From Aquisalimonas lutea (GTDB lineage: Bacteria; Pseudomonadota; Gammaproteobacteria; Nitrococcales; Aquisalimonadaceae), in assembly GCF_030409225.1 (NCBI RefSeq), contig NZ_JAUFPK010000001.1, positions 430,191 to 494,190 of the forward strand: 64,000 nucleotides of DNA. The letters are read 5' to 3'. Of the stretch, positions 1 through 64,000 are shown in pieces (position 1 is the stretch's first letter; each line of letters begins with the position of its first letter). Both the position numbers and the translations under genes were made by a program. A model generated the notes under the pieces. It searched no databases. It was not told the DNA's origin and saw only the letters and a list, made by a program, of their open reading frames with translations.

Positions 1-32
1 GGGAACCCCGCGCCCGCCGGCCCGACGGGACC

Positions 33-1376
33 TCAGAAGCCCAGGTCGTGCTGCGCCTCCTCGCAGTTGCCGCAGACCCAGGGATACGTCCAGTCGGCGA
101 TCTTGTCCTCGCTCTCTTCGACGTACTTGCTCCAGGGCTCGGCGCGGACCACCTCGTCGGTCTCCCACACCGGGTAGAACTGGCCGTCGGGCTGGATCTC
201 GCCGATGATCACCGGCTTGTGGAGGTGGTGGTTCTCCTCGTCCATGCAGACCTCGAAGCCCGAGGGTGCGTCCACGCACTGGCCGTAGACCGCCTGGCGC
301 ACCGCGTCCACGTCGGTGGTGCCGGCCTGCATGACCGCCTGGGCCCACATGCGGATGCCGATGTGCGTGGCCTCCATGGGGTCGTTGGTCACGCGGTCGT
401 CGCCGCCGGGCAGGTCGTTCTCGTCCACGTACTCGGCCCAGCGCTCCTTGAACTTGTCGTTCTCCGGCGTATCCAGGGACATGAAGTAGTTCCACGCCGC
501 CAGGTGACCGGTGAGCGGGTCCGTGTCCATGCCGCGGAGCTCCTCCTCGCCCACCGAGGTAGCCAGCACCGGCACGTCGATGGGGTCGATGCCCTGGTTG
601 GCGAGCTCCTGGTAGAAGGCCACGTTGGCGTCGCCGTTGACGGTGTTGATCACCGCGGTGGGCCCGCCCTCGGCGAAGTCGCCGATGTTGTTGACGATGG
701 TCTGGAAGTCGTCGTGGCCGAAGGGCGTGTAGACCTCCTCGATGTCCTCGTCGCCGATGCCGTGCTCGTTGAGGTAGGCCCGCACGATGCGGTTGGTGGT
801 GCGCGGGAAGACGTAGTCCGTGCCCACCAGGTAGAAGCGCTCGGCGCCGCCGCCCTGGTCGCTCATGAGGTAGTCCACCGCCGGCAGGGTCTGCTGATTC
901 GGCGCCGCGCCGGTGTAGAAGATGTTGCGCGAGGACTCCTCGCCCTCGTACTGCACCGGGTAGAACATGAGCCCGTTGAGCTCCTCAAGCACCGGCAGCA
1001 CCGACTGGCGGGACACCGAGGTCCAGGAGCCGAAGATGACGGCCACGTCCTCGCGCTCCAGCATCTCGCGGGCCTGCTCGGCGTAGGTGGGCCAGTCGGA
1101 GCCCGGATCCATGACCACCGGCTCCAGCTCGCGGCCCAGCAGGCCGCCCTGCTCGTTGATGTGCTCGATGGTCATGAGCGCCACGTCACGCAGTGACGTC
1201 TCGCTGATGGCCATGGTTCCGGACAGGGAATGCAGGATGCCCACCTTGATGGGCTCTTCCTCCTGCGCCTGCACCGTCCCGGTCAGGGCCAGGCCGAGTG
1301 CCATGGCGCCGCCGGCGAGCCGGCCCGGCCACGCGAAACGCGCGCCCCCGTTATCTGTGTTGGTCCGTGTACGCAT
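33..1376 (-). CDS. urtA: Urea ABC transporter substrate-binding protein UrtA
   Basis: Periplasmic binding protein that would deliver urea to the UrtBCDE permease, feeding the adjacent urease. The 447-residue product has a signal peptide (hydrophobic stretch about 20-35, likely cleavage after VQA37) and then the start typical of the family, IKVGILHSLSGTMA, with a type I periplasmic-binding (Leu/Ile/Val) fold throughout. The ATG at 1376 is preceded at 6 nt by AGGAGG; the open frame runs on to 1607, but that part is low-quality coding and contains the promoter. It is the last complete gene of the minus-strand urea block; urtBCDE would lie beyond the left edge. The protein is strongly acidic, as in halophiles. 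Family assignment is secure from its length, its start and its place beside urease. Confidence 0.93.
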   Translation of the reverse strand: MRTRTNTDNGGARFAWPGRLAGGAMALGLALTGTVQAQEEEPIKVGILHSLSGTMAISETSLRDVALMTIEHINEQGGLLGRELEPVVMDPGSDWPTYAEQAREMLEREDVAVIFGSWTSVSRQSVLPVLEELNGLMFYPVQYEGEESSRNIFYTGAAPNQQTLPAVDYLMSDQGGGAERFYLVGTDYVFPRTTNRIVRAYLNEHGIGDEDIEEVYTPFGHDDFQTIVNNIGDFAEGGPTAVINTVNGDANVAFYQELANQGIDPIDVPVLATSVGEEELRGMDTDPLTGHLAAWNYFMSLDTPENDKFKERWAEYVDENDLPGGDDRVTNDPMEATHIGIRMWAQAVMQAGTTDVDAVRQAVYGQCVDAPSGFEVCMDEENHHLHKPVIIGEIQPDGQFYPVWETDEVVRAEPWSKYVEESEDKIADWTYPWVCGNCEEAQHDLGF

Positions 1377-1480
1377 CGGATGCCTCCTGGTGATTCGTGA
1401 ACCCCGCCGGGCCGTGCACCGGCCCGGGGCAGCGGTTGCGGTATGCCGGCCGCGGTTGCAGCCGGCACCGGGAGGATTAC

Positions 1481-1496
1481 AGCAAGCCACGTGCCA
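1481..1496 (-). promoter_or_regulatory. Sigma-54 promoter of urtA
   Basis: On the minus strand the sequence reads TGGCACG-TGGC-TTGCT, a full match to the sigma-54 consensus TGGCACG-N4-TTGCW, with GG and GC ten bases apart. It lies about 105 nt upstream of the urtA ATG, so a transcript would begin near 1470. This gives urtA nitrogen control independent of read-through from ureG. Confidence 0.82.
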
Positions 1497-1590
1497 GCTC
1501 TTTTTATTCTTTAAGAACAACCTCCTGGAAAACCACGGCCGGGCGGACGCGCCTGAACGGAGCCGCCGGCTGCACGATTGCGAGGCGCGC

Positions 1591-1605
1591 GCACCAGCAG
1601 CGTGC
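1591..1605. promoter_or_regulatory. NtrC-type enhancer site for urtA
   Basis: GCAC-CAGCAGC-GTGC has the half-sites and 7-nt spacer of known NtrC boxes (TGCACC-N5-GGTGCA in enterics). It is centred about 128 nt upstream of the start predicted from the sigma-54 element at 1481-1496, a usual enhancer distance. It lies immediately past the ureG stop codon. Confidence 0.6.
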
Positions 1606-1607
1606 AC

Positions 1608-2240
<633 letters not shown>

Positions 2241-2323
2241 GGTCCTCATCCTCCTGTTCATGGTGATAGGGAAACGGCTTCGGCTGTGACAGCCCCCGAA
2301 GCACCGCCGAAACCGGCGTCGCC

Positions 2324-2467
2324 GTAGGAGGGGCTTCAGCCCCGACTTGAACCGTGACTGCTCCCCGGTCGCCATTGGAGCCGTAGGAGCGGCGTGAGCC
2401 GCGACTTTCCAGGGCGTCAGGTTCTCTGCAACGGTCGCGACTTACGTCGCTCCTATGGCCGCTCCTA
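2324..2467. repeat. Cluster of REP-like palindromic elements
   Basis: Three related copies of GTAGGAG-(S)GGC-loop-GCC(S)-CGAC occupy the ureF-ureG gap: a plus-oriented copy at 2324-2346 (stem GGGGCT/AGCCCC), a second at 2383-2405 (CGGC-GTGA-GCCG) and a minus-oriented copy with a partial duplicate at 2434-2467. The last two face each other like a REP doublet. The same 23-nt unit recurs at 62128-62206. Such REP sequences are known in Pseudomonas and related gammaproteobacteria, mobilised by RAYT (TnpA-REP) enzymes. No RAYT gene is in this window. Confidence 0.8.
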
Positions 2468-2518
2468 CAACGCTCGTACGGCAGCCGCGGCAAGGCGGCT
2501 TGCAACCCGCCTCCCGAC

Positions 2519-3205
2519 TCAGCTCCGGAACAGCCGCGAGTACTGGGTCTCGTGCAGGCTGCTGGCGATGGCCAGGCCGGGGGCCGTGCCGCCGATGGCA
2601 TCGTCCTCCAGGACCAGCCCGGCGGCCGCCGCCTCGCCCACCGGGCCGGCCAGGTCCAGGAGCATGCGCTGGCCGGCGGTCTGGCCCAGCGGCACCAGCT
2701 TGATGGCGGCGGCCACCTGGTTCTCGCACCAGGCCCAGAGATACGCCTCGGCGCCCTGGTCCAGGGGGATCCCCCAGCGCGCCAGGGCCAGGGCGAACAT
2801 GCACGCCCAGCTGGTGTCTTCGCGGGCGCTCCACGGCTCCGCCTCGGGCATGCCCAGCTCGTTGAGCAGCCGTGCCAGGGCGCGGCCCATGTGGTGATCC
2901 TCCGCGGCCAGCTCCGCGGTCTCGCGGCTGGCCCGCAGCCAGCGGGCCGTGCGCTCCACCCCGGGGTGGTCGTGCCGCTGCCAGCATCCGTGCAAGCGGG
3001 CCAGCAGCGGGATGTCCACGCGCGCGAGGCCGTGGCGGAGCTGGCCCTCCAGCCAGTCGGCGGTACCACCGGCATCCCGGACCCAGCCGGCCTCGATGGC
3101 GTACTCCAGGCCCGCCGAGTAGCTGTAGGCGCCCACCGGCAGCGTCGGGCTCATGAGCTGCCACAGCCGCCGGCGCGCGAGCCCCGGTTCAGTGCGCATG
3201 GTCAT
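2519..3205 (-). CDS. ureF: Urease accessory protein UreF
   Basis: Helical chaperone that forms the UreD-UreF-UreG activation complex on apo-urease. The 228-residue product shows the UreF hallmark near its start, [20 protein letters not shown], and the C-terminal [14 protein letters not shown]. The start overlaps the end of ureE by 17 nt, which implies translational coupling. Two ATGs (3205 and 3199) are possible and neither has a strong ribosome-binding site, so the exact start is uncertain by two residues. It belongs to the same run of genes as ureABC. Confidence 0.94.
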
Positions 3206-3638
3206 GCCCGTGTCCGTGGCCGCCGCCGTAGGCACCGGCCTCGGGCTCGAACGGGGCTTCCTCGGCCACCGGCTCCAGGCCCAGGCCGCGCACCATGTCG
3301 TCGAGCACGTGGTCGTGGCGGTAGCGGGCGTAGCCGGCGCCGATCTCCAGCGGCACGTGGCGATTGCCCAGGTGGTAGCAGACCCGGGCGAGCAGCGTGG
3401 CGTCGTCGGCGCGCACCGTGCTCACGGTCTCGGGGGCAGCCTCCACCCGCACCACGCGGCCCTGCTCGCCGGCGAGGCAGTCGCCGTGGCGCAGGATCTG
3501 CCCGCGCTCCAGCATCACGCCCACCTCGGTGCCGTCGGTGAGCCGGCCGCGGAACCGGCTCTTCTGGCGCGTATCGAAGGGCAGCCGCAGCACCCCCTCG
3601 CTGTTGGCGGACTCGACGCGTTCGGTCAGCTGCAGCAT
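3189..3638 (-). CDS. ureE: Urease accessory nickel chaperone UreE
   Basis: Cytoplasmic nickel-binding metallochaperone that hands Ni to the UreDFG complex. The 149-residue product has the usual two-domain layout: an N-terminal peptide-binding domain and a C-terminal metal-binding domain containing [13 protein letters not shown]. It ends in a histidine-rich tail ([12 protein letters not shown]) expected to store extra nickel. It starts 10 nt after ureC and overlaps ureF. Nothing unusual apart from the fairly short His tail. Confidence 0.95.
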
Positions 3639-3648
3639 GGGAGCCTCG

Positions 3649-5355
3649 TCAGAACAGGAAGTAGCGCTGGGCCAGGGGCAGCGTCGGCGCCGGCTCGCAG
3701 GTCAGCAGCTCGCCGTCGGCGCGCACCTCGTAGGTCTCCGGGTCCACCTCCATGGACGGCAGCCAGTCGTTGAGGACCATGTCCTTCTTGGACACGCTGC
3801 GGCAGCCGCGCACGCCGACCACGCGGCGCTGCAGGCCGAGACGGTCGCCGATGCCGGCGTCGGCGGCGGCCTGCGACACGAAGGTCAGCGACGTGCCGGT
3901 CATGGCGCGGCCGTAGCTGCCGAACATGGGCCGGTAGTGCACCGGCTGCGGCGTCGGGATGGAGGCATTGGGGTCGCCCATGGGCGCCGAGGCGATGAAA
4001 CCGCCCTTGACGATCAGCGACGGCTTCACGCCGAAGAACGCCGGCCGCCACAGCACCAGGTCGGCGAGCTTGCCCGGCTCCACGCTGCCCACCTCGTGGG
4101 AAATGCCGTGGGCCAGCGCCTGGTTGATGGTGTACTTGGCCACGTAACGGCGGGCGCGCAGGTTGTCGTTGCCGCTGTCGTCGCCGGGCAGCGGGCCGCG
4201 CTGGACCTTCATCTTGTGCGCGGTCTGCCAGGTGCGGATAACGTTCTCGCCCACCCGGCCCATGGCCTGGGAGTCCGAGGCGATCATGGAGAACGCGCCC
4301 AGGTCGTGGAGGATGTCCTCGGCGGCGATGGTCTCCTTGCGGATGCGCGACTCGGCGAAGGCGACGTCCTCGGGAATGCGCGGGTCCAGGTGGTGGCAGA
4401 CCATGAGCATGTCCAGGTGCTCGTCGATGGTGTTCATCGTGAACGGCCGCGTCGGGTTGGTGCTCGACGGCAGCACGTTGGCCTGCCCGCAGGCCTTGAT
4501 GATGTCCGGGGCGTGGCCGCCGCCGGCGCCTTCCGTGTGGTAGGTGTGGATGGTGCGGCCCTTGAACGCGGCCAGAGTGTTCTCCACGAAGCCGGACTCG
4601 TTCAGCGTGTCGGTGTGGATGCAGATCTGAATGTCGTAGTCGTCCGCCACGCCCAGGGCGCAGTCGATGGCCGCGGGCGTGGTGCCCCAGTCCTCGTGGA
4701 GCTTGAGCCCCAGCGCGCCGGCCTCGACCTGCTCGCGCAGCGCCTCCGGCCGGCTGGCGTTGCCCTTGCCGAGAAAGCCCAGGTTCATGGGGAAGGCCTC
4801 GGCGGCCTCCAGCATGCGGTGGATGTTCCACGGCCCAGGCGTGCAGGTGGTGGCGTTGGTGCCGGTGGCCGGCCCGGTGCCGCCGCCGATCATGGTGGTG
4901 ATGCCGGAGGTCAGCGCCTCGTCGATGAGCTGCGGGCACACGAAGTGGATGTGGGCGTCGATGCCGCCGGCGGTGACGATCTTGCCCTCGGCGGCGATGG
5001 CCTCGGTGCCGGGGCCGATGACGATGTCCACCTCTGGCTGGGTATCCGGGTTGCCGGCCTTGCCGATGGCGTGGATGCGGCCGTTCTTGATGCCGATGTC
5101 CGCCTTGACGATGCCCCAGTGGTCCAGGATCAGGGCATTGGTGATCACCGTGTCCACCACCTCGTCGGCGGTGCGCTGGCTCTGCCCCATGCCGTCGCGG
5201 ACCACCTTGCCGCCGCCGAACTTCACTTCGTCGCCGTAGCTGGTGTGGTCGCTCTCCACCTGGATGACCAGCTCGGTATCGCCCAGGCGAACGCGGTCGC
5301 CGGTGGTGGGGCCGAACATGTCCGCGTAGGCGGTGCGCGCGATGGTATTGCTCAT
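3649..5355 (-). CDS. ureC: Urease alpha subunit (catalytic)
   Basis: Catalytic subunit hydrolysing urea to ammonia and carbamate. At 568 residues it matches the family. All active-site residues are visible: nickel ligands H135 and H137 (AHIHF), carbamylated K218 (GLKLHEDWG), H247 (CIHTDT), H273 ([13 protein letters not shown]), D361 ([10 protein letters not shown]), plus the mobile-flap C320-H321 in [13 protein letters not shown]. The ATG at 5355 follows the ureB stop by one base (TGA-C-ATG). The longer open frame to 5424 would overlap ureB and lacks urease sequence. The enzyme should be active given the complete ligand set. Confidence 0.98.
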
Positions 5356-5356
5356 G

Positions 5357-5674
5357 TCACTTGCCCTCCGACAGCGGGCCCATGACCCGCCCCTGAAATC
5401 CGTAGACGACGCCGTCGCCGGCATAGCGCACCAGGTTCACGGTGCGTTCCTGGCCGGGCTCGAAGCGCACGGCGGTGCCCGCCGGGATATCCAGGCGAAA
5501 CCCCCGGGCCTGCTCCCGCGGGAAGTCCAGCGCGTCGTTGACCTCGTAGAAGTGGTAGTGCGAGCCCACCTGCACGGGCCGGTCGCCGGTGTTGGTCACG
5601 GCCACCGTGGTGGTCTCGCGCCCGGCGTTCAGGGTGATGTCGCCGTCGGCGGGCAGAATCTCTCCCGGAATCAT
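5357..5674 (-). CDS. ureB: Urease beta subunit
   Basis: Structural subunit of the (UreABC)3 enzyme. The 105-residue product has the standard beginning [19 protein letters not shown] and the conserved [20 protein letters not shown] segment. It is placed 13 nt after ureA and one base before ureC. Length and sequence are typical. Confidence 0.97.
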
Positions 5675-5687
5675 GGCCGTTCCTCCG

Positions 5688-5990
5688 CTACTTGATGGGC
5701 TCGTGGACGGTGACCAGCTTCACGCCGTCCGGGAACGTGGCCTCCACCTGGACGTCGGGAATCATCTCGGGCACACCCTCCATGACGTCGTCCCGGGTGA
5801 GCACCTCGCCGCCCAGGCTCATGAGCTCGGCAACGCTCCTGCCCTCCCGGGCGCCCTCCATGATGGCGGCGGAGATCATGGCCATGGCCTCCGGATAGTT
5901 CAGCTTCAGGCCCTTGGCCTGGCGCCGCTCCGCCAGCAGCGCGGCGGTGAAGACCAGCATCTTGTCTTTCTCGCGGGGTGTGAGCTCCAT
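5688..5990 (-). CDS. ureA: Urease gamma subunit
   Basis: Smallest structural subunit of urease, exactly 100 residues as in most bacteria, starting [20 protein letters not shown]. The ATG at 5990 has GAGGAGT upstream; the longer open frame to 6062 reads into ureD and lacks family similarity. Conserved ends [20 protein letters not shown] and TVHEPI are present. It follows ureD after 10 nt. Confidence 0.97.
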
Positions 5991-6000
5991 GGGTGACTCC

Positions 6001-6864
6001 TCAGGTCTTCCAGATTCGGGGTGGGCTCGGGGCACGGCCCAGAACCGGCTCGCGCAGCACACGCCAGGCCCGCTCCAGAACGCCGCGGGCGACCTCCGTC
6101 CCGGGCGCCAGGCAGCGCAGTACCAGCACGTCGTTCATGCGGGTCACGCCCAGGCGCACGCCCTCGACGCCGACAAGCGCCTCCCGCAGCCGGGCCTCCA
6201 GATCGTCCGGCGCCGGGGTGGCCACCAGCGTGGCAATGGCGGAATGGCCGTCCAGGCCCCACGGACGCTCCAGCAGCGGGTCGCCGTGGGCCAGGTTCAG
6301 GCACTCGTGGAGCAGCGGCGCACCGCTGCGCTCGATCACCAGCTCCTGCCGGCAGCGCGCGCCCTCGAAGTGATCGCCGCTGCCCGGGCGCCCCAGGCAC
6401 AGGATGTCCCAAGTGCACAGGCGCGCGTCCGGCGCCAGGCGGAAGCGATTGCGGAGCACCGTGTCCGAGCGCCCGTGGAGAATGCTCTCCATGGGCAGGA
6501 ACTCCAGGGCGGCCCCGTCGCCGACGTCGAACGTCTGCTCCTGCACGGCGGCCGCCCGCTCGGTGCGGTAGAACTTCGCCGCCGCGGGGGTGGTCAGCAG
6601 CGCGTGCCCCTCGGGCCCGATACGCACGTCCAGGTTGAGCCGGTCGCCACCCGCCAGCCCGCCCGGCGGATGGATGACGTAGTTGTGGCAGACCGGCCCT
6701 TCCGGGTGGAAGCTGCGCTGCACCAGCAGAGGCCCCTCGTGGCGCCGGCGCACCAGAACCGTGCGGCCGCCGCGCACCTGATAGTCGAGGTCCAGCCAGC
6801 CGAGCCAGCCGGCCCCGACCGGCGGGCCGGACACGTCCTCGGGTTGGATCGCGACAGCGGCCAT
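6001..6864 (-). CDS. ureD: Urease accessory protein UreD
   Basis: Scaffold protein (UreD/UreH) that binds apo-urease and carries the nickel tunnel to UreF/UreG. The 287-residue product has family segments [29 protein letters not shown] and [14 protein letters not shown], and the usual C-terminus ending PPRIWKT. Its ATG abuts the ureJ stop codon directly, so the two are translated from one message. Confidence 0.95.
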
Positions 6865-7443
6865 TCAGACCACGAACAGCAGGTAGACGCTGCTGGCCAC
6901 GAGCACGCCGCCGAGGCCGCGTTCCACCGGACGGGGCCAGGGGCTGCGCGCCGCCATCTGCGCCGCGGCCGCACCGGCCGCCACCAGAGCGGCGGTGGTC
7001 GCCAGGAACCCGGACGCGAACGCGACCGTGGACAGGCCGGCCGCCATCTCGGCGCCGTGCGCGTGGCCGTGGAACAGCGCGAACAGCGCGGCCACCCCGG
7101 CGCCAACCGGCAGGGGCAGCCGCCGGCCGGCGAGCATCAGCGCACCGATGACGGCCAGCGAGCCGAGAATGCCGAACTCGACGACCTGTGCCGGCGCCGC
7201 GCCGACGCCCGCCGCGAAGCCGGCGAGGACCGCGACCAGGGAGGCCCCGCCGATCAGGACGACCGTCCCCGCGCCTCGGTGCAGCGCCGCCCAGAACCCG
7301 ACGCCGAGCATGGCGAGCAGGTGGTCCACCCCCAGCAGCGGGTGAAGCAGCCCGGCCACGAGGCCTCCCGGGCCGTGGCCCGGGTGCGCCAGCGCAGCCG
7401 CGGGAACCAGCAGCAACAAGGCGGCAATCACGCGAATAGACAT
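6865..7443 (-). CDS. ureJ: HupE/UreJ-family membrane protein
   Basis: Predicted inner-membrane nickel-uptake or nickel-handling protein of the HupE/UreJ family. The 192-residue product has a cleavable or anchoring hydrophobic N-terminus, then HPGHGPGGLVAGLLHPLLGVDHLLAM, which contains the family histidines, followed by about five further membrane segments and a mid-protein FHGHAHGAEM. It is the first gene of the urease operon, downstream of the sigma-54 promoter at 7535. The ATG at 7443 is chosen because it begins the hydrophobic segment; the frame extends to 7497. The nickel role is known for family members and inferred here. Confidence 0.88.
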   Translation of the reverse strand: MSIRVIAALLLLVPAAALAHPGHGPGGLVAGLLHPLLGVDHLLAMLGVGFWAALHRGAGTVVLIGGASLVAVLAGFAAGVGAAPAQVVEFGILGSLAVIGALMLAGRRLPLPVGAGVAALFALFHGHAHGAEMAAGLSTVAFASGFLATTAALVAAGAAAAQMAARSPWPRPVERGLGGVLVASSVYLLFVV

Positions 7444-7534
7444 GGTCAGCTCTCCTGTCGGGTGAAGGCAGGGGGACAGAAGCCGTCCGGATGACACACG
7501 GACGTTGCCGTCCGTCCCGCTTGCGCACTGCTGG

Positions 7535-7550
7535 TGCAGAAGGCGTGCCA
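7535..7550 (-). promoter_or_regulatory. Sigma-54 promoter of the urease operon
   Basis: Minus-strand sequence TGGCACG-CCTT-CTGCA places the invariant GG and GC ten bases apart and differs from the sigma-54 consensus at one minor position. It lies about 92 nt upstream of the ureJ ATG, with transcription predicted near 7524. Together with two NtrC-type sites upstream it indicates nitrogen-limitation control of the whole ureJDABCEFG set. Confidence 0.8.
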
Positions 7551-7614
7551 GAAGAAAAAACCCGGGAGAATCAGTGAATCAGGAGACGGACGCCGGTGAT
7601 GCGGTTATCCACCT

Positions 7615-7661
7615 GCACCAGGGATGTGCGCCACGAGGAGGCGAACGCACCAGAAGCGTGC
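7615..7661. promoter_or_regulatory. Tandem NtrC-type enhancer sites
   Basis: Two boxes, GCAC-CAGGGAT-GTGC (7615-7629) and GCAC-CAGAAGC-GTGC (7647-7661), have identical half-sites and 7-nt spacers. Their centres are 32 bp apart, three helical turns, at about -98 and -130 from the predicted sigma-54 start. This closely mirrors the paired NtrC enhancer of enteric glnA. The rest of the 7444-7867 interval shows no credible gene. Confidence 0.72.
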
Positions 7662-7803
7662 GTGGACGATGGGTCAAGCCGGGAGGCGCAGATGCGGGAG
7701 GCGACGAACGAGACAGAAGGGCGGCGAGCCTCGGTTGCCGGGTGCCCATCGAGGTGTCCCGCGGACGGCCCGGGCACCTCGGCCACCTGCACGACTTCGG
7801 TGC

Positions 7804-7830
7804 AAAAAAGAAGCCGCCTCGAAGGCGGCT
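7804..7830 (-). terminator. Intrinsic terminator of the cytochrome c5 gene
   Basis: On the minus strand an 8-bp stem AGCCGCCT/AGGCGGCT with a TCG loop is followed by TCTTTTTT. It lies about 38 nt past the stop codon of the cytochrome gene and separates it from the urease enhancer region. Confidence 0.88.
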
Positions 7831-7867
7831 TTCAGGACGAAACCGGAACGGCCGCGATCGCGGCGCG

Positions 7868-8392
7868 CTATTCGTTCACCTCGACGCCGCTCTGCTCGAG
7901 CATGTAGACCACGGCGTCGTGGACTTCCTGGTCACTGAGACTGGAGTCGCCACCCCGTGCCGGCATCGCGTTGAAGCCGTTGATCGCGTGCTCCACGAGC
8001 GTATCCAGGCCCTTCTCTTGATAACGGCTGGCCCACGGCTCGTTCTCGCCGGTAATCGGCGCCTCCATGACGCCGCTGTCGTGACAGGCCATGCAGGTGG
8101 ACTCGTACACGTCCGCGGCCGCCATCGGGCCTTCATCGCCGCCGCCATCCTCTTCCTCGTCGCTGCCCATGGAGATGGGCGCCGGATCGCCGTCCTCCCG
8201 CACGCGGCCCACCGGCTGCAGCCGCTCTTCCATGCGCTCGCGCTCCAGCTCGATCCGCGCCTGGTTGCGCGAAGGCTCGAAGGTGCTGGCAAAAACCGCC
8301 AGCAGAGCAATGATGATCGCGCCCACGACGAGGAGCAGAATCACCCCGCCGAAGCTTTTCATGAAGGCCTTGTCGTCCTGCTCGCTGCTCAC
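7868..8392 (-). CDS. Membrane-anchored cytochrome c5 family protein
   Basis: Small c-type cytochrome, probably an electron carrier facing the periplasm. The 174-residue product has one membrane helix (about 14-36), an acidic Glu/Asp/Gly-rich linker (about 78-88) and a single haem site C100-M-A-C103-H104; M142 in NAMPARGG is the likely sixth ligand. The closing segment SLSDQEVHDAVVYML is typical of cytochrome c5. Translation is assigned to GTG at 8392 with GGGGGAA upstream; an ATG at 8362 is an alternative. It is a single gene with its own terminator. Its redox partner cannot be told from context. Confidence 0.88.
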   Translation of the reverse strand: MSSEQDDKAFMKSFGGVILLLVVGAIIIALLAVFASTFEPSRNQARIELERERMEERLQPVGRVREDGDPAPISMGSDEEEDGGGDEGPMAAADVYESTCMACHDSGVMEAPITGENEPWASRYQEKGLDTLVEHAINGFNAMPARGGDSSLSDQEVHDAVVYMLEQSGVEVNE

Positions 8393-8555
8393 GCTTCCCC
8401 CAATACCGTCGTCTGCTGCCCATGGCGCTCGGCCCGCCGGGCGGCTTTACCGGGCGTGAAGTATATCGGAAAGACCCTACCCGCAAAAGTTCACCCTGGC
8501 ACGCTCATGGACGGAGGCGCCTGGAATCGCTATCCTGTGTCACTTGCAGATCGCA

Positions 8556-8632
<77 letters not shown>

Positions 8633-8676
8633 TTATTCTGCAAGGTCTGTAGCCAAGACGGGGACTCACCACGACG

Positions 8677-9501
8677 GTGAGTGCCGCGCCGGATGAAGGG
8701 AACCGATCCTTGCGCCCGCCGAACCGCAGACCACGTTCCGCTGGCTTGCTCTGCCTCGCCGTCCTGGCACTGCTCGTGTCCGTCCGGGCCACCGCCCAGG
8801 GACCGGGCCCGTGGGAGCCGCCCACGCTGTTGACGGACAGCCTGAGCGTCTACCGCATGAACTACCTCCTGCCCGTGTCCTGGACACCCGATGACGCCCA
8901 CCCGGACAACACGGAGGCGCAGTTCCAGATCAGCCTGAAGCAGCAGCTTCTGCGCTCGCCGGTCCACGTCGCCTATACCCAGACCTCTTTCTGGCAGGTC
9001 TACGACGCCGAGAACAAGCGGCCGTTCCGCGAGGTCACCCACAACCCGCAGGCGTTCTACCGCCTCGACAGCGCCGCCAACCCGTTGGGCCCCGTCGCCG
9101 TGGACTTCGGCTACGACCATACCTCCAACGGCCAGTCCGACCCGGAATCCCGCGGCTGGGACCGGGTGTACGTGCGCCCCGAGTACACTACCCCGCAGCT
9201 GCGCGTCGGTCTCATGCTCTGGGCACCGGTGGACCGGCAGGAGAACAACCGGGACATCACCGATTTCATGGGCCACCACCAGCTGGAAGTGGACTGGCAC
9301 GTCACCGAGGCGACACGCCTGTCCTGGATGAGCCGGTACAGTTTCAGCGGCGAGCGCGGGGCCGTCCGGCTGCGCGTAACCCGCCCGACCGGCGGCGACG
9401 GCTTCTGGTTCCTGCAGGTCTTCCACGGCTACGGCGAAAGCCTGATCGACTACGACCGCGAGCTTACCCGGGTGGGCATCGGCTACTCGCTCACGCGCTG
9501 A
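8677..9501 (+). CDS. pldA: Outer-membrane phospholipase A (PldA)
   Basis: Outer-membrane beta-barrel hydrolase acting on phospholipids that reach the outer leaflet. The 274-residue product has a signal peptide (hydrophobic 21-38, ending ATAQ), then the OMPLA signature around H148 and S150 in [18 protein letters not shown] and the C-terminal [20 protein letters not shown]. In the E. coli enzyme the triad is His-Ser-Asn; the position equivalent to the Asn (in SWNR) is Asp162 here (GWDR). The GTG at 8677 is weakly supported; a TTG at 8710 after GAAGGGA is an alternative. It stands alone between the tRNA and the DUF2721 gene. Confidence 0.9.
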
Positions 9502-9545
9502 GCGGGCGGGCGCGCCGTGCGCTTCAGGGAGGCGCAGGTGCTTGC

Positions 9546-10064
9546 ATGGAGTCATCCGCCGACCGCATGATGGAGCCCGTCTTGATCCCCTTCGCCGCCA
9601 TCGAGGACAACCTTCCCGCCATGGAGCTCACCCTGGCGACGCCGGCGTTGCTGTTCCCGGCCATCTCGCTGCTGCTGCTGGCCTACACCAACCGGTTCCT
9701 GGCCCTGGCGGCGCTGATCCGGGACCTGCAGTCCCGCTACCGGGATACCCACGAGAGCAGCCTCTTTCAGCAGATCGAGAACCTTCGGCGGCGGGTGGTG
9801 CTGATCCGCAACATGCAGGTCATGGGCGTGGCCAGCCTGTTCCTGTGCGTGGTGTGCATGCTGGTGCTGCTGGTTGGCTGGCAGGGCGCCGCGCTGGTGC
9901 TGTTCGTGGTGAGCCTGCTGCTCATGCTGCTGTCCCTGGCGCTGTCGCTGCGCGAGATCCAGATCTCCGTGGAGGCGCTGAACATCCAGCTGCGCGGAAT
10001 GGCCGCCGGCAGCGCCCCGGAGCCCGGCGAGCGCCGGGACGGGGATCCGCCCGCCGCACCGTAG
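9546..10064 (+). CDS. DUF2721 family membrane protein
   Basis: Uncharacterised inner-membrane protein of 172 residues. It carries the family opening MELTLATPALLFPAISLLLL (from residue 26), a short cytoplasmic stretch rich in basic residues (LIRDLQSRYRDTHESS, IENLRRRVVLIRNMQ) and two more membrane helices at about 95-135. The ATG at 9546 has GGGAGGCGCAGG upstream; the internal ATG at 9621 would match the usual family start but lacks a good ribosome-binding site. The function of DUF2721 is unknown and the neighbours give no clue. Confidence 0.82.
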   Translation: MESSADRMMEPVLIPFAAIEDNLPAMELTLATPALLFPAISLLLLAYTNRFLALAALIRDLQSRYRDTHESSLFQQIENLRRRVVLIRNMQVMGVASLFLCVVCMLVLLVGWQGAALVLFVVSLLLMLLSLALSLREIQISVEALNIQLRGMAAGSAPEPGERRDGDPPAAP

Positions 10065-10184
10065 TCGCCCCGGTCCACCGGCAGTGCCGTCAGCCCCTCC
10101 CCCGGTTGACTCCATCCCGAACGCCTTGCCGACCGGGCCCGGTTCGCGGGTGCGGACATGCCCCTCTCTCATCACCAAAGCGCA

Positions 10185-10288
10185 TAAATAAATAGGACAT
10201 TATTCTTTTTTCTTTTCAACCGAAAGACTTATCGTTGGCTGCAAGATTCCGACCGCAGCACATTACTCCGCGGTTCGACGGTGACGAC
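10185..10288 (+). promoter_or_regulatory. AT-rich leader upstream of cysJ
   Basis: The stretch from about 10185 to 10230 is a conspicuous A/T-rich patch (AAATAAATAGGACATTATTC and a T-rich run) in otherwise GC-rich DNA, immediately before cysJ. Such patches often hold the promoter and CysB-binding region of sulfur-assimilation genes. No exact box could be fixed by eye. Confidence 0.35.
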
Positions 10289-12091
10289 ATGCAGGGAGCA
10301 GCCCTCGACACGACCAACAGCCCACTGACCCGCGAGCAGGCCGAGCAGGTCAATCACCTGATCACTGCCCTGTCCCCGGACCAGCTCACCTGGGTCAGCG
10401 GCTACCTGGCCGGCCTTCGCAGCGCCCAGGGCGAGGCCCAGGCCGCGGCCCCGGCCGGCGGCGAGGCCGGGCAGCGGCGCCTGACGATTCTGTACGGCTC
10501 GGAGACGGGCAACGCCGAAGCCGTCGCCGAGCAGGCCGGCCAGCAGGCGGAGGCGCGCGGCATTCCGGTGCGCGTGATCGACATGGCGGACTACAAGATG
10601 CGTGAGCTGCGGGACGAGGGCCTGCTCATGATCGTCACCGCCACCCACGGCGAGGGGGATCCGCCGGACCCGGCCGCCGACTTCTACGAGTTCCTGCACG
10701 GCCGCAAGGCGCCGCGCCTCGAAGGGGTCCGCTTCGCCGTGCTGTCGCTCGGGGATTCGAGCTACGAGCACTTCTGCCAGACCGGCCGCGACCTGGACGC
10801 CCGGCTGGAAGCGCTGGGGGCCGAGCGCCTCACCGGGCGCGTGGACTGCGACGTGGACTACGAGGAGGCCGCGGAGCAGTGGATCGCCAGTGCGCTGGAG
10901 GGCTTCGAGCAGCATATCACCTCGCCCCCGAGCAACGTGGTCGCCTTCGCCAACGCGCCCAGGCAGCAGCAGGCGAGCTACGACCGCAACAGCCCCTTCG
11001 ACGCCGAGGTGCTCGAGAACCTGGTTCTCAACGGCCGTGGCTCGGACAAGGAGACCCGTCACGTGGAGCTGTCCCTGGAAGGCTCGGGCATCACCTACGA
11101 GCCCGGCGACATCCTCTGCGTGGTGCCCCGCAACCGGGAAGAGGTGGTCGGGGACGTCCTGCAGGCCCTCGCCCTGGACCCCGAGGAAGCCGTCTCGGCC
11201 CCGTCCGGCGACGTCCGGCTGATCGACGCGCTGCGCCATGAGTACGAGATCACGACGCTGACGCCGGCGTTCGTCGCCGCCTGGGCCGAGCTCGTGCAGG
11301 CCCCGGAGCTCCGGGAGCTTGCCGGGGAGCGCGACGAGCTCATGCGCTACCTGGAAGGCCGGCACGTCATCGATGTGATCACGGATTACCCGGCTAGCGG
11401 GCTCGATGCCACGACGTTCCTCGGCATGCTGCGGCGGCTGCAGCCGCGGGAGTACTCCATCGCCTCCAGCCACGCGGCCAACCCGGACGAGGTCCACGTC
11501 ACCGTGGCGGCCGTGCGCTACGAGAGTCACGGGCGGGCGCGGTACGGCGTGGCGTCGACCTACCTGGCCGACCACGCCGAGCCGGGCACGACCGTGCCGG
11601 TCTACGTGCGCCGCAACAAGAACTTCCGGCTGCCCGCGGATCCCGACACACCCGTGATCATGGTCGGCCCGGGCACCGGTGTCGCGCCCTACCGCGCCTT
11701 CCTGCAGGAGCGCGAGGAGCACGGCGCCGGCGGCGACAATTGGCTGTTCTTCGGCAACCCCCACCTGCGCACGGATTTCCTCTACCAGACCGAATGGCAG
11801 CGCTGGCTGAAGGACGGCCTGCTGGACCGCATGGATGTCGCCTTCTCCCGGGACGGCGAGGGCAAGGTCTACGTCCAGGACCGCCTCCGGGAGCGCGGGG
11901 CCGAGGTCTACCGCTGGCTCGAGGAGGGCGCGCATTTCTACGTCTGCGGCGACGCCGAGCGCATGGCGCCGGACGTGCACGCAGCCCTGCACGAGATCGT
12001 GCAGACGCACGGCGGTCACTCCCAGGAGGACGCCGAGGAATACGTCAAGCAGCTGCAACGGGACAAGCGCTACCAGCGCGACGTCTATTGA
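10289..12091 (+). CDS. cysJ: Sulfite reductase (NADPH) flavoprotein alpha subunit
   Basis: Electron-delivery subunit passing electrons from NADPH via FAD and FMN to CysI for sulfite reduction to sulfide. The 600-residue product shows the flavodoxin domain (FMN loop LYGSETGNAEAVAEQ), the FAD-binding motif REYSIASS, the NADPH pocket MVGPGTGVAPYRAFLQER, and the invariant C-terminus LQRDKRYQRDVY. The ATG at 10289 is chosen because family proteins start close to this point; the frame runs back to a TTG at 10235. cysI follows after 57 nt, forming an operon. Confidence 0.96.
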   Translation: MQGAALDTTNSPLTREQAEQVNHLITALSPDQLTWVSGYLAGLRSAQGEAQAAAPAGGEAGQRRLTILYGSETGNAEAVAEQAGQQAEARGIPVRVIDMADYKMRELRDEGLLMIVTATHGEGDPPDPAADFYEFLHGRKAPRLEGVRFAVLSLGDSSYEHFCQTGRDLDARLEALGAERLTGRVDCDVDYEEAAEQWIASALEGFEQHITSPPSNVVAFANAPRQQQASYDRNSPFDAEVLENLVLNGRGSDKETRHVELSLEGSGITYEPGDILCVVPRNREEVVGDVLQALALDPEEAVSAPSGDVRLIDALRHEYEITTLTPAFVAAWAELVQAPELRELAGERDELMRYLEGRHVIDVITDYPASGLDATTFLGMLRRLQPREYSIASSHAANPDEVHVTVAAVRYESHGRARYGVASTYLADHAEPGTTVPVYVRRNKNFRLPADPDTPVIMVGPGTGVAPYRAFLQEREEHGAGGDNWLFFGNPHLRTDFLYQTEWQRWLKDGLLDRMDVAFSRDGEGKVYVQDRLRERGAEVYRWLEEGAHFYVCGDAERMAPDVHAALHEIVQTHGGHSQEDAEEYVKQLQRDKRYQRDVY

Positions 12092-12148
12092 GCGCCTGCG
12101 CCGGCCGATTCATGGGCCGTTCCGGAAGCAGCGAGCGGGGATGCGGAC

Positions 12149-13867
12149 ATGACCAATGATCGCAGTCGGGATATCACCCAGCCCCTGGAAGCGCTCCATG
12201 CCAACGAGCGCCTGAAGGCGGAAAGCCGGTTCCTGCGGGGCACCATCGAGGAAAGCCTGGCCGACCCGATCACGGGTGCGCTGCGGGACGGCGACCCGCA
12301 GCTGACGAAGTTCCACGGCTTCTACCAGCAGGACGACCGCGACCTGCGGGACGAGCGTCGGCGGCAGAAGCTCGAGCCGGCCTACCAGATGATGATCCGG
12401 CTGCGCCTGCCGGGGGGCGTGTGCACGCCCGGGCAATGGCTGCAGATCGACGACCTGGCGCGCCGCTATGGCGACGGCGGCCTGCGCCTGACCACACGCC
12501 AGACCTTCCAGCTCCACGGCGTGCTCAAGCATCACCTCAAGGCCACCATGCGCGGCATCAACCAGGCGCTGCTGGATACACTGGCGGCCTGCGGCGATGT
12601 CAACCGCACGGTCATGGCGTCGGTGAATCCGCACGAGTCCGCGGTGCACGCGGCCGTCCAGGAGCAGGCGAAGGCAGTCAGCGACCACCTGGCGCCCCGC
12701 TCGCGCGCCTACTACGAGATCTGGCTCGATGACGAGCGCGTCGACCCCGGCAGCAACGAGGAGCCCATCTACGGCCCGACCTATCTGCCGCGGAAGTTCA
12801 AGATCGGCTTCGCCGTGCCGCCGGTCAACGACATCGACGTTTACAGCCAGGACATCGGCTTCGTCGCCATCGCCGAGGACGGCGAGCTCCAGGGCTTCAA
12901 CGTGCTCATCGGCGGCGGCATGGGCCGTACCGACAACGAGCCGGCGACGTTCCCCCGGCTCGGGGACCTCATCGGCTTCTGCGCGCCGGAGCAGGCGGTG
13001 GAGCTGGCCGAGGCCATCGTCACCGTGCAGCGCGACTACGGCGATCGCATCGACCGCAACCACGCGCGCATGAAGTACACCGTCGAGGACCGCGGCGCGG
13101 ACTGGTTCCGTGCCGAGGTGGAACGGCGCCTGGGATGGTCCCTGGAGGCCGCCCGGCCGTACCGCTTCGACCACAACGGCGACCGCTACGGCTGGGCGCA
13201 GGGCAGCGACGGCCGCTGGCACTACACGCTGTTCATCGAGAACGGGCGCATTCGCGACTGGGACGACTACGGCCTGATGAGCGGGCTCCGGGCGATCGCC
13301 GAGGTCCACGAGGGCGAGTTCCGGCTCACCCCCAACCAGAACCTGATCATCGCCAACGTACCCGAGGCGCAGACGGCCGCCGTCGACCGCCTCATGCACG
13401 AGCACGGGCTCCTGGATCCCGCGCGGCAGAGCGCGCTGCGGCGCAATTCCATGGCCTGCGTCGCCTTCCCCACCTGCGGCCTGGCCATGGCCGAGAGCGA
13501 GCGCTACCTGCCGTCGCTGATCTCGCGGATCGAGGCCATCGCCGAGAGCGCCGGCGTCGGCGATCAGCCCATCGTCATCCGCATGACGGGGTGCCCCAAC
13601 GGCTGCGCGCGGCCGTACCTGGCCGAGATCGGTTTCAGCGGCCGCGGGCCGGGCAAGTACGACCTCTACCTGGGCGGCGGGTTCCACGGGCAGCGCCTGA
13701 ACAAGCCCTACCTGGACAATGTCGGCGAGGACCGCATCCTGGAGGAGCTCGGGGGCATGCTCCACCACTACGGCCGCGAGCGGCAGGACGGCGAGCCCTT
13801 CGGCGACTTCGTGATCCGCGCGGGCTACGTGCCCGAGGTGACCGCCGGGCGGGAGTTCAACCTGTAG
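12149..13867 (+). CDS. cysI: Sulfite reductase hemoprotein beta subunit
   Basis: Catalytic subunit carrying the coupled sirohaem and [4Fe-4S] centre that reduces sulfite to sulfide in cysteine biosynthesis. The 572-residue product has all four cluster cysteines, C437 and C443 (CVAFPTC) and C482 and C486 (CPNGC), and the substrate arginine region [12 protein letters not shown]. Length equals that of enteric CysI. It is cotranscribed with cysJ. There is no cysH in the visible neighbourhood. Confidence 0.97.
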
Positions 13868-14111
13868 CACGCGCCTGACAAGAACTGCCGACTGAAAGCG
13901 GCCGCGTTTTCTGAGAAGATGCGAAGCGCTGGTGTTCCGTTCGGGGCGGGCACCGGGAGAGCAGCGGATAATGCGCTCGTCGCCGGGGGAGTCGCTCCGC
14001 GCTCCCTGGCGCCGGGAGTCATTCCGAGCCGGGCACGGCGGCAGCAAGTCCCCGCGGACCAACTACGGTGTCGCCAGGCATCCCCCAACGATCGGGAAGG
14101 AATCGACCGCG

Positions 14112-15653
14112 GTGATCGAAGTCGTCTCGCTCTGCTTTGCCTTCGTCTTCGGCATGCTGATCAAGCAGATCGGCCTGCCGCCGCTGGTCGGCTTCCTCGC
14201 CGCCGGGTTCGCCATCCATGCGTTCGGCCCCGCCCTGGGCGTGCCGATGGCGGACGCCCGGCCGGTGCTCGATCACATCGCGCACCTGGGCGTACTGTTG
14301 CTCCTGTTCACCGTCGGGCTGAAGCTCAAGCTGCGCAATCTCGTCGAGCCCGCGGTGATCGGCGGTGCCCTGGTACATTTCGCCGTGACCGTGGCGATCT
14401 TCGCCATCGGCATCTCCTTCCTGCTCGACGTGGACCAGCGCACCGCCCTGCTCCTGGCCAGCGCGCTGGCGTTCTCGAGCACCGTGCTGGCCGCGAAGGT
14501 GCTGGAGGCCAAGCGCGAGCTCCGCGCCCTCCACGGGCGGATCGCCATCGGCATCCTCATCATCCAGGACCTCATTGCCCTGGCCGTGCTCAGCGTCGCC
14601 GGCGGGCACTCGCCGAGCCCCTGGGCACTGCTGCTGTTCGCCCTGCCGCTACTGCGCCCAGTGCTCTACCGCCTGCTTGATATCGCCGGGCACGAGGAGC
14701 TTCTCGTGCTCATGGGCGTGGTGCTGGCGGTGGTCGCCGGCGGCGCCGGCTTCGAGCTGGTCGGCGTGAGCCCGGAACTGGGGGCCCTGCTCATGGGTGT
14801 CCTGCTGGCGGGGCATCCGCGCGCGCACGAGCTGTCGGCCTCGCTCTGGGGACTCAAGGAGGTCCTGCTGATCGGCTTTTTCCTGCAGATCGGCATGCAA
14901 GGGCTGCCGGACGCGCAGGCCATCTCCTTCGCCGTGATCTTTGCCCTGGTCCTGCCCCTGAAGGGCGCGCTGTTCTTCTTCCTGCTCACCCGGTTCCGGC
15001 TGCGGGCGCGCAACGCCTTTCTCGGCGGCCTCACGCTCACCTGCTACAGCGAGTTCGGCCTCATCGTCGCCGCCGGCGTGCTCCAGGAATGGGTCGTGCC
15101 CCTGGCGCTGACCGTGGCGCTGTCGTTCGTCATCGCCGCCCCCGTCAACCGCATCGCCCACGCGCTCTACGGCCGGGTCCAGGGCCAGCTGCAGCCCTTC
15201 GAGCGGCGAACCCACCACCCGGACGAGCAGCCCACCTCGTTCGGCGACGCGGACGTGCTGGTCATGGGCATGGGCCGCACCGGCACGGCCGCCCTCGACT
15301 TCCTCAGCGAGCGTGGCCTGCGCACCGTGGGTGTCGACGCCGACCCGAGCAAGGTGGCGGACCATGTCCGCCAGGGCCGCAACGTGCTCTACGCCGATGT
15401 CGAGGACGTCGGCTTCTGGGACCGCGTGATCCTGGGCAACGTCCGCGCAGCCATCCTTGCCATGCCGGAGATCGAGGGCAAGCTCATCGCCACGCGCCAC
15501 CTGCGCCGGCTCGGCTTCACCGGCCCCATCGTCGCCAATGCCCTGTTCGCTGACGACGCGGAACAGGTGCGGGCGGCGGGAGCGGACGAGGTCTACCTGA
15601 CCATGACCGGCGCCGGGCACGGCCTGGCGGACAAGGTGCGGCAGGCCCTGTGA
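14112..15653 (+). CDS. CPA2-family cation:proton antiporter with RCK domain
   Basis: Predicted inner-membrane K+(or Na+)/H+ antiporter or glutathione-gated type efflux protein of the KefB/KefC/YbaL group. The 513-residue product has about 12 membrane helices (1-365), a short linker, and a TrkA-N (RCK) nucleotide-binding domain beginning DVLVMGMGRTGTAALDFLSE near residue 380. No TrkA-C domain follows. The GTG at 14112, with GGAAGGAA upstream, starts right at the first helix; the frame to 13932 is a poor N-terminal extension. The transported ion cannot be inferred from sequence alone. Confidence 0.85.
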   Translation: MIEVVSLCFAFVFGMLIKQIGLPPLVGFLAAGFAIHAFGPALGVPMADARPVLDHIAHLGVLLLLFTVGLKLKLRNLVEPAVIGGALVHFAVTVAIFAIGISFLLDVDQRTALLLASALAFSSTVLAAKVLEAKRELRALHGRIAIGILIIQDLIALAVLSVAGGHSPSPWALLLFALPLLRPVLYRLLDIAGHEELLVLMGVVLAVVAGGAGFELVGVSPELGALLMGVLLAGHPRAHELSASLWGLKEVLLIGFFLQIGMQGLPDAQAISFAVIFALVLPLKGALFFFLLTRFRLRARNAFLGGLTLTCYSEFGLIVAAGVLQEWVVPLALTVALSFVIAAPVNRIAHALYGRVQGQLQPFERRTHHPDEQPTSFGDADVLVMGMGRTGTAALDFLSERGLRTVGVDADPSKVADHVRQGRNVLYADVEDVGFWDRVILGNVRAAILAMPEIEGKLIATRHLRRLGFTGPIVANALFADDAEQVRAAGADEVYLTMTGAGHGLADKVRQAL

Positions 15654-15868
15654 CCCCGAGCCGCGAAGGCCGTTCTTCCGGGCAGGCATCCCCGGGCGGA
15701 CCGGCGCGACGCGGGGCAGCCGCTTCACTGCGGGCACGGGTGCCGAGCGGGCCGGCTCGTCCGCTGCCGTGCCCCGCGGTTGCACCCGGGTGATACCGTA
15801 ATGGACGAGGCTGTCGGGGCCACGAAACCCGCGTTCCGAACCCGCGCGTCCAACGAGGTCACGCAATC

Positions 15869-16246
15869 ATGAGCAAGTTCGCGTCCACGAACGTCCACGG
15901 CGAACCGCTGGCGCCCTGCGGTCACGACCCGGTCACCGGCTTTTTCCGGGACGGCTGCTGCAACACCGGGCACGAGGACGGCGGCATGCACACGGTGTGC
16001 GCACAGGTAACCCGTGCGTTCCTGGAGTTCTCAAAGGCGTGCGGCAACGACTTGACGCAGCCCTTTCCGGAGGCGGGCTTCCCCGGCCTGCGTCCCGGCG
16101 ACCGCTGGTGCCTGTGCGCGTCGCGCTGGGTCGAGGCGTACCGGGCGGGCGTGGCGCCGCCGGTGGATCTGGATGCCACCCACGAGGAAACCCTGGCGGT
16201 GATCGGGCTCGCCACGCTCCGGGAGTACGCGCTGGATCCCGGCTAG
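15869..16246 (+). CDS. DUF2237 family protein
   Basis: Small cytoplasmic protein of 125 residues matching the conserved DUF2237 pattern: NVHGEPLAPCGHDPVTGFFR, DGCCNTG, VCAQVT, FLEFSKACGNDL, GFPGLRPGDRWCLCASRW and ATHEETL. The conserved cysteines suggest metal or redox chemistry, but no function is established. It has its own upstream region and converges with iscA. Confidence 0.9.
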   Translation: MSKFASTNVHGEPLAPCGHDPVTGFFRDGCCNTGHEDGGMHTVCAQVTRAFLEFSKACGNDLTQPFPEAGFPGLRPGDRWCLCASRWVEAYRAGVAPPVDLDATHEETLAVIGLATLREYALDPG

Positions 16247-16280
16247 GGCCCGTCCACGTTCCCCCGGAGGCCCGGCTGCA

Positions 16281-16604
16281 TCAGACCGTGAAGCTCTCTC
16301 CGCAGCCGCACTCGTCCTTGACGTTCGGGTTGCGGAACGCCAGGCGCTGGTTGATTCCCTCGCGGACGAAATCCACCTCCGTGCCCTCGAGGAACGGCCG
16401 GCTCTTGCGGCTCACCACCACCTGGATGCCGTACTGCTCATGCACCGTATCGGCCTCGCCGACCTCGGCCGCATAATCCACCGTGTACATGAAACCGGAG
16501 CAGCCGCTGGTGCGCACGCCGAGGCGGATGCGGGGCGCGTTGCCCGTCTTCTCGGCCTGGGATTTCACATGACGGGCGACGGCTTCGGTGATCGTCACGG
16601 TCAT
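16281..16604 (-). CDS. iscA: Iron-sulfur cluster assembly protein IscA/ErpA family
   Basis: A-type carrier that receives and delivers Fe-S clusters. The 107-residue product contains the three conserved cysteines in RTSGCSGFMY and CGCGESF, with the preceding NPNVKDE typical of IscA. It is not in an isc operon here but next to selO, so ErpA or an orphan IscA are equally possible. ATG at 16604 is preceded by a CCGGAGGTACGGCC-type leader; the frame extends further but without family sequence. Confidence 0.9.
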   Translation of the reverse strand: MTVTITEAVARHVKSQAEKTGNAPRIRLGVRTSGCSGFMYTVDYAAEVGEADTVHEQYGIQVVVSRKSRPFLEGTEVDFVREGINQRLAFRNPNVKDECGCGESFTV

Positions 16605-16677
16605 GGCCGTACCTCCGGATGAACGACGACTGTCAGTAGCATGGCTTGCCCACCGGTCCATTCAACGCCGGCTCGCC

Positions 16678-18198
16678 TCAGGTTCCGCAGAATGTCTGCG
16701 GGACGCGCTCGTGGGGCTGCGGCGGCCGCGCGTAGTCGGCCTCTTCCGGCGGCGCGTCGAAGGGCCTGGCCAGGGCATCGGCAAGCCGGTGGAAGGCGGC
16801 GAAATCACCGCGATCCTCGGCGTCCCGTATGGCGTTCTCGATGGCATGCGTGCGCGGGATGACCGCCGGGTTGACCACCCGCATGCGCTCGGCGATGGCC
16901 CGGCCCGGCCCGGATTCGGCTTCCAGGCGCCGGCGCCAGCGCGCGAGCCAGTCATCCAGCGCCTCCGGCGCCTGCAACAGTGATCGCAGCCCGTCATCGG
17001 CCCCGGTCGACTCGGCGGCGTCGCACAGGTGCCGGAAGAACAGCGTGAAATCCGCCCGGCCCCGGCTCATGATCTCCAGCAGATCGTCGACCAGGGCGTC
17101 GTCGCCATCGCACTCCCGGCACAGGCCGAGCTTGGCCCGCATGGCGCGCAGCCAGTACGCCCGGTACGCCGGCATGAACCCCTCCAGCACCGCCTGCGCC
17201 TCGCTCACGGCGCGTTCCTCGTCATCGGCGAGCAACGGCAGCAGCGACTCGGCGAATCGGGCGAGACCCCACTGGGCCATCGCGGGCTGGTTCTCGTAGG
17301 CGTAGCGCCCGGTCTGGTCCACGAAGCTGAACACGGTCCGCGGGTTGTAGGCGTCCATGAAGGCGCACGGGCCGTAATCCAGGGTCTCGCCGGCGATGGA
17401 CAGGTTGTCGGTATTCATCACGCCGTGGATGAAGCCGAGGCTCAGCCACTGCGCCACCAGGGCCGCCTGGCGGTCGCAGACCTGCTCCAGCAGTGCCAGG
17501 CAGGGATTCGACGCGCTCCGCAGGTGCGGGTAGTGGCGGTCGATCACGTAGTCGGCGAGCAGCCGCAGGCCCTCGTGGTCACCGCGGACCGCGAAGTACT
17601 CGAACGTCCCCACACGCACGTGGCTCCGGGCCACCCGGGTCAGCACCGCCGCGGGCACCGGCCGCTCCCGGAAGGCGTCGTCGCCGGTGAGGACGACGGC
17701 CAGGGAGCGCGTGGTCGGCACGCCCAGGGCGTGCATCGCCTCGCTGACCAGATGCTCCCGGAGCACCGGCCCGAGCGGCGCGAGGCCGTCGCCGTGCCGG
17801 GAGAACGGCGTGCGCCCCGCGCCCTTGAGCTGGATATCCCGGCGGACGCCCTGGCGGTCCGTGACCTCCCCCAGCAGCAGCGCCCGCCCGTCCCCGAGCT
17901 GGGGCACGAAGTTGCCGAACTGGTGCCCGGCGTAGGCCATGGCCACGGGCTCCACCCCTTCCGGCAGCGCCTGGCCGGAGAACAGCGCCGCCAGCCCGGT
18001 CTCGTCGTACCCACGCAGATCCAGGCCCAGCTCGTCCGCCAGCGGCTCGTTGAACCGGATCAGCGTCGGCGCGCTGGCCGGCGCCGGCCGGCAGCGCGCG
18101 AAGAACCGGTCGGGGAGCTGTGCATAGCTGTTGTCCAGCCGGAGCTCCGGTTGCGAAGCCCCGGACTGAAGCGCAGCGGACGGGGTTGTCTCTACCAT
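16678..18198 (-). CDS. selO: Protein adenylyltransferase SelO (YdiU)
   Basis: Pseudokinase-fold enzyme that AMPylates proteins and is linked to oxidative-stress redox control. The 506-residue product shows VAMAYAGHQFGNFVPQLGDG, the GAGRTPFSRHGDG loop and the metal-binding HGVMNTDNLSIAGETLDYGP. There is no C-terminal selenocysteine or Cys-X-X-Cys: it ends PQTFCGT, with a single Cys near the end as in many bacterial forms. Start ATG at 18198. A perfect palindrome lies about 50 nt upstream. NDH-2 precedes it on the same strand. Confidence 0.95.
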   Translation of the reverse strand: MVETTPSAALQSGASQPELRLDNSYAQLPDRFFARCRPAPASAPTLIRFNEPLADELGLDLRGYDETGLAALFSGQALPEGVEPVAMAYAGHQFGNFVPQLGDGRALLLGEVTDRQGVRRDIQLKGAGRTPFSRHGDGLAPLGPVLREHLVSEAMHALGVPTTRSLAVVLTGDDAFRERPVPAAVLTRVARSHVRVGTFEYFAVRGDHEGLRLLADYVIDRHYPHLRSASNPCLALLEQVCDRQAALVAQWLSLGFIHGVMNTDNLSIAGETLDYGPCAFMDAYNPRTVFSFVDQTGRYAYENQPAMAQWGLARFAESLLPLLADDEERAVSEAQAVLEGFMPAYRAYWLRAMRAKLGLCRECDGDDALVDDLLEIMSRGRADFTLFFRHLCDAAESTGADDGLRSLLQAPEALDDWLARWRRRLEAESGPGRAIAERMRVVNPAVIPRTHAIENAIRDAEDRGDFAAFHRLADALARPFDAPPEEADYARPPQPHERVPQTFCGT

Positions 18199-18245
18199 AA
18201 TGAGGCACCAAAGCGTGGGCTGCCGGATGACGCGGTCATTCTACA

Positions 18246-18262
18246 ATGTATGAATGATACAT
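18246..18262. promoter_or_regulatory. Palindrome upstream of selO
   Basis: ATGTAT-GAATG-ATACAT is a perfect 6+5+6 inverted repeat centred 56 nt before the selO start, in a short AT-rich island. The arms and spacing resemble NsrR/Rrf2-type boxes, but the spacer differs from the usual TTNAA, so the regulator is uncertain. Confidence 0.45.
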
Positions 18263-18313
18263 ATTAAGAAGGCAGAGAACCATCCGGGGGCTTGCCGGAG
18301 ACGCTGGGACGCC

Positions 18314-19633
18314 TCAGTGCAGCTTCAGCCGCGGCCGCATGTGCCGCGTCAGACCCTGGGCCAGCGTGGTCAGCATGACCCGGGGCAGGCCGTGGAGCAC
18401 CGTGAGGTGCTTGCGGTAGAGCGAGGCATAGGCCAGCCGGGCGATGTTGCCCTCGATCATGCGGGTGCCCACGACGTTGCCCATGAGCCGGCCGACGGCG
18501 TGATCCTCGCTCAGGGAGATCAGCGAGCCGTAATCGGTATACGCGTAGGAACCCGGCTCTTGCCCGCGAAGCCGGCGCTCCACCGCCCTGGTGAGGAACG
18601 CCGCCTGCTGGCTGGCGGCCTGCGCCCGGGGCGGTACGATCCCCTCGCCGTCCGGCAGCGGACAGGCCGCGCAGTCGCCCAGCGCGAAGACGTTGGCGTC
18701 GCGGGTGGTCTGCAGGCTGCGCGTGACCTGGAGCTGGTTGGCGCGGTTGGTCTCCAGGCCGTCCAGATCCGCCAGCCACTCGGGCGCCTTGATGCCCGCC
18801 GACCACACCCGGGTGTCCGCGGGGATGAACTCGCCGCCGTCCAGCTCGACGCCCTCGCCGGTGACCGCGACCACCTTCTTGCCGGTGATCACGCGCACGC
18901 CCAGCTCCTCGAGCTGCTGATGGGTCCGCTGCGACAGCCCCGGGGACAGCGCCGGCAGAACCCGGTCGGCCGCCTCCACCAGCGTCAGCTTCAGGTCGTT
19001 CTCCGGGTCGATGCGGTCGAGACCGTAGTGCACTGCCTTGCGGGCCGCGCTGCGCAGCTCCGCCGCCAGCTCGACGCCGGTGGCCCCGGCGCCGATGATC
19101 GCCACCGACAGCTGCCCTTCGCCCAGGGGTTGCTCCTGCACCTGGGCGCGGAAGTACGCCTTGGCCATGGAGCGCTGGAAACGCTCCGCCTCGCTGACGG
19201 AGTCCAGGTACATGCAGTGCTCCGCGGCACCGGGGGTATTGAAGTGGTTGCTGACGCTGCCCACGGCAATGACCAGGGTGTCGTAGTCCAGTGTCCGCTC
19301 CGGGGCCAGCTCGTCGCCGGTCTCGTCGAACACCGGGGCCAGGCTGATGCGCCGGTTGGCACGATCCAGGCCGCTCATGTAGCCGTACTGGAAGCGGAAG
19401 CTGTGCCGCTTGGCCTGCGCCAGATAGTCCACCGTGTCCTCGTAGGAGTACAGCGTGCCGGCGGCGAGCTCGTGGAACAGCGGCTTCCACACGTGGGAGA
19501 GCTTGGCATCCACCAGCGTGATCCGGGCGCGCCCCTTGCGGCCCAGCCGCCGCCCCAGGCGGGTGGCCAGCTCGAGACCGCCGGCGCCGCCGCCGACGAC
19601 AACGATGCGGTGCGGTGTTTCCTGGTCTGCCAT
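18314..19633 (-). CDS. ndh: Type II NADH dehydrogenase (NDH-2)
   Basis: Single-subunit, non-proton-pumping NADH:quinone oxidoreductase on the inner face of the membrane. The 439-residue product has the FAD loop RIVVVGGGAGGLELATRLG at its start, the AVGSVSNHFNTPG segment, the NADH loop AIIGAGATGVELAAEL and a second FAD motif VFALGDCAAC. The C-terminal segment LPRVMLTTLAQGLTRHMRPR is an amphipathic membrane-anchoring tail. ATG at 19633 follows AAGGGACGG. The long open frame upstream to 20437 is antisense to the outer-membrane gene and is not coding. Confidence 0.93.
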   Translation of the reverse strand: MADQETPHRIVVVGGGAGGLELATRLGRRLGRKGRARITLVDAKLSHVWKPLFHELAAGTLYSYEDTVDYLAQAKRHSFRFQYGYMSGLDRANRRISLAPVFDETGDELAPERTLDYDTLVIAVGSVSNHFNTPGAAEHCMYLDSVSEAERFQRSMAKAYFRAQVQEQPLGEGQLSVAIIGAGATGVELAAELRSAARKAVHYGLDRIDPENDLKLTLVEAADRVLPALSPGLSQRTHQQLEELGVRVITGKKVVAVTGEGVELDGGEFIPADTRVWSAGIKAPEWLADLDGLETNRANQLQVTRSLQTTRDANVFALGDCAACPLPDGEGIVPPRAQAASQQAAFLTRAVERRLRGQEPGSYAYTDYGSLISLSEDHAVGRLMGNVVGTRMIEGNIARLAYASLYRKHLTVLHGLPRVMLTTLAQGLTRHMRPRLKLH

Positions 19634-19897
19634 GCGTCCGTCCCTTTCCGTTCGCGACAGGCGGCCGCCGCATGATGCCGTCGTGGGCGCGGTGGCGGCC
19701 GCGTTCAATGCTTGTGAGCGTAGCAGGTCCCGCGCAGGGATCGCGAAGCGGCGCGCGCCGCGGCCGGCAGAGGATTTTCCGTGCGGCCGCAACGTGAGAG
19801 ACTCGTTCTCCGTTCGCCGGCTCGGGGAAGAGCCCCTGTCGCGCCCCACGGCGTCCGGATCGCATGGAGCATGCACACGCGGGAAAGGAGCCAGATC

Positions 19898-20704
19898 ATG
19901 CAACACCACCTGTACGCCGCTGCCGCCGCCCTGCTGCTGACGACGACCACGGCTGCCGCCGCGCCCTACGGCACGGGCGCCGACCTCTGGCTGGAGGCCA
20001 CGGCCTTCGATTACGAGGAGCCCGGCCTGATGACCCAGGAAGGCGAGCTCGCCGGGGCCGGCGGCAGCTACACCTTCGAGCCCGTGGATGCGTTGTTCGT
20101 CCGCTTCTCCGGCGACTACCGCGTCGGCGGCACCGACTACGACGGCCAGACGCAGAGCGGTATCCCGACGACCAGCGAGGCGGACGACGCCATCGGCCGC
20201 GCCTCGGCGATGCTCGCCCGGCGGCTGTCCCTGCCGGACGGCGCGGTCTACCTGGAGGGCGGGCTCGCGGTGCGGGACTGGCGACAGGATCTCAAGGACG
20301 GCACCACGAACACCGGGGCGCCCGTGGCCGGCTACGATCGGGGGCACCGCTACTACTACCTGCCGCTCGGGGCGACCTGGGAGGTCCGCCCCGCCGGCAG
20401 CGACTGGAGCTGGCACCTGGGCGCCCGTTACCAGCACGTGATCTCCGGCTACGCCTGGGCACAGCTGGAAGGCGACCAGCAGCGCCGCTTCCTCATGGAC
20501 GAGGGCTACGGGGTGCGCCTGGAAACCGGCGCCACCCGCTACGACGCGGCGGGCGTGCGGATCCGCGCCGAGGCGTACCTACAGGGGTGGTCGTTCAACG
20601 ACTCGGAAACCGGCGTGGTCCAGCAGGGACAGAACCTCGTCGCCGTGATCGAGCCGGAGAACGAGACCGTGGAGATCGGGCTACGCCTCGGCATCGGCTT
20701 CTGA
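19898..20704 (+). CDS. Outer-membrane beta-barrel protein (unknown)
   Basis: A 268-residue exported protein: signal peptide about 1-22 (AAAAALLLTTTTAAAA then PYG), followed by alternating aromatic/polar strands and a terminal phenylalanine in IGLRLGIGF, the mark of a BAM-inserted barrel. It is tyrosine- and aspartate-rich. Strong ribosome-binding site AAAGGAG 7 nt before ATG. The 3' end overlaps the convergent LysR gene by 24 nt. No specific family recognised; a small porin or adhesin-like barrel is possible. Confidence 0.78.
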   Translation: MQHHLYAAAAALLLTTTTAAAAPYGTGADLWLEATAFDYEEPGLMTQEGELAGAGGSYTFEPVDALFVRFSGDYRVGGTDYDGQTQSGIPTTSEADDAIGRASAMLARRLSLPDGAVYLEGGLAVRDWRQDLKDGTTNTGAPVAGYDRGHRYYYLPLGATWEVRPAGSDWSWHLGARYQHVISGYAWAQLEGDQQRRFLMDEGYGVRLETGATRYDAAGVRIRAEAYLQGWSFNDSETGVVQQGQNLVAVIEPENETVEIGLRLGIGF

Positions 20705-21607
20705 TACCGGGCGGGCGCGGGGGCCGCCTGCCGGGTCGCCGGCCATGCGCTCCACCAGGAAATCCACGAACTGCCGCACCTTGGGCGACAGGTGCCGGTG
20801 CCGCGGGTACACCACCCAGACGGCGGTGTGCGTGCAGGCATAAGGGTCCAGCACGGACACCAGCTCGCCGGTATCCAGGTGCTCGCGCACGTAGTAGTCC
20901 GGCAGCTGGGCCAGGCCCAGGCCCTTGCGCACGCCGTCCAGCAGGGCGCGCCCGGAATTGCCGCGCCAGTTGCCGTGCACGCGGACGTGCCGGTGCTGGC
21001 CGTCGACGTCGAAGGTCCAGTAATCGGTGGAGCCCAGCAGGCAGTTGTGGCCGGCCAGCTCCTCCAGGGTGTGGGGGCACGGGTGGCGCCGGAAGTAGTC
21101 CGCCGAGCCGACGACATACTCGCGGCGCGAGCACAGGCGCCGGGCGATCAGCGACGAGTCCGGCAGGGCGCCGGCCCGGATGCCCACGTCAAAGCCCTCG
21201 CTGACGATATCCACGCGACGGTTGGTGAACTCCTGGTGGACGGTGAGCTGAGGGTGGCGCAGCAGGAAATCGTTCACCAGCGGCGCGATGTAGAGCTCGC
21301 CGAAGGTCGCCGCACAGGTCAGCCGGAGCACGCCGGTGGGGCGCTGCTGGTAGTCGCCGATGGCGTGCAGCGCCTCCTGGAAGCCGTCGAAGACATGAGC
21401 GCAGTGGTCGAAATAGACCTCACCCGCGTCGGTGAGATGCAGCTGGCGCGTGGTGCGGTACAGGAGCTGGGTGTCGAGCTGCGTCTCCAGGCGCGCCACC
21501 AGGCGGCTGACATGGGAGCTGGACACCCCCAGGTGCCGGGCGGCGCCGGCGAACGAGCCGCGGCGGACCACCTCCACGAAAGCCTCGATCCGGTCCCAGT
21601 GCTGCAT
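20681..21607 (-). CDS. LysR-family transcriptional regulator
   Basis: DNA-binding regulator of 308 residues: winged helix-turn-helix at about 2-60 (FVEVVRRGSFAGAARHLGVSSSHVSRLVARLE) and a periplasmic-binding-like effector domain from about 90. It is divergent from frmA with a 198-bp intergenic region containing a perfect 8-7-8 palindrome, so it most likely controls frmAB and itself. The effector is unknown; formaldehyde or S-hydroxymethylglutathione would fit the context. Its C-terminal 24 bases overlap the convergent barrel gene. Confidence 0.92.
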   Translation of the reverse strand: MQHWDRIEAFVEVVRRGSFAGAARHLGVSSSHVSRLVARLETQLDTQLLYRTTRQLHLTDAGEVYFDHCAHVFDGFQEALHAIGDYQQRPTGVLRLTCAATFGELYIAPLVNDFLLRHPQLTVHQEFTNRRVDIVSEGFDVGIRAGALPDSSLIARRLCSRREYVVGSADYFRRHPCPHTLEELAGHNCLLGSTDYWTFDVDGQHRHVRVHGNWRGNSGRALLDGVRKGLGLAQLPDYYVREHLDTGELVSVLDPYACTHTAVWVVYPRHRHLSPKVRQFVDFLVERMAGDPAGGPRARPVSEADAEA

Positions 21608-21704
21608 TGCGAACCTCTCAGGAAGTCGAGCCAGGTCGCAGCGTCGTTGCGCGGTTTGCCGGCAAGGCGCGCGAGCGCAGGCGTGGCGATACTCATTATT
21701 GCTC

Positions 21705-21727
21705 TGCGACAACAATCTCTTGTCGCA
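21705..21727. promoter_or_regulatory. LysR-type operator between regulator and frmA
   Basis: TGCGACAA-N7-TTGTCGCA is a perfect 23-bp inverted repeat midway between the divergent genes. A second, shorter dyad GCGA-N6-TCGC lies at 21743-21756, nearer frmA. This recognition-site plus activation-site layout is typical of LysR regulation. Confidence 0.65.
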
Positions 21728-21760
21728 TGATGCCTTAATGGTGCGATTCGTGTCGCCTAG

Positions 21761-22915
<1,155 letters not shown>

Positions 22916-22926
22916 AGGAGCCCGCG

Positions 22927-23775
22927 ATGACGGATTCCCTGGAACTGGTCTCGGCGACCAAGAGCTTCGACGGCTGGCTCAAGCGCTACCGCCACCGCTC
23001 CGAGGTCCTGGGCTGCGACATGATCTTCGGCATCTACCTGCCGCCGCAGGCCCGGGACCGGTCGGTACCGCTGCTGTGGTGGCTGTCCGGTCTGACCTGC
23101 ACCGACGAGAACTTCATGCAGAAGGCCGGCGCCCACCGCGTGGCCGCGGAGCTGGGCGTCGCCATCGTCTGCCCGGACACCAGCCCGCGCGGCACCGACC
23201 TGCCCGGCGAGCACGACAGCTACGACTTCGGCTCCGGGGCGGGCTTCTACGTCAACGCCACCCGCGCGCCGTGGAACCGCCACTACCGCATGTACGACTA
23301 CGTCGCGAGCGAGCTGCCGGCGCTGGTGCACGAGCACTTCCCCCTGTCCGGCAGGCAGGCCGTCAGCGGTCACTCCATGGGCGGCCACGGCGCCCTGATC
23401 TGCGCGCTGAGCAACCCGGACGCGTACACGTCGGTCTCCGCCTTCGCGCCCATCGCCAACCCGGTGAGCTGCCCCTGGGGCGAGAAGGCGTTCGGCGGCT
23501 ACCTGGGCGACGACCGCAGCGCCTGGACGGCCTGGGACGCCAGCGAGCTGATCCGCGCCCACGGCACGTCCCATGCCCTGCTGGTGGATCAGGGGGATGC
23601 CGACAACTTCTACGCCGACGGCCAGCTGCGCCCGGAAGCACTGGAAGCGGCGTGCGAGGAGGCCGGCGTGGCGCTCACGCTGCGCTACCAGCCGGGCTAC
23701 GACCACTCCTACTTCTTCATCGCCACCTTCATCGAGGAGCACCTGCGCTACCACGCGCGCCATCTGCAGACCTGA
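22927..23775 (+). CDS. frmB: S-formylglutathione hydrolase
   Basis: Esterase-fold enzyme cleaving S-formylglutathione to formate and glutathione, the second step of formaldehyde detoxification. The 282-residue product has nucleophile S150 in SGHSMGGHGA, acid around D224 (DQGDADNF) and H260 in PGYDHSYFF, plus the conserved LSGLTCTDENFMQKAG. It follows frmA in an operon with a GAAGGAG site, and ends at a strong hairpin. Confidence 0.96.
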   Translation: MTDSLELVSATKSFDGWLKRYRHRSEVLGCDMIFGIYLPPQARDRSVPLLWWLSGLTCTDENFMQKAGAHRVAAELGVAIVCPDTSPRGTDLPGEHDSYDFGSGAGFYVNATRAPWNRHYRMYDYVASELPALVHEHFPLSGRQAVSGHSMGGHGALICALSNPDAYTSVSAFAPIANPVSCPWGEKAFGGYLGDDRSAWTAWDASELIRAHGTSHALLVDQGDADNFYADGQLRPEALEAACEEAGVALTLRYQPGYDHSYFFIATFIEEHLRYHARHLQT

Positions 23776-23781
23776 GCGGCG

Positions 23782-23816
23782 CCCCGGTGCCGGCAACGCA
23801 TTCGCCGGCGCCGGGG
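23782..23816. terminator. Bidirectional hairpin between frmB and the convergent gene
   Basis: CCCCGGTGCCGGC (23782-23794) and GCCGGCGCCGGGG (23804-23816) pair over 13 positions with one wobble, loop AACGCATTC. It has no T run, so it may slow or stop polymerase in both directions between two convergent genes. Confidence 0.55.
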
Positions 23817-23822
23817 GTCGGG

Positions 23823-24620
<798 letters not shown>

Positions 24621-24721
24621 GGTTCGGCTCCTGTTGCTTCGCCGGGGAAATGCAGGGCATGACCATCATGCAACAGTATGGCCGAGAATCCGTCCGCGCC
24701 AACAGGAAGCTCCGGGGCCGC

Positions 24722-25474
24722 CTAATCCAGGTCCAGGACCCCGCCGTCCGCGACAACCTCCATGCCCGGGGGCAGTGCCCCGGCACCGGCCCGTAGCCAG
24801 TCGTCCAGGCCGTGACTGACGTGGGTGAGCAGCGTCCGGCCGGGCTTCACGGCCGTATGCGCGGCGCGGGCGTCGTCAGGGTCGTTGTGGTTGCCGCGGC
24901 CCGCGCCGGGGGCATGGGTGCAGTCCAGGACCATGGCGTCCGGCGGGCGCTGCGCCAGGAAACGCCGCGTCTCCTCGGGGAGCCCGAGCGTGTCCGTGAG
25001 ATAGGCCAGTCGCTTGCCGCCGTGGTCGAACACGTAGCCGAGGGTCGGCCGGGAGTGGCACAGCGGCACCGCGGTCACGGCCAGATCCCCGAACGCCAGG
25101 CGGCCGAAGGGCTCCAGGGTCGAGAAGCGCAGGCAGCCGTGGTTGCGCAGCAGGTCGGCGCAGCCCTCGGGATCGTCCGGCGCATGCACGGGGAGCAGCG
25201 GCGACAACCCCCAGCGGAACGGGAACAGGCCCTGCACGTGGTCGACGTGGAAGTGGGTGAGCAGCAGGGCGTCGGCAGGCGCGGCGTCGAGCAGCGCCCC
25301 GAAGTCCGTGCGCCCGGCATCGAGCATCAGCGACACGCCGGGTGCGTCCACCCGCGCGCTGGCGGGGGCGCGTCCGCGCTCCGGGGCACGGCGCGCCCGC
25401 TCGCAGGCCGCACAGCCGCAGCCGCGCAACGGGGCGGCGTCCACCGCACCGGTACCCAGGAAGGTCAGCCGCAT
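24722..25474 (-). CDS. phnP: Phosphoribosyl cyclic phosphodiesterase PhnP
   Basis: Metallo-beta-lactamase-fold enzyme that opens the 5-phosphoribosyl 1,2-cyclic phosphate left by C-P lyase. The 250-residue product has the zinc motif H74-F-H76-V-D78-H79, later histidines in PLCHSRP and VLDCTHAPG, and the Cys cluster C19-x-C21-x2-C24 that binds the PhnP structural zinc. It overlaps phnN by 10 nt and is the last gene of the minus-strand phn operon. Confidence 0.93.
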   Translation of the reverse strand: MRLTFLGTGAVDAAPLRGCGCAACERARRAPERGRAPASARVDAPGVSLMLDAGRTDFGALLDAAPADALLLTHFHVDHVQGLFPFRWGLSPLLPVHAPDDPEGCADLLRNHGCLRFSTLEPFGRLAFGDLAVTAVPLCHSRPTLGYVFDHGGKRLAYLTDTLGLPEETRRFLAQRPPDAMVLDCTHAPGAGRGNHNDPDDARAAHTAVKPGRTLLTHVSHGLDDWLRAGAGALPPGMEVVADGGVLDLD

Positions 25475-26055
25475 CCGCTCCCCCTGCCCGCGACCAGTGC
25501 CGCCAGGCGGGCGGCGGCCCGGTCCAGCGGGCCGTTGTTGTCGACGACCACCCGGCTCGGGTGTTCCGGCTCGCCCAGTGCCCGCGCTCGCGCCAGGCGC
25601 GCGCGCACGGCGTCCGGGTCCTCCCGCCCGCGCAGCCGCAGGCGCTCTTCCAGCACCGCCTCGTCGACGCGGATCACCACCGGCACCAGGGCCGGCCCCC
25701 AGTGCCGGTCGGCCTGCTCCAGCGCGGCCCGGGAGCCGTTGACCACGACGCTCAGCCCCCGGGCCAGCCAGTGATCGACCTCATGTCCGATGCCGTAGAG
25801 GCAGCCGTGGCTCTCCCAGGTCACGGCGAACGAGCCGCGGGCCTCGCGCTGCCGGAATGCGTCGCGGCTCAGCGCAACGTGGTCCTCGCCGCCCGCGCTC
25901 GCGGGCCGCGTGATGTACCGGCGGGGCACCATCACCGGCAGGTCCGCGGCAAGGTGGCGGTGCAGCTCGGCCAGCAGGCTGTCCTTGCCGGCCCCGGACG
26001 GGCCGATCAGGTAGAACAGCTTCGCGGTCCCGTCGATTCTTGGCGATTCCGCCAT
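25465..26055 (-). CDS. phnN: Ribose 1,5-bisphosphate phosphokinase PhnN
   Basis: Kinase that converts ribose 1,5-bisphosphate to PRPP after C-P lyase and PhnP. The 196-residue guanylate-kinase-like protein has the P-loop YLIGPSGAGKDSLLAEL and the ITRPASAGGEDHVALS segment. ATG at 26055 is the start that fits family length; the frame to 26124 runs antisense-like into phnE. It follows phnE after two bases and overlaps phnP. Confidence 0.94.
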   Translation of the reverse strand: MAESPRIDGTAKLFYLIGPSGAGKDSLLAELHRHLAADLPVMVPRRYITRPASAGGEDHVALSRDAFRQREARGSFAVTWESHGCLYGIGHEVDHWLARGLSVVVNGSRAALEQADRHWGPALVPVVIRVDEAVLEERLRLRGREDPDAVRARLARARALGEPEHPSRVVVDNNGPLDRAAARLAALVAGRGSGCG

Positions 26056-26057
26056 CG

Positions 26058-26858
26058 CTAGAGAATCCGTTGCCGCAGCGCGGAGCTCAGGTGCTCGACG
26101 GCGAGCACCATCACGAACACGCACAGGATGATCGTCGAGACGTTACGGTAATCGTACATGTCCATGGCGGCCATGAGTTCCACGCCGATGCCGCCGGCGC
26201 CCACCAGCCCCAGCACCACCGACGAGCGCGTCGCCTTCTCGAAGGCGAACAGGGACGTGGCGATCATCGACGGCAGCGTCGCCGGGAACACGGCGCTCAC
26301 CACCGTGGCCGTGGGGGTCGCGCCCAGGGACCGCAGGGCCTCGGGCGGGCCCTCGTCGGTCTCTTCCATGGCCTCGGCGAAAAAGCGCGCGCAGAAGCCG
26401 GTGGTATCCACCATCAGGGCCAGCACGCCGGCGAACGGGCCCAGCCCGACGGTGATCACGAAGATGATGGCCCAGATCAGGTCGGGCACGGTGCGGCAGG
26501 CCGTGACGATGCCGCGGGTGGCGACTTGCACGCTCCAGTGGGGCGAGGTATTGCGCGCGGACAGCACCGCCAGGGGCAGGCTGAGCACCACGCCCAGGAA
26601 GGTGCCCGCCACCGCCATCTGGAACGTCTGCAGCAGGGTCGTGCCGATGGAGGGCATGCGGTCGAGGGCCGGGGGGAACATCTCGCCGACCAGGCGCCCG
26701 ATCTCGGGCACCCCGCGGGCCAGCTTGGCGAGCGACAGCTCGCTGTTGCCCAGCGACCAGAGGATGATCGCCGCGGCCATGAGATAGGCCAGGAACGACA
26801 GCACCCCGGTTCGCGGCAGGCGCGGCGGCAGCGCGCTGGTGGCCGATCGGTACGCCAT
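26058..26858 (-). CDS. phnE: Phosphonate ABC transporter permease PhnE
   Basis: Inner-membrane permease of the phosphonate importer. The 266-residue product has about six helices and the ABC-permease EAA loop (EALRSLGATPTATVVSAVFP). ATG at 26858 is two bases past the phnC stop; a TTG at 26864 is the alternative. A single permease gene is present, implying a homodimer. It lies between phnC and phnN. Confidence 0.94.
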   Translation of the reverse strand: MAYRSATSALPPRLPRTGVLSFLAYLMAAAIILWSLGNSELSLAKLARGVPEIGRLVGEMFPPALDRMPSIGTTLLQTFQMAVAGTFLGVVLSLPLAVLSARNTSPHWSVQVATRGIVTACRTVPDLIWAIIFVITVGLGPFAGVLALMVDTTGFCARFFAEAMEETDEGPPEALRSLGATPTATVVSAVFPATLPSMIATSLFAFEKATRSSVVLGLVGAGGIGVELMAAMDMYDYRNVSTIILCVFVMVLAVEHLSSALRQRIL

Positions 26859-26860
26859 GC

Positions 26861-27682
26861 TCAACCCGCCTCCCGCTGGTACAGGGCATCCAGCCCGCTG
26901 AAGTCCACCGCCGCCACCGGCCGGTCGAACACCACCTCGCCGGCCCGCAACGCGATCACCCGGTCGGCGTGGCGCCGGGCGTGGTCGAGATCATGCGAGC
27001 TGAACACCAGGGTCATGCCGCGGCAGCAGATCAGCTGCGAGAACAGCTCCATGACCTCCTCGCCGGCGGCCGGGTCCAGGCTCGCCGCAGGCTCGTCGGC
27101 AAACACCATCTGCGGGCGCTGCATCAGCGTCCGGGCGATGGCGACGCGCTGGGACTGGCCGCCGGAGAGGCGGTCGGCGCGCCGCGCGGCATGCTCTGCC
27201 AGGCCGACTTCCTCCAGGCAGTGCATGGCCTCGTCCCGGCACTGCCGGCCGGCCGTGGCCTGGAACCAGGCCCCGGGGTGACGGGCGCGGCCCAGGCCGC
27301 CGTGGACGACGTTGGAGAGCACCGACAGCCGGCCCACCAGGTTGTGGCGCTGGAACACGAAGCCGGTGCGCGCGCGCAGGCTGCGCAGGCCGCCCCGGGG
27401 CAGGCCCAGCACGTCGCTGCCGAACAGCTGCACCTGCCCCGCCGTGGGCTCCACAAGGCGCAGGCAGCAGCGCAGCAGCGTGGACTTGCCGCTGCCGTTG
27501 GCGCCCAGCAGCGCCACCCGCTCGCCGGGCTCCACGCGGAACGAGATGTCGCTCAGGACGGGCTCCGGCTCGCCCTTGTAGCGTTTGCTCAGGCCGTTCA
27601 CGGCAAGCTCGGCGGAGCGCTGCGCCGTCACGGCCTCCGGGGCGGCGCCCCGGAAAGCCAAGGTTGCTGGCTCGGTGGCCAT
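26861..27682 (-). CDS. phnC: Phosphonate ABC transporter ATP-binding protein PhnC
   Basis: ATPase of the phosphonate importer, 273 residues. Walker A LLGANGSGKSTLLRC, signature LSGGQSQRVAIART, Walker B QMVFADEPAASLDP and the H-loop SSHDLDHARRHADR are all intact. The ATG at 27682 has GGGGAG 9 nt upstream; the GTG at 27691 that overlaps the phnD stop is less likely. A 30-residue N-terminal extension precedes the ABC core. Confidence 0.95.
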   Translation of the reverse strand: MATEPATLAFRGAAPEAVTAQRSAELAVNGLSKRYKGEPEPVLSDISFRVEPGERVALLGANGSGKSTLLRCCLRLVEPTAGQVQLFGSDVLGLPRGGLRSLRARTGFVFQRHNLVGRLSVLSNVVHGGLGRARHPGAWFQATAGRQCRDEAMHCLEEVGLAEHAARRADRLSGGQSQRVAIARTLMQRPQMVFADEPAASLDPAAGEEVMELFSQLICCRGMTLVFSSHDLDHARRHADRVIALRAGEVVFDRPVAAVDFSGLDALYQREAG

Positions 27683-27687
27683 GGATG

Positions 27688-28587
27688 TCACTCCCCCGGG
27701 AACCGGCCGAAGTCTTCCTGACCGATGCTGCGGTACGCCTTGCGGACATACTCGTAGTCGCTGTCATCGATATTGCGGATGAAGCGCATGCCCTCGTACT
27801 TCTGGTTCTCCTCGCCGCCCTCGTCGACGATGGCGCGCACCAGGGCGTCCGAGTTGTCGACGATGACCGTCTGCATCTCCTCGACGACCTCGTCGCTCAC
27901 GTGATCACCGGCCACCAGCACGTCATTGGGCAGGTCGGGCCCGCGGGCGATGACCCGGAACGCCCCCGGCGAGACCTCGTCCGCCCGCTCCCGGAGCCGC
28001 ATGTAGTCGTCCATGTAGTTCGTGCCCCAGGCGGCGACGTCGCCCCGGAGCAGGGACTCGAAGGCGACCCGCGCCTTGGTGTGCACCAGCTCGATGTCCT
28101 CCTGGGGGTCGATGCCGTAGTCCGCGAGCACCTGCAGCGGCGCCAGGTGCGAAGACGTGGAGCCGACGTCGCCCACGGCCACCTTGCGGCCCTCCAGGTC
28201 CTCCACCGAGGTGATGCCGCTGTCGGCCATGGTGATGACCCCGGAGAAGTAGTCCGGCCGGCTGAAGCCGAGGATGGGCTCGGCATCGGTGAGGTGGCGC
28301 ATGACGACGTACTCGGCCGGCCCGGTCAGAACCAGGTCCACCCGCTCGGAGCGCAGCAGCTCCACCGCCGCCGTACGGCTGGTCACGGGCGCGAACTCGA
28401 CGGTGTAGTCGGTGTTCGCTTCCAGCTCCTCCTTGAAAGGCGCCCAGTCGCGCCGCAGCTCTTCCAGCCCGGATACGTCGGTCACGGTCATGGTGAGCGT
28501 GTCCTGCTGGGCCTGCACGCTGCCCGCCGACAGGGCCAGGGCCGTTACCGTGCATAGCGTGCCTGTTACCAGAGTCTTGCCGTTCAT
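27688..28587 (-). CDS. phnD: Phosphate/phosphonate-binding protein PhnD
   Basis: Periplasmic substrate-binding component of the phosphonate importer. The 299-residue product has a signal peptide (cleavage near SVQA26) and the PhnD-type fold with the conserved AVGDVGSTSSHLAPLQVL ligand loop. ATG at 28587 is preceded by CGGAGG. It is first in phnDCENP and divergent from phnM. Substrate range is not predictable. Confidence 0.93.
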   Translation of the reverse strand: MNGKTLVTGTLCTVTALALSAGSVQAQQDTLTMTVTDVSGLEELRRDWAPFKEELEANTDYTVEFAPVTSRTAAVELLRSERVDLVLTGPAEYVVMRHLTDAEPILGFSRPDYFSGVITMADSGITSVEDLEGRKVAVGDVGSTSSHLAPLQVLADYGIDPQEDIELVHTKARVAFESLLRGDVAAWGTNYMDDYMRLRERADEVSPGAFRVIARGPDLPNDVLVAGDHVSDEVVEEMQTVIVDNSDALVRAIVDEGGEENQKYEGMRFIRNIDDSDYEYVRKAYRSIGQEDFGRFPGE

Positions 28588-28636
28588 CGATGCCTCCGCT
28601 GGTTGGCGATTGAACGGGACCCATGCTGACGGCACC

Positions 28637-28667
28637 CCGTTACAGGATCGTTATGTTCCTGTTGAGA
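28637..28667. promoter_or_regulatory. Possible Pho-box-like repeats between phnD and phnM
   Basis: Three half-sites, CCGTTAC (28637), TCGTTAT (28648) and CTGTTGA (28659), recur with exactly 11-bp spacing, the phasing of PhoB half-sites. Each matches only four of seven positions of CTGTCAT, so this is a weak candidate for phosphate control of the divergent pair. Confidence 0.35.
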
Positions 28668-28798
28668 TTGAAAAAAGTTTTCCTGACCGAAAACCCCACC
28701 AATGACCGTGGTGGTGCGGAAATCCGCGTTGCGCCTTCATTCCCGCGCAACCGGGCGCGACTAACCTGCTGGCATCATTCAACGGCAAGGAGCATTGC

Positions 28799-30010
28799 AT
28801 GAACATGACAGCCGCGGGCGCGCAACCGGCCGCCGAAGCCGATCTGGACATCCGCAACGCGCGGGCGCTTCTTCCGGGCGACGGTCTCCAGGAGACGCAT
28901 CTGCGCATCGCCGGCGGCCGCATCGCCGAGTGCGCCGCCTCCGGGCGGGGGGCCGGCACCACGCTGGACGCCGGCGGGCTGCTGGCGCTGCCGGGCATTG
29001 TCGATCTCCACGGCGACGCCTTCGAGCACCTGCTCATGCCCCGCTCCGGGGTGCGCTTCCCCGTCGGCGTCGCGCTGGCCGAGGTGGACCGGCAGCTGCT
29101 GGCCAACGGCATCACCACCGCCTACCACGGCATCACCTATTCCTGGGAGCCGGGGCTCCGCGGGCGCGACACGGTGGTCGCGGTACTGGATGCCCTGGAG
29201 ACCATCGGCGGGCGCCTGGGCTGCGACACCCGCGTGCACCTGCGCCACGAGCTGCACAATGTCGACGCCGAGGCCGAGATCCGCGACTGGATCCGGGCCG
29301 GGCGCATCGGGCTGCTCGCCCTCAACGACCACCTGGACATGATCCAGGCGCGCCTGGACCGCACGGAGAAGCTCTCCCAGTACACCGAGCGCTCCGGGCT
29401 GGGGCCGGAGGACTACCGGGCGCTGGTCGAGCGGGTGGCGGCACGCACCGGCGAGGTCCCCGCCACCACCGCGAGCCTGTGCCGCGAGGCGGTGGCGGCG
29501 CGCCTGCCGGTGGCCTCCCACGACGACGAGACGCCGGCCATGCGCGCGGACTACCGCGGCCTGGGTGCGGCGCTGTGCGAGTTCCCGTGCAACCCGGAAA
29601 CGGCGCGCGAGGCGGTGAGCGCGGGCGAGGCGGTCATCCTCGGCGCGCCCAACGTCCTGCGCGGCGGCAGCCACGATGCGCGCCTGCACGCCACCGAGGC
29701 GATCAGCGACGGGCTCTGCACGGCGCTGGCGTCGGACTACTACTACCCCGCCGCCCTGCACGCGGCGTTCCAGCTCAGCCGCTACGAGGTGCTGCCGTTC
29801 CCCGCCGCCTGGGATCTCGTCTCCGGCGGCCCGGCGCGGGCCGCCGGCCTGGACGACCGCGGCGCCATCGCGCCGGGCCGCCGCGCCGATGTGCTGCTGG
29901 TGGACCCGGATTCGCCCCTGGGACCGCAGGTGGTGGCCACCGTCGCCGGCGGCGAGCTGGTCCACGTGCACGACACCGCAGGGCGCCTGCGGGCGTTCAG
30001 CGCCTCCTGA
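28799..30010 (+). CDS. phnM: Alpha-D-ribose 1-methylphosphonate 5-triphosphate diphosphatase PhnM
   Basis: Amidohydrolase-superfamily enzyme releasing diphosphate from the C-P lyase intermediate. The 403-residue product has the metal motif ALPGIVDLHGDAFEH (H71, D73), the later VASHDDET and LASDYYYPA segments typical of PhnM, and an AAG-GAG site before ATG 28799. It is transcribed divergently from phnD and converges with phnF, detached from phnGHIJKL, an arrangement seen in several proteobacteria. Confidence 0.95.
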   Translation: MNMTAAGAQPAAEADLDIRNARALLPGDGLQETHLRIAGGRIAECAASGRGAGTTLDAGGLLALPGIVDLHGDAFEHLLMPRSGVRFPVGVALAEVDRQLLANGITTAYHGITYSWEPGLRGRDTVVAVLDALETIGGRLGCDTRVHLRHELHNVDAEAEIRDWIRAGRIGLLALNDHLDMIQARLDRTEKLSQYTERSGLGPEDYRALVERVAARTGEVPATTASLCREAVAARLPVASHDDETPAMRADYRGLGAALCEFPCNPETAREAVSAGEAVILGAPNVLRGGSHDARLHATEAISDGLCTALASDYYYPAALHAAFQLSRYEVLPFPAAWDLVSGGPARAAGLDDRGAIAPGRRADVLLVDPDSPLGPQVVATVAGGELVHVHDTAGRLRAFSAS

Positions 30011-30056
30011 GCGCCGGGGAGGGCCCATGCAGCCACGGAGCCTAGCCCAGGGACAT

Positions 30057-30791
30057 CTAGCCCACGCTCATCTGGTGGGGCTCGAACACGAAGCGCACGC
30101 GCTGGCCGGCGTAGCGGCCGATGGCGAACTCGATGGGGCGGCTGTCCGGATCCACGTTGACGCTGCGGTGCTCCAGCACCGGCTGGGAGCGCGGCTGGCG
30201 CAGCAGATGGGCCTCGTCGTCGTCGGGCAGCCGGGCGCGCACCCGGGTGACCTGGCGGAAGTAGTCCCGCACGCCGAAGCGGTACAGCGCGCTGGTCAGG
30301 GACGCGCTCTCCCGGAAGGCCTCGACCAGGCCGTCAAAGCGGTTCCGGGGGAAGTAGTGCGCCGTCACCGCCAGGGGCATCTCGTCCATGAAGCGGATGG
30401 TCTCCAGCAGGAGCACCGGGGCGCCGACGGCGATCAGCAGGGCGTCCGCCATCTCCTCCGTCGCCGCCTCCTGGCCGGAGCGCAGCAGATGGCTGTGCGG
30501 GTCGTGGCGGGCGCCGATGAGAATGTCCGAGAACCGGGTGCGCCCGGTGACCGGATAGTCCAGCACGGGCTCCTGCACGAAGGTCCCGCGGCCCTGCTCG
30601 ATGCGCACGAGGCCCTCATCGGCCAGCGCGGCCATGGCGTGCCGCACCGTGTGGCGATTGACCCCGAACCGGCGCCCCAGTGCGGCTTCCGTAGGCAGGC
30701 GCGCGCCGGGCGCGTGCTCGCCGGCGGCGATCTCGTCGGCGAGCTGATCGCGGATGCGGCGCCAGCGTGGACGGCCGGTGGCGTGAGGCAT
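30057..30791 (-). CDS. phnF: GntR/HutC-family regulator PhnF
   Basis: Transcriptional regulator of phosphonate genes. The 244-residue product has an N-terminal winged helix (PTEAALGRRFGVNRHTVRHAMAALADEG) and a C-terminal UTRA ligand-binding domain. The ATG at 30791 has GGGGGAG 9 nt upstream; ATGs at 30830 and 30866 would add sequence lacking similarity. It is divergent from phnG, with a perfect palindrome in the gap, so autoregulation and control of phnGHIJKL are likely. Confidence 0.92.
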   Translation of the reverse strand: MPHATGRPRWRRIRDQLADEIAAGEHAPGARLPTEAALGRRFGVNRHTVRHAMAALADEGLVRIEQGRGTFVQEPVLDYPVTGRTRFSDILIGARHDPHSHLLRSGQEAATEEMADALLIAVGAPVLLLETIRFMDEMPLAVTAHYFPRNRFDGLVEAFRESASLTSALYRFGVRDYFRQVTRVRARLPDDDEAHLLRQPRSQPVLEHRSVNVDPDSRPIEFAIGRYAGQRVRFVFEPHQMSVG

Positions 30792-30875
30792 GGCTGGTGC
30801 TCCCCCGGAGGCCGACGGCCCCGCTGTCATCAAAGGGTCAAGGCAGTACGTTGCAATGGCATTCATAGCATCCAG

Positions 30876-30887
30876 ACATCTAGATGT
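30876..30887. promoter_or_regulatory. Candidate PhnF operator
   Basis: ACATCTAGATGT is a perfect 12-bp palindrome 16 nt before the phnG start, in the AT-richer part of the phnF-phnG gap. Its position could block initiation at phnG. The site resembles the short dyads bound by HutC-type GntR proteins, but the exact PhnF consensus could not be checked. Confidence 0.55.
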
Positions 30888-30902
30888 ATAGGATCAATTT
30901 CC

Positions 30903-31370
30903 ATGACCGCGCACTCCACATCGCCGGCCCCGGAGCCCAGGGAGCGCCAGGAGCGGCTCGCGCTCCTGGCGCGCGCCCCCGAGGAACTGCTGGAGGCAGC
31001 CTGGCAGGAACTGCCCGGCAAGCCGCGCCTTACGCCCCTGCGCCCCCCGGAGACCGGGCTGCTCATGGTCCGGGGCCGGGCCGGCGGTACCGGCCGGCAG
31101 TTCCACCTGGGCGAGGTCGCCGTCACCCGGGCAGCCGTGTGCCTGCCCGACGGCACGGCCGGCTACGGCTACGTCCTGGGCCAGCGGTCCCGGCACGCCG
31201 AGCTGGCCGCCTGCTTCGACGCCATGGCCGCTGACGGCTCGTGGGCGGCCGAGGTCCAGCGCGCGGTCCTGGATCCGGCCGCCCGGCACGTGGAAGCGGA
31301 AGACGCCGCGGCCCGGCAGCGGGCGGAGGCCACCCGGGTGGACTTCAGCACCCTGGTCCGGGAGGGCTGA
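30903..31370 (+). CDS. phnG: C-P lyase subunit PhnG
   Basis: Subunit of the PhnGHIJ core that attaches the phosphonate to ATP ribose. The 155-residue product carries LLMVRGRAGGTGRQFHLGEV and GYGYVLGQRSRHAELAACFD, both characteristic of PhnG. It begins phnGHIJKL; its stop overlaps the phnH ATG by one base (TGATG). Confidence 0.93.
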   Translation: MTAHSTSPAPEPRERQERLALLARAPEELLEAAWQELPGKPRLTPLRPPETGLLMVRGRAGGTGRQFHLGEVAVTRAAVCLPDGTAGYGYVLGQRSRHAELAACFDAMAADGSWAAEVQRAVLDPAARHVEAEDAAARQRAEATRVDFSTLVREG

Positions 31371-31966
31371 TGGCGACGGCAACCACGGTATTCCGCGATC
31401 CCGTGCACGACGCCCAGCGCACCTTCCGCTGCGCCCTGGAGGCCATGGCCCGGCCGGCGACCTGGCAGGCGCTGCCGGCGGCGCCCGAGCCGCTGCCCGG
31501 CCTGGGCCCGGGCGCCACGGCCCTGGCGCTGACCCTGCTGGATCACGAGGTCACCGCCTGGCTCGGCCCCGGCGCGCGCGCCGCCGGTCCCGGCCTGCGT
31601 TTCGCCTGCGGCGTGGCTATCACGGAGGCGCCGGGGCAGGCCGATTTCGCCTTTGCCGCCGCCGCCGAGCTGGGAGATCTGTCCGCGTTCGCCGCCGGCA
31701 GCGATACGACCCCGGAGACCTCCGCCACCCTCGTTGTCGAGGTGGACGACCACGAAGGCGAGACCGGGCTGCTGTGCTCCGGGCCGGGGCTGGCGGCTCC
31801 GACCCCGCTGCGCTGCCGCGGGCTGCCCCCGGCGTTCGCGGCCCAGTGGCGCCGGCAGGCCGGCAGGCTGCCGTGCGGGGTGGATGTCTTCCTCCTGGCG
31901 GGCCGGCGTCTGGCCGCCCTGCCGCGCACCGTGGAATTGCAGGAGGCCCCGTGTACGCAACGGTAA
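31370..31966 (+). CDS. phnH: C-P lyase subunit PhnH
   Basis: Core-complex subunit with a PLP-transferase-like fold but no cofactor. The 198-residue product opens with the usual VFRDPVHDAQRTFRCALEAMARP, followed by LALTLLDHEVTAWL. The 3' end overlaps phnI by 16 nt. Length is typical for the family. Confidence 0.93.
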   Translation: MATATTVFRDPVHDAQRTFRCALEAMARPATWQALPAAPEPLPGLGPGATALALTLLDHEVTAWLGPGARAAGPGLRFACGVAITEAPGQADFAFAAAAELGDLSAFAAGSDTTPETSATLVVEVDDHEGETGLLCSGPGLAAPTPLRCRGLPPAFAAQWRRQAGRLPCGVDVFLLAGRRLAALPRTVELQEAPCTQR

Positions 31967-33042
31967 AGGGCGGCGAGCAGGCCATCGACAACGCCCACCG
32001 CTGGCTCGCCGACCAGCGGCGGGGCGACCGCGGCGTCGCCGAGCTGGACCTGGCGCAGATCCGCCAGCAGATGGGGCGTGCCGTGGACCGGGTGATGAGC
32101 GAGGGCTCCCTGGCCGACCCGGAGCTCGCCGCCGTGGCCCTGAAGCAGGCCCAGGGCGACATCAACGAGGCGGTGTTCCTGCTGCGCGCCTACCGCAACA
32201 CCCTGCCGCGGCTGGGCCGCACGGAACCGCTGGATACCGGCGCCATGCGCCTGGACCGCCGGATCACGCCGGTGTTCAAGGACACGCCCGGGGGCCAGAT
32301 GCTCGGGCCGACCTTCGATTACAGCCATCGCCTGCTGGATTTCTCCCTGGCCGGCAACGACGACCCGCCCCCGGCGGCCGAGGCCGAGCCGGCGGCGGAC
32401 GGCGCCGTCACCCCGATCACGGAACAGCTGGTCCGGGAAGGGCTGACCGAGCCCGACCTCGCGGACGACACGCAGCCGGTGGCGGACATCACCCGGGAGC
32501 CCCTGCGCCTTCCGGCGGGCCGGGACGCCCGGCTGCAGGCCCTGGCCCGGGGCGACGAGGGGTTTCTCCTGGGGCTGGCGTATTCCACCCAGCGGGGGCA
32601 CGGCGGGCACAAGGTCTACGCCGGCGAGGTCCGGCAGGGCGAGGTCACGGTGTCGTTCGTGCCGGAGGAGCTGGGCTTCCCGGTGGAGATCGGCCGCATG
32701 ACCGTGAGCGAGTGCCACGTGCTCACCCCGGAGCAGGCGGACAGCGACCGCGGTCCGGGGCTGGCCCGCGGCTACGGCCTGGCCTTCGGCCGCAGCGAGC
32801 GCAAGGCCATGACCATGGCCCTGGTGGACCGGGCGCTGCAGGCCCGCGAGCGCGGCGAGCGCATCCAGGCGCCGGCCCAGGACGAGGAGTACGTCCTCGG
32901 CCACCTGGACAGCGTGCACGCCGCCGGCTTCCTGGAGCACCTGAAGCTGCCCCACTACGTGGACTTCCAGGCCGAGCTGGCGACCCTGCGGGCCCTGCAG
33001 CAACGCAACGATCGCGACGACGACGGAGGCGACCAGCCGTGA
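31951..33042 (+). CDS. phnI: C-P lyase subunit PhnI
   Basis: Nucleosidase-type subunit that, with PhnG, H and L, forms ribose 1-methylphosphonate 5-triphosphate from phosphonate and ATP. The 363-residue product starts at GTG (YATVKGGEQAI follows), four bases after AGGAGG inside the end of phnH. Recognisable segments include LDRRITPVFKDTPGGQMLGPTFDYSHRLLDF, quoted only in part by families as FDYSHRLLDFSLAG, and HVLTPEQADSDR. The stop overlaps phnJ as GTGA. Confidence 0.95.
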   Translation: MYATVKGGEQAIDNAHRWLADQRRGDRGVAELDLAQIRQQMGRAVDRVMSEGSLADPELAAVALKQAQGDINEAVFLLRAYRNTLPRLGRTEPLDTGAMRLDRRITPVFKDTPGGQMLGPTFDYSHRLLDFSLAGNDDPPPAAEAEPAADGAVTPITEQLVREGLTEPDLADDTQPVADITREPLRLPAGRDARLQALARGDEGFLLGLAYSTQRGHGGHKVYAGEVRQGEVTVSFVPEELGFPVEIGRMTVSECHVLTPEQADSDRGPGLARGYGLAFGRSERKAMTMALVDRALQARERGERIQAPAQDEEYVLGHLDSVHAAGFLEHLKLPHYVDFQAELATLRALQQRNDRDDDGGDQP

Positions 33043-33911
33043 GCGCAGCATCCCCCGGGGCCGGGCCCCTGCCCGGCTACAATTTCGCCTATCTGGACGA
33101 GCAGACCCGGCGGATGATCCGCCGCGCCCTGCTCAAGGCGGTCGCCATTCCGGGGCACCAGGTGCCCTTCGCCGCCCGGGAGATGCCCCTGCCCTACGGC
33201 TGGGGCACCGGCGGGCTGCAGATCACGGCGGCTCTGCTGGGCCGCGACGACGTGCTCAAGGTCATCGACCAGGGCGCCGACGACGCCACCAACGCCACCA
33301 GCATCCGCCGGTTCTTCGCGCGCACCGCCGGCGTGGCGACCACGGAGCGCACGGATGCGGCGAGCATCATCCAGACCCGTCACCGCATCCCCGAGACCCC
33401 GCTGCGGCCGGACCAGGTGCTGGTCTACCAGGTGCCCGACCCGGAACCCCTGCGCGGGGTGGAGACCCGCGAGGCAGAGGCCCGGCGGATGCACGCCGCA
33501 GCGGACTACGGCCTCGCCCGGGTCGCCCTGTACGAGCAGATCGCCCACTACGGCCGCGTGCGGCAGGCCTACAACCACCCGGTGATCGTCAACCGCCGCT
33601 ACCTTGCGAGCCCGAGCCCGATCCCGCGCTTCGACAATCCCAAGCTGGACCACAGCCCGGCACTGCAGCTGTTCGGCGCCGGCCGCGAGCGGCGGGTCTA
33701 TGCCATTCCGCCGCACACGCCGGTGCACAGCCTGGATTTCGACGATGTGCCGTTCACCGTGGATGCCGATGACACCGCCTGCTCCCTGTGCGGCGCCACC
33801 GACACGTACCTGGACGAGATCGTTCTGGACGACCATGGCACCCGCCGGTACCTGTGCTCGGACACCGATTTCTGTCGGCGCAATCGCGACGGAGGCCCGG
33901 ACCATGAGTGA
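33039..33911 (+). CDS. phnJ: Alpha-D-ribose 1-methylphosphonate 5-phosphate C-P lyase PhnJ
   Basis: Radical-SAM enzyme that breaks the carbon-phosphorus bond, releasing methane or another alkane and the cyclic ribose phosphate. The 290-residue product carries the diagnostic C-x2-C-x21-C-x5-C cluster near the C-terminus (CSLC ... LCSDTDFC), so the [4Fe-4S] site and the catalytic Cys are intact. GTG start in a GTGA overlap with phnI, GGAGG upstream. It overlaps phnK by 8 nt. Confidence 0.97.
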   Translation: MSAASPGAGPLPGYNFAYLDEQTRRMIRRALLKAVAIPGHQVPFAAREMPLPYGWGTGGLQITAALLGRDDVLKVIDQGADDATNATSIRRFFARTAGVATTERTDAASIIQTRHRIPETPLRPDQVLVYQVPDPEPLRGVETREAEARRMHAAADYGLARVALYEQIAHYGRVRQAYNHPVIVNRRYLASPSPIPRFDNPKLDHSPALQLFGAGRERRVYAIPPHTPVHSLDFDDVPFTVDADDTACSLCGATDTYLDEIVLDDHGTRRYLCSDTDFCRRNRDGGPDHE

Positions 33912-34680
33912 CGCACCGCTGCTGGAGGCCGAGGCCGTCACCTGCCGCTTCGGCCGCGTAACCGCCTGCCGCGACATCGACGTGGCGGTGCACGCCGGCG
34001 AGATCCTGGGCATCGTCGGCGAGTCCGGCGCCGGCAAGTCCACGCTGCTGCGGTGCCTGGCCGGGGTCGTGCGGCCGGCGTCCGGAACCGTGACCTACAC
34101 CGACGCCGGGGGCCGGGAACACCCGCTGCACGCCCTGGAGGACAGCGCACTGCGCCGCCTGGCGCGCACGGACTGGGGATTCGTGCACCAGCATCCCCAC
34201 GACGGCCTGCGTCCCCACCTGTCGGCCGGGGCCAACGTGGCCGAGCCGCTGCTGCGGTGCGGCGAGACCCGCTACGGACGGATCCGCACCGCGGCGCGCC
34301 ACTGGCTGGAGCAGGTGGAGCTGGATCCCGTGCGCATGGACGACCGCGTGCGCACCTTCTCCGGGGGCATGCAGCAGCGCGTGCAGCTGGCGCGCAACCT
34401 GGTCACCGAGCCCCGGCTGCTGTTCCTGGACGAGCCCACCGGGGGCCTCGACGTCTCCGTCCAGGCGCGGCTGCTGGACCTGATCCGCCAGCTGGTGGCG
34501 CGCCTGCAGGTGGCCGTGGTGCTGGTCACCCACGACCTGGCCGCGGTGCGGCTGCTGGCGCACCGCCTCGTGGTCATGCAGCAGGGCGGGATCGTGGAGC
34601 AGGGGCTCACCGATCAGGTGCTGGACGACCCGCAGCACGCATACAGCCAGCTGCTGGTCGCCTCGGAGCTGAGGTGCTGA
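33904..34680 (+). CDS. phnK: C-P lyase ABC-type subunit PhnK
   Basis: ABC ATPase-like protein that docks on the PhnJ core of the C-P lyase complex. The 258-residue product has Walker A GIVGESGAGKSTLLRC, signature FSGGMQQRVQLARN, Walker B LLFLDEPTGGLDV and an H-loop VTHDLAAVRLLA. It has no permease partner in this cluster, as expected. Follows phnJ with overlap and precedes phnL by two bases. Confidence 0.95.
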   Translation: MSDAPLLEAEAVTCRFGRVTACRDIDVAVHAGEILGIVGESGAGKSTLLRCLAGVVRPASGTVTYTDAGGREHPLHALEDSALRRLARTDWGFVHQHPHDGLRPHLSAGANVAEPLLRCGETRYGRIRTAARHWLEQVELDPVRMDDRVRTFSGGMQQRVQLARNLVTEPRLLFLDEPTGGLDVSVQARLLDLIRQLVARLQVAVVLVTHDLAAVRLLAHRLVVMQQGGIVEQGLTDQVLDDPQHAYSQLLVASELRC

Positions 34681-34682
34681 CC

Positions 34683-35393
34683 ATGGAGGAAGACATGCTC
34701 GCGGTGCGCAACCTGCACAAGGGCTTCACCCTGCACCTGCGGGACCGGCTGCGGCTGCCGGTGCTCGCCGGCGTGTCCCTGGACGTGCGCGCCGGCGAGT
34801 GCCTGGCGCTGACGGGGCCGTCCGGTACCGGCAAGTCCACCCTGCTGCGCTGCCTCTACGGCAACTACCGCTCGGAGCAGGGCAGCATCCGCGTTCGCCA
34901 CCGCGGCGGCTGGCTGGACCTGGCCCGCGCCCATCCCCGGCAGGTCCTGGCGGTGCGCCGCGAGACCCTCGGCTACATCAGCCAGTTCCTGCGGGCGGTA
35001 CCCCGGGTCAGCACCCTGCAGCTGGTCGCCGAGCCGCTGGTGGCGCGGGGCGTCGCGCCGCAGGATGCACGGGCCCGGGCCGAGGACATGCTGCGGCGCC
35101 TGCGGCTGCCGGAGGCGCTCTGGCCCGTGCCGCCGGATACGTTCTCCGGCGGCGAGCAGCAGCGCGTCAACGTCGCCCGGGGGCTCATCGGCCGCCTCCC
35201 CGTGCTGCTGCTGGACGAGCCCACCGCCTCCCTGGACCCGGACAACAAGGCCGTGGTGCTGGAGTGCGTACAGGAGGCGAAGACGGCGGGCGCGGCCATC
35301 ATCGGCATCTTCCATGACACGGCAGCGAGAGACGCCCTGTGCGACCGCGCCTACGACATGACGGCCGCGCGCCCGGAGACGTGCGCCGGATGA
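34683..35393 (+). CDS. phnL: C-P lyase ABC-type subunit PhnL
   Basis: Second ABC ATPase-like subunit, 236 residues, binding with PhnK and needed for nucleotide coupling in vivo. Motifs: ALTGPSGTGKSTLLRC, FSGGEQQRVNVARG and LLLDEPTASLDPDN; ISQFLRAVPRVS is typical of PhnL. Two in-frame ATGs (34683 and 34695) are possible. It ends the operon just before a GC-rich hairpin. Confidence 0.95.
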   Translation: MEEDMLAVRNLHKGFTLHLRDRLRLPVLAGVSLDVRAGECLALTGPSGTGKSTLLRCLYGNYRSEQGSIRVRHRGGWLDLARAHPRQVLAVRRETLGYISQFLRAVPRVSTLQLVAEPLVARGVAPQDARARAEDMLRRLRLPEALWPVPPDTFSGGEQQRVNVARGLIGRLPVLLLDEPTASLDPDNKAVVLECVQEAKTAGAAIIGIFHDTAARDALCDRAYDMTAARPETCAG

Positions 35394-35396
35394 CGA

Positions 35397-35422
35397 CGCC
35401 CCCGGGAGCGGTCCCGGGGGCG
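35397..35422. terminator. Hairpin after phnL
   Basis: CGCCCCCGGGA-GCGG-TCCCGGGGGCG forms an 11-bp perfect stem four bases past the phnL stop, between convergent genes. It lacks a T run on either side, so it may act as a weak or bidirectional terminator. Confidence 0.55.
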
Positions 35423-35457
35423 CAAGGGGCGCATTGAAGAGCCCGGGTTCCCGGGGC

Positions 35458-36015
35458 TCAGAAGCGGTACTGGAGGTTCACCGAGGCCATGTCCACGTCC
35501 GTATCGTCCATGGCCATGCGGTCGTACTCCAGCCGCAGATCGGTGCGGGGCGAGACCGTCATGCGGGCGCCGACGCCGTAGAACAGGTCGTTGCCGTCGT
35601 CGCTTTCGCTCAGCGGCCCGTACCTCCGGGTGCGGTCCCAGAACATCTGGCCGACCTTGCCGTACGGCGCGAACCAGTCCGTCACCGGCAGGGCCGCGAT
35701 GCCGGCGATGGTCCAGCCGTCGGCCTCCATCTCGGCGTTGCCGTCCTCGGTCTCGCCGAAATCCCGGTAGCCAACCTCCAGGGCGAAGACCCGGTTGACC
35801 TCCATGCCGCCGAAGGCCCGCCAGGACCAGCGGTTGTCCTTGAGGTCGTCGTCCTCTTCCAGGAAGTCCTCCTCGTCCAGCCGATAGTAGCCCAGGCCGC
35901 CGCCGACGTAGCCCCGCACCTCGGGATTGCCGGTCCCCTGCGCGGAGGCGCCGATCGGCGCCGCCACGAGGCCGGCGGCGGTCACGGCGGCGGGGAGCAG
36001 TTTCATCAATCGCAT
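35458..36015 (-). CDS. OmpA-like/OmpW-like outer-membrane beta-barrel protein
   Basis: A 185-residue small barrel: signal peptide ending GASA25, an alternating strand pattern beginning EVRGYVGGGLGYYRLDEE, and a terminal strand ending LQYRF. A DEEDFLEEDDDL loop is very acidic. It resembles the 8-stranded 'outer membrane beta-barrel' (OmpA_membrane) group. Function unknown. Confidence 0.82.
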   Translation of the reverse strand: MRLMKLLPAAVTAAGLVAAPIGASAQGTGNPEVRGYVGGGLGYYRLDEEDFLEEDDDLKDNRWSWRAFGGMEVNRVFALEVGYRDFGETEDGNAEMEADGWTIAGIAALPVTDWFAPYGKVGQMFWDRTRRYGPLSESDDGNDLFYGVGARMTVSPRTDLRLEYDRMAMDDTDVDMASVNLQYRF

Positions 36016-36106
36016 GATTCACTCCTTTTGCTTGCACGCACCTCCCTTACCCCTGCGGAGCGGGCCGCAGGGCCAAGGTCGGCTTCTCCAGTGGACATTG
36101 CTCCGG

Positions 36107-36280
36107 CTACAGCGGCGGCCGACCCCGTACCGCGTTGGCGATCAGCGAGATCACGAGCAGCACCAGGAAGACGAAGAAGATGATCTTCGCGATCTCGGTG
36201 GCGACCCCCGCGATACCGGTAAAGCCGAGCACGCCGGCAATGATTGCGATAACCAGGAAGGTAACGATCCAGCCAATCAT
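36107..36280 (-). CDS. DUF1328 small membrane protein (YtjA family)
   Basis: A 57-residue gene starting [20 protein letters not shown] and ending NAVRGRPPL. Two hydrophobic helices joined by [12 protein letters not shown] match the DUF1328/YtjA family of small inner-membrane proteins, often induced in envelope or osmotic stress. AGAACAGGAC precedes the ATG. Function unknown. It sits between the barrel and a small lipoprotein, all on the minus strand. Confidence 0.88.
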
Positions 36281-36326
36281 GTCCTGTTCTCCATGGCCGC
36301 GTGTTCAGGATGGACGGCCTGCCGAG

Positions 36327-36515
36327 TCACTGGTCGAGCGACTCCTCGACATCGTCCGCAGCGTCGTCCATGGCGTCTCCCGCTTCCTCGGCCGTCTCGT
36401 CGATCTGCTCGCCGGCCTCCTCGGCGGGACCCTGGTCTTCGCAGCCGGCCAGTGCCCCTGCGCCCAGCAGGAGCGTCAGGCACAACATGAGCAGGGTGTG
36501 GCGTGTGTTCAGCAT
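36327..36515 (-). CDS. Small acidic lipoprotein
   Basis: A 62-residue product with a lipoprotein signal peptide (LLLGAGALAGC, Cys at 25) and an acidic, Ala-rich mature part (EEAGEQIDETAEEAGDAMDD) predicted to form a helix. ATG at 36515 has AAGGA 8 nt upstream. It resembles entericidin-like or stress-induced small lipoproteins in size. It may be cotranscribed with the DUF1328 gene 46 nt downstream. Confidence 0.8.
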   Translation of the reverse strand: MLNTRHTLLMLCLTLLLGAGALAGCEDQGPAEEAGEQIDETAEEAGDAMDDAADDVEESLDQ

Positions 36516-36601
36516 GTGAGCATCCTTTCCGTACCGGTGCATGGCCGGCCCGGGCGGGCCGGTGTCGACGGTGACCAGGGATGCCCCGCGCCACCGTCTA
36601 T

Positions 36602-36613
36602 TGCGTATACGCA
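36602..36613. promoter_or_regulatory. Palindrome upstream of the small lipoprotein
   Basis: TGCGTATACGCA is a perfect 12-bp palindrome about 90 nt before the lipoprotein start, in the 286-bp gap before the divergent MFS gene. It may be an operator; no regulator is recognised. The rest of this gap shows no gene. Confidence 0.3.
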
Positions 36614-36801
36614 CGGGGGCCGGGAAGAGTTCCCGGCACGAGTCCACGCGGGGATCTCCGGGCGGGCGGGAAGGCCGTGACGCATGAGCCGAAGGCGACG
36701 GCTTCTGCTACCGTGACGGGGTCCGGTCAGCGTGCCGGGCGATGCGTCGACGCCCGGGTGCGGGCACCGTCGACACCACGAACGAGGAGACAGGGGGTGG
36801 C

Positions 36802-37995
36802 ATGGGTGCTGCCGGAACCATGCGTATGGACCGGGTGCTTTCCGGTACCGCAGCGCTGATTGTCGGCCTGGGCCTGGCGCGCTTCGGCTACACACCGCTG
36901 GTGCCGCTCATGGTGGATGCCGGCTGGTTCAGCGCGGCCGCCGCCGGCTACCTGGGTGCCGCCAACCTGCTCGGCTACCTGTTCGGCGCGGTCACGGCGG
37001 CACGCTTCTCGGAACGGGTCGGCGCGGCGCCGGCCATCCGCACCGGGCTGATCGTGGTGACCCTGAGCTTTCTGCTGTGCTCCTGGCCGGCGGGCTTTGC
37101 CTGGTTCTTCCTGTGGCGCTTCCTGTCCGGATGGGCGGGCGGCATTCTCATGGTGGTCGCCGCCTCCACGGTGCTGACCACCACCCCGGCGGACAGGCGT
37201 CCCATGGCCGGCGCGCTGGTGTTCAGCGGTGTCGGCTTCGGCGTCCTGTTCGCGGCCAACGCCGTGCCCTGGCTGGGCGCATTGTCGGTGGGCTGGGGCT
37301 GGGCGTCCCAGGGACTGCTGTGCCTGCTGCTGACCCTGGCCACCTGGCGGGGCTGGCGCGGGCTTCCGGCCACCGGCGGGCAAGCCGGCACGGCCGCGGG
37401 CACCCCCGCGGGCAAGGCGCTGCCCTTCGCGGCGCTGCTGGTGGTCATCGGCTACGGCCTGCAGTCCGTGGGCTACGTTCCGCACACGCTGTTCTGGGTG
37501 GATTTCCTCGCCCGCGAGCAGAACCTGGGCACCGTGTTCGCCTCCGCGCAGTGGAGCGTGTTCGCGGCGGGCGCCATCGCCGGGCCGGTTCTGTCCGGCT
37601 GGGTCGCCGGCCGCATCGGCTGGTACGGCGCGCTGATGCTGGCGGTGGCCCTCATGACCGTCGCGGTGCCGCTGTCCAGCGTTGCCGATACCGTGATCCT
37701 GGCGTCGCTTTGCTCGTTCATCGCCGGCGCCATGATTCCGGGCCTGGTCTCGCTGACGTCCGGCTACCTCTCGCGCCTGGTGCCGCTGGAACAGCACCGG
37801 CGCGCCTGGGGCTGGGCCACCACGTCGTTCGCGCTGGCCCAGGCCATCGGCGGGTACGCGCTGGCGGCCGTGTTCGGCTACGCGGGCTCGTACCAGCCCG
37901 TGTTCCTCATCGGCGGCGCGTTCCTGCTCTGCGGCCTGGCGGTGGCCGCGCCGTCAGCAGGGCGCGCGCGCTCGGCCGCGACCGAGCGCACCTGA
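36802..37995 (+). CDS. YbfB/YjiJ-family MFS transporter
   Basis: Inner-membrane transporter of 397 residues with 12 predicted helices. The opening GLGLARFGYTPLVPLMVDAGWFSAAAAGYLGAANLLGY (in part) is characteristic of the YbfB/YjiJ MFS group. ATG at 36802 fits after GGGGGTGG; an ATG at 36820 is also possible. Substrate unknown. A single gene, with its own upstream region. Confidence 0.87.
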   Translation: MGAAGTMRMDRVLSGTAALIVGLGLARFGYTPLVPLMVDAGWFSAAAAGYLGAANLLGYLFGAVTAARFSERVGAAPAIRTGLIVVTLSFLLCSWPAGFAWFFLWRFLSGWAGGILMVVAASTVLTTTPADRRPMAGALVFSGVGFGVLFAANAVPWLGALSVGWGWASQGLLCLLLTLATWRGWRGLPATGGQAGTAAGTPAGKALPFAALLVVIGYGLQSVGYVPHTLFWVDFLAREQNLGTVFASAQWSVFAAGAIAGPVLSGWVAGRIGWYGALMLAVALMTVAVPLSSVADTVILASLCSFIAGAMIPGLVSLTSGYLSRLVPLEQHRRAWGWATTSFALAQAIGGYALAAVFGYAGSYQPVFLIGGAFLLCGLAVAAPSAGRARSAATERT

Positions 37996-38058
37996 GGCCA
38001 TCGCCGGCGGGCGCGCGGCGGGGCGCGTCCGTGTCGCCCGCCAACACCGGGAGAAGCC

Positions 38059-39732
38059 ATGAAGCGTTTGCCCGTACAACTCGTCCTGCTGGTCATCCTG
38101 GGCCTGGTGCTCACGCCCGCGCCGGCGCAGACCGACGCGGCCCGGGAGGCGCTGCGCTACCGTCTGGAGTCCATCCCGCCCGAGCGGCCGCTGATGGCGG
38201 GCACGGAGCCGATCCCGGCCTCGCAGGCGGTCCGCCAGTTCTACCAGCAGCGCCTCTACGAGCCGGCCTGGGTCCAGCCGGACGGCAGCGTCCCGTACGG
38301 CCGGCAGCTGGTGCGGGCGCTGATGCACGCGAACCGCGACGGCCTGCCCCCGGAGGACTACCGGATCGAGCGCGTCAACGCCGTCCTGGACCGTCTCGCC
38401 GCCCTCCGCCAGCGGGACGCGCTTGCGCCGCGGCACGTGGTGGACGCCGAGCTGATCCTGAGCGGCACGTGGATGACCCTGGGATCCCACAGCCTGCTCG
38501 GCCGCACGGACCCGAAGTCGGCGGATCCGCAGTGGCGGATCGCCCGCCGCGGCGGCGACCTGCCGGGCCTGCTCCAGCAGGCCGTGGACGACGGCGCCGT
38601 CTACCGAGATCTGCGCGGGCTCCTGCCGCAAGCCGACGGCTACGCGCGGCTGCGCCGGGCGCTGGCGCGTTACCGAGGCATCGCGGAACAAGGCGGCTTC
38701 GAGGAGATCCCGGCCGGGCCGACACTGTGTCGCGGCGACCAGGGGGAGCGGGTTGCACTGCTGCGCCGCCGCCTGGCCATGACCGATGACACGGAATCCG
38801 CGGCCGCCGGCGAGCCGGACCGCTTCGACGCCGGCCTGGAGCAGGCCGTACGCCGGTTCCAGGCCCGCCACGGGCTGGAAGAGGACGGGGTCGTGGGCCG
38901 CAACACCCTCGCCGCCCTGAACGTGCCCGCCGGCGAGCGCGTGCAACAGATCCGGGTCAACATGGAACGCTGGCGGTGGCTGCCGCAGGAGCTGGGCGAG
39001 CGCTACATCATGGTCAACATCGCCGGCTTCGACATGACGGTCGTGGACGACGGCGAGCCGGTGATGACCCAGCGGGTGGTGGTCGGCCGGGACTACCGCC
39101 AGACGCCGGTGTTCTCCGGACGCATGACCTATCTGGTGCTCAACCCGGCCTGGGAGGTGCCGCATTCCATCGCCGTGCGCGATCTGCTGCCCCAGATCCG
39201 CCAGGATCCGGAGTACTTCCACCGCATGGGCTTCCAGCTCTTCCAGGGCTGGGGCGCCGGGCAGCAGGAGATCGACCCGGCGACAGTGGACTGGCAGAAC
39301 GTTGCCGACCCCCGCTTCCCCTACCGCTTCCGCCAGCGTCCCGGCCCCCTGAACGCCCTGGGCACCGTCAAGTTCATGTTTCCCAACGAGCACGCGGTCT
39401 ACCTGCACGACACCCCGGCACGCGACCTGTTCCAGCGGGCGGACCGGGCCTTCAGCTCCGGCTGCATCCGTGTCGAGCAGCCCCGGGAACTCATCGATCT
39501 GCTGCTGGCGGACAGCCCGCGCTGGCCGCCGGACGCCGTCCGCGAGGCGCTCGACGGCAAGCGCGAGCAGACGGTGCCCCTGCCCCAACCCATTCCCGTC
39601 CACCTGCAGTACATGACGGCCTGGGTGGACGACGACGGCCGCGTGCACCTGCGCAAGGACATCTATAATCGCGACGGCCGGGTCGCCGAGGCCCTGGACG
39701 CCCCGCCCCCGGAACGCGGGGACCTGCCGTAG
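38059..39732 (+). CDS. L,D-transpeptidase (YcbB/LdtD type)
   Basis: Periplasmic enzyme making 3-3 cross-links in peptidoglycan. The 557-residue product has a signal peptide (ending PAPAQ24), a YcbB-type scaffold domain, a PG_binding_1 repeat (GLEEDGVVGRNTLAALNVP), and a YkuD catalytic domain with H450 (YLHDTP) and nucleophile C469 in FSSGCIRVEQP. The long substrate capping loop between the last two is present, as in E. coli YcbB. An M15-type peptidase follows 90 nt downstream. Confidence 0.93.
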   Translation: MKRLPVQLVLLVILGLVLTPAPAQTDAAREALRYRLESIPPERPLMAGTEPIPASQAVRQFYQQRLYEPAWVQPDGSVPYGRQLVRALMHANRDGLPPEDYRIERVNAVLDRLAALRQRDALAPRHVVDAELILSGTWMTLGSHSLLGRTDPKSADPQWRIARRGGDLPGLLQQAVDDGAVYRDLRGLLPQADGYARLRRALARYRGIAEQGGFEEIPAGPTLCRGDQGERVALLRRRLAMTDDTESAAAGEPDRFDAGLEQAVRRFQARHGLEEDGVVGRNTLAALNVPAGERVQQIRVNMERWRWLPQELGERYIMVNIAGFDMTVVDDGEPVMTQRVVVGRDYRQTPVFSGRMTYLVLNPAWEVPHSIAVRDLLPQIRQDPEYFHRMGFQLFQGWGAGQQEIDPATVDWQNVADPRFPYRFRQRPGPLNALGTVKFMFPNEHAVYLHDTPARDLFQRADRAFSSGCIRVEQPRELIDLLLADSPRWPPDAVREALDGKREQTVPLPQPIPVHLQYMTAWVDDDGRVHLRKDIYNRDGRVAEALDAPPPERGDLP

Positions 39733-39822
39733 TCGCGGCTGCTTTCCCCCGCGCACCGGTCTATCATTCAGTTGCCGGCCGGCTGCAGGATGCCTGCCGG
39801 CCCCCGGCACGAGGACCGCACC

Positions 39823-40806
39823 TTGGATCAACGATTCCCCGACCGCGCGCCCGGGCCGGCGCGCCGGTGTCTGCTGGCCCTACTCGTCGCCGGGTTGCTG
39901 GTGGCCTTGCCGGCAGCGGCGACGGGACACAAGCTCGGCTTCTCCCTGCAGTTCCGCAACGAGGTGACGCCGTACCGCGTCCAGGGCATCTTTGCCCTGC
40001 CCGGGGAGCGGCTCGACCTGGCCATCGTCGCGGGCGGGGACGGCACGTACCGGCTCGCGGCCCCGGAGGCACGGTCCCGCGAGACGGGGCGGGGCCGCTG
40101 GCAGTGGCGAGCCCCCGAAGACCCCGGCCTGCACGTGCTCGAGGTGGCGCGGCTGGACACCGGGGAGACCATGACGCTGAACGTCTTCGTCACCGTCCCG
40201 CGGGCGGCGAGCACGGGCCCCGGCATCATCGACGGCTATCGCATCGGCCGCTATCCGGCGGAGCCGTTTCGCGGGCTCCCCGCGTACCGGCCGCCGCGCG
40301 GGTTCATCCGGGTGACCCGGGAGAATCGCGACGTCCACGTATCACCCCATTTCACCCTGGGGCAGTTCGTGTCCAAGCAGGGCGGGGCCTATCCGCGCTA
40401 CATGGTGCTGCGCGAGCGCATGCTGCTGGCCCTGGAGGCGATCCTGGAGGAGGTCCGGGCCGAGGGGATCCCGGCGGAGACCCTCACCATCATGAGCGGC
40501 TTCCGCACGCCCTGGTACAACGCGCACATCGGCCAGGGGCGCCACAGCCGCCATCTCTGGGGCGGCGCCGCCGATATCTATATCGACCAGCGCGCCCCCC
40601 GGGGCCGCATGGACGATCTCAACGGCGACGGCCGCAGCGACCTGGAGGACGCCCGTGTGCTGGCGCGGATCGTGGCGCGGGTGCAGCGCCGGCGGGAGCC
40701 CGTGGACTTCACCGGCGGACTGGGCATCTACGGACCCCGGGCCCACCGCGGACCGTTCGTCCACGTGGACGTGCGCGGCTACCGCGCGCGCTGGGAGGCG
40801 CCGTAA
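39823..40806 (+). CDS. M15-family peptidase with beta-sandwich N-domain
   Basis: Exported peptidase, 327 residues. After a signal peptide (LLALLVAGLLVALPAAATG) comes a roughly 110-residue beta domain, then a D-Ala-D-Ala carboxypeptidase-like M15 domain with HSRHLWGGAADIYID (zinc His and Asp) and GPFVHVDVRG. It would trim peptidoglycan stem peptides, fitting the neighbouring L,D-transpeptidase. A TTG at 39823, 7 nt after GAGGA, is preferred; ATG at 39790 is the alternative. Convergent with the deacetylase gene. Confidence 0.82.
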   Translation: MDQRFPDRAPGPARRCLLALLVAGLLVALPAAATGHKLGFSLQFRNEVTPYRVQGIFALPGERLDLAIVAGGDGTYRLAAPEARSRETGRGRWQWRAPEDPGLHVLEVARLDTGETMTLNVFVTVPRAASTGPGIIDGYRIGRYPAEPFRGLPAYRPPRGFIRVTRENRDVHVSPHFTLGQFVSKQGGAYPRYMVLRERMLLALEAILEEVRAEGIPAETLTIMSGFRTPWYNAHIGQGRHSRHLWGGAADIYIDQRAPRGRMDDLNGDGRSDLEDARVLARIVARVQRRREPVDFTGGLGIYGPRAHRGPFVHVDVRGYRARWEAP

Positions 40807-40815
40807 ACGGCCCCG

Positions 40816-41508
40816 TCACGGGAAGTCGCCGGTACACCGGGAGGCCTCAGCCGCGGCGAGGAACCGGTCGAGATCCGTGCGCAGATGCAGCTCGCCGTCG
40901 CGGGGGTGGATGCCGATCCGCAGCGGCCTCCCGCTCGCCCGCGCCCGGCGCGCCTGGTGGGCGTTCCATGCCCGCAGGAACGCCGCCACAGGGCGGCTGT
41001 CCGCCTCGAACCCGGCCAGGGGCAGACGCTCGACACGGCCCGTTGCGGTGTCCAGCAGCCCGCCCAGGACCTCCACGCGCTGGTAGGGCAGCTCGCGCAG
41101 GCGCTCGCGGCGGATGCGGCCGAGCGCCCAGGCGGGCGGCACGTAGGTCGCGGGCGCCGGCAGCCCGTTGCGCGGGAACCACTCGGCCGAGGCACGCATC
41201 AGCCGGACGATGCCGTCTTCGTCCCGGGCCAGGTGCTCGGCGACATCCCGGGAGATCAGCGCCGCGTGGATGCGGTGGTAGAGGCCGCGCACGGCGTCGA
41301 CGCGGTGAAACCAGCCGTGGGCGGCGAGCTCCATGCCCGCCGCGTGCCATTGCGCGAGCGTGCGCACCTGCTCCGGGGTCCACGCGCGGCCGGGGACAAC
41401 CAGGAGGGTGATCGCGGTGTGGCCGTGCTCCCGGACCCGATCGATCAGCGCCTGGACCCGCTCCAGGGTCTCGGGCATAACATCGTGGATGGAGATCAGC
41501 GACCGCAC
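40816..41508 (-). CDS. DUF2334-type polysaccharide deacetylase family protein
   Basis: A 230-residue NodB-like deacetylase. It begins LISIHDVMPETLERVQALID, with the catalytic Asp, and has the zinc-ligand segment GMELAAHGWFHR. The C-terminal GIHPRD and the His there complete the site. It probably removes acetyl groups from a cell-surface or lipid-linked sugar. It overlaps the glycosyltransferase gene by 13 nt and so belongs to the glycan cluster. Confidence 0.85.
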   Translation of the reverse strand: MRSLISIHDVMPETLERVQALIDRVREHGHTAITLLVVPGRAWTPEQVRTLAQWHAAGMELAAHGWFHRVDAVRGLYHRIHAALISRDVAEHLARDEDGIVRLMRASAEWFPRNGLPAPATYVPPAWALGRIRRERLRELPYQRVEVLGGLLDTATGRVERLPLAGFEADSRPVAAFLRAWNAHQARRARASGRPLRIGIHPRDGELHLRTDLDRFLAAAEASRCTGDFP

Positions 41509-42623
41509 GGGTTCCCCCGCCCATGCCGGCCCAGCACCCGCAGCCAGTCGTCGATGGTGCGCTCGTTGAACGCGACCGCCGCCGCCCGGGCCGCGTCGCC
41601 CGCCGCGGCCAGCTCCCCGGGCGTCAGCCCCCGCAGGCGGTGGATGGCCCCGGCCAGGGACTCGTCCCGGCCGTAGGCGAACAGCCCCGGGCGCAGCTCG
41701 GGCCAGTCCCGGATGCCGGCGTTCTCCGAGACCAGGGCGGGCCGCCCGCGGGCCATGGCCTCCAGCGCCACCGAGCCGAACGTCTCCAGGTGCGAGGGCA
41801 GCACCAGCAGCCGGGCGCCGTCGATCATGGCCCGCAGCCGGGCCCGGTCCAGCCAGCCCCGGTATTCGACGTTGCCCAGCTCGCGGGCCGCGGCCTCCAC
41901 GCGGTCCCGCAGGGGGCCGTCACCGCCGATGACGAAATGGATATCCGGGTGCTCGCGGGCGGCGTCGAGCACCGCCTCCAGGTTCTTCTCCGCCGCCAGG
42001 CGCCCGGCGAAGCAGATGGTGTCCAGCGGCCCGGGCTCCAGCCCCTGCGGGGCTTCCAGGAAGCGCGGATCCAGCGGCGTGCCGACGATATCCACCCGGG
42101 GGGCGCCCAGCCCTTCCAGCGTCCCGGTGAGGCCGTCGCTGTTGCCGAGCACGGTAGCGCTGCGGCGGCCGATGAAGCGGTTGACCCCGCGCATGGCGCC
42201 GGTGATCAGGCGTCGGCGCAGCGGCCCCCAGTACAGGTCCGCCAGGCCCTCGAAGTTGGTGTGATAGGCGGAGATGAAGCCGCAGCCATGCCGGCGCGCC
42301 AGCCACAGGCCCAGCAGGCCGAAGGGGCCCGGCGTGACCGTGACCACCAGGTGGGGGCGCAGCTGCCGCATCGCCCGCCGGACGCGCCACAGATTGGGCA
42401 CCACCAGGGTCTGTGTCGAGTCCCCGGGCAGCGGCATGGCCAGCCGCCACCGCCCGGTGCGCGGCCGCGGCTGGATCACCTGGACGGCCTCCAGGCGGGG
42501 GCGCAGGTATTCCACGAGATCGTGGTAATAGGCCCCGGTGCCGTTGCGCTCCGGCAGTGAATCCGAAAAGAAGGCGACGCGGAGACCGGACGCCGCCTGC
42601 TGCTCCGTGGGAAGGTCGCTCAT
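41496..42623 (-). CDS. Family 4 glycosyltransferase
   Basis: GT-B glycosyltransferase, 375 residues. The N-terminal segment VAFFSDSLPERNGTGAYYHDL and the C-terminal E-x7-E region (LPSHLETFGSVALEAMARGRP) mark the GT4 (GT1 superfamily) fold. It overlaps the sulfotransferase gene as ATGA and the deacetylase gene by 13 nt. Acceptor and donor cannot be predicted. Similar to enzymes that act on lipid or glycolipid acceptors (e.g. MgtA/PimB-like). Confidence 0.9.
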   Translation of the reverse strand: MSDLPTEQQAASGLRVAFFSDSLPERNGTGAYYHDLVEYLRPRLEAVQVIQPRPRTGRWRLAMPLPGDSTQTLVVPNLWRVRRAMRQLRPHLVVTVTPGPFGLLGLWLARRHGCGFISAYHTNFEGLADLYWGPLRRRLITGAMRGVNRFIGRRSATVLGNSDGLTGTLEGLGAPRVDIVGTPLDPRFLEAPQGLEPGPLDTICFAGRLAAEKNLEAVLDAAREHPDIHFVIGGDGPLRDRVEAAARELGNVEYRGWLDRARLRAMIDGARLLVLPSHLETFGSVALEAMARGRPALVSENAGIRDWPELRPGLFAYGRDESLAGAIHRLRGLTPGELAAAGDAARAAAVAFNERTIDDWLRVLGRHGRGNPCGR

Positions 42624-43795
42624 GATGCCGGCCGGATGCAGTGAGGCAGGGCGCGGAGCCGCTGATAGGCGGGCAGCAGCCGCTCCTCCAGCGTCGCCCG
42701 GGGGACGGCGAGGGCGTCGACGCTGTGCCGGTGGCCGCCGCCACCACCGGCGAGGGCGTCCAGGCCGGCACGAAGCGAGGCACTCACCGGCTCATCCAGC
42801 TGCGCCAGGGCACCGCGCACCGTCTCTTCGGGCTTGCTTCGCAGGTCGGCCATATCCACCACGGCCACGCGCTCCCGGGGCCATTGCGCCAGAGTATCCG
42901 CCAGATGCTGCAGGGTTTCGGCGTACATGTCGACAAACAGCGCCTGGAAGCCGGCATCGTCGACACGGGTGCCGAACAGCGCCCGGGCCGACGCCACGGA
43001 GCTGATCTGCGAGCTCAGCGCCGCCACCGGCTCGCGCGTGCAGATGATGAACCGCGCCTGCGGGAAGCGTTCGCGCAGACCGGTGACCCAGGAGCCGAAC
43101 GCGGCATTCTTGGACAGCAGCACGCGCCGTGCGCCGTCGGCGTAGAGGTGCCGTTGCAGCACCCGCTCGTAGAAGGCGAGGAGTCGGCGACGGCGGCCGG
43201 CGGCCACGGCGGTGTCAAAGTGTCCCAGTGCCTGCAGGCCCCGGGCACCGGGAAAGACCAGCAGCAGCAGGAAACAGCCGCCCGTCGGCAGCAGCGCCAG
43301 GTAGTCCTCCTCGGCCGCGTCCAGGCCCACGTCGTGGACCGCCGCGAGATCGCCGGTGAGCCGTTGCGTCGCGGCCGCCAGCCCACGGCGCAGATACCCG
43401 CCGAGCCGCGCATCCACCCACGCCAGCCCGCGCACCATGCGGCGCTGGAGGATCGACGGTGCGAACAGCGCCTCCCAGGTGGTGAGCGTTGTATAGCGCT
43501 CGCGGTCCACGGCCAGCGCGCGGTGGAGAGCGGTGGTCCCGCTGCGCGGGATGCCGGTGATGAACACGGCGCGCCCCACCGTCACGCGCCGATAGCGCGG
43601 GAACAGCAGGTCATCCAGGACGAGGCACAGCATGTGGACCAGCTGCACCACCAGGAACACCGGCAGACCACCCAGCAGCACCAGCGCGCGACGCACCCGC
43701 AGGGGCGCCCGGGCATCACGGGGCCGCAGGAACGCCCCGGCCCACCAGCCCAGGTGCAGGACCAGACCCTGGAGACAGCCGGCGATGGTCACCAT
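42620..43795 (-). CDS. Sulfotransferase family protein
   Basis: A 391-residue protein with a hydrophobic N-terminus (about 37-60) that may anchor it in the membrane. The PAPS 5'-loop is FITGIPRSGTTALHRALA (79-95), and the 3'-phosphate region RFIICTREPVAALSS is present. It overlaps gtrA by 7 nt and the glycosyltransferase by 4 nt (ATGA). It would transfer sulfate to a glycan or lipid. The start at ATG 43795 is set by the gtrA overlap. Confidence 0.88.
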   Translation of the reverse strand: MVTIAGCLQGLVLHLGWWAGAFLRPRDARAPLRVRRALVLLGGLPVFLVVQLVHMLCLVLDDLLFPRYRRVTVGRAVFITGIPRSGTTALHRALAVDRERYTTLTTWEALFAPSILQRRMVRGLAWVDARLGGYLRRGLAAATQRLTGDLAAVHDVGLDAAEEDYLALLPTGGCFLLLLVFPGARGLQALGHFDTAVAAGRRRRLLAFYERVLQRHLYADGARRVLLSKNAAFGSWVTGLRERFPQARFIICTREPVAALSSQISSVASARALFGTRVDDAGFQALFVDMYAETLQHLADTLAQWPRERVAVVDMADLRSKPEETVRGALAQLDEPVSASLRAGLDALAGGGGGHRHSVDALAVPRATLEERLLPAYQRLRALPHCIRPAS

Positions 43796-44235
43796 CGGCG
43801 CTCGAACACCATGCGGCTGGAGAACAGGAAGTTGAAGCACATCCCGGCCACCCCGCCGAGCCAGACGCCCAGCAGCGGCAGCCAGAAGGCGGCCCCGATG
43901 CCGAGGGCCATCTCCCGGCCGGCGAACAGCGTCAGCAGGAACACGCCGTAGTTGATCAGCCCCCCGGTTCCGTGGACGCCGTAGAAGCGCAGCAGCTGGG
44001 CGGCCACGCCCCGGTCGCCCGCGCGCCCCGGGAACGTGAAGCGGCTGTTGAGGAAATAGCCGGCGGTGATCGCCGCCAGATAGGAGAACAGCCGGGACAG
44101 GTACACGTTGATATCGATGCCCTCGTGCAGGGCGTAGAGACCGCCGGCATCGATCAGCGAGATCGCGCACGCGACCGCCGCGAAGCGGGCGAAAGTCGGG
44201 GCCGCCCCGGCCGAGCGCATCACGCGCTGCAACAT
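43789..44235 (-). CDS. GtrA-like membrane protein
   Basis: A 148-residue protein with four hydrophobic helices and the family pattern FARFAAVACAISLIDAGGLYALHE and INYGVFLL. GtrA-like proteins are thought to flip or carry undecaprenyl- or lipid-linked sugars for surface polysaccharide synthesis. ATG at 44235 has GGGAG 7 nt upstream. First gene of the cluster gtrA-sulfotransferase-GT4-deacetylase. Confidence 0.87.
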   Translation of the reverse strand: MLQRVMRSAGAAPTFARFAAVACAISLIDAGGLYALHEGIDINVYLSRLFSYLAAITAGYFLNSRFTFPGRAGDRGVAAQLLRFYGVHGTGGLINYGVFLLTLFAGREMALGIGAAFWLPLLGVWLGGVAGMCFNFLFSSRMVFERRW

Positions 44236-44467
44236 GACCGTCTCCCTGCCCTCTCGTACAACCCACCGATCACCGTCGCCGCTGCCCTGAAAGCTGCCAT
44301 ACCCCGCCCCCGTTGCTCGCGGCCGTCCCCGGCCGGCATGCCCCACTCCGCGTTAATACGTACGTAACTCCGCGAATAGTCGATAAATTCCGGCTCCGTA
44401 CACTGATCATCAGGCGTTCACCCCACAAGGGGGGACAGAACCGAAGCAACGCAAAGCGAGGTCCATC

Positions 44468-44833
44468 ATGCATATCCGAGTCGTGACAGCAAGTCTTCTC
44501 ATGGGTGCCATTGCGTCATCTACCGCGGTCGCCGACACGACCCGCGAGCGGTTGATCGACGACGGCTTCGCCGCGGCGCCCATCGAGCCCACCACGGTGG
44601 TGCACACGGTCGCCGTCGATCCCCGGAGCGCCGGGCTGGCCGAAGCGATCCAGCTGGGCCTGGCGCAGCCGGAGACACGCGTGGTGAGCAGCAGCGAATT
44701 CATGCGCATCAGTGACGACGGCGACCTCTCGGCAACGCAGGAGCAGCTGCGCAAGCTTGGTTTCGCCGCGGAGACCCTGGGCTTTCGCGCCGGCCTGGAA
44801 GCGGACAGCGAGGCCATCGCGCGCAGCGAATGA
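44468..44833 (+). CDS. Unknown exported small protein
   Basis: A 121-residue product with a signal peptide (LLMGAIASSTAVA22) and an otherwise hydrophilic sequence containing HTVAVDPRSAGLAEAI and SATQEQLRKLGFAAETLG. A GAGGTC site precedes the ATG. No family recognised. It is a single gene, 200 nt from the divergent gtrA, with the inverted-repeat element directly downstream. Confidence 0.72.
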   Translation: MHIRVVTASLLMGAIASSTAVADTTRERLIDDGFAAAPIEPTTVVHTVAVDPRSAGLAEAIQLGLAQPETRVVSSSEFMRISDDGDLSATQEQLRKLGFAAETLGFRAGLEADSEAIARSE

Positions 44834-44933
44834 ACCCGCCCGAGCGGAAAGGCGAATCCCGCCCACCGGGGCCGAAGGGGTACTTCGCCCCGGTGGTCAA
44901 TTCCGACCCATCGGCCTTATCCTGACCTGTACT

Positions 44934-45068
44934 AGTGTCCTGCAACCCGGGTTCGCCAGGGCGAGGCGCGGCTCGCAGGCAATGGCCGTCGCCCTTGGCA
45001 AGAGGCGCAACGAAGCCCTGGCACCGCACAGACGCTCGAAATCCAACGAACCTGGGTTACAGGACACT
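44934..45068. mobile_element. MITE-like element with terminal inverted repeats
   Basis: A 135-bp segment bounded by 22-bp imperfect inverted repeats (44934-44955 and 45047-45068; 20 of 22 match), reading AGTGTCCTG-(C/T)-AACCC at each end. No target duplication is apparent and no coding sequence is inside. It ends 32 nt before the PEBP-family ATG, so it has probably reshaped the promoter of that gene. Transposase source unknown. Confidence 0.7.
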
Positions 45069-45099
45069 CGGCACTCGCAACAATACCAAGGAGGCAGTC

Positions 45100-45579
45100 A
45101 TGGGATTCGCGCTATCCAACATGCAGATCATCAGCCCCGCGTTCGACCACGGTGAGCCCATCCCCAAGAAGTTCACCGGCGAGGGCGAGGACGTCTCCCC
45201 GGCGCTGTCCTGGAGCGGCGTACCCGGCGAGACCCAGTCCTTCGCCATCGTCTGCCACGACCCCGACGCCCCGCTGGTCACGGGACGCGGCACGTACGGA
45301 TTCGTCCACTGGGTGCTCTACAACATTCCTGCCTCGGTGCATGACCTGCCCGAGGGGGTCTCCGACTACACCACCGGGCCCAACGACTTCGGCAACACGG
45401 GCTACGGCGGGCCCATGCCCCCGGAAGGCCACGGCGTCCACCAGTACTATTTCTGGGTCCTGGCGCTGAACCAGGCCCCGAACCTGGAGGCCGGGCTGAG
45501 CCTGTGGGAGCTCCTGGAACGGCTGGAGCCGCATATCATCGGCATGAACCGGCTCGTAGGAACGTACGAGCGCGGCTGA
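45100..45579 (+). CDS. YbhB/YbcL-family PEBP-like protein
   Basis: Cytoplasmic phosphatidylethanolamine-binding-protein fold, 159 residues. Family marks: SPAFDHGEPIPKKFTGEGED, CHDPDAP, GFVHWVLYNIPAS and YYFWVLAL. The ATG has AAGGAGG 8 nt upstream. Function of the bacterial proteins is poorly known. An inverted-repeat element lies directly upstream. Confidence 0.92.
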   Translation: MGFALSNMQIISPAFDHGEPIPKKFTGEGEDVSPALSWSGVPGETQSFAIVCHDPDAPLVTGRGTYGFVHWVLYNIPASVHDLPEGVSDYTTGPNDFGNTGYGGPMPPEGHGVHQYYFWVLALNQAPNLEAGLSLWELLERLEPHIIGMNRLVGTYERG

Positions 45580-45677
45580 GCCGTCCCACCGGCGCGGGGC
45601 CCGTCGGGCCCCGTTGCTGAGCAGCAGCAGGCCGGGGACAGCCCGCATGGGTACGGACCCGACAGGAGGGACACGCC

Positions 45678-46913
45678 ATGCAGACGCAACGACTGGACTT
45701 CCCCGGCGCCTCCGGCCAGACGCTGGCCGGACGGCTCGACCTGCCCGACACGCCACCGCGGGCCTACGCCCTGTTCGCCCACTGCTTCACCTGCGGCAAG
45801 GACATCAAGGCCGCCAGCCGCATCGCATCCGCCCTGGCCGAGGAGGGCATTGCCACCCTCCGGTTCGACTTCACCGGCCTGGGCGGCAGCGAGGGCGAGT
45901 TCGGCAATACCGGCTTCCGCTCCAACATCGAGGATCTCACGGCCGCCGCCGCGTTCATGCGCGAGACCGGGCGGCCCGTCGCCATTGCCATCGGCCACAG
46001 CCTCGGCGGCGCCGCGGTCCTTGCCGCTGCCGGCGACATTCCCGAGTGCCGCGCCGTGGGCACCATCGCCGCGCCGTTCGACGCCGACCACGTGCTCGCC
46101 CATCTCGGCGAGCAACGCGCGGAGATCGAGGCCGAAGGGGAAGCGACCGTGAACCTCGGCGGGCGGGCGTTCCGGATCCGGCGCGCGTTCATCGAGCAGA
46201 CCAGCAACCAGGATCAGGGCGCACGCATCGCGCATCTCCACCGCCCGCTGCTGGTCCTGCACGCCCCTCTCGACCGGACCGTGGATATCGACAATGCGCG
46301 CAGGATCTTCGAGACGGCGAAGCATCCCAAGAGCTTCGTCTCCCTGGACAGCGCGGACCACCTGCTGAGCGATCCGGCCGATGCCCGCTACGCGGCCACG
46401 GTCATCGCGGCCTGGGCGGCGCGGTATCTGCCGGAGCCCGCCGGCGAGGACGCGGCGAGCCAGGGCACCGAGCCGGGCACGGTGCGCGTGACCGAGACCG
46501 GCACAGGCCGCTTCCAGCAGCGCGTGGAGGCCGGGCCCCACCGGCTGCTTGCCGACGAGCCCGTAGCCAACGGCGGCGACGACTCCGGACCGGACCCGTA
46601 CGGCTACCTGCTCGCCGGCCTCGGTGCATGCACCAGCATGACCATCCGCATGTACGCCCGGCACAAGGGCATCGATCTGCGGTCCGTGCAGGTCACGCTC
46701 CGGCACGAGAAGATCCACGCCGAGGACTGCGAGCACTGCGAGACCCGCGAAGGCCGGATCGACCGCATCACGCGCACCATTCGCCTCGACGGCGAGCTGA
46801 CCGACGCCGAGCGCGCGCGCCTGCTGGCCATCGCCGATCGCTGCCCCGTCCACCGCACGCTGCACTCCGAGGTGGACGTGCAGACGACCGAGAGCGACCA
46901 CTCCAGCGCCTGA
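45678..46913 (+). CDS. Alpha/beta hydrolase-OsmC fusion protein
   Basis: Bifunctional-looking protein of 411 residues. The N-terminal half is an alpha/beta hydrolase (nucleophile S108 in GHSLGG, later H in SADHLL). The C-terminal half, from about 270, is an OsmC/Ohr peroxide-reduction domain with C318 (LGACTSMT) and C389 (CPVHRTL). Both cysteine positions needed for hydroperoxide reduction are present. This fusion is a known architecture. ATG at 45678 follows AGGAGGG. Confidence 0.93.
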
Positions 46914-47116
46914 CCGGCGCTCCGCACCCCCCCCGGGGCCTTCCCTAGCATCCGGCCGTCGCCGGAGCTCGCCCCTGCGCCATGTCCGCCCGGGACTTCC
47001 GTAATACCCCTAATAGCCCCGCGCACCCCCGGAAGCTAGCTTGGGAACAGTGGCTCGCCACGCCGAATGCCAGCGGGCGCCAAGCCATGCACACGGGAAC
47101 GACGAGGAGAGACGCA

Positions 47117-47536
47117 ATGGTTGGACGAGCAGAAGCCGGGGCCGACGTACTGGGGCCCGTGTATCGACACGCGCACTGGGCTCTGCGCCTGGCCCTGGCC
47201 AGCGTCTTCATCTACCAGGGCGTGGACAAGTTCATGGGGGCCGGCATCGCCGGCTTCGCCACTGCCATGGAGCTGCCATGGATCCTGGGGCTGCTGGTGG
47301 CGCTGACCGAGATTGCCGCCGGCGTACTGGTGGTCGCGGGCGCATGCACCAATCCATGGATAACGCGGCTGGGCGCACTGCTGGTCGTGCCGGTCATGCT
47401 GGGCGCGATCGTCATGGAGCACTGGGGCCAATGGCATTTCATGGCCACGGCCAGCCATCCGCTCGGGGGCATGCAGTTCCAGGTCACGCTGCTGCTCGTC
47501 GCACTGTATCTGTTCGTTCGCGGCAACGACGTCTGA
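47117..47536 (+). CDS. DoxX-family membrane protein
   Basis: A 139-residue DoxX-like protein with four helices, beginning HWALRLALASVFIYQGVDKFM, which is the family hallmark. ATG at 47117 has GAGGAG 6 nt upstream; the frame to 46982 lacks family sequence. It is 14 nt before the first acidic-tail protein and so is likely cotranscribed with it. DoxX proteins recur beside ribosomally made, modified peptides; what this one does here is unknown. Confidence 0.88.
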   Translation: MVGRAEAGADVLGPVYRHAHWALRLALASVFIYQGVDKFMGAGIAGFATAMELPWILGLLVALTEIAAGVLVVAGACTNPWITRLGALLVVPVMLGAIVMEHWGQWHFMATASHPLGGMQFQVTLLLVALYLFVRGNDV

Positions 47537-47550
47537 AAGGGGGAACACCC

Positions 47551-47877
47551 ATGGCAAGTAACCAGGAAAAGAGGGAGCAGCTCCTCCGGACGCTGTCCAG
47601 GGGCGTCGCCTACTCCGCGCCGCTGATCGCGGCGGTCGCGGGCGTCGCGGCCGTGCACGCGATCGTCAGCGACGCGACCTCGGCAGAGAGCGGCTATTAC
47701 ATGGCAGCTGCCGGGGAGGCGGAAGCCGGGGGCGAGGCCGAAGGCGCACCCGAAGGTGAAGCGGAAGGCGAGGCAGGAGCCGAGGGCGCGGCGGAGGCCG
47801 AAGGAGAGGCCGAAGCGGAAGGTGAAGGCGAAGGGGCGTCCGAAGGTGAGGCGGAGGGAGAAGCCGAGGGCAGCTGA
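47551..47877 (+). CDS. Acidic-tail small protein A (candidate modified precursor)
   Basis: A 108-residue product with no recognised family. N-terminal part: charged 1-14, then LSRGVAYSAPLIAAVAGVAAVHA (15-37), which is hydrophobic, then SDATSAES, then a low-complexity tail (55-108) of Glu, Gly and Ala such as EAEGEAEGEG. It contains no Cys. The N-terminal 45 residues align with the other small protein (47968-48210), including LSRG-xx-YSAPL at the same positions. Follows DoxX by 14 nt with AAAGGGGGAA. The tail looks like a substrate for amino-acid ligation; this is inference. Confidence 0.75.
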   Translation: MASNQEKREQLLRTLSRGVAYSAPLIAAVAGVAAVHAIVSDATSAESGYYMAAAGEAEAGGEAEGAPEGEAEGEAGAEGAAEAEGEAEAEGEGEGASEGEAEGEAEGS

Positions 47878-47916
47878 CCCCGGGCGGAAGCAGCCGCGAG
47901 TGCATCGCCTGAAATC

Positions 47917-47954
47917 GAATTGCCCCCGCAGCCATCCGGCCGCGGGGGCAATTC
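47917..47954. terminator. Bidirectional hairpin between the two acidic-tail genes
   Basis: GAATTGCCCCCGC (47917-47929) pairs with GCGGGGGCAATTC (47942-47954) over 13 perfect base pairs, loop of 12 nt. It lies 39 nt past the stop of protein A and 13 nt past the stop of the convergent protein B. A short T run is missing. Confidence 0.7.
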
Positions 47955-47967
47955 GTTCGGGGAAGGT

Positions 47968-48210
47968 TCAGGCTTCGCCTTCGCCTTCGCCCTCACCTTC
48001 CCCTTCACCCTCGCCTTCACCTTCGCCCTCGGCGAGGATCGTCTCCTCGGCCACCTCGTAGTCGCCGGTCGCCAGCTCTGCCGAGCCGGCGTCGGCGGCC
48101 ACCGCGTGACCGGCGCCGGCCGCGGCGACGATCATGAGAGGGGCCGAGTACAGAAGGCCGCGGGAGAGATGACTCATCAGGGATCTGCGTGTATCACTGG
48201 TCTGGGGCAT
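47968..48210 (-). CDS. Acidic-tail small protein B with (Glu-Gly)9 repeat
   Basis: An 80-residue product ending in nine consecutive Glu-Gly dipeptides plus Glu-Ala (61-80). Its leader carries LSRGLLYSAPLM (15-26), then a hydrophobic stretch to about 39, and DAGSAELATGD. It is a paralogue of protein A. The tail is encoded by a hexanucleotide tandem repeat. The ATG at 48210 has AAAGGAGGA 7 nt upstream, the best ribosome-binding site in this region, which argues that it is made. It is divergent from the TTL-like gene. Confidence 0.72.
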   Translation of the reverse strand: MPQTSDTRRSLMSHLSRGLLYSAPLMIVAAAGAGHAVAADAGSAELATGDYEVAEETILAEGEGEGEGEGEGEGEGEGEA

Positions 48211-48311
48211 AGAATCCTCCTTTCCTGTACCAGGCTGACTACAGCATACGCCGTTCAGGACGACGTCCTCCGAGTATCGGACGCACCTGCGGGCGACGAT
48301 ATACGCAATTC

Positions 48312-48346
48312 AACGTACATGCGCGCACACCGCGCAATGGTACGTT
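48312..48346. promoter_or_regulatory. Nested dyad in the divergent promoter region
   Basis: AACGTAC and GTACGTT (48312-48318, 48340-48346) enclose a second perfect dyad TGCGCG-N5-CGCGCA (48320-48336). It sits between the divergent small protein B and TTL-like genes, about 71-105 nt upstream of the latter, and could coordinate both. The regulator is not known. Confidence 0.45.
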
Positions 48347-48416
48347 CTCTCACGCAAGCACCGAACAATTCCGGCAATCAGGCATGCCCTCGCGGAGAAA
48401 GGGAGAAGTCAACGGC

Positions 48417-50834
48417 ATGGCGGAAGAGGACACCAACAGGCGGTTCTGGCTGGGCGGCAAGCGGGAGCCGGAACAGGACCGGTACTTCCTGGAGGCCCTG
48501 GACGACAGTATCTGGACCGAGGGCGGACCGGATGACTGGCATGCCTGCTGGTATACCGGCATGCCGGAGAAATCGGTCTTCACCGGACTCACGGCCGGGC
48601 AGTCCATCAATCACATCCCCGGCAACAGCGTGCTGACCATCAAGAGCAACCTGCACGCGACCCTCGCCGGGGCATACCGTCGCATCGTCGCACAGGAGGG
48701 CGAAGGCAGCCGGGCGGCACGCCGCATGGCCTTCTTCCCGCGTGTCTACGCCATGCCGGACGACTACCACGCGCTGCAGGAGGCGGCCCGGCTGGCGCCG
48801 GAGAAGCCCTGGATCGTCAAGCCGAAGAACTCCGCCCGCGGCAAGGGCATCTCGGTGATCCGCGACGCGGCCACCGCGCCGGTGGACAACGCCTCCATGG
48901 TCCAGGAGTACATCGATACCCCCCATATCATGGACGGGCACAAGTACGTGCTGCGGCTGTACGTACTGATCAGCTCCGTGGAGCCATTGCGGGTCTACCT
49001 GTACAACGAGGGCTCGGTGAAGCTGGCCTCGGAACCCTATGACCCGGGCTCCATCGACAATGTCTATGCGCACCTGACCAACCCGGACATCAACGCCACC
49101 AACACCGCCAGCGCCTCGCCGGTGGTGTTCCGCAGCTTCGCCCGCTACCGCGAATGGCTGCGCGCCCAGGGGCATGACGACGCCGCGCTGTTCGCCCGCC
49201 TGCGCGACATGGTGGCGCTGACAGCGATCGCGGCGCGGGAGCCCATGCGGCAACGGCTCCAGGACACGCCCGGGGACACCGGCGGCTGCTACGAGCTGCT
49301 CGGCCTCGACTGCCTCGTGGACGCCGACCTCAACCCGTGGATCCTGGAATGCAACCTCAGCCCGTCGCTGGACGTCTGCGCCGCGCCCGCGGACGGCGGC
49401 GACGTGGAGGAGGAAATGAAGCGTCGGCTGGTGGCCGACATGGTGCGCCTGCTCGATCTCAACCAGCGCGACCAGGAGGAATTCGCGAGCGCTGACCCCG
49501 CGGAACGCCTCCGCCAGCAGGCGCGCGCCGAGCACGCCCGGGCAGGGGACTACACGCGGGTCTACCCGGTCGCCGAGGCCGATGCCTACCTCCCCTTCTT
49601 CCCGCTGCCGCGCCTGGCGGACCTGGTTCTGGCGGACGACGCGGCGGGCCGGAGCGTCGAGCGCCCGCGCGTGACGCCCTGGGCCACCGAGGAGCTCATC
49701 GACGAGCAGCGGCTGGGGCTGTACTGCCGCCACACGGGCACCCTGTATACGCCCAACGAGACCGCATCGTGGATCTGGCTGCAGGCGGCCGACGGCACCG
49801 ACCCGGACGCCATTGCCGATGCCCTGATCGATACCGGCCACCAGGCGGGCCAGGCACCGGATCCGTGGCAGGTGCGCCAGCAGGTCTGGGACGTGCTCGC
49901 CGACTCGGCGGCATCCGGGCTCCTCCTCCAGCACGGCTGCGGAGACGACACCACGGGCGACGACGATACCCGCGCCACCGCCGGCGTGGTGCCGGAGACC
50001 CCGGAAGCCTCCGTCATGGACATCCGCGCCGGCACGATCGTCTGGCGTGTCGACCTTCCCGACATGGCCACCCGCGAGCGGCTCGCCGGCCTGTTCCGGC
50101 GGACCCCGGACGGCGCGTCGCCGGCGCGTACCCTGGTGATCCGGCGGGCGCGGCGCGGCTATGCGCTGGCCGACGAGCATGCCGTCCGCGCCGACGGGGT
50201 GCGGCTCGCCCGCCTCGCTCCCGCCCTGCGGGGCATCCTGCTCCGGGATTCGGTGCCCGATCCCGCCGCGTGGAGCGTGGACGGGGTGGTGGTGCCGCTT
50301 GCCGGCGGCACGCAGTCCCGCCGGGCCGCGCTGCTCGTCGGCGATGAAGCGACAGCCGCCGGCAAGGCCGGCGCGGATCTGGCGGCGACGCTCGCCATGC
50401 CGTGCTACAGCGGCGCCTACGTCATGGCAGAGACCCCCGAGCGCTTCCACGGCGCACAGCTCCCCGTTCCGCTCCCCTGCTCGGACCGGGAGCCCCCCAT
50501 CCACGAGATGCGCGACCGGTCCCCGGCACGGCTATCGCCGGCCGGCGACAACGCCGGCGACGACGTCTTCACGGTGGACACGGTCATTGTCGTGGCGCGG
50601 GGGGATGATGATGCCGCAGACACAGCCCTCCACCGGATCGCGGGGCTCGACGTGCTCTCGGTGCTGCTCCCGCTGATCGGCACGGGCACCGGCGAGCCCC
50701 CCGACGGCGCGGATGTGGCCCGGCTGCTCGAGTGGCTGGGTGATTGCAGGTTGCTGAAGGTGCGTTCCGATAGCCCGGATGCCGGCGCCGCCCTGGCGAA
50801 CGCGATTGCTTCCGGTGGACCGCACGATGCCTAG
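48417..50834 (+). CDS. TTL-like ATP-grasp / PqqD-like fusion protein
   Basis: An 805-residue multidomain protein. Residues about 45-355 match the tubulin-tyrosine-ligase ATP-grasp family: VKPKNSARGKGISVI (134-148), a KYVLRLYVLISSVEPLRVYL segment, HLTNPDINATN, and the metal residues D298, E311 and N313 in LGLDCLV and WILECNLSPS. Residues about 418-503 resemble PqqD, with GTLYTPNETASWIWLQAADG and ADSAASGLLL. Residues about 530-690 may be a degenerate HPr-kinase-like domain; a Walker A is not clear. ATG 48417 follows AGGGAGAAG; 48384 is an alternative. It likely ligates an amino acid onto the partner small proteins, an inference. Confidence 0.8.
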   Translation: MAEEDTNRRFWLGGKREPEQDRYFLEALDDSIWTEGGPDDWHACWYTGMPEKSVFTGLTAGQSINHIPGNSVLTIKSNLHATLAGAYRRIVAQEGEGSRAARRMAFFPRVYAMPDDYHALQEAARLAPEKPWIVKPKNSARGKGISVIRDAATAPVDNASMVQEYIDTPHIMDGHKYVLRLYVLISSVEPLRVYLYNEGSVKLASEPYDPGSIDNVYAHLTNPDINATNTASASPVVFRSFARYREWLRAQGHDDAALFARLRDMVALTAIAAREPMRQRLQDTPGDTGGCYELLGLDCLVDADLNPWILECNLSPSLDVCAAPADGGDVEEEMKRRLVADMVRLLDLNQRDQEEFASADPAERLRQQARAEHARAGDYTRVYPVAEADAYLPFFPLPRLADLVLADDAAGRSVERPRVTPWATEELIDEQRLGLYCRHTGTLYTPNETASWIWLQAADGTDPDAIADALIDTGHQAGQAPDPWQVRQQVWDVLADSAASGLLLQHGCGDDTTGDDDTRATAGVVPETPEASVMDIRAGTIVWRVDLPDMATRERLAGLFRRTPDGASPARTLVIRRARRGYALADEHAVRADGVRLARLAPALRGILLRDSVPDPAAWSVDGVVVPLAGGTQSRRAALLVGDEATAAGKAGADLAATLAMPCYSGAYVMAETPERFHGAQLPVPLPCSDREPPIHEMRDRSPARLSPAGDNAGDDVFTVDTVIVVARGDDDAADTALHRIAGLDVLSVLLPLIGTGTGEPPDGADVARLLEWLGDCRLLKVRSDSPDAGAALANAIASGGPHDA

Positions 50835-50969
50835 GAAAACGCTGCAGCGAATGCACTGACGCGGATTCCATATATGGTTATGAGGAATCGGTATCCGCTG
50901 CAGCCTCCTGTTCGCGGCCTCTCGCCCCTATACTGGAACCACTATTCCGTAATCGCCACGAGGTGACAT

Positions 50970-51902
50970 ATGCACAAGCGATTCATGCAGCTGCTCGCGC
51001 TGGTGCTGGTGGCGCTGCCGCTGATGGCCGGCGCCCGGTCCATGGAGCCGCTGGTATCGGTGGACTGGCTGGAACGCCATCTCGGCGGGGATGACCTGGT
51101 GGTGGTCGACGTCCGCAGCGGCATCGACGGCAGCGACCGGGCCACCTTCGAGGACGGCCACATCCCCGGCGCCGTCTACAGCAACTACGTCGAGGCGGGC
51201 TGGCGCCAGAGCGAGGACGGCGTCCCCGGGAAGCTTCCCCCGCAAGAGGACGTCGCCGCGCTCATCGGCTCCCTGGGCATCGACAACGAAACGGATGTGG
51301 TCATCGTGCCGGCGGGCGTCGGGTCCACGGACTTCGGCAGCGCCGCGCGGGTGTACTGGACCTTCAAGGTCATGGGCCATGACCGGGTGTCGATCCTCAA
51401 CGGCGGCCACAAGGCCTGGGTGGAGGCCGGCAAGCCGCTCGAGAGCGGCTGGAACGAGCCTGAAACTGCCCGTTTCGAGCCGGACTTCCGGCCGGAGCTC
51501 ATTGCCGACGCCGACGAAGTCTCCCGCGCCCGGGAGGCGGGTATCCAGCTGGTGGACAACCGCCCGGCGCCGCAGTATCGCGGCGAGGAAAAGCATCCCG
51601 CCGCGCGCGCAGCGGGAACCATTCCCGACGCCCTGAACCTGGAGCAGCAGACGCTCACCCGGGAAGGGACCGCGTTCATGGTCGACCGGGAGACGCTCGA
51701 CGATCTCATGGCGCAGGCGAATGTCAGCGACGACCGGCAGACCATCACGTTCTGCAACACGGGCCATTGGGCTGCCCTGGGCTGGTTCGCCCTGAGCGAG
51801 GTCGGCGGCCAGGACAACGTGGCCATGTACGACGGCTCCATGGTCGACTGGTCCCGGGACGAGAACCGCCCGCTGGCCAGCGGCGGCCTGTTCGGCAACT
51901 GA
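50970..51902 (+). CDS. Exported tandem-rhodanese sulfurtransferase
   Basis: A 310-residue thiosulfate sulfurtransferase-like protein. A signal peptide (LLALVLVALPLMAGA) precedes two rhodanese domains; the second has the active cysteine C262 in TFCNTGHWAALGW. The Cys loop is CNTGHW, as in several periplasmic forms. It has its own upstream region and ends in a strong intrinsic terminator, so it is probably unrelated to the TTL-like gene 135 nt before it. Confidence 0.9.
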   Translation: MHKRFMQLLALVLVALPLMAGARSMEPLVSVDWLERHLGGDDLVVVDVRSGIDGSDRATFEDGHIPGAVYSNYVEAGWRQSEDGVPGKLPPQEDVAALIGSLGIDNETDVVIVPAGVGSTDFGSAARVYWTFKVMGHDRVSILNGGHKAWVEAGKPLESGWNEPETARFEPDFRPELIADADEVSRAREAGIQLVDNRPAPQYRGEEKHPAARAAGTIPDALNLEQQTLTREGTAFMVDRETLDDLMAQANVSDDRQTITFCNTGHWAALGWFALSEVGGQDNVAMYDGSMVDWSRDENRPLASGGLFGN

Positions 51903-51925
51903 TCGCCGAACGTACGGAACACAGG

Positions 51926-51957
51926 AGGCCGGCAGATCGATATCTGCCGGCCTTTTT
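51926..51957 (+). terminator. Intrinsic terminator of the rhodanese gene
   Basis: AGGCCGGCAGAT-CGAT-ATCTGCCGGCCT forms a perfect 12-bp stem followed by TTTT, 24 nt past the stop codon. The remaining sequence to 52215 holds AT-rich stretches likely to contain the next promoter, and no gene. Confidence 0.92.
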
Positions 51958-52215
51958 CATGGAATAACGAAACCCTTTCCGAACACAACCATCCCGTTTC
52001 CATCGCACGATTCCCCGCCCGAATGAACCTACGTATCTCCCGTTCGTCGAGCTACGTACGTACATTCGCCGTTGGTGCCTTTTCCCGTTTTCATTAACCT
52101 GAATTCTCAGAGGGCGTTTCCATTCCTGACGCCTTACACTGGCCGGTGCAACAGGAACGCGCGTCACACTGCGGGCAACGTGGGGGCTCGCAACGACGCG
52201 GGAAGGGAGACAGGC

Positions 52216-52965
52216 ATGGCAATACGCCAACGCATCGGCGGGGCGCTGGCCCGCTTTCTCTCGCGTGATCGCCCGGGACTGGGCGACGGCCCCACCTCGG
52301 ACCTGTCACTGCTGCGGGCCTGCCTCCGCCCCGGCGATGTTCTCCTGGTGGAGGGCACCAGCCGCTTCAGTACGGCCATCAAGTACCTGACCCAGTCCAC
52401 GTGGTCGCATGCGGCGATATGCCTCTCCGGCGGGGCCGATGCGGAGCTGCTCGAGGCGGATCTCAACACCGGGGTGCGACGGGTCCCGCTGGAGACCTAC
52501 GCCGGCTACCACACCCGCATCTGCCGGCCGGCGGCGCTGCGGGCGGAGGATCTCGACAGCGTGCTCGCGTACCTCACCGCCCGGGTCGGTCACCAGTATG
52601 ATCTCCGGCACATCATCGATCTAGCGCGTTACCTCCTGCCGACACCGCCCGTGCCGGTTCGCTGGCGCCGCCGGATGCTGACCCTGGGCAGCGGCGATCC
52701 GACGCGGGCGATCTGCTCGTCGCTCATTGCCCAGGCGTTCCAGGCCGTTCACTACCCCATACTCCCGGTCGTGGAGTACGTACCCTGCCCCGGAAGCGCG
52801 CCGGGCGAATGCGTCCAGCGAACCATGCGTCGCCGTCACCATACGCTGTTCACGCCGCGTGATTTCGACATCTCGCCCTACTTCGCCGTCGTCAAACCCG
52901 TACTCGAGCACGAGTTCGACCCGAGCACCCTTCCCTGGGCCGATCCCGCCGAAACGTCACGCTGA
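52216..52965 (+). CDS. YiiX-like permuted papain-fold hydrolase
   Basis: A 249-residue protein of the YiiX/YebB-like permuted NlpC/P60 superfamily. The catalytic His is H65 in STWSHAAICLSGG, preceding C167 in RAICSSLIAQAF, the reversed order expected for this clan. LRPGDVLLVEG is the usual lead-in. No signal peptide is apparent. Members cleave amides or thioesters of peptides or lipids. It may undo the TTL-like modification or act on the envelope; substrate unknown. ATG at 52216 has GGGAGACAGGC upstream. Confidence 0.82.
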   Translation: MAIRQRIGGALARFLSRDRPGLGDGPTSDLSLLRACLRPGDVLLVEGTSRFSTAIKYLTQSTWSHAAICLSGGADAELLEADLNTGVRRVPLETYAGYHTRICRPAALRAEDLDSVLAYLTARVGHQYDLRHIIDLARYLLPTPPVPVRWRRRMLTLGSGDPTRAICSSLIAQAFQAVHYPILPVVEYVPCPGSAPGECVQRTMRRRHHTLFTPRDFDISPYFAVVKPVLEHEFDPSTLPWADPAETSR

Positions 52966-52984
52966 CGCCGCGGGGCCGGTGGCG

Positions 52985-53530
52985 CTACCCGGTGTGCCGT
53001 GCGCTTTCCTGCTCCGCCCAGTAGCGGCGCGTGGAAGGTGCCACACCGAAGCCCGTCGGGACCGTGACGCCCTGGAGACGGGCCATGATGCCGATGAGTG
53101 CCATGTGGTGGATCGTGTGGCTCTGGAGAAACATGAGCTCGCGCCCGAGGCTGGACGCCAGCGACGCCTCTGCGGGCTCGGAGGGATCGGCCACGGCGTA
53201 CCGGACGGTTATCGGCGGATCGCCGTCCACGGTCCCGGCAAGCTCGGCCAGGGCGTACATCAGCCGCTGGAGGCGGCGGCCGGCATGGGCCCGCGACCGC
53301 TCCGTTGCACGGTCGCGGCTGCGGTGATGGTAGTCCGCATCGCCGTCAACGGCGGCAACCACCGCCTCGCCATGCTCGATGATGTGGCGCGCCTGCTGCC
53401 CGATGGAGCTGCCGTGGCAGGGATCGGCCGGCGCCACGAAGTCGCTGTCCGAAAGCCGCTCGATCAGGCTGTTCAGCTCCACGAGGGCACGGCGGTTCTG
53501 CTCCACGAGATCATCCAGATACCCGGCCAT
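52985..53530 (-). CDS. DinB-like family protein
   Basis: A 181-residue four-helix protein of the DinB/YfiT-like superfamily. Conserved histidines appear in SIGQQARHIIEHGEAV and LQSHTIHHMALIGIMARLQG, expected to bind a divalent metal. ATG at 53530 has GGAGGA just upstream. Such proteins often act as thiol-dependent transferases, but the role here is unknown. It converges with yiiX. Confidence 0.82.
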   Translation of the reverse strand: MAGYLDDLVEQNRRALVELNSLIERLSDSDFVAPADPCHGSSIGQQARHIIEHGEAVVAAVDGDADYHHRSRDRATERSRAHAGRRLQRLMYALAELAGTVDGDPPITVRYAVADPSEPAEASLASSLGRELMFLQSHTIHHMALIGIMARLQGVTVPTGFGVAPSTRRYWAEQESARHTG

Positions 53531-53789
53531 TGCATCCTCCGCCGCGTTATATCGCAAAAATCCACCGATTCCCGGGTCCGCCCGGATCGCAGCAGTGACG
53601 GCACCCGACGCCCCCCGGTTGTGCAGTTATCAGGATAGCGGCGACGAGCCCCGAATCGCATGCGTAATAATACGGAATCCGGGACGGCTTCCGGATAACG
53701 CCGCATCGCGCCCGGGCGACGGGCACTACGTAGAAACGCCGATACCCCCGGCCCGCCGGAAGGACTATCGTCACTGGTACAGGCGTCAC

Positions 53790-53886
53790 CGATGTTGTGG
53801 AGCAGACGCATCACCTGTCGTTGTGCGTCTCGTCAGAGCGCAAGGCTCTGCTTCCCCTTGAGCCCATACCCCATGGGCTTTTTTTT
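53790..53886 (+). ncRNA. Candidate small RNA with intrinsic terminator
   Basis: In the 387-bp gap between two minus-strand genes the plus strand has three consecutive hairpins: AGACGCA/TGCGTCT (53804-53830), CAGAGC/GCTCTG (53834-53850) and a terminator stem with eight Ts (53861-53886). No plus-strand gene precedes the terminator, so an orphan transcript is the simplest reading. The 5' end is not defined; the start given is a guess. No known sRNA family was recognised. Confidence 0.45.
53861..53886 (+). terminator. Orphan intrinsic terminator
   Basis: AGCCCAT-ACCCC-ATGGGCT, a 7-bp stem, is followed by eight Ts. On the minus strand the hairpin is not followed by Ts, so it does not serve the downstream end of the minus-strand gene at 53918. 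Confidence 0.85.
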
Positions 53887-53917
53887 GCGTTATCGCGGCG
53901 AGCGGGCATCGACCGGG

Positions 53918-54424
53918 TCACGCGTACGGCGGCGCGCCCACGCGACGTTGCCACAGCCGCGACGCCGCCAGGGCCGCGACGGACAGCGGCACCAGGTAGC
54001 CGAAGAACGCGGCGACAACGCCCAGGGCCGGCACGCCGAGCAGCAGCAGGACACTCGGCGCGCAGCAGGCCGAGCCGGCCAGGAGGGCCGGCAGGGCGCC
54101 CCAGGCACCGGCGAGACCCGACAGCGAGCAGGACCGGGGCGCCCGCCACAGGGCGATGACCCCGTGGACATTCAGGGCGAGCAACGTGCCGAGCAGCGCG
54201 GCGATGGCGACGTTGACCGGGCTGACGAGCACCACCCACCATCCCGCCTCGGCCATGGCGACCGCCTCGAACAGGAAGGGCGCGCGCATGCTGAAGATGC
54301 GCTCCGGGCTCACCGCTGCCGTGCGAACGAGCCAGCCGGCACCGGGCTCGAACGCCAGGTCGCCGATGCCGAACAGGTAGGCCAGCGCGTAGAGCCCGCC
54401 GACCAGTGCCGAGGCCGCGCGCAT
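53918..54424 (-). CDS. Predicted membrane protein with Cys-Cys motif
   Basis: A 168-residue protein with about four hydrophobic segments. LLAGSACCAPSVLLLLGVPALG contains adjacent cysteines, as in MerT-like or thiol-disulfide membrane proteins, but no such family is certain. Starts at ATG 54424, overlapping the DUF3179 stop by one base (TGATG), so the two are cotranscribed. Function unknown. Confidence 0.68.
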   Translation of the reverse strand: MRAASALVGGLYALAYLFGIGDLAFEPGAGWLVRTAAVSPERIFSMRAPFLFEAVAMAEAGWWVVLVSPVNVAIAALLGTLLALNVHGVIALWRAPRSCSLSGLAGAWGALPALLAGSACCAPSVLLLLGVPALGVVAAFFGYLVPLSVAALAASRLWQRRVGAPPYA

Positions 54425-55446
54425 CACGAACCGTCCACCACCCGCGTGTCCGAATAGAACGCCGCCCAGGCGAACCACATGGCCTCGAACCCGTTGACCG
54501 ACTCCAGCGCATCCAGGGCCTCGTGGCGGGGTCCGTCGCGGCCGTAGGTCACCCCCTCGGGGACGTCCATCGCCTCGTCGCCGCGGAACACCCACGCCGT
54601 ACCCAGGCCCGCATCGTGGAGGATCAGGTAATACCGGCCGCCGTGCTCGATCACGACCCCGCCGGTCTCCGCCAGATGCTCGCCATCGACGGCAACGGCG
54701 CCCGCCTGCGTCCGGAAGCCGAAGATCTCCCGCTTGTCGGGATAGCGGTCGTCCTCGTTCTGCAGCGGAAAGAGCGGGCCCGAATCGGGCTCGTAGTAGC
54801 CGGAGGGCGGGTTGTACGAGCCGTAGGGATCGCGCCGGTAGTTGCGCATGTAGCCGGTGTCCGTGGACAGCACCCGGGTCTCCGGGTACCGGGCCCGCCA
54901 CTGCTCCCAGGTCGTCCAGACCACGCGGAACTCCTGCAGCCCGGCGCCCCGCCGGGGCCCGTTGATGGCCGCCGCCAGCATCTGCGGCCAGAAGCTGTCG
55001 GTTTCGCGGTCGTACATGACCAGGTTGCTGTTGATCAGCCGGCCCGAGACGCCCAGCTCGGTGTCGCCGCGGCGGAAGCCGAGCGCCGTCCCGGTGAGCG
55101 GGCAATAGGTGATGCTCACGGGCTCGCCGCCGATTTCGTCGTTGACGATCTCGTGCCAGACGAGCACCCGCTGGGGATACGCCCGCGCCTCGCCGTTGCG
55201 GTAGACGCCGATCACCCGGTCGCCGGCATCCAGGAACGCCGCGGCCTCCGCCGCGGACCACAACGCCGGGTCGTCGATGGACGGAATGCCGTCCTTGGAC
55301 GGCCCCCCGGAGCGCATGGCATCGACATAACGCTCGGCCTCCAGCGGCACCAGCACAGGGTCCCGGGTGGGCAGCCCGTCCGCCGCCAGGCGGGCCGGAA
55401 CCATGAGTGCGAGGGCAAGCAGCACGGAAGCGGACCAACGAGCCAT
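54424..55446 (-). CDS. DUF3179 family protein
   Basis: An exported or membrane-associated 340-residue protein of the DUF3179 family. Signal peptide ending ARLAA22, then VLVWHEIVNDEIGGEPVSITYCPLTGTALGF, which is the family core with a conserved Cys. No enzymatic activity is established. It is first of the two-gene unit with the Cys-Cys membrane protein. Confidence 0.9.
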   Translation of the reverse strand: MARWSASVLLALALMVPARLAADGLPTRDPVLVPLEAERYVDAMRSGGPSKDGIPSIDDPALWSAAEAAAFLDAGDRVIGVYRNGEARAYPQRVLVWHEIVNDEIGGEPVSITYCPLTGTALGFRRGDTELGVSGRLINSNLVMYDRETDSFWPQMLAAAINGPRRGAGLQEFRVVWTTWEQWRARYPETRVLSTDTGYMRNYRRDPYGSYNPPSGYYEPDSGPLFPLQNEDDRYPDKREIFGFRTQAGAVAVDGEHLAETGGVVIEHGGRYYLILHDAGLGTAWVFRGDEAMDVPEGVTYGRDGPRHEALDALESVNGFEAMWFAWAAFYSDTRVVDGS

Positions 55447-55552
55447 GGGATTCTCCTGCGCGCAGCGTTTCCCTCCACTACGCCGCAGCGGCAGGCAGCC
55501 CGCAATCGGGGCTTCTACGGAGCCGAAGCCGCCCCCGACCAGGCCGCACCGT

Positions 55553-56518
55553 TCACGTCCCGGCGCCGCCGTCGTCCGGGAAGAGCCAGCGCGGGACGAG
55601 CCACAGATAGGCGATCATGCCCGCCAGCTCCACCAGGGACTGGAACACCACGACAACGGCGGCGACCTGGTAGGCGGTCGGCAGGCTCAGCGCCAGCGGC
55701 AGGACCACGAAGGAGTTGCGCGTGCCGAAACTGAAGGCCAGGACCCGGCCCTGTGCCGCCGGCAGGCGGAGCCATCCCGCCAGCAGCCACGCCAGGCACG
55801 CCGCGGCGACCAGGTACAGGACGAATACCGGCAACAGTCGCGGCAGCGCACCGGCGGCTTCACGCACCAGGTCCACCTGGGAGGCGCTCACCAGGAAGAT
55901 CACGGCAGCCAGCAGGGGCACCGGCAGCCAGGCCAGGCCGGCGACCAGGCGCGGCGCCGCCGGGCCGGCTCGCTGGGTCAGCCAGGCCAGCCCCAGCGGC
56001 AGGAGGATGAGCCCGGCAAAGGCCCGCAGGACCTCGCCTCCGCCGAGGGCCACCACCGTCTCGCCGCCGAAATACAGGGCCAGGTAGGCGGGCAGGAGAA
56101 CGAGCTGCAGCAGCAGGCTGACGGGCGCCAGGGCGATGGCGCGCCGGGTGGCGCCCCCGGCCTGCTGCACGAAGGCGAGGAACCAGTCGGTGCACGGCAC
56201 CAGCAGCACCAGGGCCACGCCCAGGCGCAGCGCCGGCGAGGCCGGCAGCAGGACGAGCAGCCCCCAGACCAGCAGCGGCACCACCAGGAAGTTGCCGGCC
56301 AGGGCGGCGGCAAGAAACCGCACATCGGCGAAGGCTTCGGTCAGCCCGGCCAGGCGGACCTGGGTGAACGTCGCGTAGAGCAACGCACCGAGCAGGGGCC
56401 AGAGCAGCGCCTCGCCGGACGCACCCAGCACGGGCGCCCCGTGCCCGAGGGCCACACCGAAGGCCAGGGCGGCCGCATAGACGAGCACCTGGCAGCGCTC
56501 CAGCGCTGCCAGGCTCAA
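55553..56518 (-). CDS. BASS-family (bile acid:Na+ symporter-like) transporter
   Basis: A 321-residue membrane protein with about ten helices, of the BASS/arsenite-permease-like superfamily. LLVPCTDWFLAFVQQAGGATRRA and the crossover-type FSFGTRNSFVVLPLALSLP are recognisable. Start chosen at TTG 56518, 7 nt after GGAGG; GTG at 56524 or ATG at 56593 are alternatives, the last overlapping the carbonic anhydrase gene. Substrate uncertain: organic anion or arsenite are possible. Confidence 0.8.
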   Translation of the reverse strand: MSLAALERCQVLVYAAALAFGVALGHGAPVLGASGEALLWPLLGALLYATFTQVRLAGLTEAFADVRFLAAALAGNFLVVPLLVWGLLVLLPASPALRLGVALVLLVPCTDWFLAFVQQAGGATRRAIALAPVSLLLQLVLLPAYLALYFGGETVVALGGGEVLRAFAGLILLPLGLAWLTQRAGPAAPRLVAGLAWLPVPLLAAVIFLVSASQVDLVREAAGALPRLLPVFVLYLVAAACLAWLLAGWLRLPAAQGRVLAFSFGTRNSFVVLPLALSLPTAYQVAAVVVVFQSLVELAGMIAYLWLVPRWLFPDDGGAGT

Positions 56519-56558
56519 CACCACGCCTCCGCGACGCCCGCGCGCGGGTCGGCTGCCG

Positions 56559-57050
56559 TCACCGCACCTCGCTGAGGCGGCCGGAATCGACATCGTAGAC
56601 GAACCCGCGCACGGCGTCCTTGTGCGGGATGAACGGGTTCACCCGGATGCGCTCCATGGACTGCCGCACATCACCCTCCAGGTCCGGGAATGCCTCCAGC
56701 GCGAAATGCGGGCGAATCCCCGTGTCGGCCTCGATGTCCGCCTTGACCTCGTCGTCCCGGAAGCTCTGCATGCCGCACTTGGTGTGGTGGATGAGCATGA
56801 TCTCCCGGGTATTCAGCAACCGCTGGGAGATGACCAGGGAGCGGATGACGTCCTCCGTGACCACGCCGCCGGCATTGCGGATGACATGGGCTTCACCGGG
56901 GGACAGTCCCAGCAGCTGGTAGACGTCCAGGCGCGCATCCATGCAGGTCACCACCGCCACCTGCCGGGATGGCGGCGCCGGCAGCCCGGAGGCGTCGAAG
57001 CCGTCCGCGTAGCCGCCATTGTTGGCGAGCAGGTCGTCTGTAGCGCTCAT
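56559..57050 (-). CDS. Beta-class carbonic anhydrase
   Basis: A 163-residue zinc enzyme interconverting CO2 and bicarbonate. Zinc ligands C36 (CMDAR, with D38 and R40), H88 and C92 (HHTKC) are visible. It resembles the shorter Rv1284-like subgroup. It precedes the BASS transporter by 40 nt, so the two may be cotranscribed, a link of unclear meaning. Confidence 0.93.
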   Translation of the reverse strand: MSATDDLLANNGGYADGFDASGLPAPPSRQVAVVTCMDARLDVYQLLGLSPGEAHVIRNAGGVVTEDVIRSLVISQRLLNTREIMLIHHTKCGMQSFRDDEVKADIEADTGIRPHFALEAFPDLEGDVRQSMERIRVNPFIPHKDAVRGFVYDVDSGRLSEVR

Positions 57051-57171
57051 GATCTCTCCCTCCAGCTCGAGCCGAGTGTCTTGACCACCAAACTAGCACC
57101 ACCCCCGCGGCGGGCCAACGGCGCCAAAGGGGCGATACCTCCTCAGAGGTTGGTAAAGCGCACGTCCCCGC

Positions 57172-57711
57172 TTACTCCCATGCCGGCAGGATACCGGCGC
57201 ACCGTGCCTGCCCCAGGAGAAGCCGGGCCACGTGCGCGAAAAGCTCCGTACGCGTGACCGTGCCGGCGGTCAGCACGCCGATGGCTCCTTCATCGCGATT
57301 GATACCCTGCCGGCCCATCCACCGGTCCACGGCCGTGCCCAGGGAGACGCCCCGGCACAGCGCATCCGCGATCGGCCCGGGCAGGGCGACGCGGCCGCCG
57401 CCGGCGGTCACGACGGTGTCCCCGGACGTTGCCAGCGCACCCCAGGTGCACAGCCACAGGGACCCGCCGCCCTCCTGCACGCCGCCCTCCAGGCCGACGG
57501 CGACCGGGGCGGCGCCCTGCCGGATCAGCCATTGCGCGCGGTGGATCGCGCCGGCACGGGTCTCGTCGTCCCCCCATGGCTGCGCCGCCACTCCGGAAGG
57601 CGCCTCCCGGTATGTGACCCGGAATCCTTCCGCGGCGGTAAAGACCTGCCGCACGGCGGCCACCTTGGCGGGGTTCGCCGAGCCTGCGCAGATCCGCGTC
57701 GTCGCCCGCAT
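57172..57711 (-). CDS. yjjX: Inosine/xanthosine triphosphatase (YjjX, DUF84)
   Basis: House-cleaning NTPase that removes ITP and XTP. The 179-residue product begins ICAGSANPAKVAAVRQVF and contains PSGVAAQPWGDDETRAGAIHRAQ and AVGLEGGV, all typical of YjjX. ATG at 57711 is preferred over GTG at 57723. It lies downstream of the DUF3581 gene. Confidence 0.9.
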   Translation of the reverse strand: MRATTRICAGSANPAKVAAVRQVFTAAEGFRVTYREAPSGVAAQPWGDDETRAGAIHRAQWLIRQGAAPVAVGLEGGVQEGGGSLWLCTWGALATSGDTVVTAGGGRVALPGPIADALCRGVSLGTAVDRWMGRQGINRDEGAIGVLTAGTVTRTELFAHVARLLLGQARCAGILPAWE

Positions 57712-57744
57712 GCCTGTGTCCACGCTGTGCCGATCCGGAAGGGG

Positions 57745-58452
57745 CTAGGGGGAGAACCGCGCGCGGCGCGCCGTATAGTCCGCGATGAACGGCTGCATCC
57801 GGCTGTCGTCGTAGGCCTGCAGGCCGCTGATGACCACCTTCTTGGCACCGGCGCCGATCACGCGGCCGCCGTCGGTAATCCGGAAACGCACCCATTCCTC
57901 GCCGCGCTTGCCCTGCACGTTCAGGCTGGCGTCCACCAGCTCCATGTCCAGCGCCGTCCCCGGGGGCTCCTGCAGGTCGAACGTCATGCTGTCATACAGC
58001 ACCAGGGGACGGTCGGGATTGAACATCACACCCTTGTCGCGCATGAGCGGCTCCAGGAACTCCGGGAAGTTGCGCCCGGAGAACGCCGAGTACCGGCGGA
58101 TGAAGGCCTCGACCACGGCCAGCTCCCGGATGGTCTCCCCGGTGCGCTCCACGTCCAGGTAGACCTTGCCGTCCTGCCCCGCGATGGCCAGCAGCGGCGC
58201 GTCCGAGTCGGGCAGGCTCAGGGGCACGTCGCGGCCGACCATGCCCCGGAAGCGGAACGCCATGTGCTCCGACAACCCGTAGTGCCCCAGCACCAGGGCG
58301 CACAGCAGATCCCCGGGAACGCAGAAACGGCGCGCATCGGCATCGTGGATCGGGTTGAAATCGCCGGCAACCACCTTGGCGAAACGGCTCGCCTGCTCCG
58401 GCGTGATCGTGGCCACGCCGGAGGCGAGGGTGTGAAAGTCATCGAGAAACAC
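57745..58452 (-). CDS. DUF3581 family protein
   Basis: A 235-residue protein that matches the DUF3581 pattern: ITPEQASRFAKVVAGDFNPIHDADARRFCVPGDLLCALVLGHYGLS. The HDADARRFCVPGD stretch resembles a MaoC-like hot-dog motif. Starts at GTG 58452, after GGGAG. Function unknown. Possibly cotranscribed with yjjX. Confidence 0.82.
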   Translation of the reverse strand: MFLDDFHTLASGVATITPEQASRFAKVVAGDFNPIHDADARRFCVPGDLLCALVLGHYGLSEHMAFRFRGMVGRDVPLSLPDSDAPLLAIAGQDGKVYLDVERTGETIRELAVVEAFIRRYSAFSGRNFPEFLEPLMRDKGVMFNPDRPLVLYDSMTFDLQEPPGTALDMELVDASLNVQGKRGEEWVRFRITDGGRVIGAGAKKVVISGLQAYDDSRMQPFIADYTARRARFSP

Positions 58453-58547
58453 GGCGCTACAGCTCCCGGTCGATCGTGGCAGGCGCCACGAACAGTAATC
58501 ACCCGAGCCCTCGGTTGCAAATGACGCCGATCGCCGACGCCCGCCGG

Positions 58548-59561
58548 TCACCCCCCGACGTGGGACATCTCCACCTTCCACTGCAGCGGCGCGGTCTCGT
58601 TGGTGCGCTGCTCGGAGTAGCGGTCCTCGCGCTGGCGCCAGATACCACGGATGATGTCGGCGAGCTGCTCGTCGTCCACGGTCTCGTCCCGCAGCGGCGT
58701 GCGCAGGTCGTGCCCGTGGCCGGCGAACAGGCAGGTGAACAGCTGCCCCTGGGAGGCCAGCCGCGCCCGTGTGCAGGTGCTGCAGAACGGCTCGCTCACC
58801 GACGAAATGATGCCGATCTCGCCGGCGCCGTCCACGTAGCGATAGCGGCTGGCCACTTCCCCGGTGTAGTTGGGATCCAGGGGCTCGATGGGCCAGACGG
58901 CGTTGAGCTCGTCGCGGATCTGGGCCGCCGTGACCACGTCGTCCAGCCGCCAGCCGTTGCTGTTGCCCACGTCCATGAACTCGATGTAGCGCAGGATGTG
59001 CGGCGTGTTGCGGAAGTACTCCGCCATGGGCACGATCTGGCCCTCGTTCATGCCGCGCTTGACCACCATGTTGACCTTCACCGGGTCGAGGCCGGCGCGC
59101 GAGGCGGCCTCGATGCCCTCCAGCACGGGCCCCACCGGGTAGTTGACGTCATTGACCGCCTTGAAGACATCGTCGTCGATGGCGTCCAGGCTCACGGTGA
59201 CCCGGTTCAGGCCGGCGTTGACCAGATCCCGGGCATGCTGGGGCAGCAGCGAGGCGTTGGTGGTCAGCGTGATATCGTCGATGCCGTCGATGCTCGCCAG
59301 CATCTCGATGAGCTCGGGCAGGTCCTTGCGCACCAGGGGCTCGCCGCCGGTGATGCGCAGCTTGCGTACCCCGAGCCCCGCGAAGATCCGCGTCAGGCGC
59401 GTAATCTCCTCGAAGGTCAGCAGCTCGCGGCGCGCCAGGAACGGGTAGTCGGAGCCGAAAATCTCCTTGGGCATGCAGTAGACGCAACGGAAGTTGCAGC
59501 GGTCCGTCACCGAGATCCGCAGGTCCTGCAGCGGACGATGGAATACGTCTTCGGTTGCCAA
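58548..59561 (-). CDS. moaA: GTP 3',8-cyclase MoaA
   Basis: Radical-SAM enzyme performing the first step of molybdopterin synthesis. The 337-residue product has the SAM cluster C22-x3-C26-x2-C29 (CNFRCVYC), the GTP-binding C-terminal cluster in EPFCSTCTRARLASQGQLFTC (three cysteines) and a C-terminal Gly-Gly (HVGG). The TTG start at 59561 is strongly supported by AGGAGGAG; the frame reaches 59732 but its upstream part is not MoaA-like. No other moa gene is beside it. Confidence 0.95.
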   Translation of the reverse strand: MATEDVFHRPLQDLRISVTDRCNFRCVYCMPKEIFGSDYPFLARRELLTFEEITRLTRIFAGLGVRKLRITGGEPLVRKDLPELIEMLASIDGIDDITLTTNASLLPQHARDLVNAGLNRVTVSLDAIDDDVFKAVNDVNYPVGPVLEGIEAASRAGLDPVKVNMVVKRGMNEGQIVPMAEYFRNTPHILRYIEFMDVGNSNGWRLDDVVTAAQIRDELNAVWPIEPLDPNYTGEVASRYRYVDGAGEIGIISSVSEPFCSTCTRARLASQGQLFTCLFAGHGHDLRTPLRDETVDDEQLADIIRGIWRQREDRYSEQRTNETAPLQWKVEMSHVGG

Positions 59562-59694
59562 GATCCTGCTCCTCCTCGGCGTCGCTGCTCCGCCCCGCGG
59601 GCAGAACAGGCCGGTCACATACATGATTTTCCAGATTACCAGATTGCGGGCTGTGGACCCTAGGAAAGCACCATCCCGACCCCGAGGCTGCGGC

Positions 59695-60450
59695 TCACGG
59701 GTCGCGGTAGCGACGTACGTGGGCCGGGTCATAGAGGGCGCTGTCCCGGAAGAGCCCCGGCTCCAGCGCCGGGCCGACGAGGATCAGGGCGCTGCGGCGC
59801 AGGGTCCACTCGGCCACGGCCGCCGGCAGCTCCGCCAGCGGGGCACGGGCCACCGCCTCGTCGGGCCAGGAGGCGCGCAGGACCACGGCGGCCGGGCACT
59901 GCTCGCCGTACCACGGCACGAGCCGCGCCACCACGTCCTCCAGGGCGTGGAGGGACAGATGCAGCGCCAGGGTGGTACCGGTGGCGGCGAACGCTTCCAG
60001 GGTCTCTTTCGGCGGCATGGACGACGCGCGCCCCTGGGTGCGCGTGAGCACCAGGGACTGGGCCACCTCCGGTATCGTGAGCTCACAGCCCAGGGTCGCG
60101 GCCGCCGCCGAGAACGCGGGAACGCCCGGCGTGAGCGTGTAGGCGATGCCCGCGGCATCGAGCCGGCGCAGCTGCTCGGCGACGGCGCTGTACACCGACA
60201 GATCGCCGGAGTGCAGCCGCGCCACGTCCAGTCCCCGGGCATGCGCGGCGGTGATCTCCGCCATGATGCCGTCCAGGGTCATGGGCGCCGTGTCGACCAC
60301 GCGGGCATCGGGCGGGGCGTGGGCCAGGATCTCCGCGGGCACCAGGGAGCCGGCATACAGGCACACCGGGCACGCGGCGATGCGGTCGCGTCCGCGCAGG
60401 GTGAGCAGATCCGGCGCGCCCGGGCCGGCGCCGATGAAATGAACCGTCAC
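59695..60450 (-). CDS. cobM: Precorrin-4 C11-methyltransferase
   Basis: SAM-dependent methyltransferase of aerobic cobalamin synthesis. The 251-residue product begins [20 protein letters not shown] and contains [16 protein letters not shown] and [17 protein letters not shown], typical of CobM/CbiF. GTG start at 60450 with AGGAGG, overlapping the cobE stop as GTGA. Last gene of cobL-cobE-cobM. Confidence 0.95.
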
Positions 60451-60860
60451 GGTGTCTCCTCCTGAAGTTGTTCCGCCGCATCCGTCGCCGCCGCGCAGGT
60501 GGCGGGGCCCCGGGCGCGCCGCGGCACCAGCAGGCGGGGGTAGCCGCCGGCGGCCGCCAGTGCCGCCGCCTCCGCCACGGACGCCAGGCCGGTCGCCTCC
60601 ACGGCCGCCGCGGATCGGCTGGACGCGGCCGGCTGCAGCGCCTGCAGGCGATCGTGGTCGACATACACCGGCGACAGGCCGAACCGCGCGGCCACCGGCT
60701 CCAGCAGCCCCGCACCGCGCTTGCGCTCGGGCGCGGCAATGGGCCCGCCCGGCGGCACGGCCCACCCTTCGGCCTCCAGCTCGGCGAGCACGGAGACCAC
60801 CAGGGCCGCGAGCTCGTCCACGGTGCAGCGGCCGGCGAATCCCACGCCCAGGGCGATCAC
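60447..60860 (-). CDS. cobE: CobE/CbiG C-terminal domain protein
   Basis: A 137-residue stand-alone CbiG C-terminal-like domain, equivalent to CobE of the aerobic pathway. [19 protein letters not shown] and [17 protein letters not shown] are recognisable. GTG at 60860 overlaps the cobL stop as GTGA; the frame begins earlier, at 60905. The biochemical role is unclear; CobE-like proteins are needed for vitamin B12 synthesis. Confidence 0.85.
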
Positions 60861-62080
60861 GACCGCACCAGCGTCCAGACGGTGACCGGGCGCAGCGGCT
60901 GCCACCCGGTGAACCCGCCCAGGGGCTCGCCGCGGCTCACCTGCAGCCGGGTCAGCTCACCACCCCAGGCAGCCATCGCGTCCGCCAGGGCCGCCTCGCC
61001 CTCCACGGTGACGGCGTTGGCCACGAGCCGGCCCCCGGGCCGGAGCGCGTCGTGGCAGGACGCCAGCAGCCCCGGGGTGGTCAGGCCGCCGCCGATGAAC
61101 ACGGCATCCGGCGTCGCCAGCCCGTCCAGGGCATCCGGGGCGGCGCCGGTGACGCACTGCAGATCCGGGACGCCGCAAGCGCCGGCATTGGCCGGGATGC
61201 GCCCGGCGCGCTCGGGGTCGGCCTCCACGGCCACCGCGCGGTTGCCGCTGTCGGCGAGCATCCACTCGATGCCGATGGCGCCGGAGCCGGCGCCGATGTC
61301 CCAGAGCAGCTCGCCGCGGCCCGGTCGCAGGTTCGCCAGGGTGACCGCACGGATCTCGCGCTTGGTGATCTGGCCGTCGTGGGCGAACAGGTCGTCGTCG
61401 CGGCCGGCGGCCGCGGCCAGCACGCGCGCATCCGTGCGGGCGCGGCAGGCAACCGCGATGGTGTTGAGGTCCTCGGTCCGCGCCGTCTCCCAGGCGTCGG
61501 CCGTGGCCTCCAGACGTCTCTCGCGGGGGCCGTCCAGGTGCTCCAGCACCGTCAGCGTGGACGGCCCGAATCCCGCCTCCCGCAGCAGGGCTGCCAGGGC
61601 CGCGGCGGTGGTACCGTCCCAGCTCAGCACCAGGAGCCGGGCCCCGGGCTGCAGCCAGGGGCGCACGCGGTCCAGGGAGCGGCCGTGGACCGACAGGCAG
61701 CGGCTGTGCTGCAGCGGCCAGCCCATGCGCGCGGCGGCCAGGCTGAAGGCGGACGGCGCCGGGTGGACGGTCATCTCCTGCGCCGGGATGTGCCGGGCCA
61801 GGGTGGCGCCGATGCCGTACCAGAAGGGGTCGCCGCTGGCGAGCACGCACACGCGCCGGCCCCGGCGGCCGGTCACCCAGGGCAGGGCCTTCTCCAGCGG
61901 CGATGGCCACGGGATCCGCTCCTGGCGGTCGCTCTCGGGCACCAGCGCCAGGTGGCGCTCGCCGCCGAACACCGTCTCCGCCTCGTCCAGCGCCTGCCGG
62001 GCCTGCGGCGCCAGGCCGTCGACGCCGCTGTCGCCGATGCCGATAATGGTGAGCCAGGGGGATGCGGCGCTCCGGGTCAT
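60857..62080 (-). CDS. cobL: Precorrin-6B C5,15-methyltransferase (decarboxylating) CobL
   Basis: Fused CbiE-CbiT enzyme, 407 residues. The N-half (SAM methyltransferase of the precorrin family) has [20 protein letters not shown] and [19 protein letters not shown]; the C-half (CbiT-like Rossmann methyltransferase) has [18 protein letters not shown] and [14 protein letters not shown]. It catalyses two methylations and a decarboxylation. Start at 62080; divergent from cobK across a REP doublet. Confidence 0.95.
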
Positions 62081-62127
62081 GGGGCCTCCCGCCGGAGACT
62101 CGGTGACAATGCCGACGCGCCAGCAGG

Positions 62128-62206
62128 GTCGCGGCTGAAGCCGCTCCTACACGGCCGTGATCGCCGGTCGGGGCGCCCTCGCTGTGGGAGCGGCTTCAGC
62201 CGCGAC
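62128..62206. repeat. REP doublet (REPIN) between cobL and cobK
   Basis: Two REP units, about 23 nt each, face each other: one at 62128-62150 (read on the minus strand as GTAGGAGCGGC-TTCA-GCCGCGAC) and one at 62184-62206 (GTGGGAGCGGC-TTCA-GCCGCGAC) with a 33-nt spacer. The stem is GCGGC-TGAA/TTCA-GCCGC. This matches REP elements in Pseudomonas-type genomes. Confidence 0.85.
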
Positions 62207-62244
62207 CCTCCCGGACCATCCGTCTCCGGACACAGAGGCAACCA

Positions 62245-62988
62245 ATGAACGTCCTGATCCTGGCCGGCACCGGCGAGGCCTCCGCGCTGGCCCACCGGCT
62301 GGCCGACCACCCGATCATCCGCGCGCGGATGTCGCTGGCCGGCCGCACGCGGCAGCCGGAGGCCCAGGCGCTGCCCAGCCGCGTCGGCGGCTTCGGCGGG
62401 GTCCAGGGGCTGGTGCAGTACCTGCGCGACCAGGGCATCGATGCCCTGGTGGACGCCACCCACCCGTTCGCCGCCGGCATGACGGCCAACGCCGCCGCGG
62501 CGGCCCGGGCAACCGGCGTGCCGCTGGCGCTTCTCGCGCGCCCGGACTGGACACCGGCGCCGGACGACCGCTGGCTCCGGGTGCCCGACCTGGAGGGCGC
62601 GGCGGAAGCCCTGCACCCCCTGGGCCGGCGCGTTCTGGTCACCACGGGCCGCAAGCTGGCCGCCTTCGAGCGCGTCCCGGATAAGCGCTACGTCATCCGC
62701 ACCATCGATCCGCCGGAACCGCGGCCGGCGCTGCCGGACGCCGTCTACCTGCAGTCCCGCGGCCCGTTCCGGCTGGAGGACGAGCTGGCGCTGCTCCGGG
62801 AGCACGCCATCGACGTCCTGGTGACCAAGGCCAGCGGCGGCGGCGCCACCCGGGCGAAGCTCGATGCCGCCCGGCAATGCGGCATTCCCGTGGTCATGGT
62901 CGAGCGCCCGCCGCCACCGGAGGGCGTCGTCTCGTTCACGGACCCGGCGGACGTGGTCACGTGGCTGGAACAGCAGGTCCGGGGTTGA
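62245..62988 (+). CDS. cobK: Precorrin-6A reductase CobK
   Basis: NADPH-dependent reductase of the corrin ring, 247 residues. VLILAGTGEASALAHRLADH is the Rossmann start; ALVDATHPFAAGMTANA and LVTKASGGGATRAKLDAARQ are typical. It is the only cob gene here on the plus strand, divergent from cobL, convergent with cobJ. Three nearby cob genes plus this suggest the aerobic pathway. Confidence 0.94.
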   Translation: MNVLILAGTGEASALAHRLADHPIIRARMSLAGRTRQPEAQALPSRVGGFGGVQGLVQYLRDQGIDALVDATHPFAAGMTANAAAAARATGVPLALLARPDWTPAPDDRWLRVPDLEGAAEALHPLGRRVLVTTGRKLAAFERVPDKRYVIRTIDPPEPRPALPDAVYLQSRGPFRLEDELALLREHAIDVLVTKASGGGATRAKLDAARQCGIPVVMVERPPPPEGVVSFTDPADVVTWLEQQVRG

Positions 62989-63022
62989 ATGACCGTTGAC
63001 CGGGCTCCGCGCGGATGGCGGG

Positions 63023-63103
63023 GTCCGGTTGCGGACCGTCTGCGGCCAGGACGGCCGCAGTCGAGCGTACAGGGATGTATTCACAGCGTGTCCGCGACCG
63101 GAC
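63023..63103. repeat. Structured intergenic element (nested inverted repeats)
   Basis: GTCCGGTTGCGGAC (63023-63036) pairs with GTCCGCGACCGGAC (63090-63103) over 13 of 14 positions; inside is CTGCGGCC-AGGAC-GGCCGCAG (63040-63060), then a single-stranded GAGCGTACAGGG-type tract. The nested fold sits between convergent cobK and cobJ and may be a repeat family or terminator. Confidence 0.55.
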
Positions 63104-63164
63104 GCCGCTATCCGGGCCCCCGCCCCGCCCCTGAACGGTTGCGTTCGCTCGGCGGACAGCTCCG

Positions 63165-63935
63165 TCATGTGGCCTCCGGCCGGTACTGGCGCGGCGTGTA
63201 GACCCACGTCCGGCCGCCGCGCTCCATCACCCGGGTGGTGGACGCCCCCACCAGGACCAGTGTGCGCATGTCCGCTTCGGCCGGGTCGACCCCGGCGAGG
63301 GTGGTCACATGGATGCGCTCCTGCTCGCCCCGGCCGACGGCGGTGCCCAGCACCACCGGCGTCGCCGCCGCACGCACGTCGCGGAGCGCGTCCAGCGCCG
63401 CGCCCAGCTGCCACGGGCGGGCGCGGGAGACGGGATTGTAGAAGGCCATGGCGAAGTCCGCCTCGGCGGCCAGGCGGATGCGCCGCTCGATCGCCGCCCA
63501 GGGCTTGAGGTTGTCCGACAGGGACAGCACGCAGAAATCGTTGCCCAGCGGCGCGCCGATCCGGGCCGCAACCGCCTGCATGGCGGAGACACCCGGCAGC
63601 ACCGTGACATCCACCCCCGCCCAGCGGCCGTCGGCATCGCCGTCCAGGGCCTCCATCACCGCCGCCGCCATGGCGAACACCCCCGGGTCGCCGCCGGAGA
63701 CCACGGCCACCCGGCCCCCGGCGCCGGCCAGATCCAGCGCCTGGCGGGCCCGGGCCAGCTCCTCGCGGTTGTCCGAGACATGGCGGCGCTGGCCCTCGCC
63801 GCGGACGCGGTCGACGTAGGGCCCGTAGCCCACCAGATCCGTGGCCCGCTCCAGGGCCGCCGCGGTCTCGGGCGTCTGCCACTGCGGCCCCGCCGGGCCC
63901 ACGCCCACCACGCACAGGCTGCCCGCCGCGCTCAT
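63165..63935 (-). CDS. cobJ: Precorrin-3B C17-methyltransferase CobJ
   Basis: SAM methyltransferase that contracts the corrin ring in the aerobic pathway. The 256-residue product has VVGVGPAGPQWQTPETAAAL, VVSGGDPGVFAMAAAVMEAL and VTVLPGVSAMQAVAARIGAP, all characteristic. ATG 63935 overlaps the stop of the preceding gene as ATGA. The SAM loop GGDPG is intact. Confidence 0.95.
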   Translation of the reverse strand: MSAAGSLCVVGVGPAGPQWQTPETAAALERATDLVGYGPYVDRVRGEGQRRHVSDNREELARARQALDLAGAGGRVAVVSGGDPGVFAMAAAVMEALDGDADGRWAGVDVTVLPGVSAMQAVAARIGAPLGNDFCVLSLSDNLKPWAAIERRIRLAAEADFAMAFYNPVSRARPWQLGAALDALRDVRAAATPVVLGTAVGRGEQERIHVTTLAGVDPAEADMRTLVLVGASTTRVMERGGRTWVYTPRQYRPEAT

Positions 63936-64000
63936 CGCCGCTCCCCCGTGCCCGGGACCACGATCATGGAGAAATACGGCGCCTTCCTGACCCGCGCTTC
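63932..64000 (-). CDS. cobI: 3' end of an upstream cob gene, probably precorrin-2 C20-methyltransferase
   Basis: Only 22 residues are inside the window: the minus-strand frame reads EARVRKAPYFSMIVVPGTGERR then TGA, overlapping the cobJ ATG. The APYFSMIVV stretch resembles the CobI/CbiL C-terminus (PYFS), and cobI commonly precedes cobJ, so cobI is likely but not certain. The rest lies off the right edge. Confidence 0.6.
   Translation of the reverse strand, partial: EARVRKAPYFSMIVVPGTGERR

Follow-up and report, generated by a model that had tools for sequence, protein, structure and literature searches.

A TTL-family protein carrying a predicted RRE domain, and its leader-bearing Glu-repeat partners, as a candidate leader-guided ligation system in Aquisalimonas lutea

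The question raised by this locus is what a large bacterial protein of tubulin tyrosine ligase (TTL) type does beside two small proteins that end in strings of glutamate and glycine. The window is the whole stretch of 64,000 nucleotides that was analysed, and the features of interest are collected in Table 1. Both small proteins described in the initial annotation are present, one ending in nine Glu-Gly units and encoded divergently from the large protein (precursor B), and a paralogue with a Glu/Gly/Ala tail (precursor A), whose gene starts 14 bases after a DoxX gene. The leader of precursor A is LLRTLSRGVAYSAPLI. Beyond A and B, the window genome yielded no clear precursor; a third match there is weak (E = 0.026, L169) and no such protein is in the greedy-choice ORF list. 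No EG cytochrome was found in this genome.

Table 1. Features of the locus, in window coordinates
Feature	Position	Strand	Basis
DoxX membrane protein, optional partner just upstream of precursor A	47117..47536	+	Pfam DoxX, E 8e-13
Precursor A, 108 aa, made up of a leader, a hydrophobic stretch and a tail of Glu/Gly/Ala repeats	47551..47877	+	ORF translation, leader profile
YSAP (YxxP) motif in leader A, presumed RRE-binding element	47611..47622	+	Pro in 108/108 leaders, Tyr at -3 in 78
Tail of A with Glu/Gly/Ala repeats, where modification is presumed	47713..47874	+	Family Glu spacing
Precursor B, 80 aa, leader type common with A	47968..48210	-	ORF, leader profile
(EG)9-EA end of precursor B	47971..48030	-	Translation
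YSAP motif in leader B	48139..48150	-	Translation, family motif
Predicted three-domain ligase (TTL-RRE-HprK-like), 805 aa	48417..50834	+	Profile searches and predicted fold
TTL-type ATP-grasp ligase domain, residues 7-395	48435..49601	+	Fold match to TTLL6 6vzq_B; catalytic residues
Predicted RRE (PqqD-like) domain, residues 418-505	49668..49931	+	Predicted fold and profile matches
HprK/PEPCK-like domain, residues 530-800	50004..50816	+	Structural match to 1ii2_A
C92 amidase (YaeF/YiiX type)	52072-52965		26 to 27 bits against cut-off 27
DinB-like protein, co-inherited third component	52985..53557	-	Pfam DinB, 3e-6

The large protein is read from the ATG at 48417; an alternative upstream ATG at 48384 would give 816 residues. 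Pfam TTL scores 179.6 bits on it against a cut-off of 20.1 (E = 1e-52), and the same profile is matched at E up to 1e-3 by all 57 aligned homologues, which comprise the window protein and 56 of the 80 homologous loci. The closest solved relatives are TTLL6 and TTLL7, at E about 1e-41, and the model of the domain superimposes on TTLL6 6vzq_B with Z = 42.9 and 2.4 A over 366 residues, so the TTL-type ATP-grasp originally proposed here is borne out. Residues K135, T221-N222, D298, E311 and N313, which we take to be the ATP and Mg residues, are invariant in 57/57, and the loss of such residues across the family, named at the outset as something that would refute the idea, is not seen. On its profile score and modeled fold, the protein is with certainty a member of the TTL family; that it ligates anything to a protein glutamate or to a C-terminus is itself an inference. 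Counting against ligation, as far as an alignment can indicate it, is the replacement of the Asp in the TTLL6 motif KFDLR by Val178 in 57/57 homologues, although we do not take this Asp as defining for the TTL/TTLL family. On the side of ligation, there are three other positions at which wild-type TTLL6 chains have C, Q and H and the engineered chains of 6vzq, 6vzr and 6vzs have A, R and I, where the ligase family has A/S, R/K and L. The engineered chain was reportedly found in 2020 to favor branch initiation; by the structure titles, the initiation analogue was co-crystallized with both wild-type and engineered chains.

The PqqD-like domain of the initial annotation stands by its predicted fold and less well by sequence, where Pfam PqqD reaches only 21.6 bits against a cut-off of 23.4. 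The cut-off is exceeded by the homologue at L017 with 27.2 bits, and 34 of the 57 homologues match the profile at E up to 1e-3. In the predicted models, with mean pLDDT about 90, residues 419-505 form three strands then three helices, which is the RRE order. This part matches TfuB1 6jx3_B with Z = 12.2 and 1.5 A over 84 residues, with a further structural match to 5v1u/5v1v, and there are profile matches at E = 3e-4 to TfuB1 and TbiB1, the lasso proteins whose RREs, solved with leaders, come nearest in fold. Hence the ligase clearly carries, by predicted fold, an RRE domain of lasso/PqqD type, and that it binds a leader is inferred. A third domain had been overlooked, resembling HprK/PEPCK, with a match to 1ii2_A at Z = 15.6 and 3.9 A over 267 residues; its Walker A is not conserved, and short homologues without it were counted at 6/17.

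The leaders of A and B were said to be shared, and the means to ask how far this extends is a profile search of 11,635 ORFs from the 80 homologous loci and the window. A profile made from nothing but the two window leaders recovers a leader-bearing family of 105 ORFs at 73/80 loci, and 105/105 have Glu-rich repeats. With 8 seeds the profile finds 108 matches at 76/80 loci, which removes the objection that homologues of the large protein might never neighbor acidic-tail proteins; a refined version raises the loci with a Glu-repeat partner to 77/80. At the Pararhodobacter loci L034 and L041, no leader-type partner was found within the 5 to 8 kb examined. A profile built without the window seeds still recovers precursor A. 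By a criterion of 6 Glu in 24 residues, 108/108 leader matches are acidic versus 204 of 7,119 other ORFs (about 3%), and the recurrence of leader and acidic repeat together is beyond chance. The Pro of the motif is present in 108/108 leaders and a Tyr at -3 from it in 78/108; YxxP is the motif of lasso RREs. The criterion for a RiPP, a conserved leader and a variable core tied to an enzyme, is met, with the tie being genetic only and modification and leader removal remaining inferences.

The reading we consider probable is that the enzyme, guided by the leader, uses ATP to attach an amino acid (perhaps Glu or Gly) to the repeat glutamates before export; no chemistry has been measured. The RRE domain would bind the LSRGxxYxxP leader of the precursor in the cytoplasm, and the TTL domain with ATP would activate the side-chain carboxylate of a repeat Glu, for coupling to a free amino acid through the latter's amine, glutamate and glycine being the likeliest candidates. 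Many glutamates, two residues apart, would end up carrying branches, and the leader, resembling an export signal, would then direct the modified protein out of the cell interior, the order of modification and export being inferred like the steps themselves. As to whether Glu or Gly is the donor, no residue rule could be read from the sequence comparisons or the literature. That leaves room for a non-protein amine such as a polyamine, taurine or ethanolamine to be joined to the tail glutamates, and the Val found where KFDLR has Asp is in keeping with it, but the closeness of the whole domain to TTLL6 makes this unlikely.

Where the added residue would go is informed by the position of the repeat. 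An acidic tail, as first described, holds for A and B, but in 39/108 leader matches the repeat is internal, forming a linker before a haem motif or cytochrome c domain, and these partners extend past CxxCH by a median of 74 residues. TTL itself acts on C-termini, and both window precursors end in acidic tails, so a single residue might instead be added to the C-terminal alpha-carboxylate in the style of tubulin tyrosine ligase, with the acidic tail being only a docking surface. The internal repeats favor side-chain over C-terminal ligation, and the TTLL glutamylases are closer relatives of the enzyme than TTL is, so we give C-terminal addition a small chance only. In many species the protein inferred to be exported is a predicted cytochrome c, with the repeat as the linker before its haem domain. 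The leader is hydrophobic and signal-like, and c-type haem is attached outside the cytoplasm. The Glu-repeat proteins are probably exported, an inference that rests on the haem-motif partners and on a lipobox-like partner in L095. Signal-peptidase sites of AxA type were set aside as export evidence because the pattern, met by 108/108, is too loose to count.

The composition of the repeats bears on another ATP-grasp chemistry, that of graspetide ligases, by which isopeptide or ester cross-links would be made within the precursor. An ATP-grasp enzyme facing a repeat core with Glu acceptors is what such a system would have, and Lys is present in the Robiginitomaculum repeats. However, the (EG)9-EA end of B consists only of Glu, Gly and one Ala, so it has no Lys, Ser, Thr, Cys, Tyr or Arg to serve as nucleophile, and neither do 15 of the 69 haem-less repeat stretches, so that the graspetide criterion of acidic acceptors plus nucleophiles in the core is not met there. 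The enzyme fold is that of TTL, and TTL and TTLL enzymes take a free amino acid. Cross-linking is very improbable on these grounds.

Glu spacing was counted over 2,071 spacings in the Glu-dense stretches of the leader family. It is even in 92.5%, versus 37.5% in shuffled sequences, and EE is found in 0.9% versus 39.6%. Because DNA slippage can multiply dipeptide repeats, the even spacing is weaker evidence than the number suggests.

Enzyme and precursor are co-inherited and have decayed jointly. A precursor is present in 17/17 enzyme-positive relatives versus 2/42 enzyme-negative ones, both of the latter being incomplete genomes. These two count against the association, as do six further enzyme-negative relatives with weak precursor matches (E = 0.007 to 0.08). 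Among 117 relatives of a Marinobacter, a precursor at E below 1e-20 is found in 13/13 with the enzyme versus 1/104 without. Related genomes are not independent in these counts. Three Marinobacter that lack a complete enzyme have a decayed cytochrome partner, and in 16/16 enzyme-free Marinobacter examined the Glu repeats on that cytochrome are replaced by Cys (NPCA) repeats. That the repeats are only slippage-grown linkers, with the enzyme acting elsewhere and the linkage reflecting no more than a shared locus, could draw on the EG repeats being hexanucleotide repeats and on many neighbors recurring at the loci, but deserves very little credence when the search used the leader and not the repeat and yet every match is acidic, the Glu spacing persists while the unit differs among lineages (EG, EAEG, TPEA, KPEAEA), and precursors unlinked to the enzyme in small genomes still co-occur with it, besides the joint decay.

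The DinB-like protein, absent from the initial annotation, is found in 12/17 enzyme-positive versus 0/42 enzyme-negative relatives, and in 13/13 enzyme-positive relatives of a Marinobacter. DoxX, which had been counted as part of the system, is rejected as a core part; it is a minority partner whose two clusters cover no more than 7 and 6 of the 80 loci, and it also adjoins the short-form enzymes of L015 and L017. The C92 amidase lies near the ligase in 24/80 loci and was considered as an eraser of the modification, but it is not system-specific, since an enzyme-negative Marinobacter (L201) has what by eye is a look-alike next to its NPCA cytochrome. Many neighbor genes recur at ligase loci. 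The idea that MNIO makes the NPCA-repeat cytochromes was rejected, since neither G010 nor G012, both NPCA carriers, has a PF05114 match. A DUF6969 gene adjoins the NPCA cytochrome locus in L202, with a look-alike in L201.

A broader interpretation, which we hold tentatively as a real possibility short of probable, is a bacterial counterpart of the tubulin code, in which a leader-addressed, branch-initiating glutamylase or glycylase would build branched acidic brushes on exported Glu repeats, including the linkers of SoxA/TsdA-like periplasmic cytochromes c. The swapping of Glu and Cys-rich NPCA repeats on the same cytochrome between species would then make them chemically different modules with the same job outside, interchangeable there and perhaps serving metal binding or tethering, and the DinB-like protein would be a further dedicated part.

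Side-chain glutamylation and glycylation by the TTL family are known from eukaryotes and microtubules. With TTLL6 and TTLL7 the window system has in common the fold over about 366 residues, the ATP and metal residues and presumably Glu side-chain acceptors in acidic repeats; it differs in being bacterial, in its added RRE and HprK-like domains, in the Val for the KFDLR Asp, and in its leader-bearing, probably exported substrates. With PqqD and the lasso RREs TbiB1 and TfuB1 it shares the strand-helix order of the predicted RRE and the YxxP of the partner leaders, but here the RRE is fused to a TTL ligase and the leader is also hydrophobic and signal-like. The bufferins made by MNIO are similar in the signal-like leader on modified exported proteins and in DoxX and sigma-factor neighbors, and different in enzyme and in having Cys rather than Glu motifs; no PF05114 match to MNIO (DUF692) was found in the window genome. 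Graspetides likewise depend on an ATP-grasp enzyme whose target is Glu in a ribosomally made precursor, where the present system has a TTL-family enzyme with an RRE and, in part, repeats without nucleophiles; the words TTL and tubulin are absent from the graspetide survey text. RimK acting on ribosomal protein S6 is alike as a bacterial ATP-grasp ligation of amino acids to a protein. Its polyglutamylation of S6 is C-terminal and leaderless and belongs to another ATP-grasp branch.

The 2009 amidoligase survey by Iyer and colleagues reportedly mentions in its abstract that the TTL family has a bacterial origin, and bacterial TTL proteins, perhaps the window ligase among them, may have been noted there. 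The TTL-RRE system was not found in the literature consulted, including the available parts of PMC8939145, PMC4431377, PMC12340829, PMC13203978, PMC12452194 and PMC12710340; a word search of PMC7470986 had no occurrences and so no such system. If the proposed ligation is true, bacteria would have a type of protein decoration new to them, and the modifications of ribosomal peptides or proteins would gain a new class, on exported cytochromes; it would offer a TTL system simple enough to reconstitute, with YxxP as its address tag, and would bear on the origin of the eukaryotic TTL enzymes. In the window, the 805-aa enzyme and the 80-aa substrate, in which an identical EG unit occurs nine times, make a pair small enough to be readily testable.

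A search of plasmids for TTL proteins gave no match. PF03133 is matched in 45 of 299 sampled genomes of the phylum, 40 over the cut-off, but strongly in only two, the window genome and G196, the rest being short and weak (E = 5e-9 and above). The carriers of the ligase and precursor system are salt-loving and marine bacteria.

The initial annotation had read the 805-residue protein as a TTL-type ATP-grasp enzyme fused to a PqqD-like domain, and both parts of that reading hold, the second by predicted fold; the coordinates of the region hold too (see table). Scanning of public genomes yielded 116 relatives, and the best 80 loci among them were retained, from Halomonas and allies, Marinobacter, Robiginitomaculum and allies, Pararhodobacter, Ectothiorhodospiraceae and Competibacteraceae. 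By sequence and predicted fold the protein is a true TTL-family ligase, matching Pfam TTL at E = 1e-52, with TTLL6 and TTLL7 as its best solved relatives. The AlphaFold2 model, made from 57 aligned sequences (the window and 56 of the 80 loci), has a mean pLDDT of 90.1 and a pTM of 0.87, and its residues 5-395 superimpose on TTLL6 with Z = 42.9 and 2.4 A over 366 residues. The proposed catalytic residues are retained, K135, T221, N222, D298, E311 and N313 being invariant in 57/57 sequences. The Asp of the TTLL6 KFDLR motif is Val in 57/57, which argues against a straightforward TTLL reading.

Genes of the ligase region in the window, with recurrence near the ligase where counted
Feature	Position	Strand	Remark
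DoxX	47117-47536	+	gene for A starts 14 bases downstream
Protein A, 108 residues, Glu/Gly/Ala tail	downstream of DoxX		from window sequence
Protein B, 80 residues, (EG)9-EA end	48210-47968	-	divergent from the ligase
Ligase, 805 residues	48417-50834	+	from window sequence
Rhodanese-type sulfurtransferase	50970-51902		26/80 loci
C92-like amidase	52072-52965		24/80 loci
DinB-like protein	52985-53557	-	
DUF3179 protein	54424-55446		19/80 loci

The rhodanese-type, C92-like and DUF3179 genes form a shared neighbourhood of the ligase that hints at sulfur or stress functions. Near the ligase (L037-L097), a sigma-70 region 2/4 factor and a zf-HC2 gene also recur.

Residues 419-505 are modelled as three strands and three helices in the order of an RRE, the PqqD-like leader-recognition domain. 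Modelled on its own, this region matches TfuB1 (Z = 12.2, 1.5 A, 84 residues) and also TbiB1, both lasso-peptide RREs solved with leaders, and its sequence profile matches the same two (E = 3e-4); an NCBIfam lasso PqqD model matches a Halomonas homologue at 1.3e-5, below that model's cut-off. Residues 530-800 have a PEPCK fold (Z = 15.6, 3.9 A, 267 residues), with HPr kinase further down the Foldseek list (E = 5e-3); no conserved Walker A was found in this domain, and it is missing from 6/17 homologues, the short form of the enzyme.

Leader-only profiles were run against all ORFs of at least 40 residues in the 80 loci and the window (n = 11,635), a Glu-rich stretch being at least 6 Glu per 24 residues. 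As the initial annotation anticipated for the enzyme's neighbours, the eight-seed profile gave 108 matches, in the window and 76 of the best 80 loci, with a Glu-rich stretch after the leader in 108/108. A profile from the two window leaders alone gave 105 matches in 73 loci (105/105 acidic), and one without the window seeds gave 109, both window proteins among them. Among control ORFs of at least 62 residues, 204/7,119 meet the same density; at 8 Glu in 24 the count is 16/7,119 versus 107/108 leader matches. Four of the 80 loci had no match to the eight-seed profile (L023, L034, L041 and L095): L023 sits at a contig edge, with precursors on another contig of apparently the same genome (G009), and the L095 partner, an acidic protein bearing a lipobox, was recovered with a refined leader profile. 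The leader Pro is present in 108/108 matches and a Tyr three residues before it in 78/108, giving the YxxP motif of lasso leaders.

The repeat differs by lineage (EG, EAEG, KGEAEA, KPEAEA, with TPEA and MPEA in a small-genome group). Of the 2,071 Glu-Glu spacings counted within Glu-dense stretches, 92.5% are even versus 37.5% after shuffling, and EE pairs make up 0.9% versus 39.6%; slippage of a six-base unit may have added to this, and the sequences, being related, are not independent. The precursor at L021 7412-7786 has a duplicated core block, with SLDLAEAEGESEGEG present twice, and L086, which also has a DoxX gene, encodes a second EA-repeat precursor (15563-15940) about 5 kb from the first.

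In 69/108 matches the repeat is not followed by a haem motif (3 of the 69 run past the sequence end), and in 39/108 it is a linker ahead of CxxCH; the single haem-type partner scanned belongs to the SoxA/TsdA type (Pfam 7e-9). An EG-type cytochrome with a KPEAEA linker, at L042 6781-7785, carries a second acidic tail past the haem domain.

Probably, the RRE would bind the YxxP leader; the TTL domain would then phosphorylate a repeat Glu side chain and join an amino acid to it, and the product would be exported, with binding, ligation and export all being inferred. On sequence grounds side-chain ligation is favoured, since 39 partners have the repeat in an internal position. It is also fitted by three TTLL6 positions that are C, Q and H in the wild type versus A, R and I in the engineered chain of 6vzq, 6vzr and 6vzs, changes that reportedly convert an elongating enzyme to a branch-starting one; the ligase family has A/S, R/K and L there in 57/57. 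A nucleophile is missing from the (EG)9-EA end of B and from 15/69 haem-less repeat stretches, which speaks against cross-linking within the precursor.

The proposal sets known ligase chemistry under known leader guidance. No TTL-RRE system was found, and the combination and its substrates were nowhere described, in the literature searched, as far as its available parts go; a 2009 survey outside the search may mention bacterial TTL proteins. No NCBIfam model scored above cut-off for the tested ligase, DinB-like or small precursor proteins.

Enzyme and precursor are inherited together. In 59 relatives including the window's own genome, precursor A was matched (E <1e-5) in 17/17 enzyme-positive versus 2/42 enzyme-negative genomes (Fisher 6e-13, though the genomes are not independent); both exceptions are incomplete genomes (84 and 86%) with genuine leader and repeat genes, and six more enzyme-negative genomes have weak matches by score alone (E = 0.007 to 0.08). 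In small genomes the two can be unlinked, for example 176 kb apart in G032. Among 117 relatives of the Marinobacter genome G196, the full enzyme is in 13, two of them with one stop in the matched stretch yet an 809-residue open frame, and fragments are in two. The EG cytochrome, a leader and Glu-repeat linker ahead of a haem domain, is matched including the leader in 13/13 versus 1/104 others at E <1e-20 (Fisher 2e-16), and that one contains a stop codon; a few other enzyme-negative relatives match the leader-repeat part weakly (E = 2e-6 to 7e-4), read from match scores alone as low complexity. Three Marinobacter that lack a whole enzyme have a decayed cytochrome: a DinB-cytochrome remnant (G359), a remnant without the haem motif (G415) and a copy with an altered haem motif (G378). 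The window's own genome, which has A and B, has no EG cytochrome match.

The DinB-like protein, found in 53 of the best 80 loci, is a third component by co-inheritance. It is present in 12/17 enzyme-positive versus 0/42 enzyme-negative relatives and in 13/13 enzyme-positive G196 relatives, besides the G359 remnant; five matches, more distant, come from enzyme-free genomes of other genera. The five enzyme-positive genomes lacking it (G028, G032, G048, G050, G051) all have the short enzyme. Among the members of the DinB fold family are transferases that depend on metals and thiols.

That the repeat can be exchanged is taken as the strongest indication that it is a functional module linked to the enzyme. 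Eighteen enzyme-negative Marinobacter match the EG cytochrome query in the haem-domain part alone (E <=6e-43), and NPC[AS] Cys-rich repeats without such a leader were present in 16/16 of those examined (15 assigned by script, L189 by eye, two left out), so the same cytochrome carries Glu repeats where the ligase is present and Cys repeats where it is absent. Likewise, a cytochrome with Cys repeats is present in two enzyme-negative relatives of the window genome. Cytochromes that share this domain type and have a Sec-like start and many NPCA repeats occur in L185-L200, L201 and L202 (Marinobacter without ligase) and in L130 and L131, and are possibly another modified-repeat system. In L202 a DUF6969 gene adjoins the NPCA cytochrome, and a sigma-70 region 2/4 factor with a zf-HC2 gene lies near it too (3636-4510).
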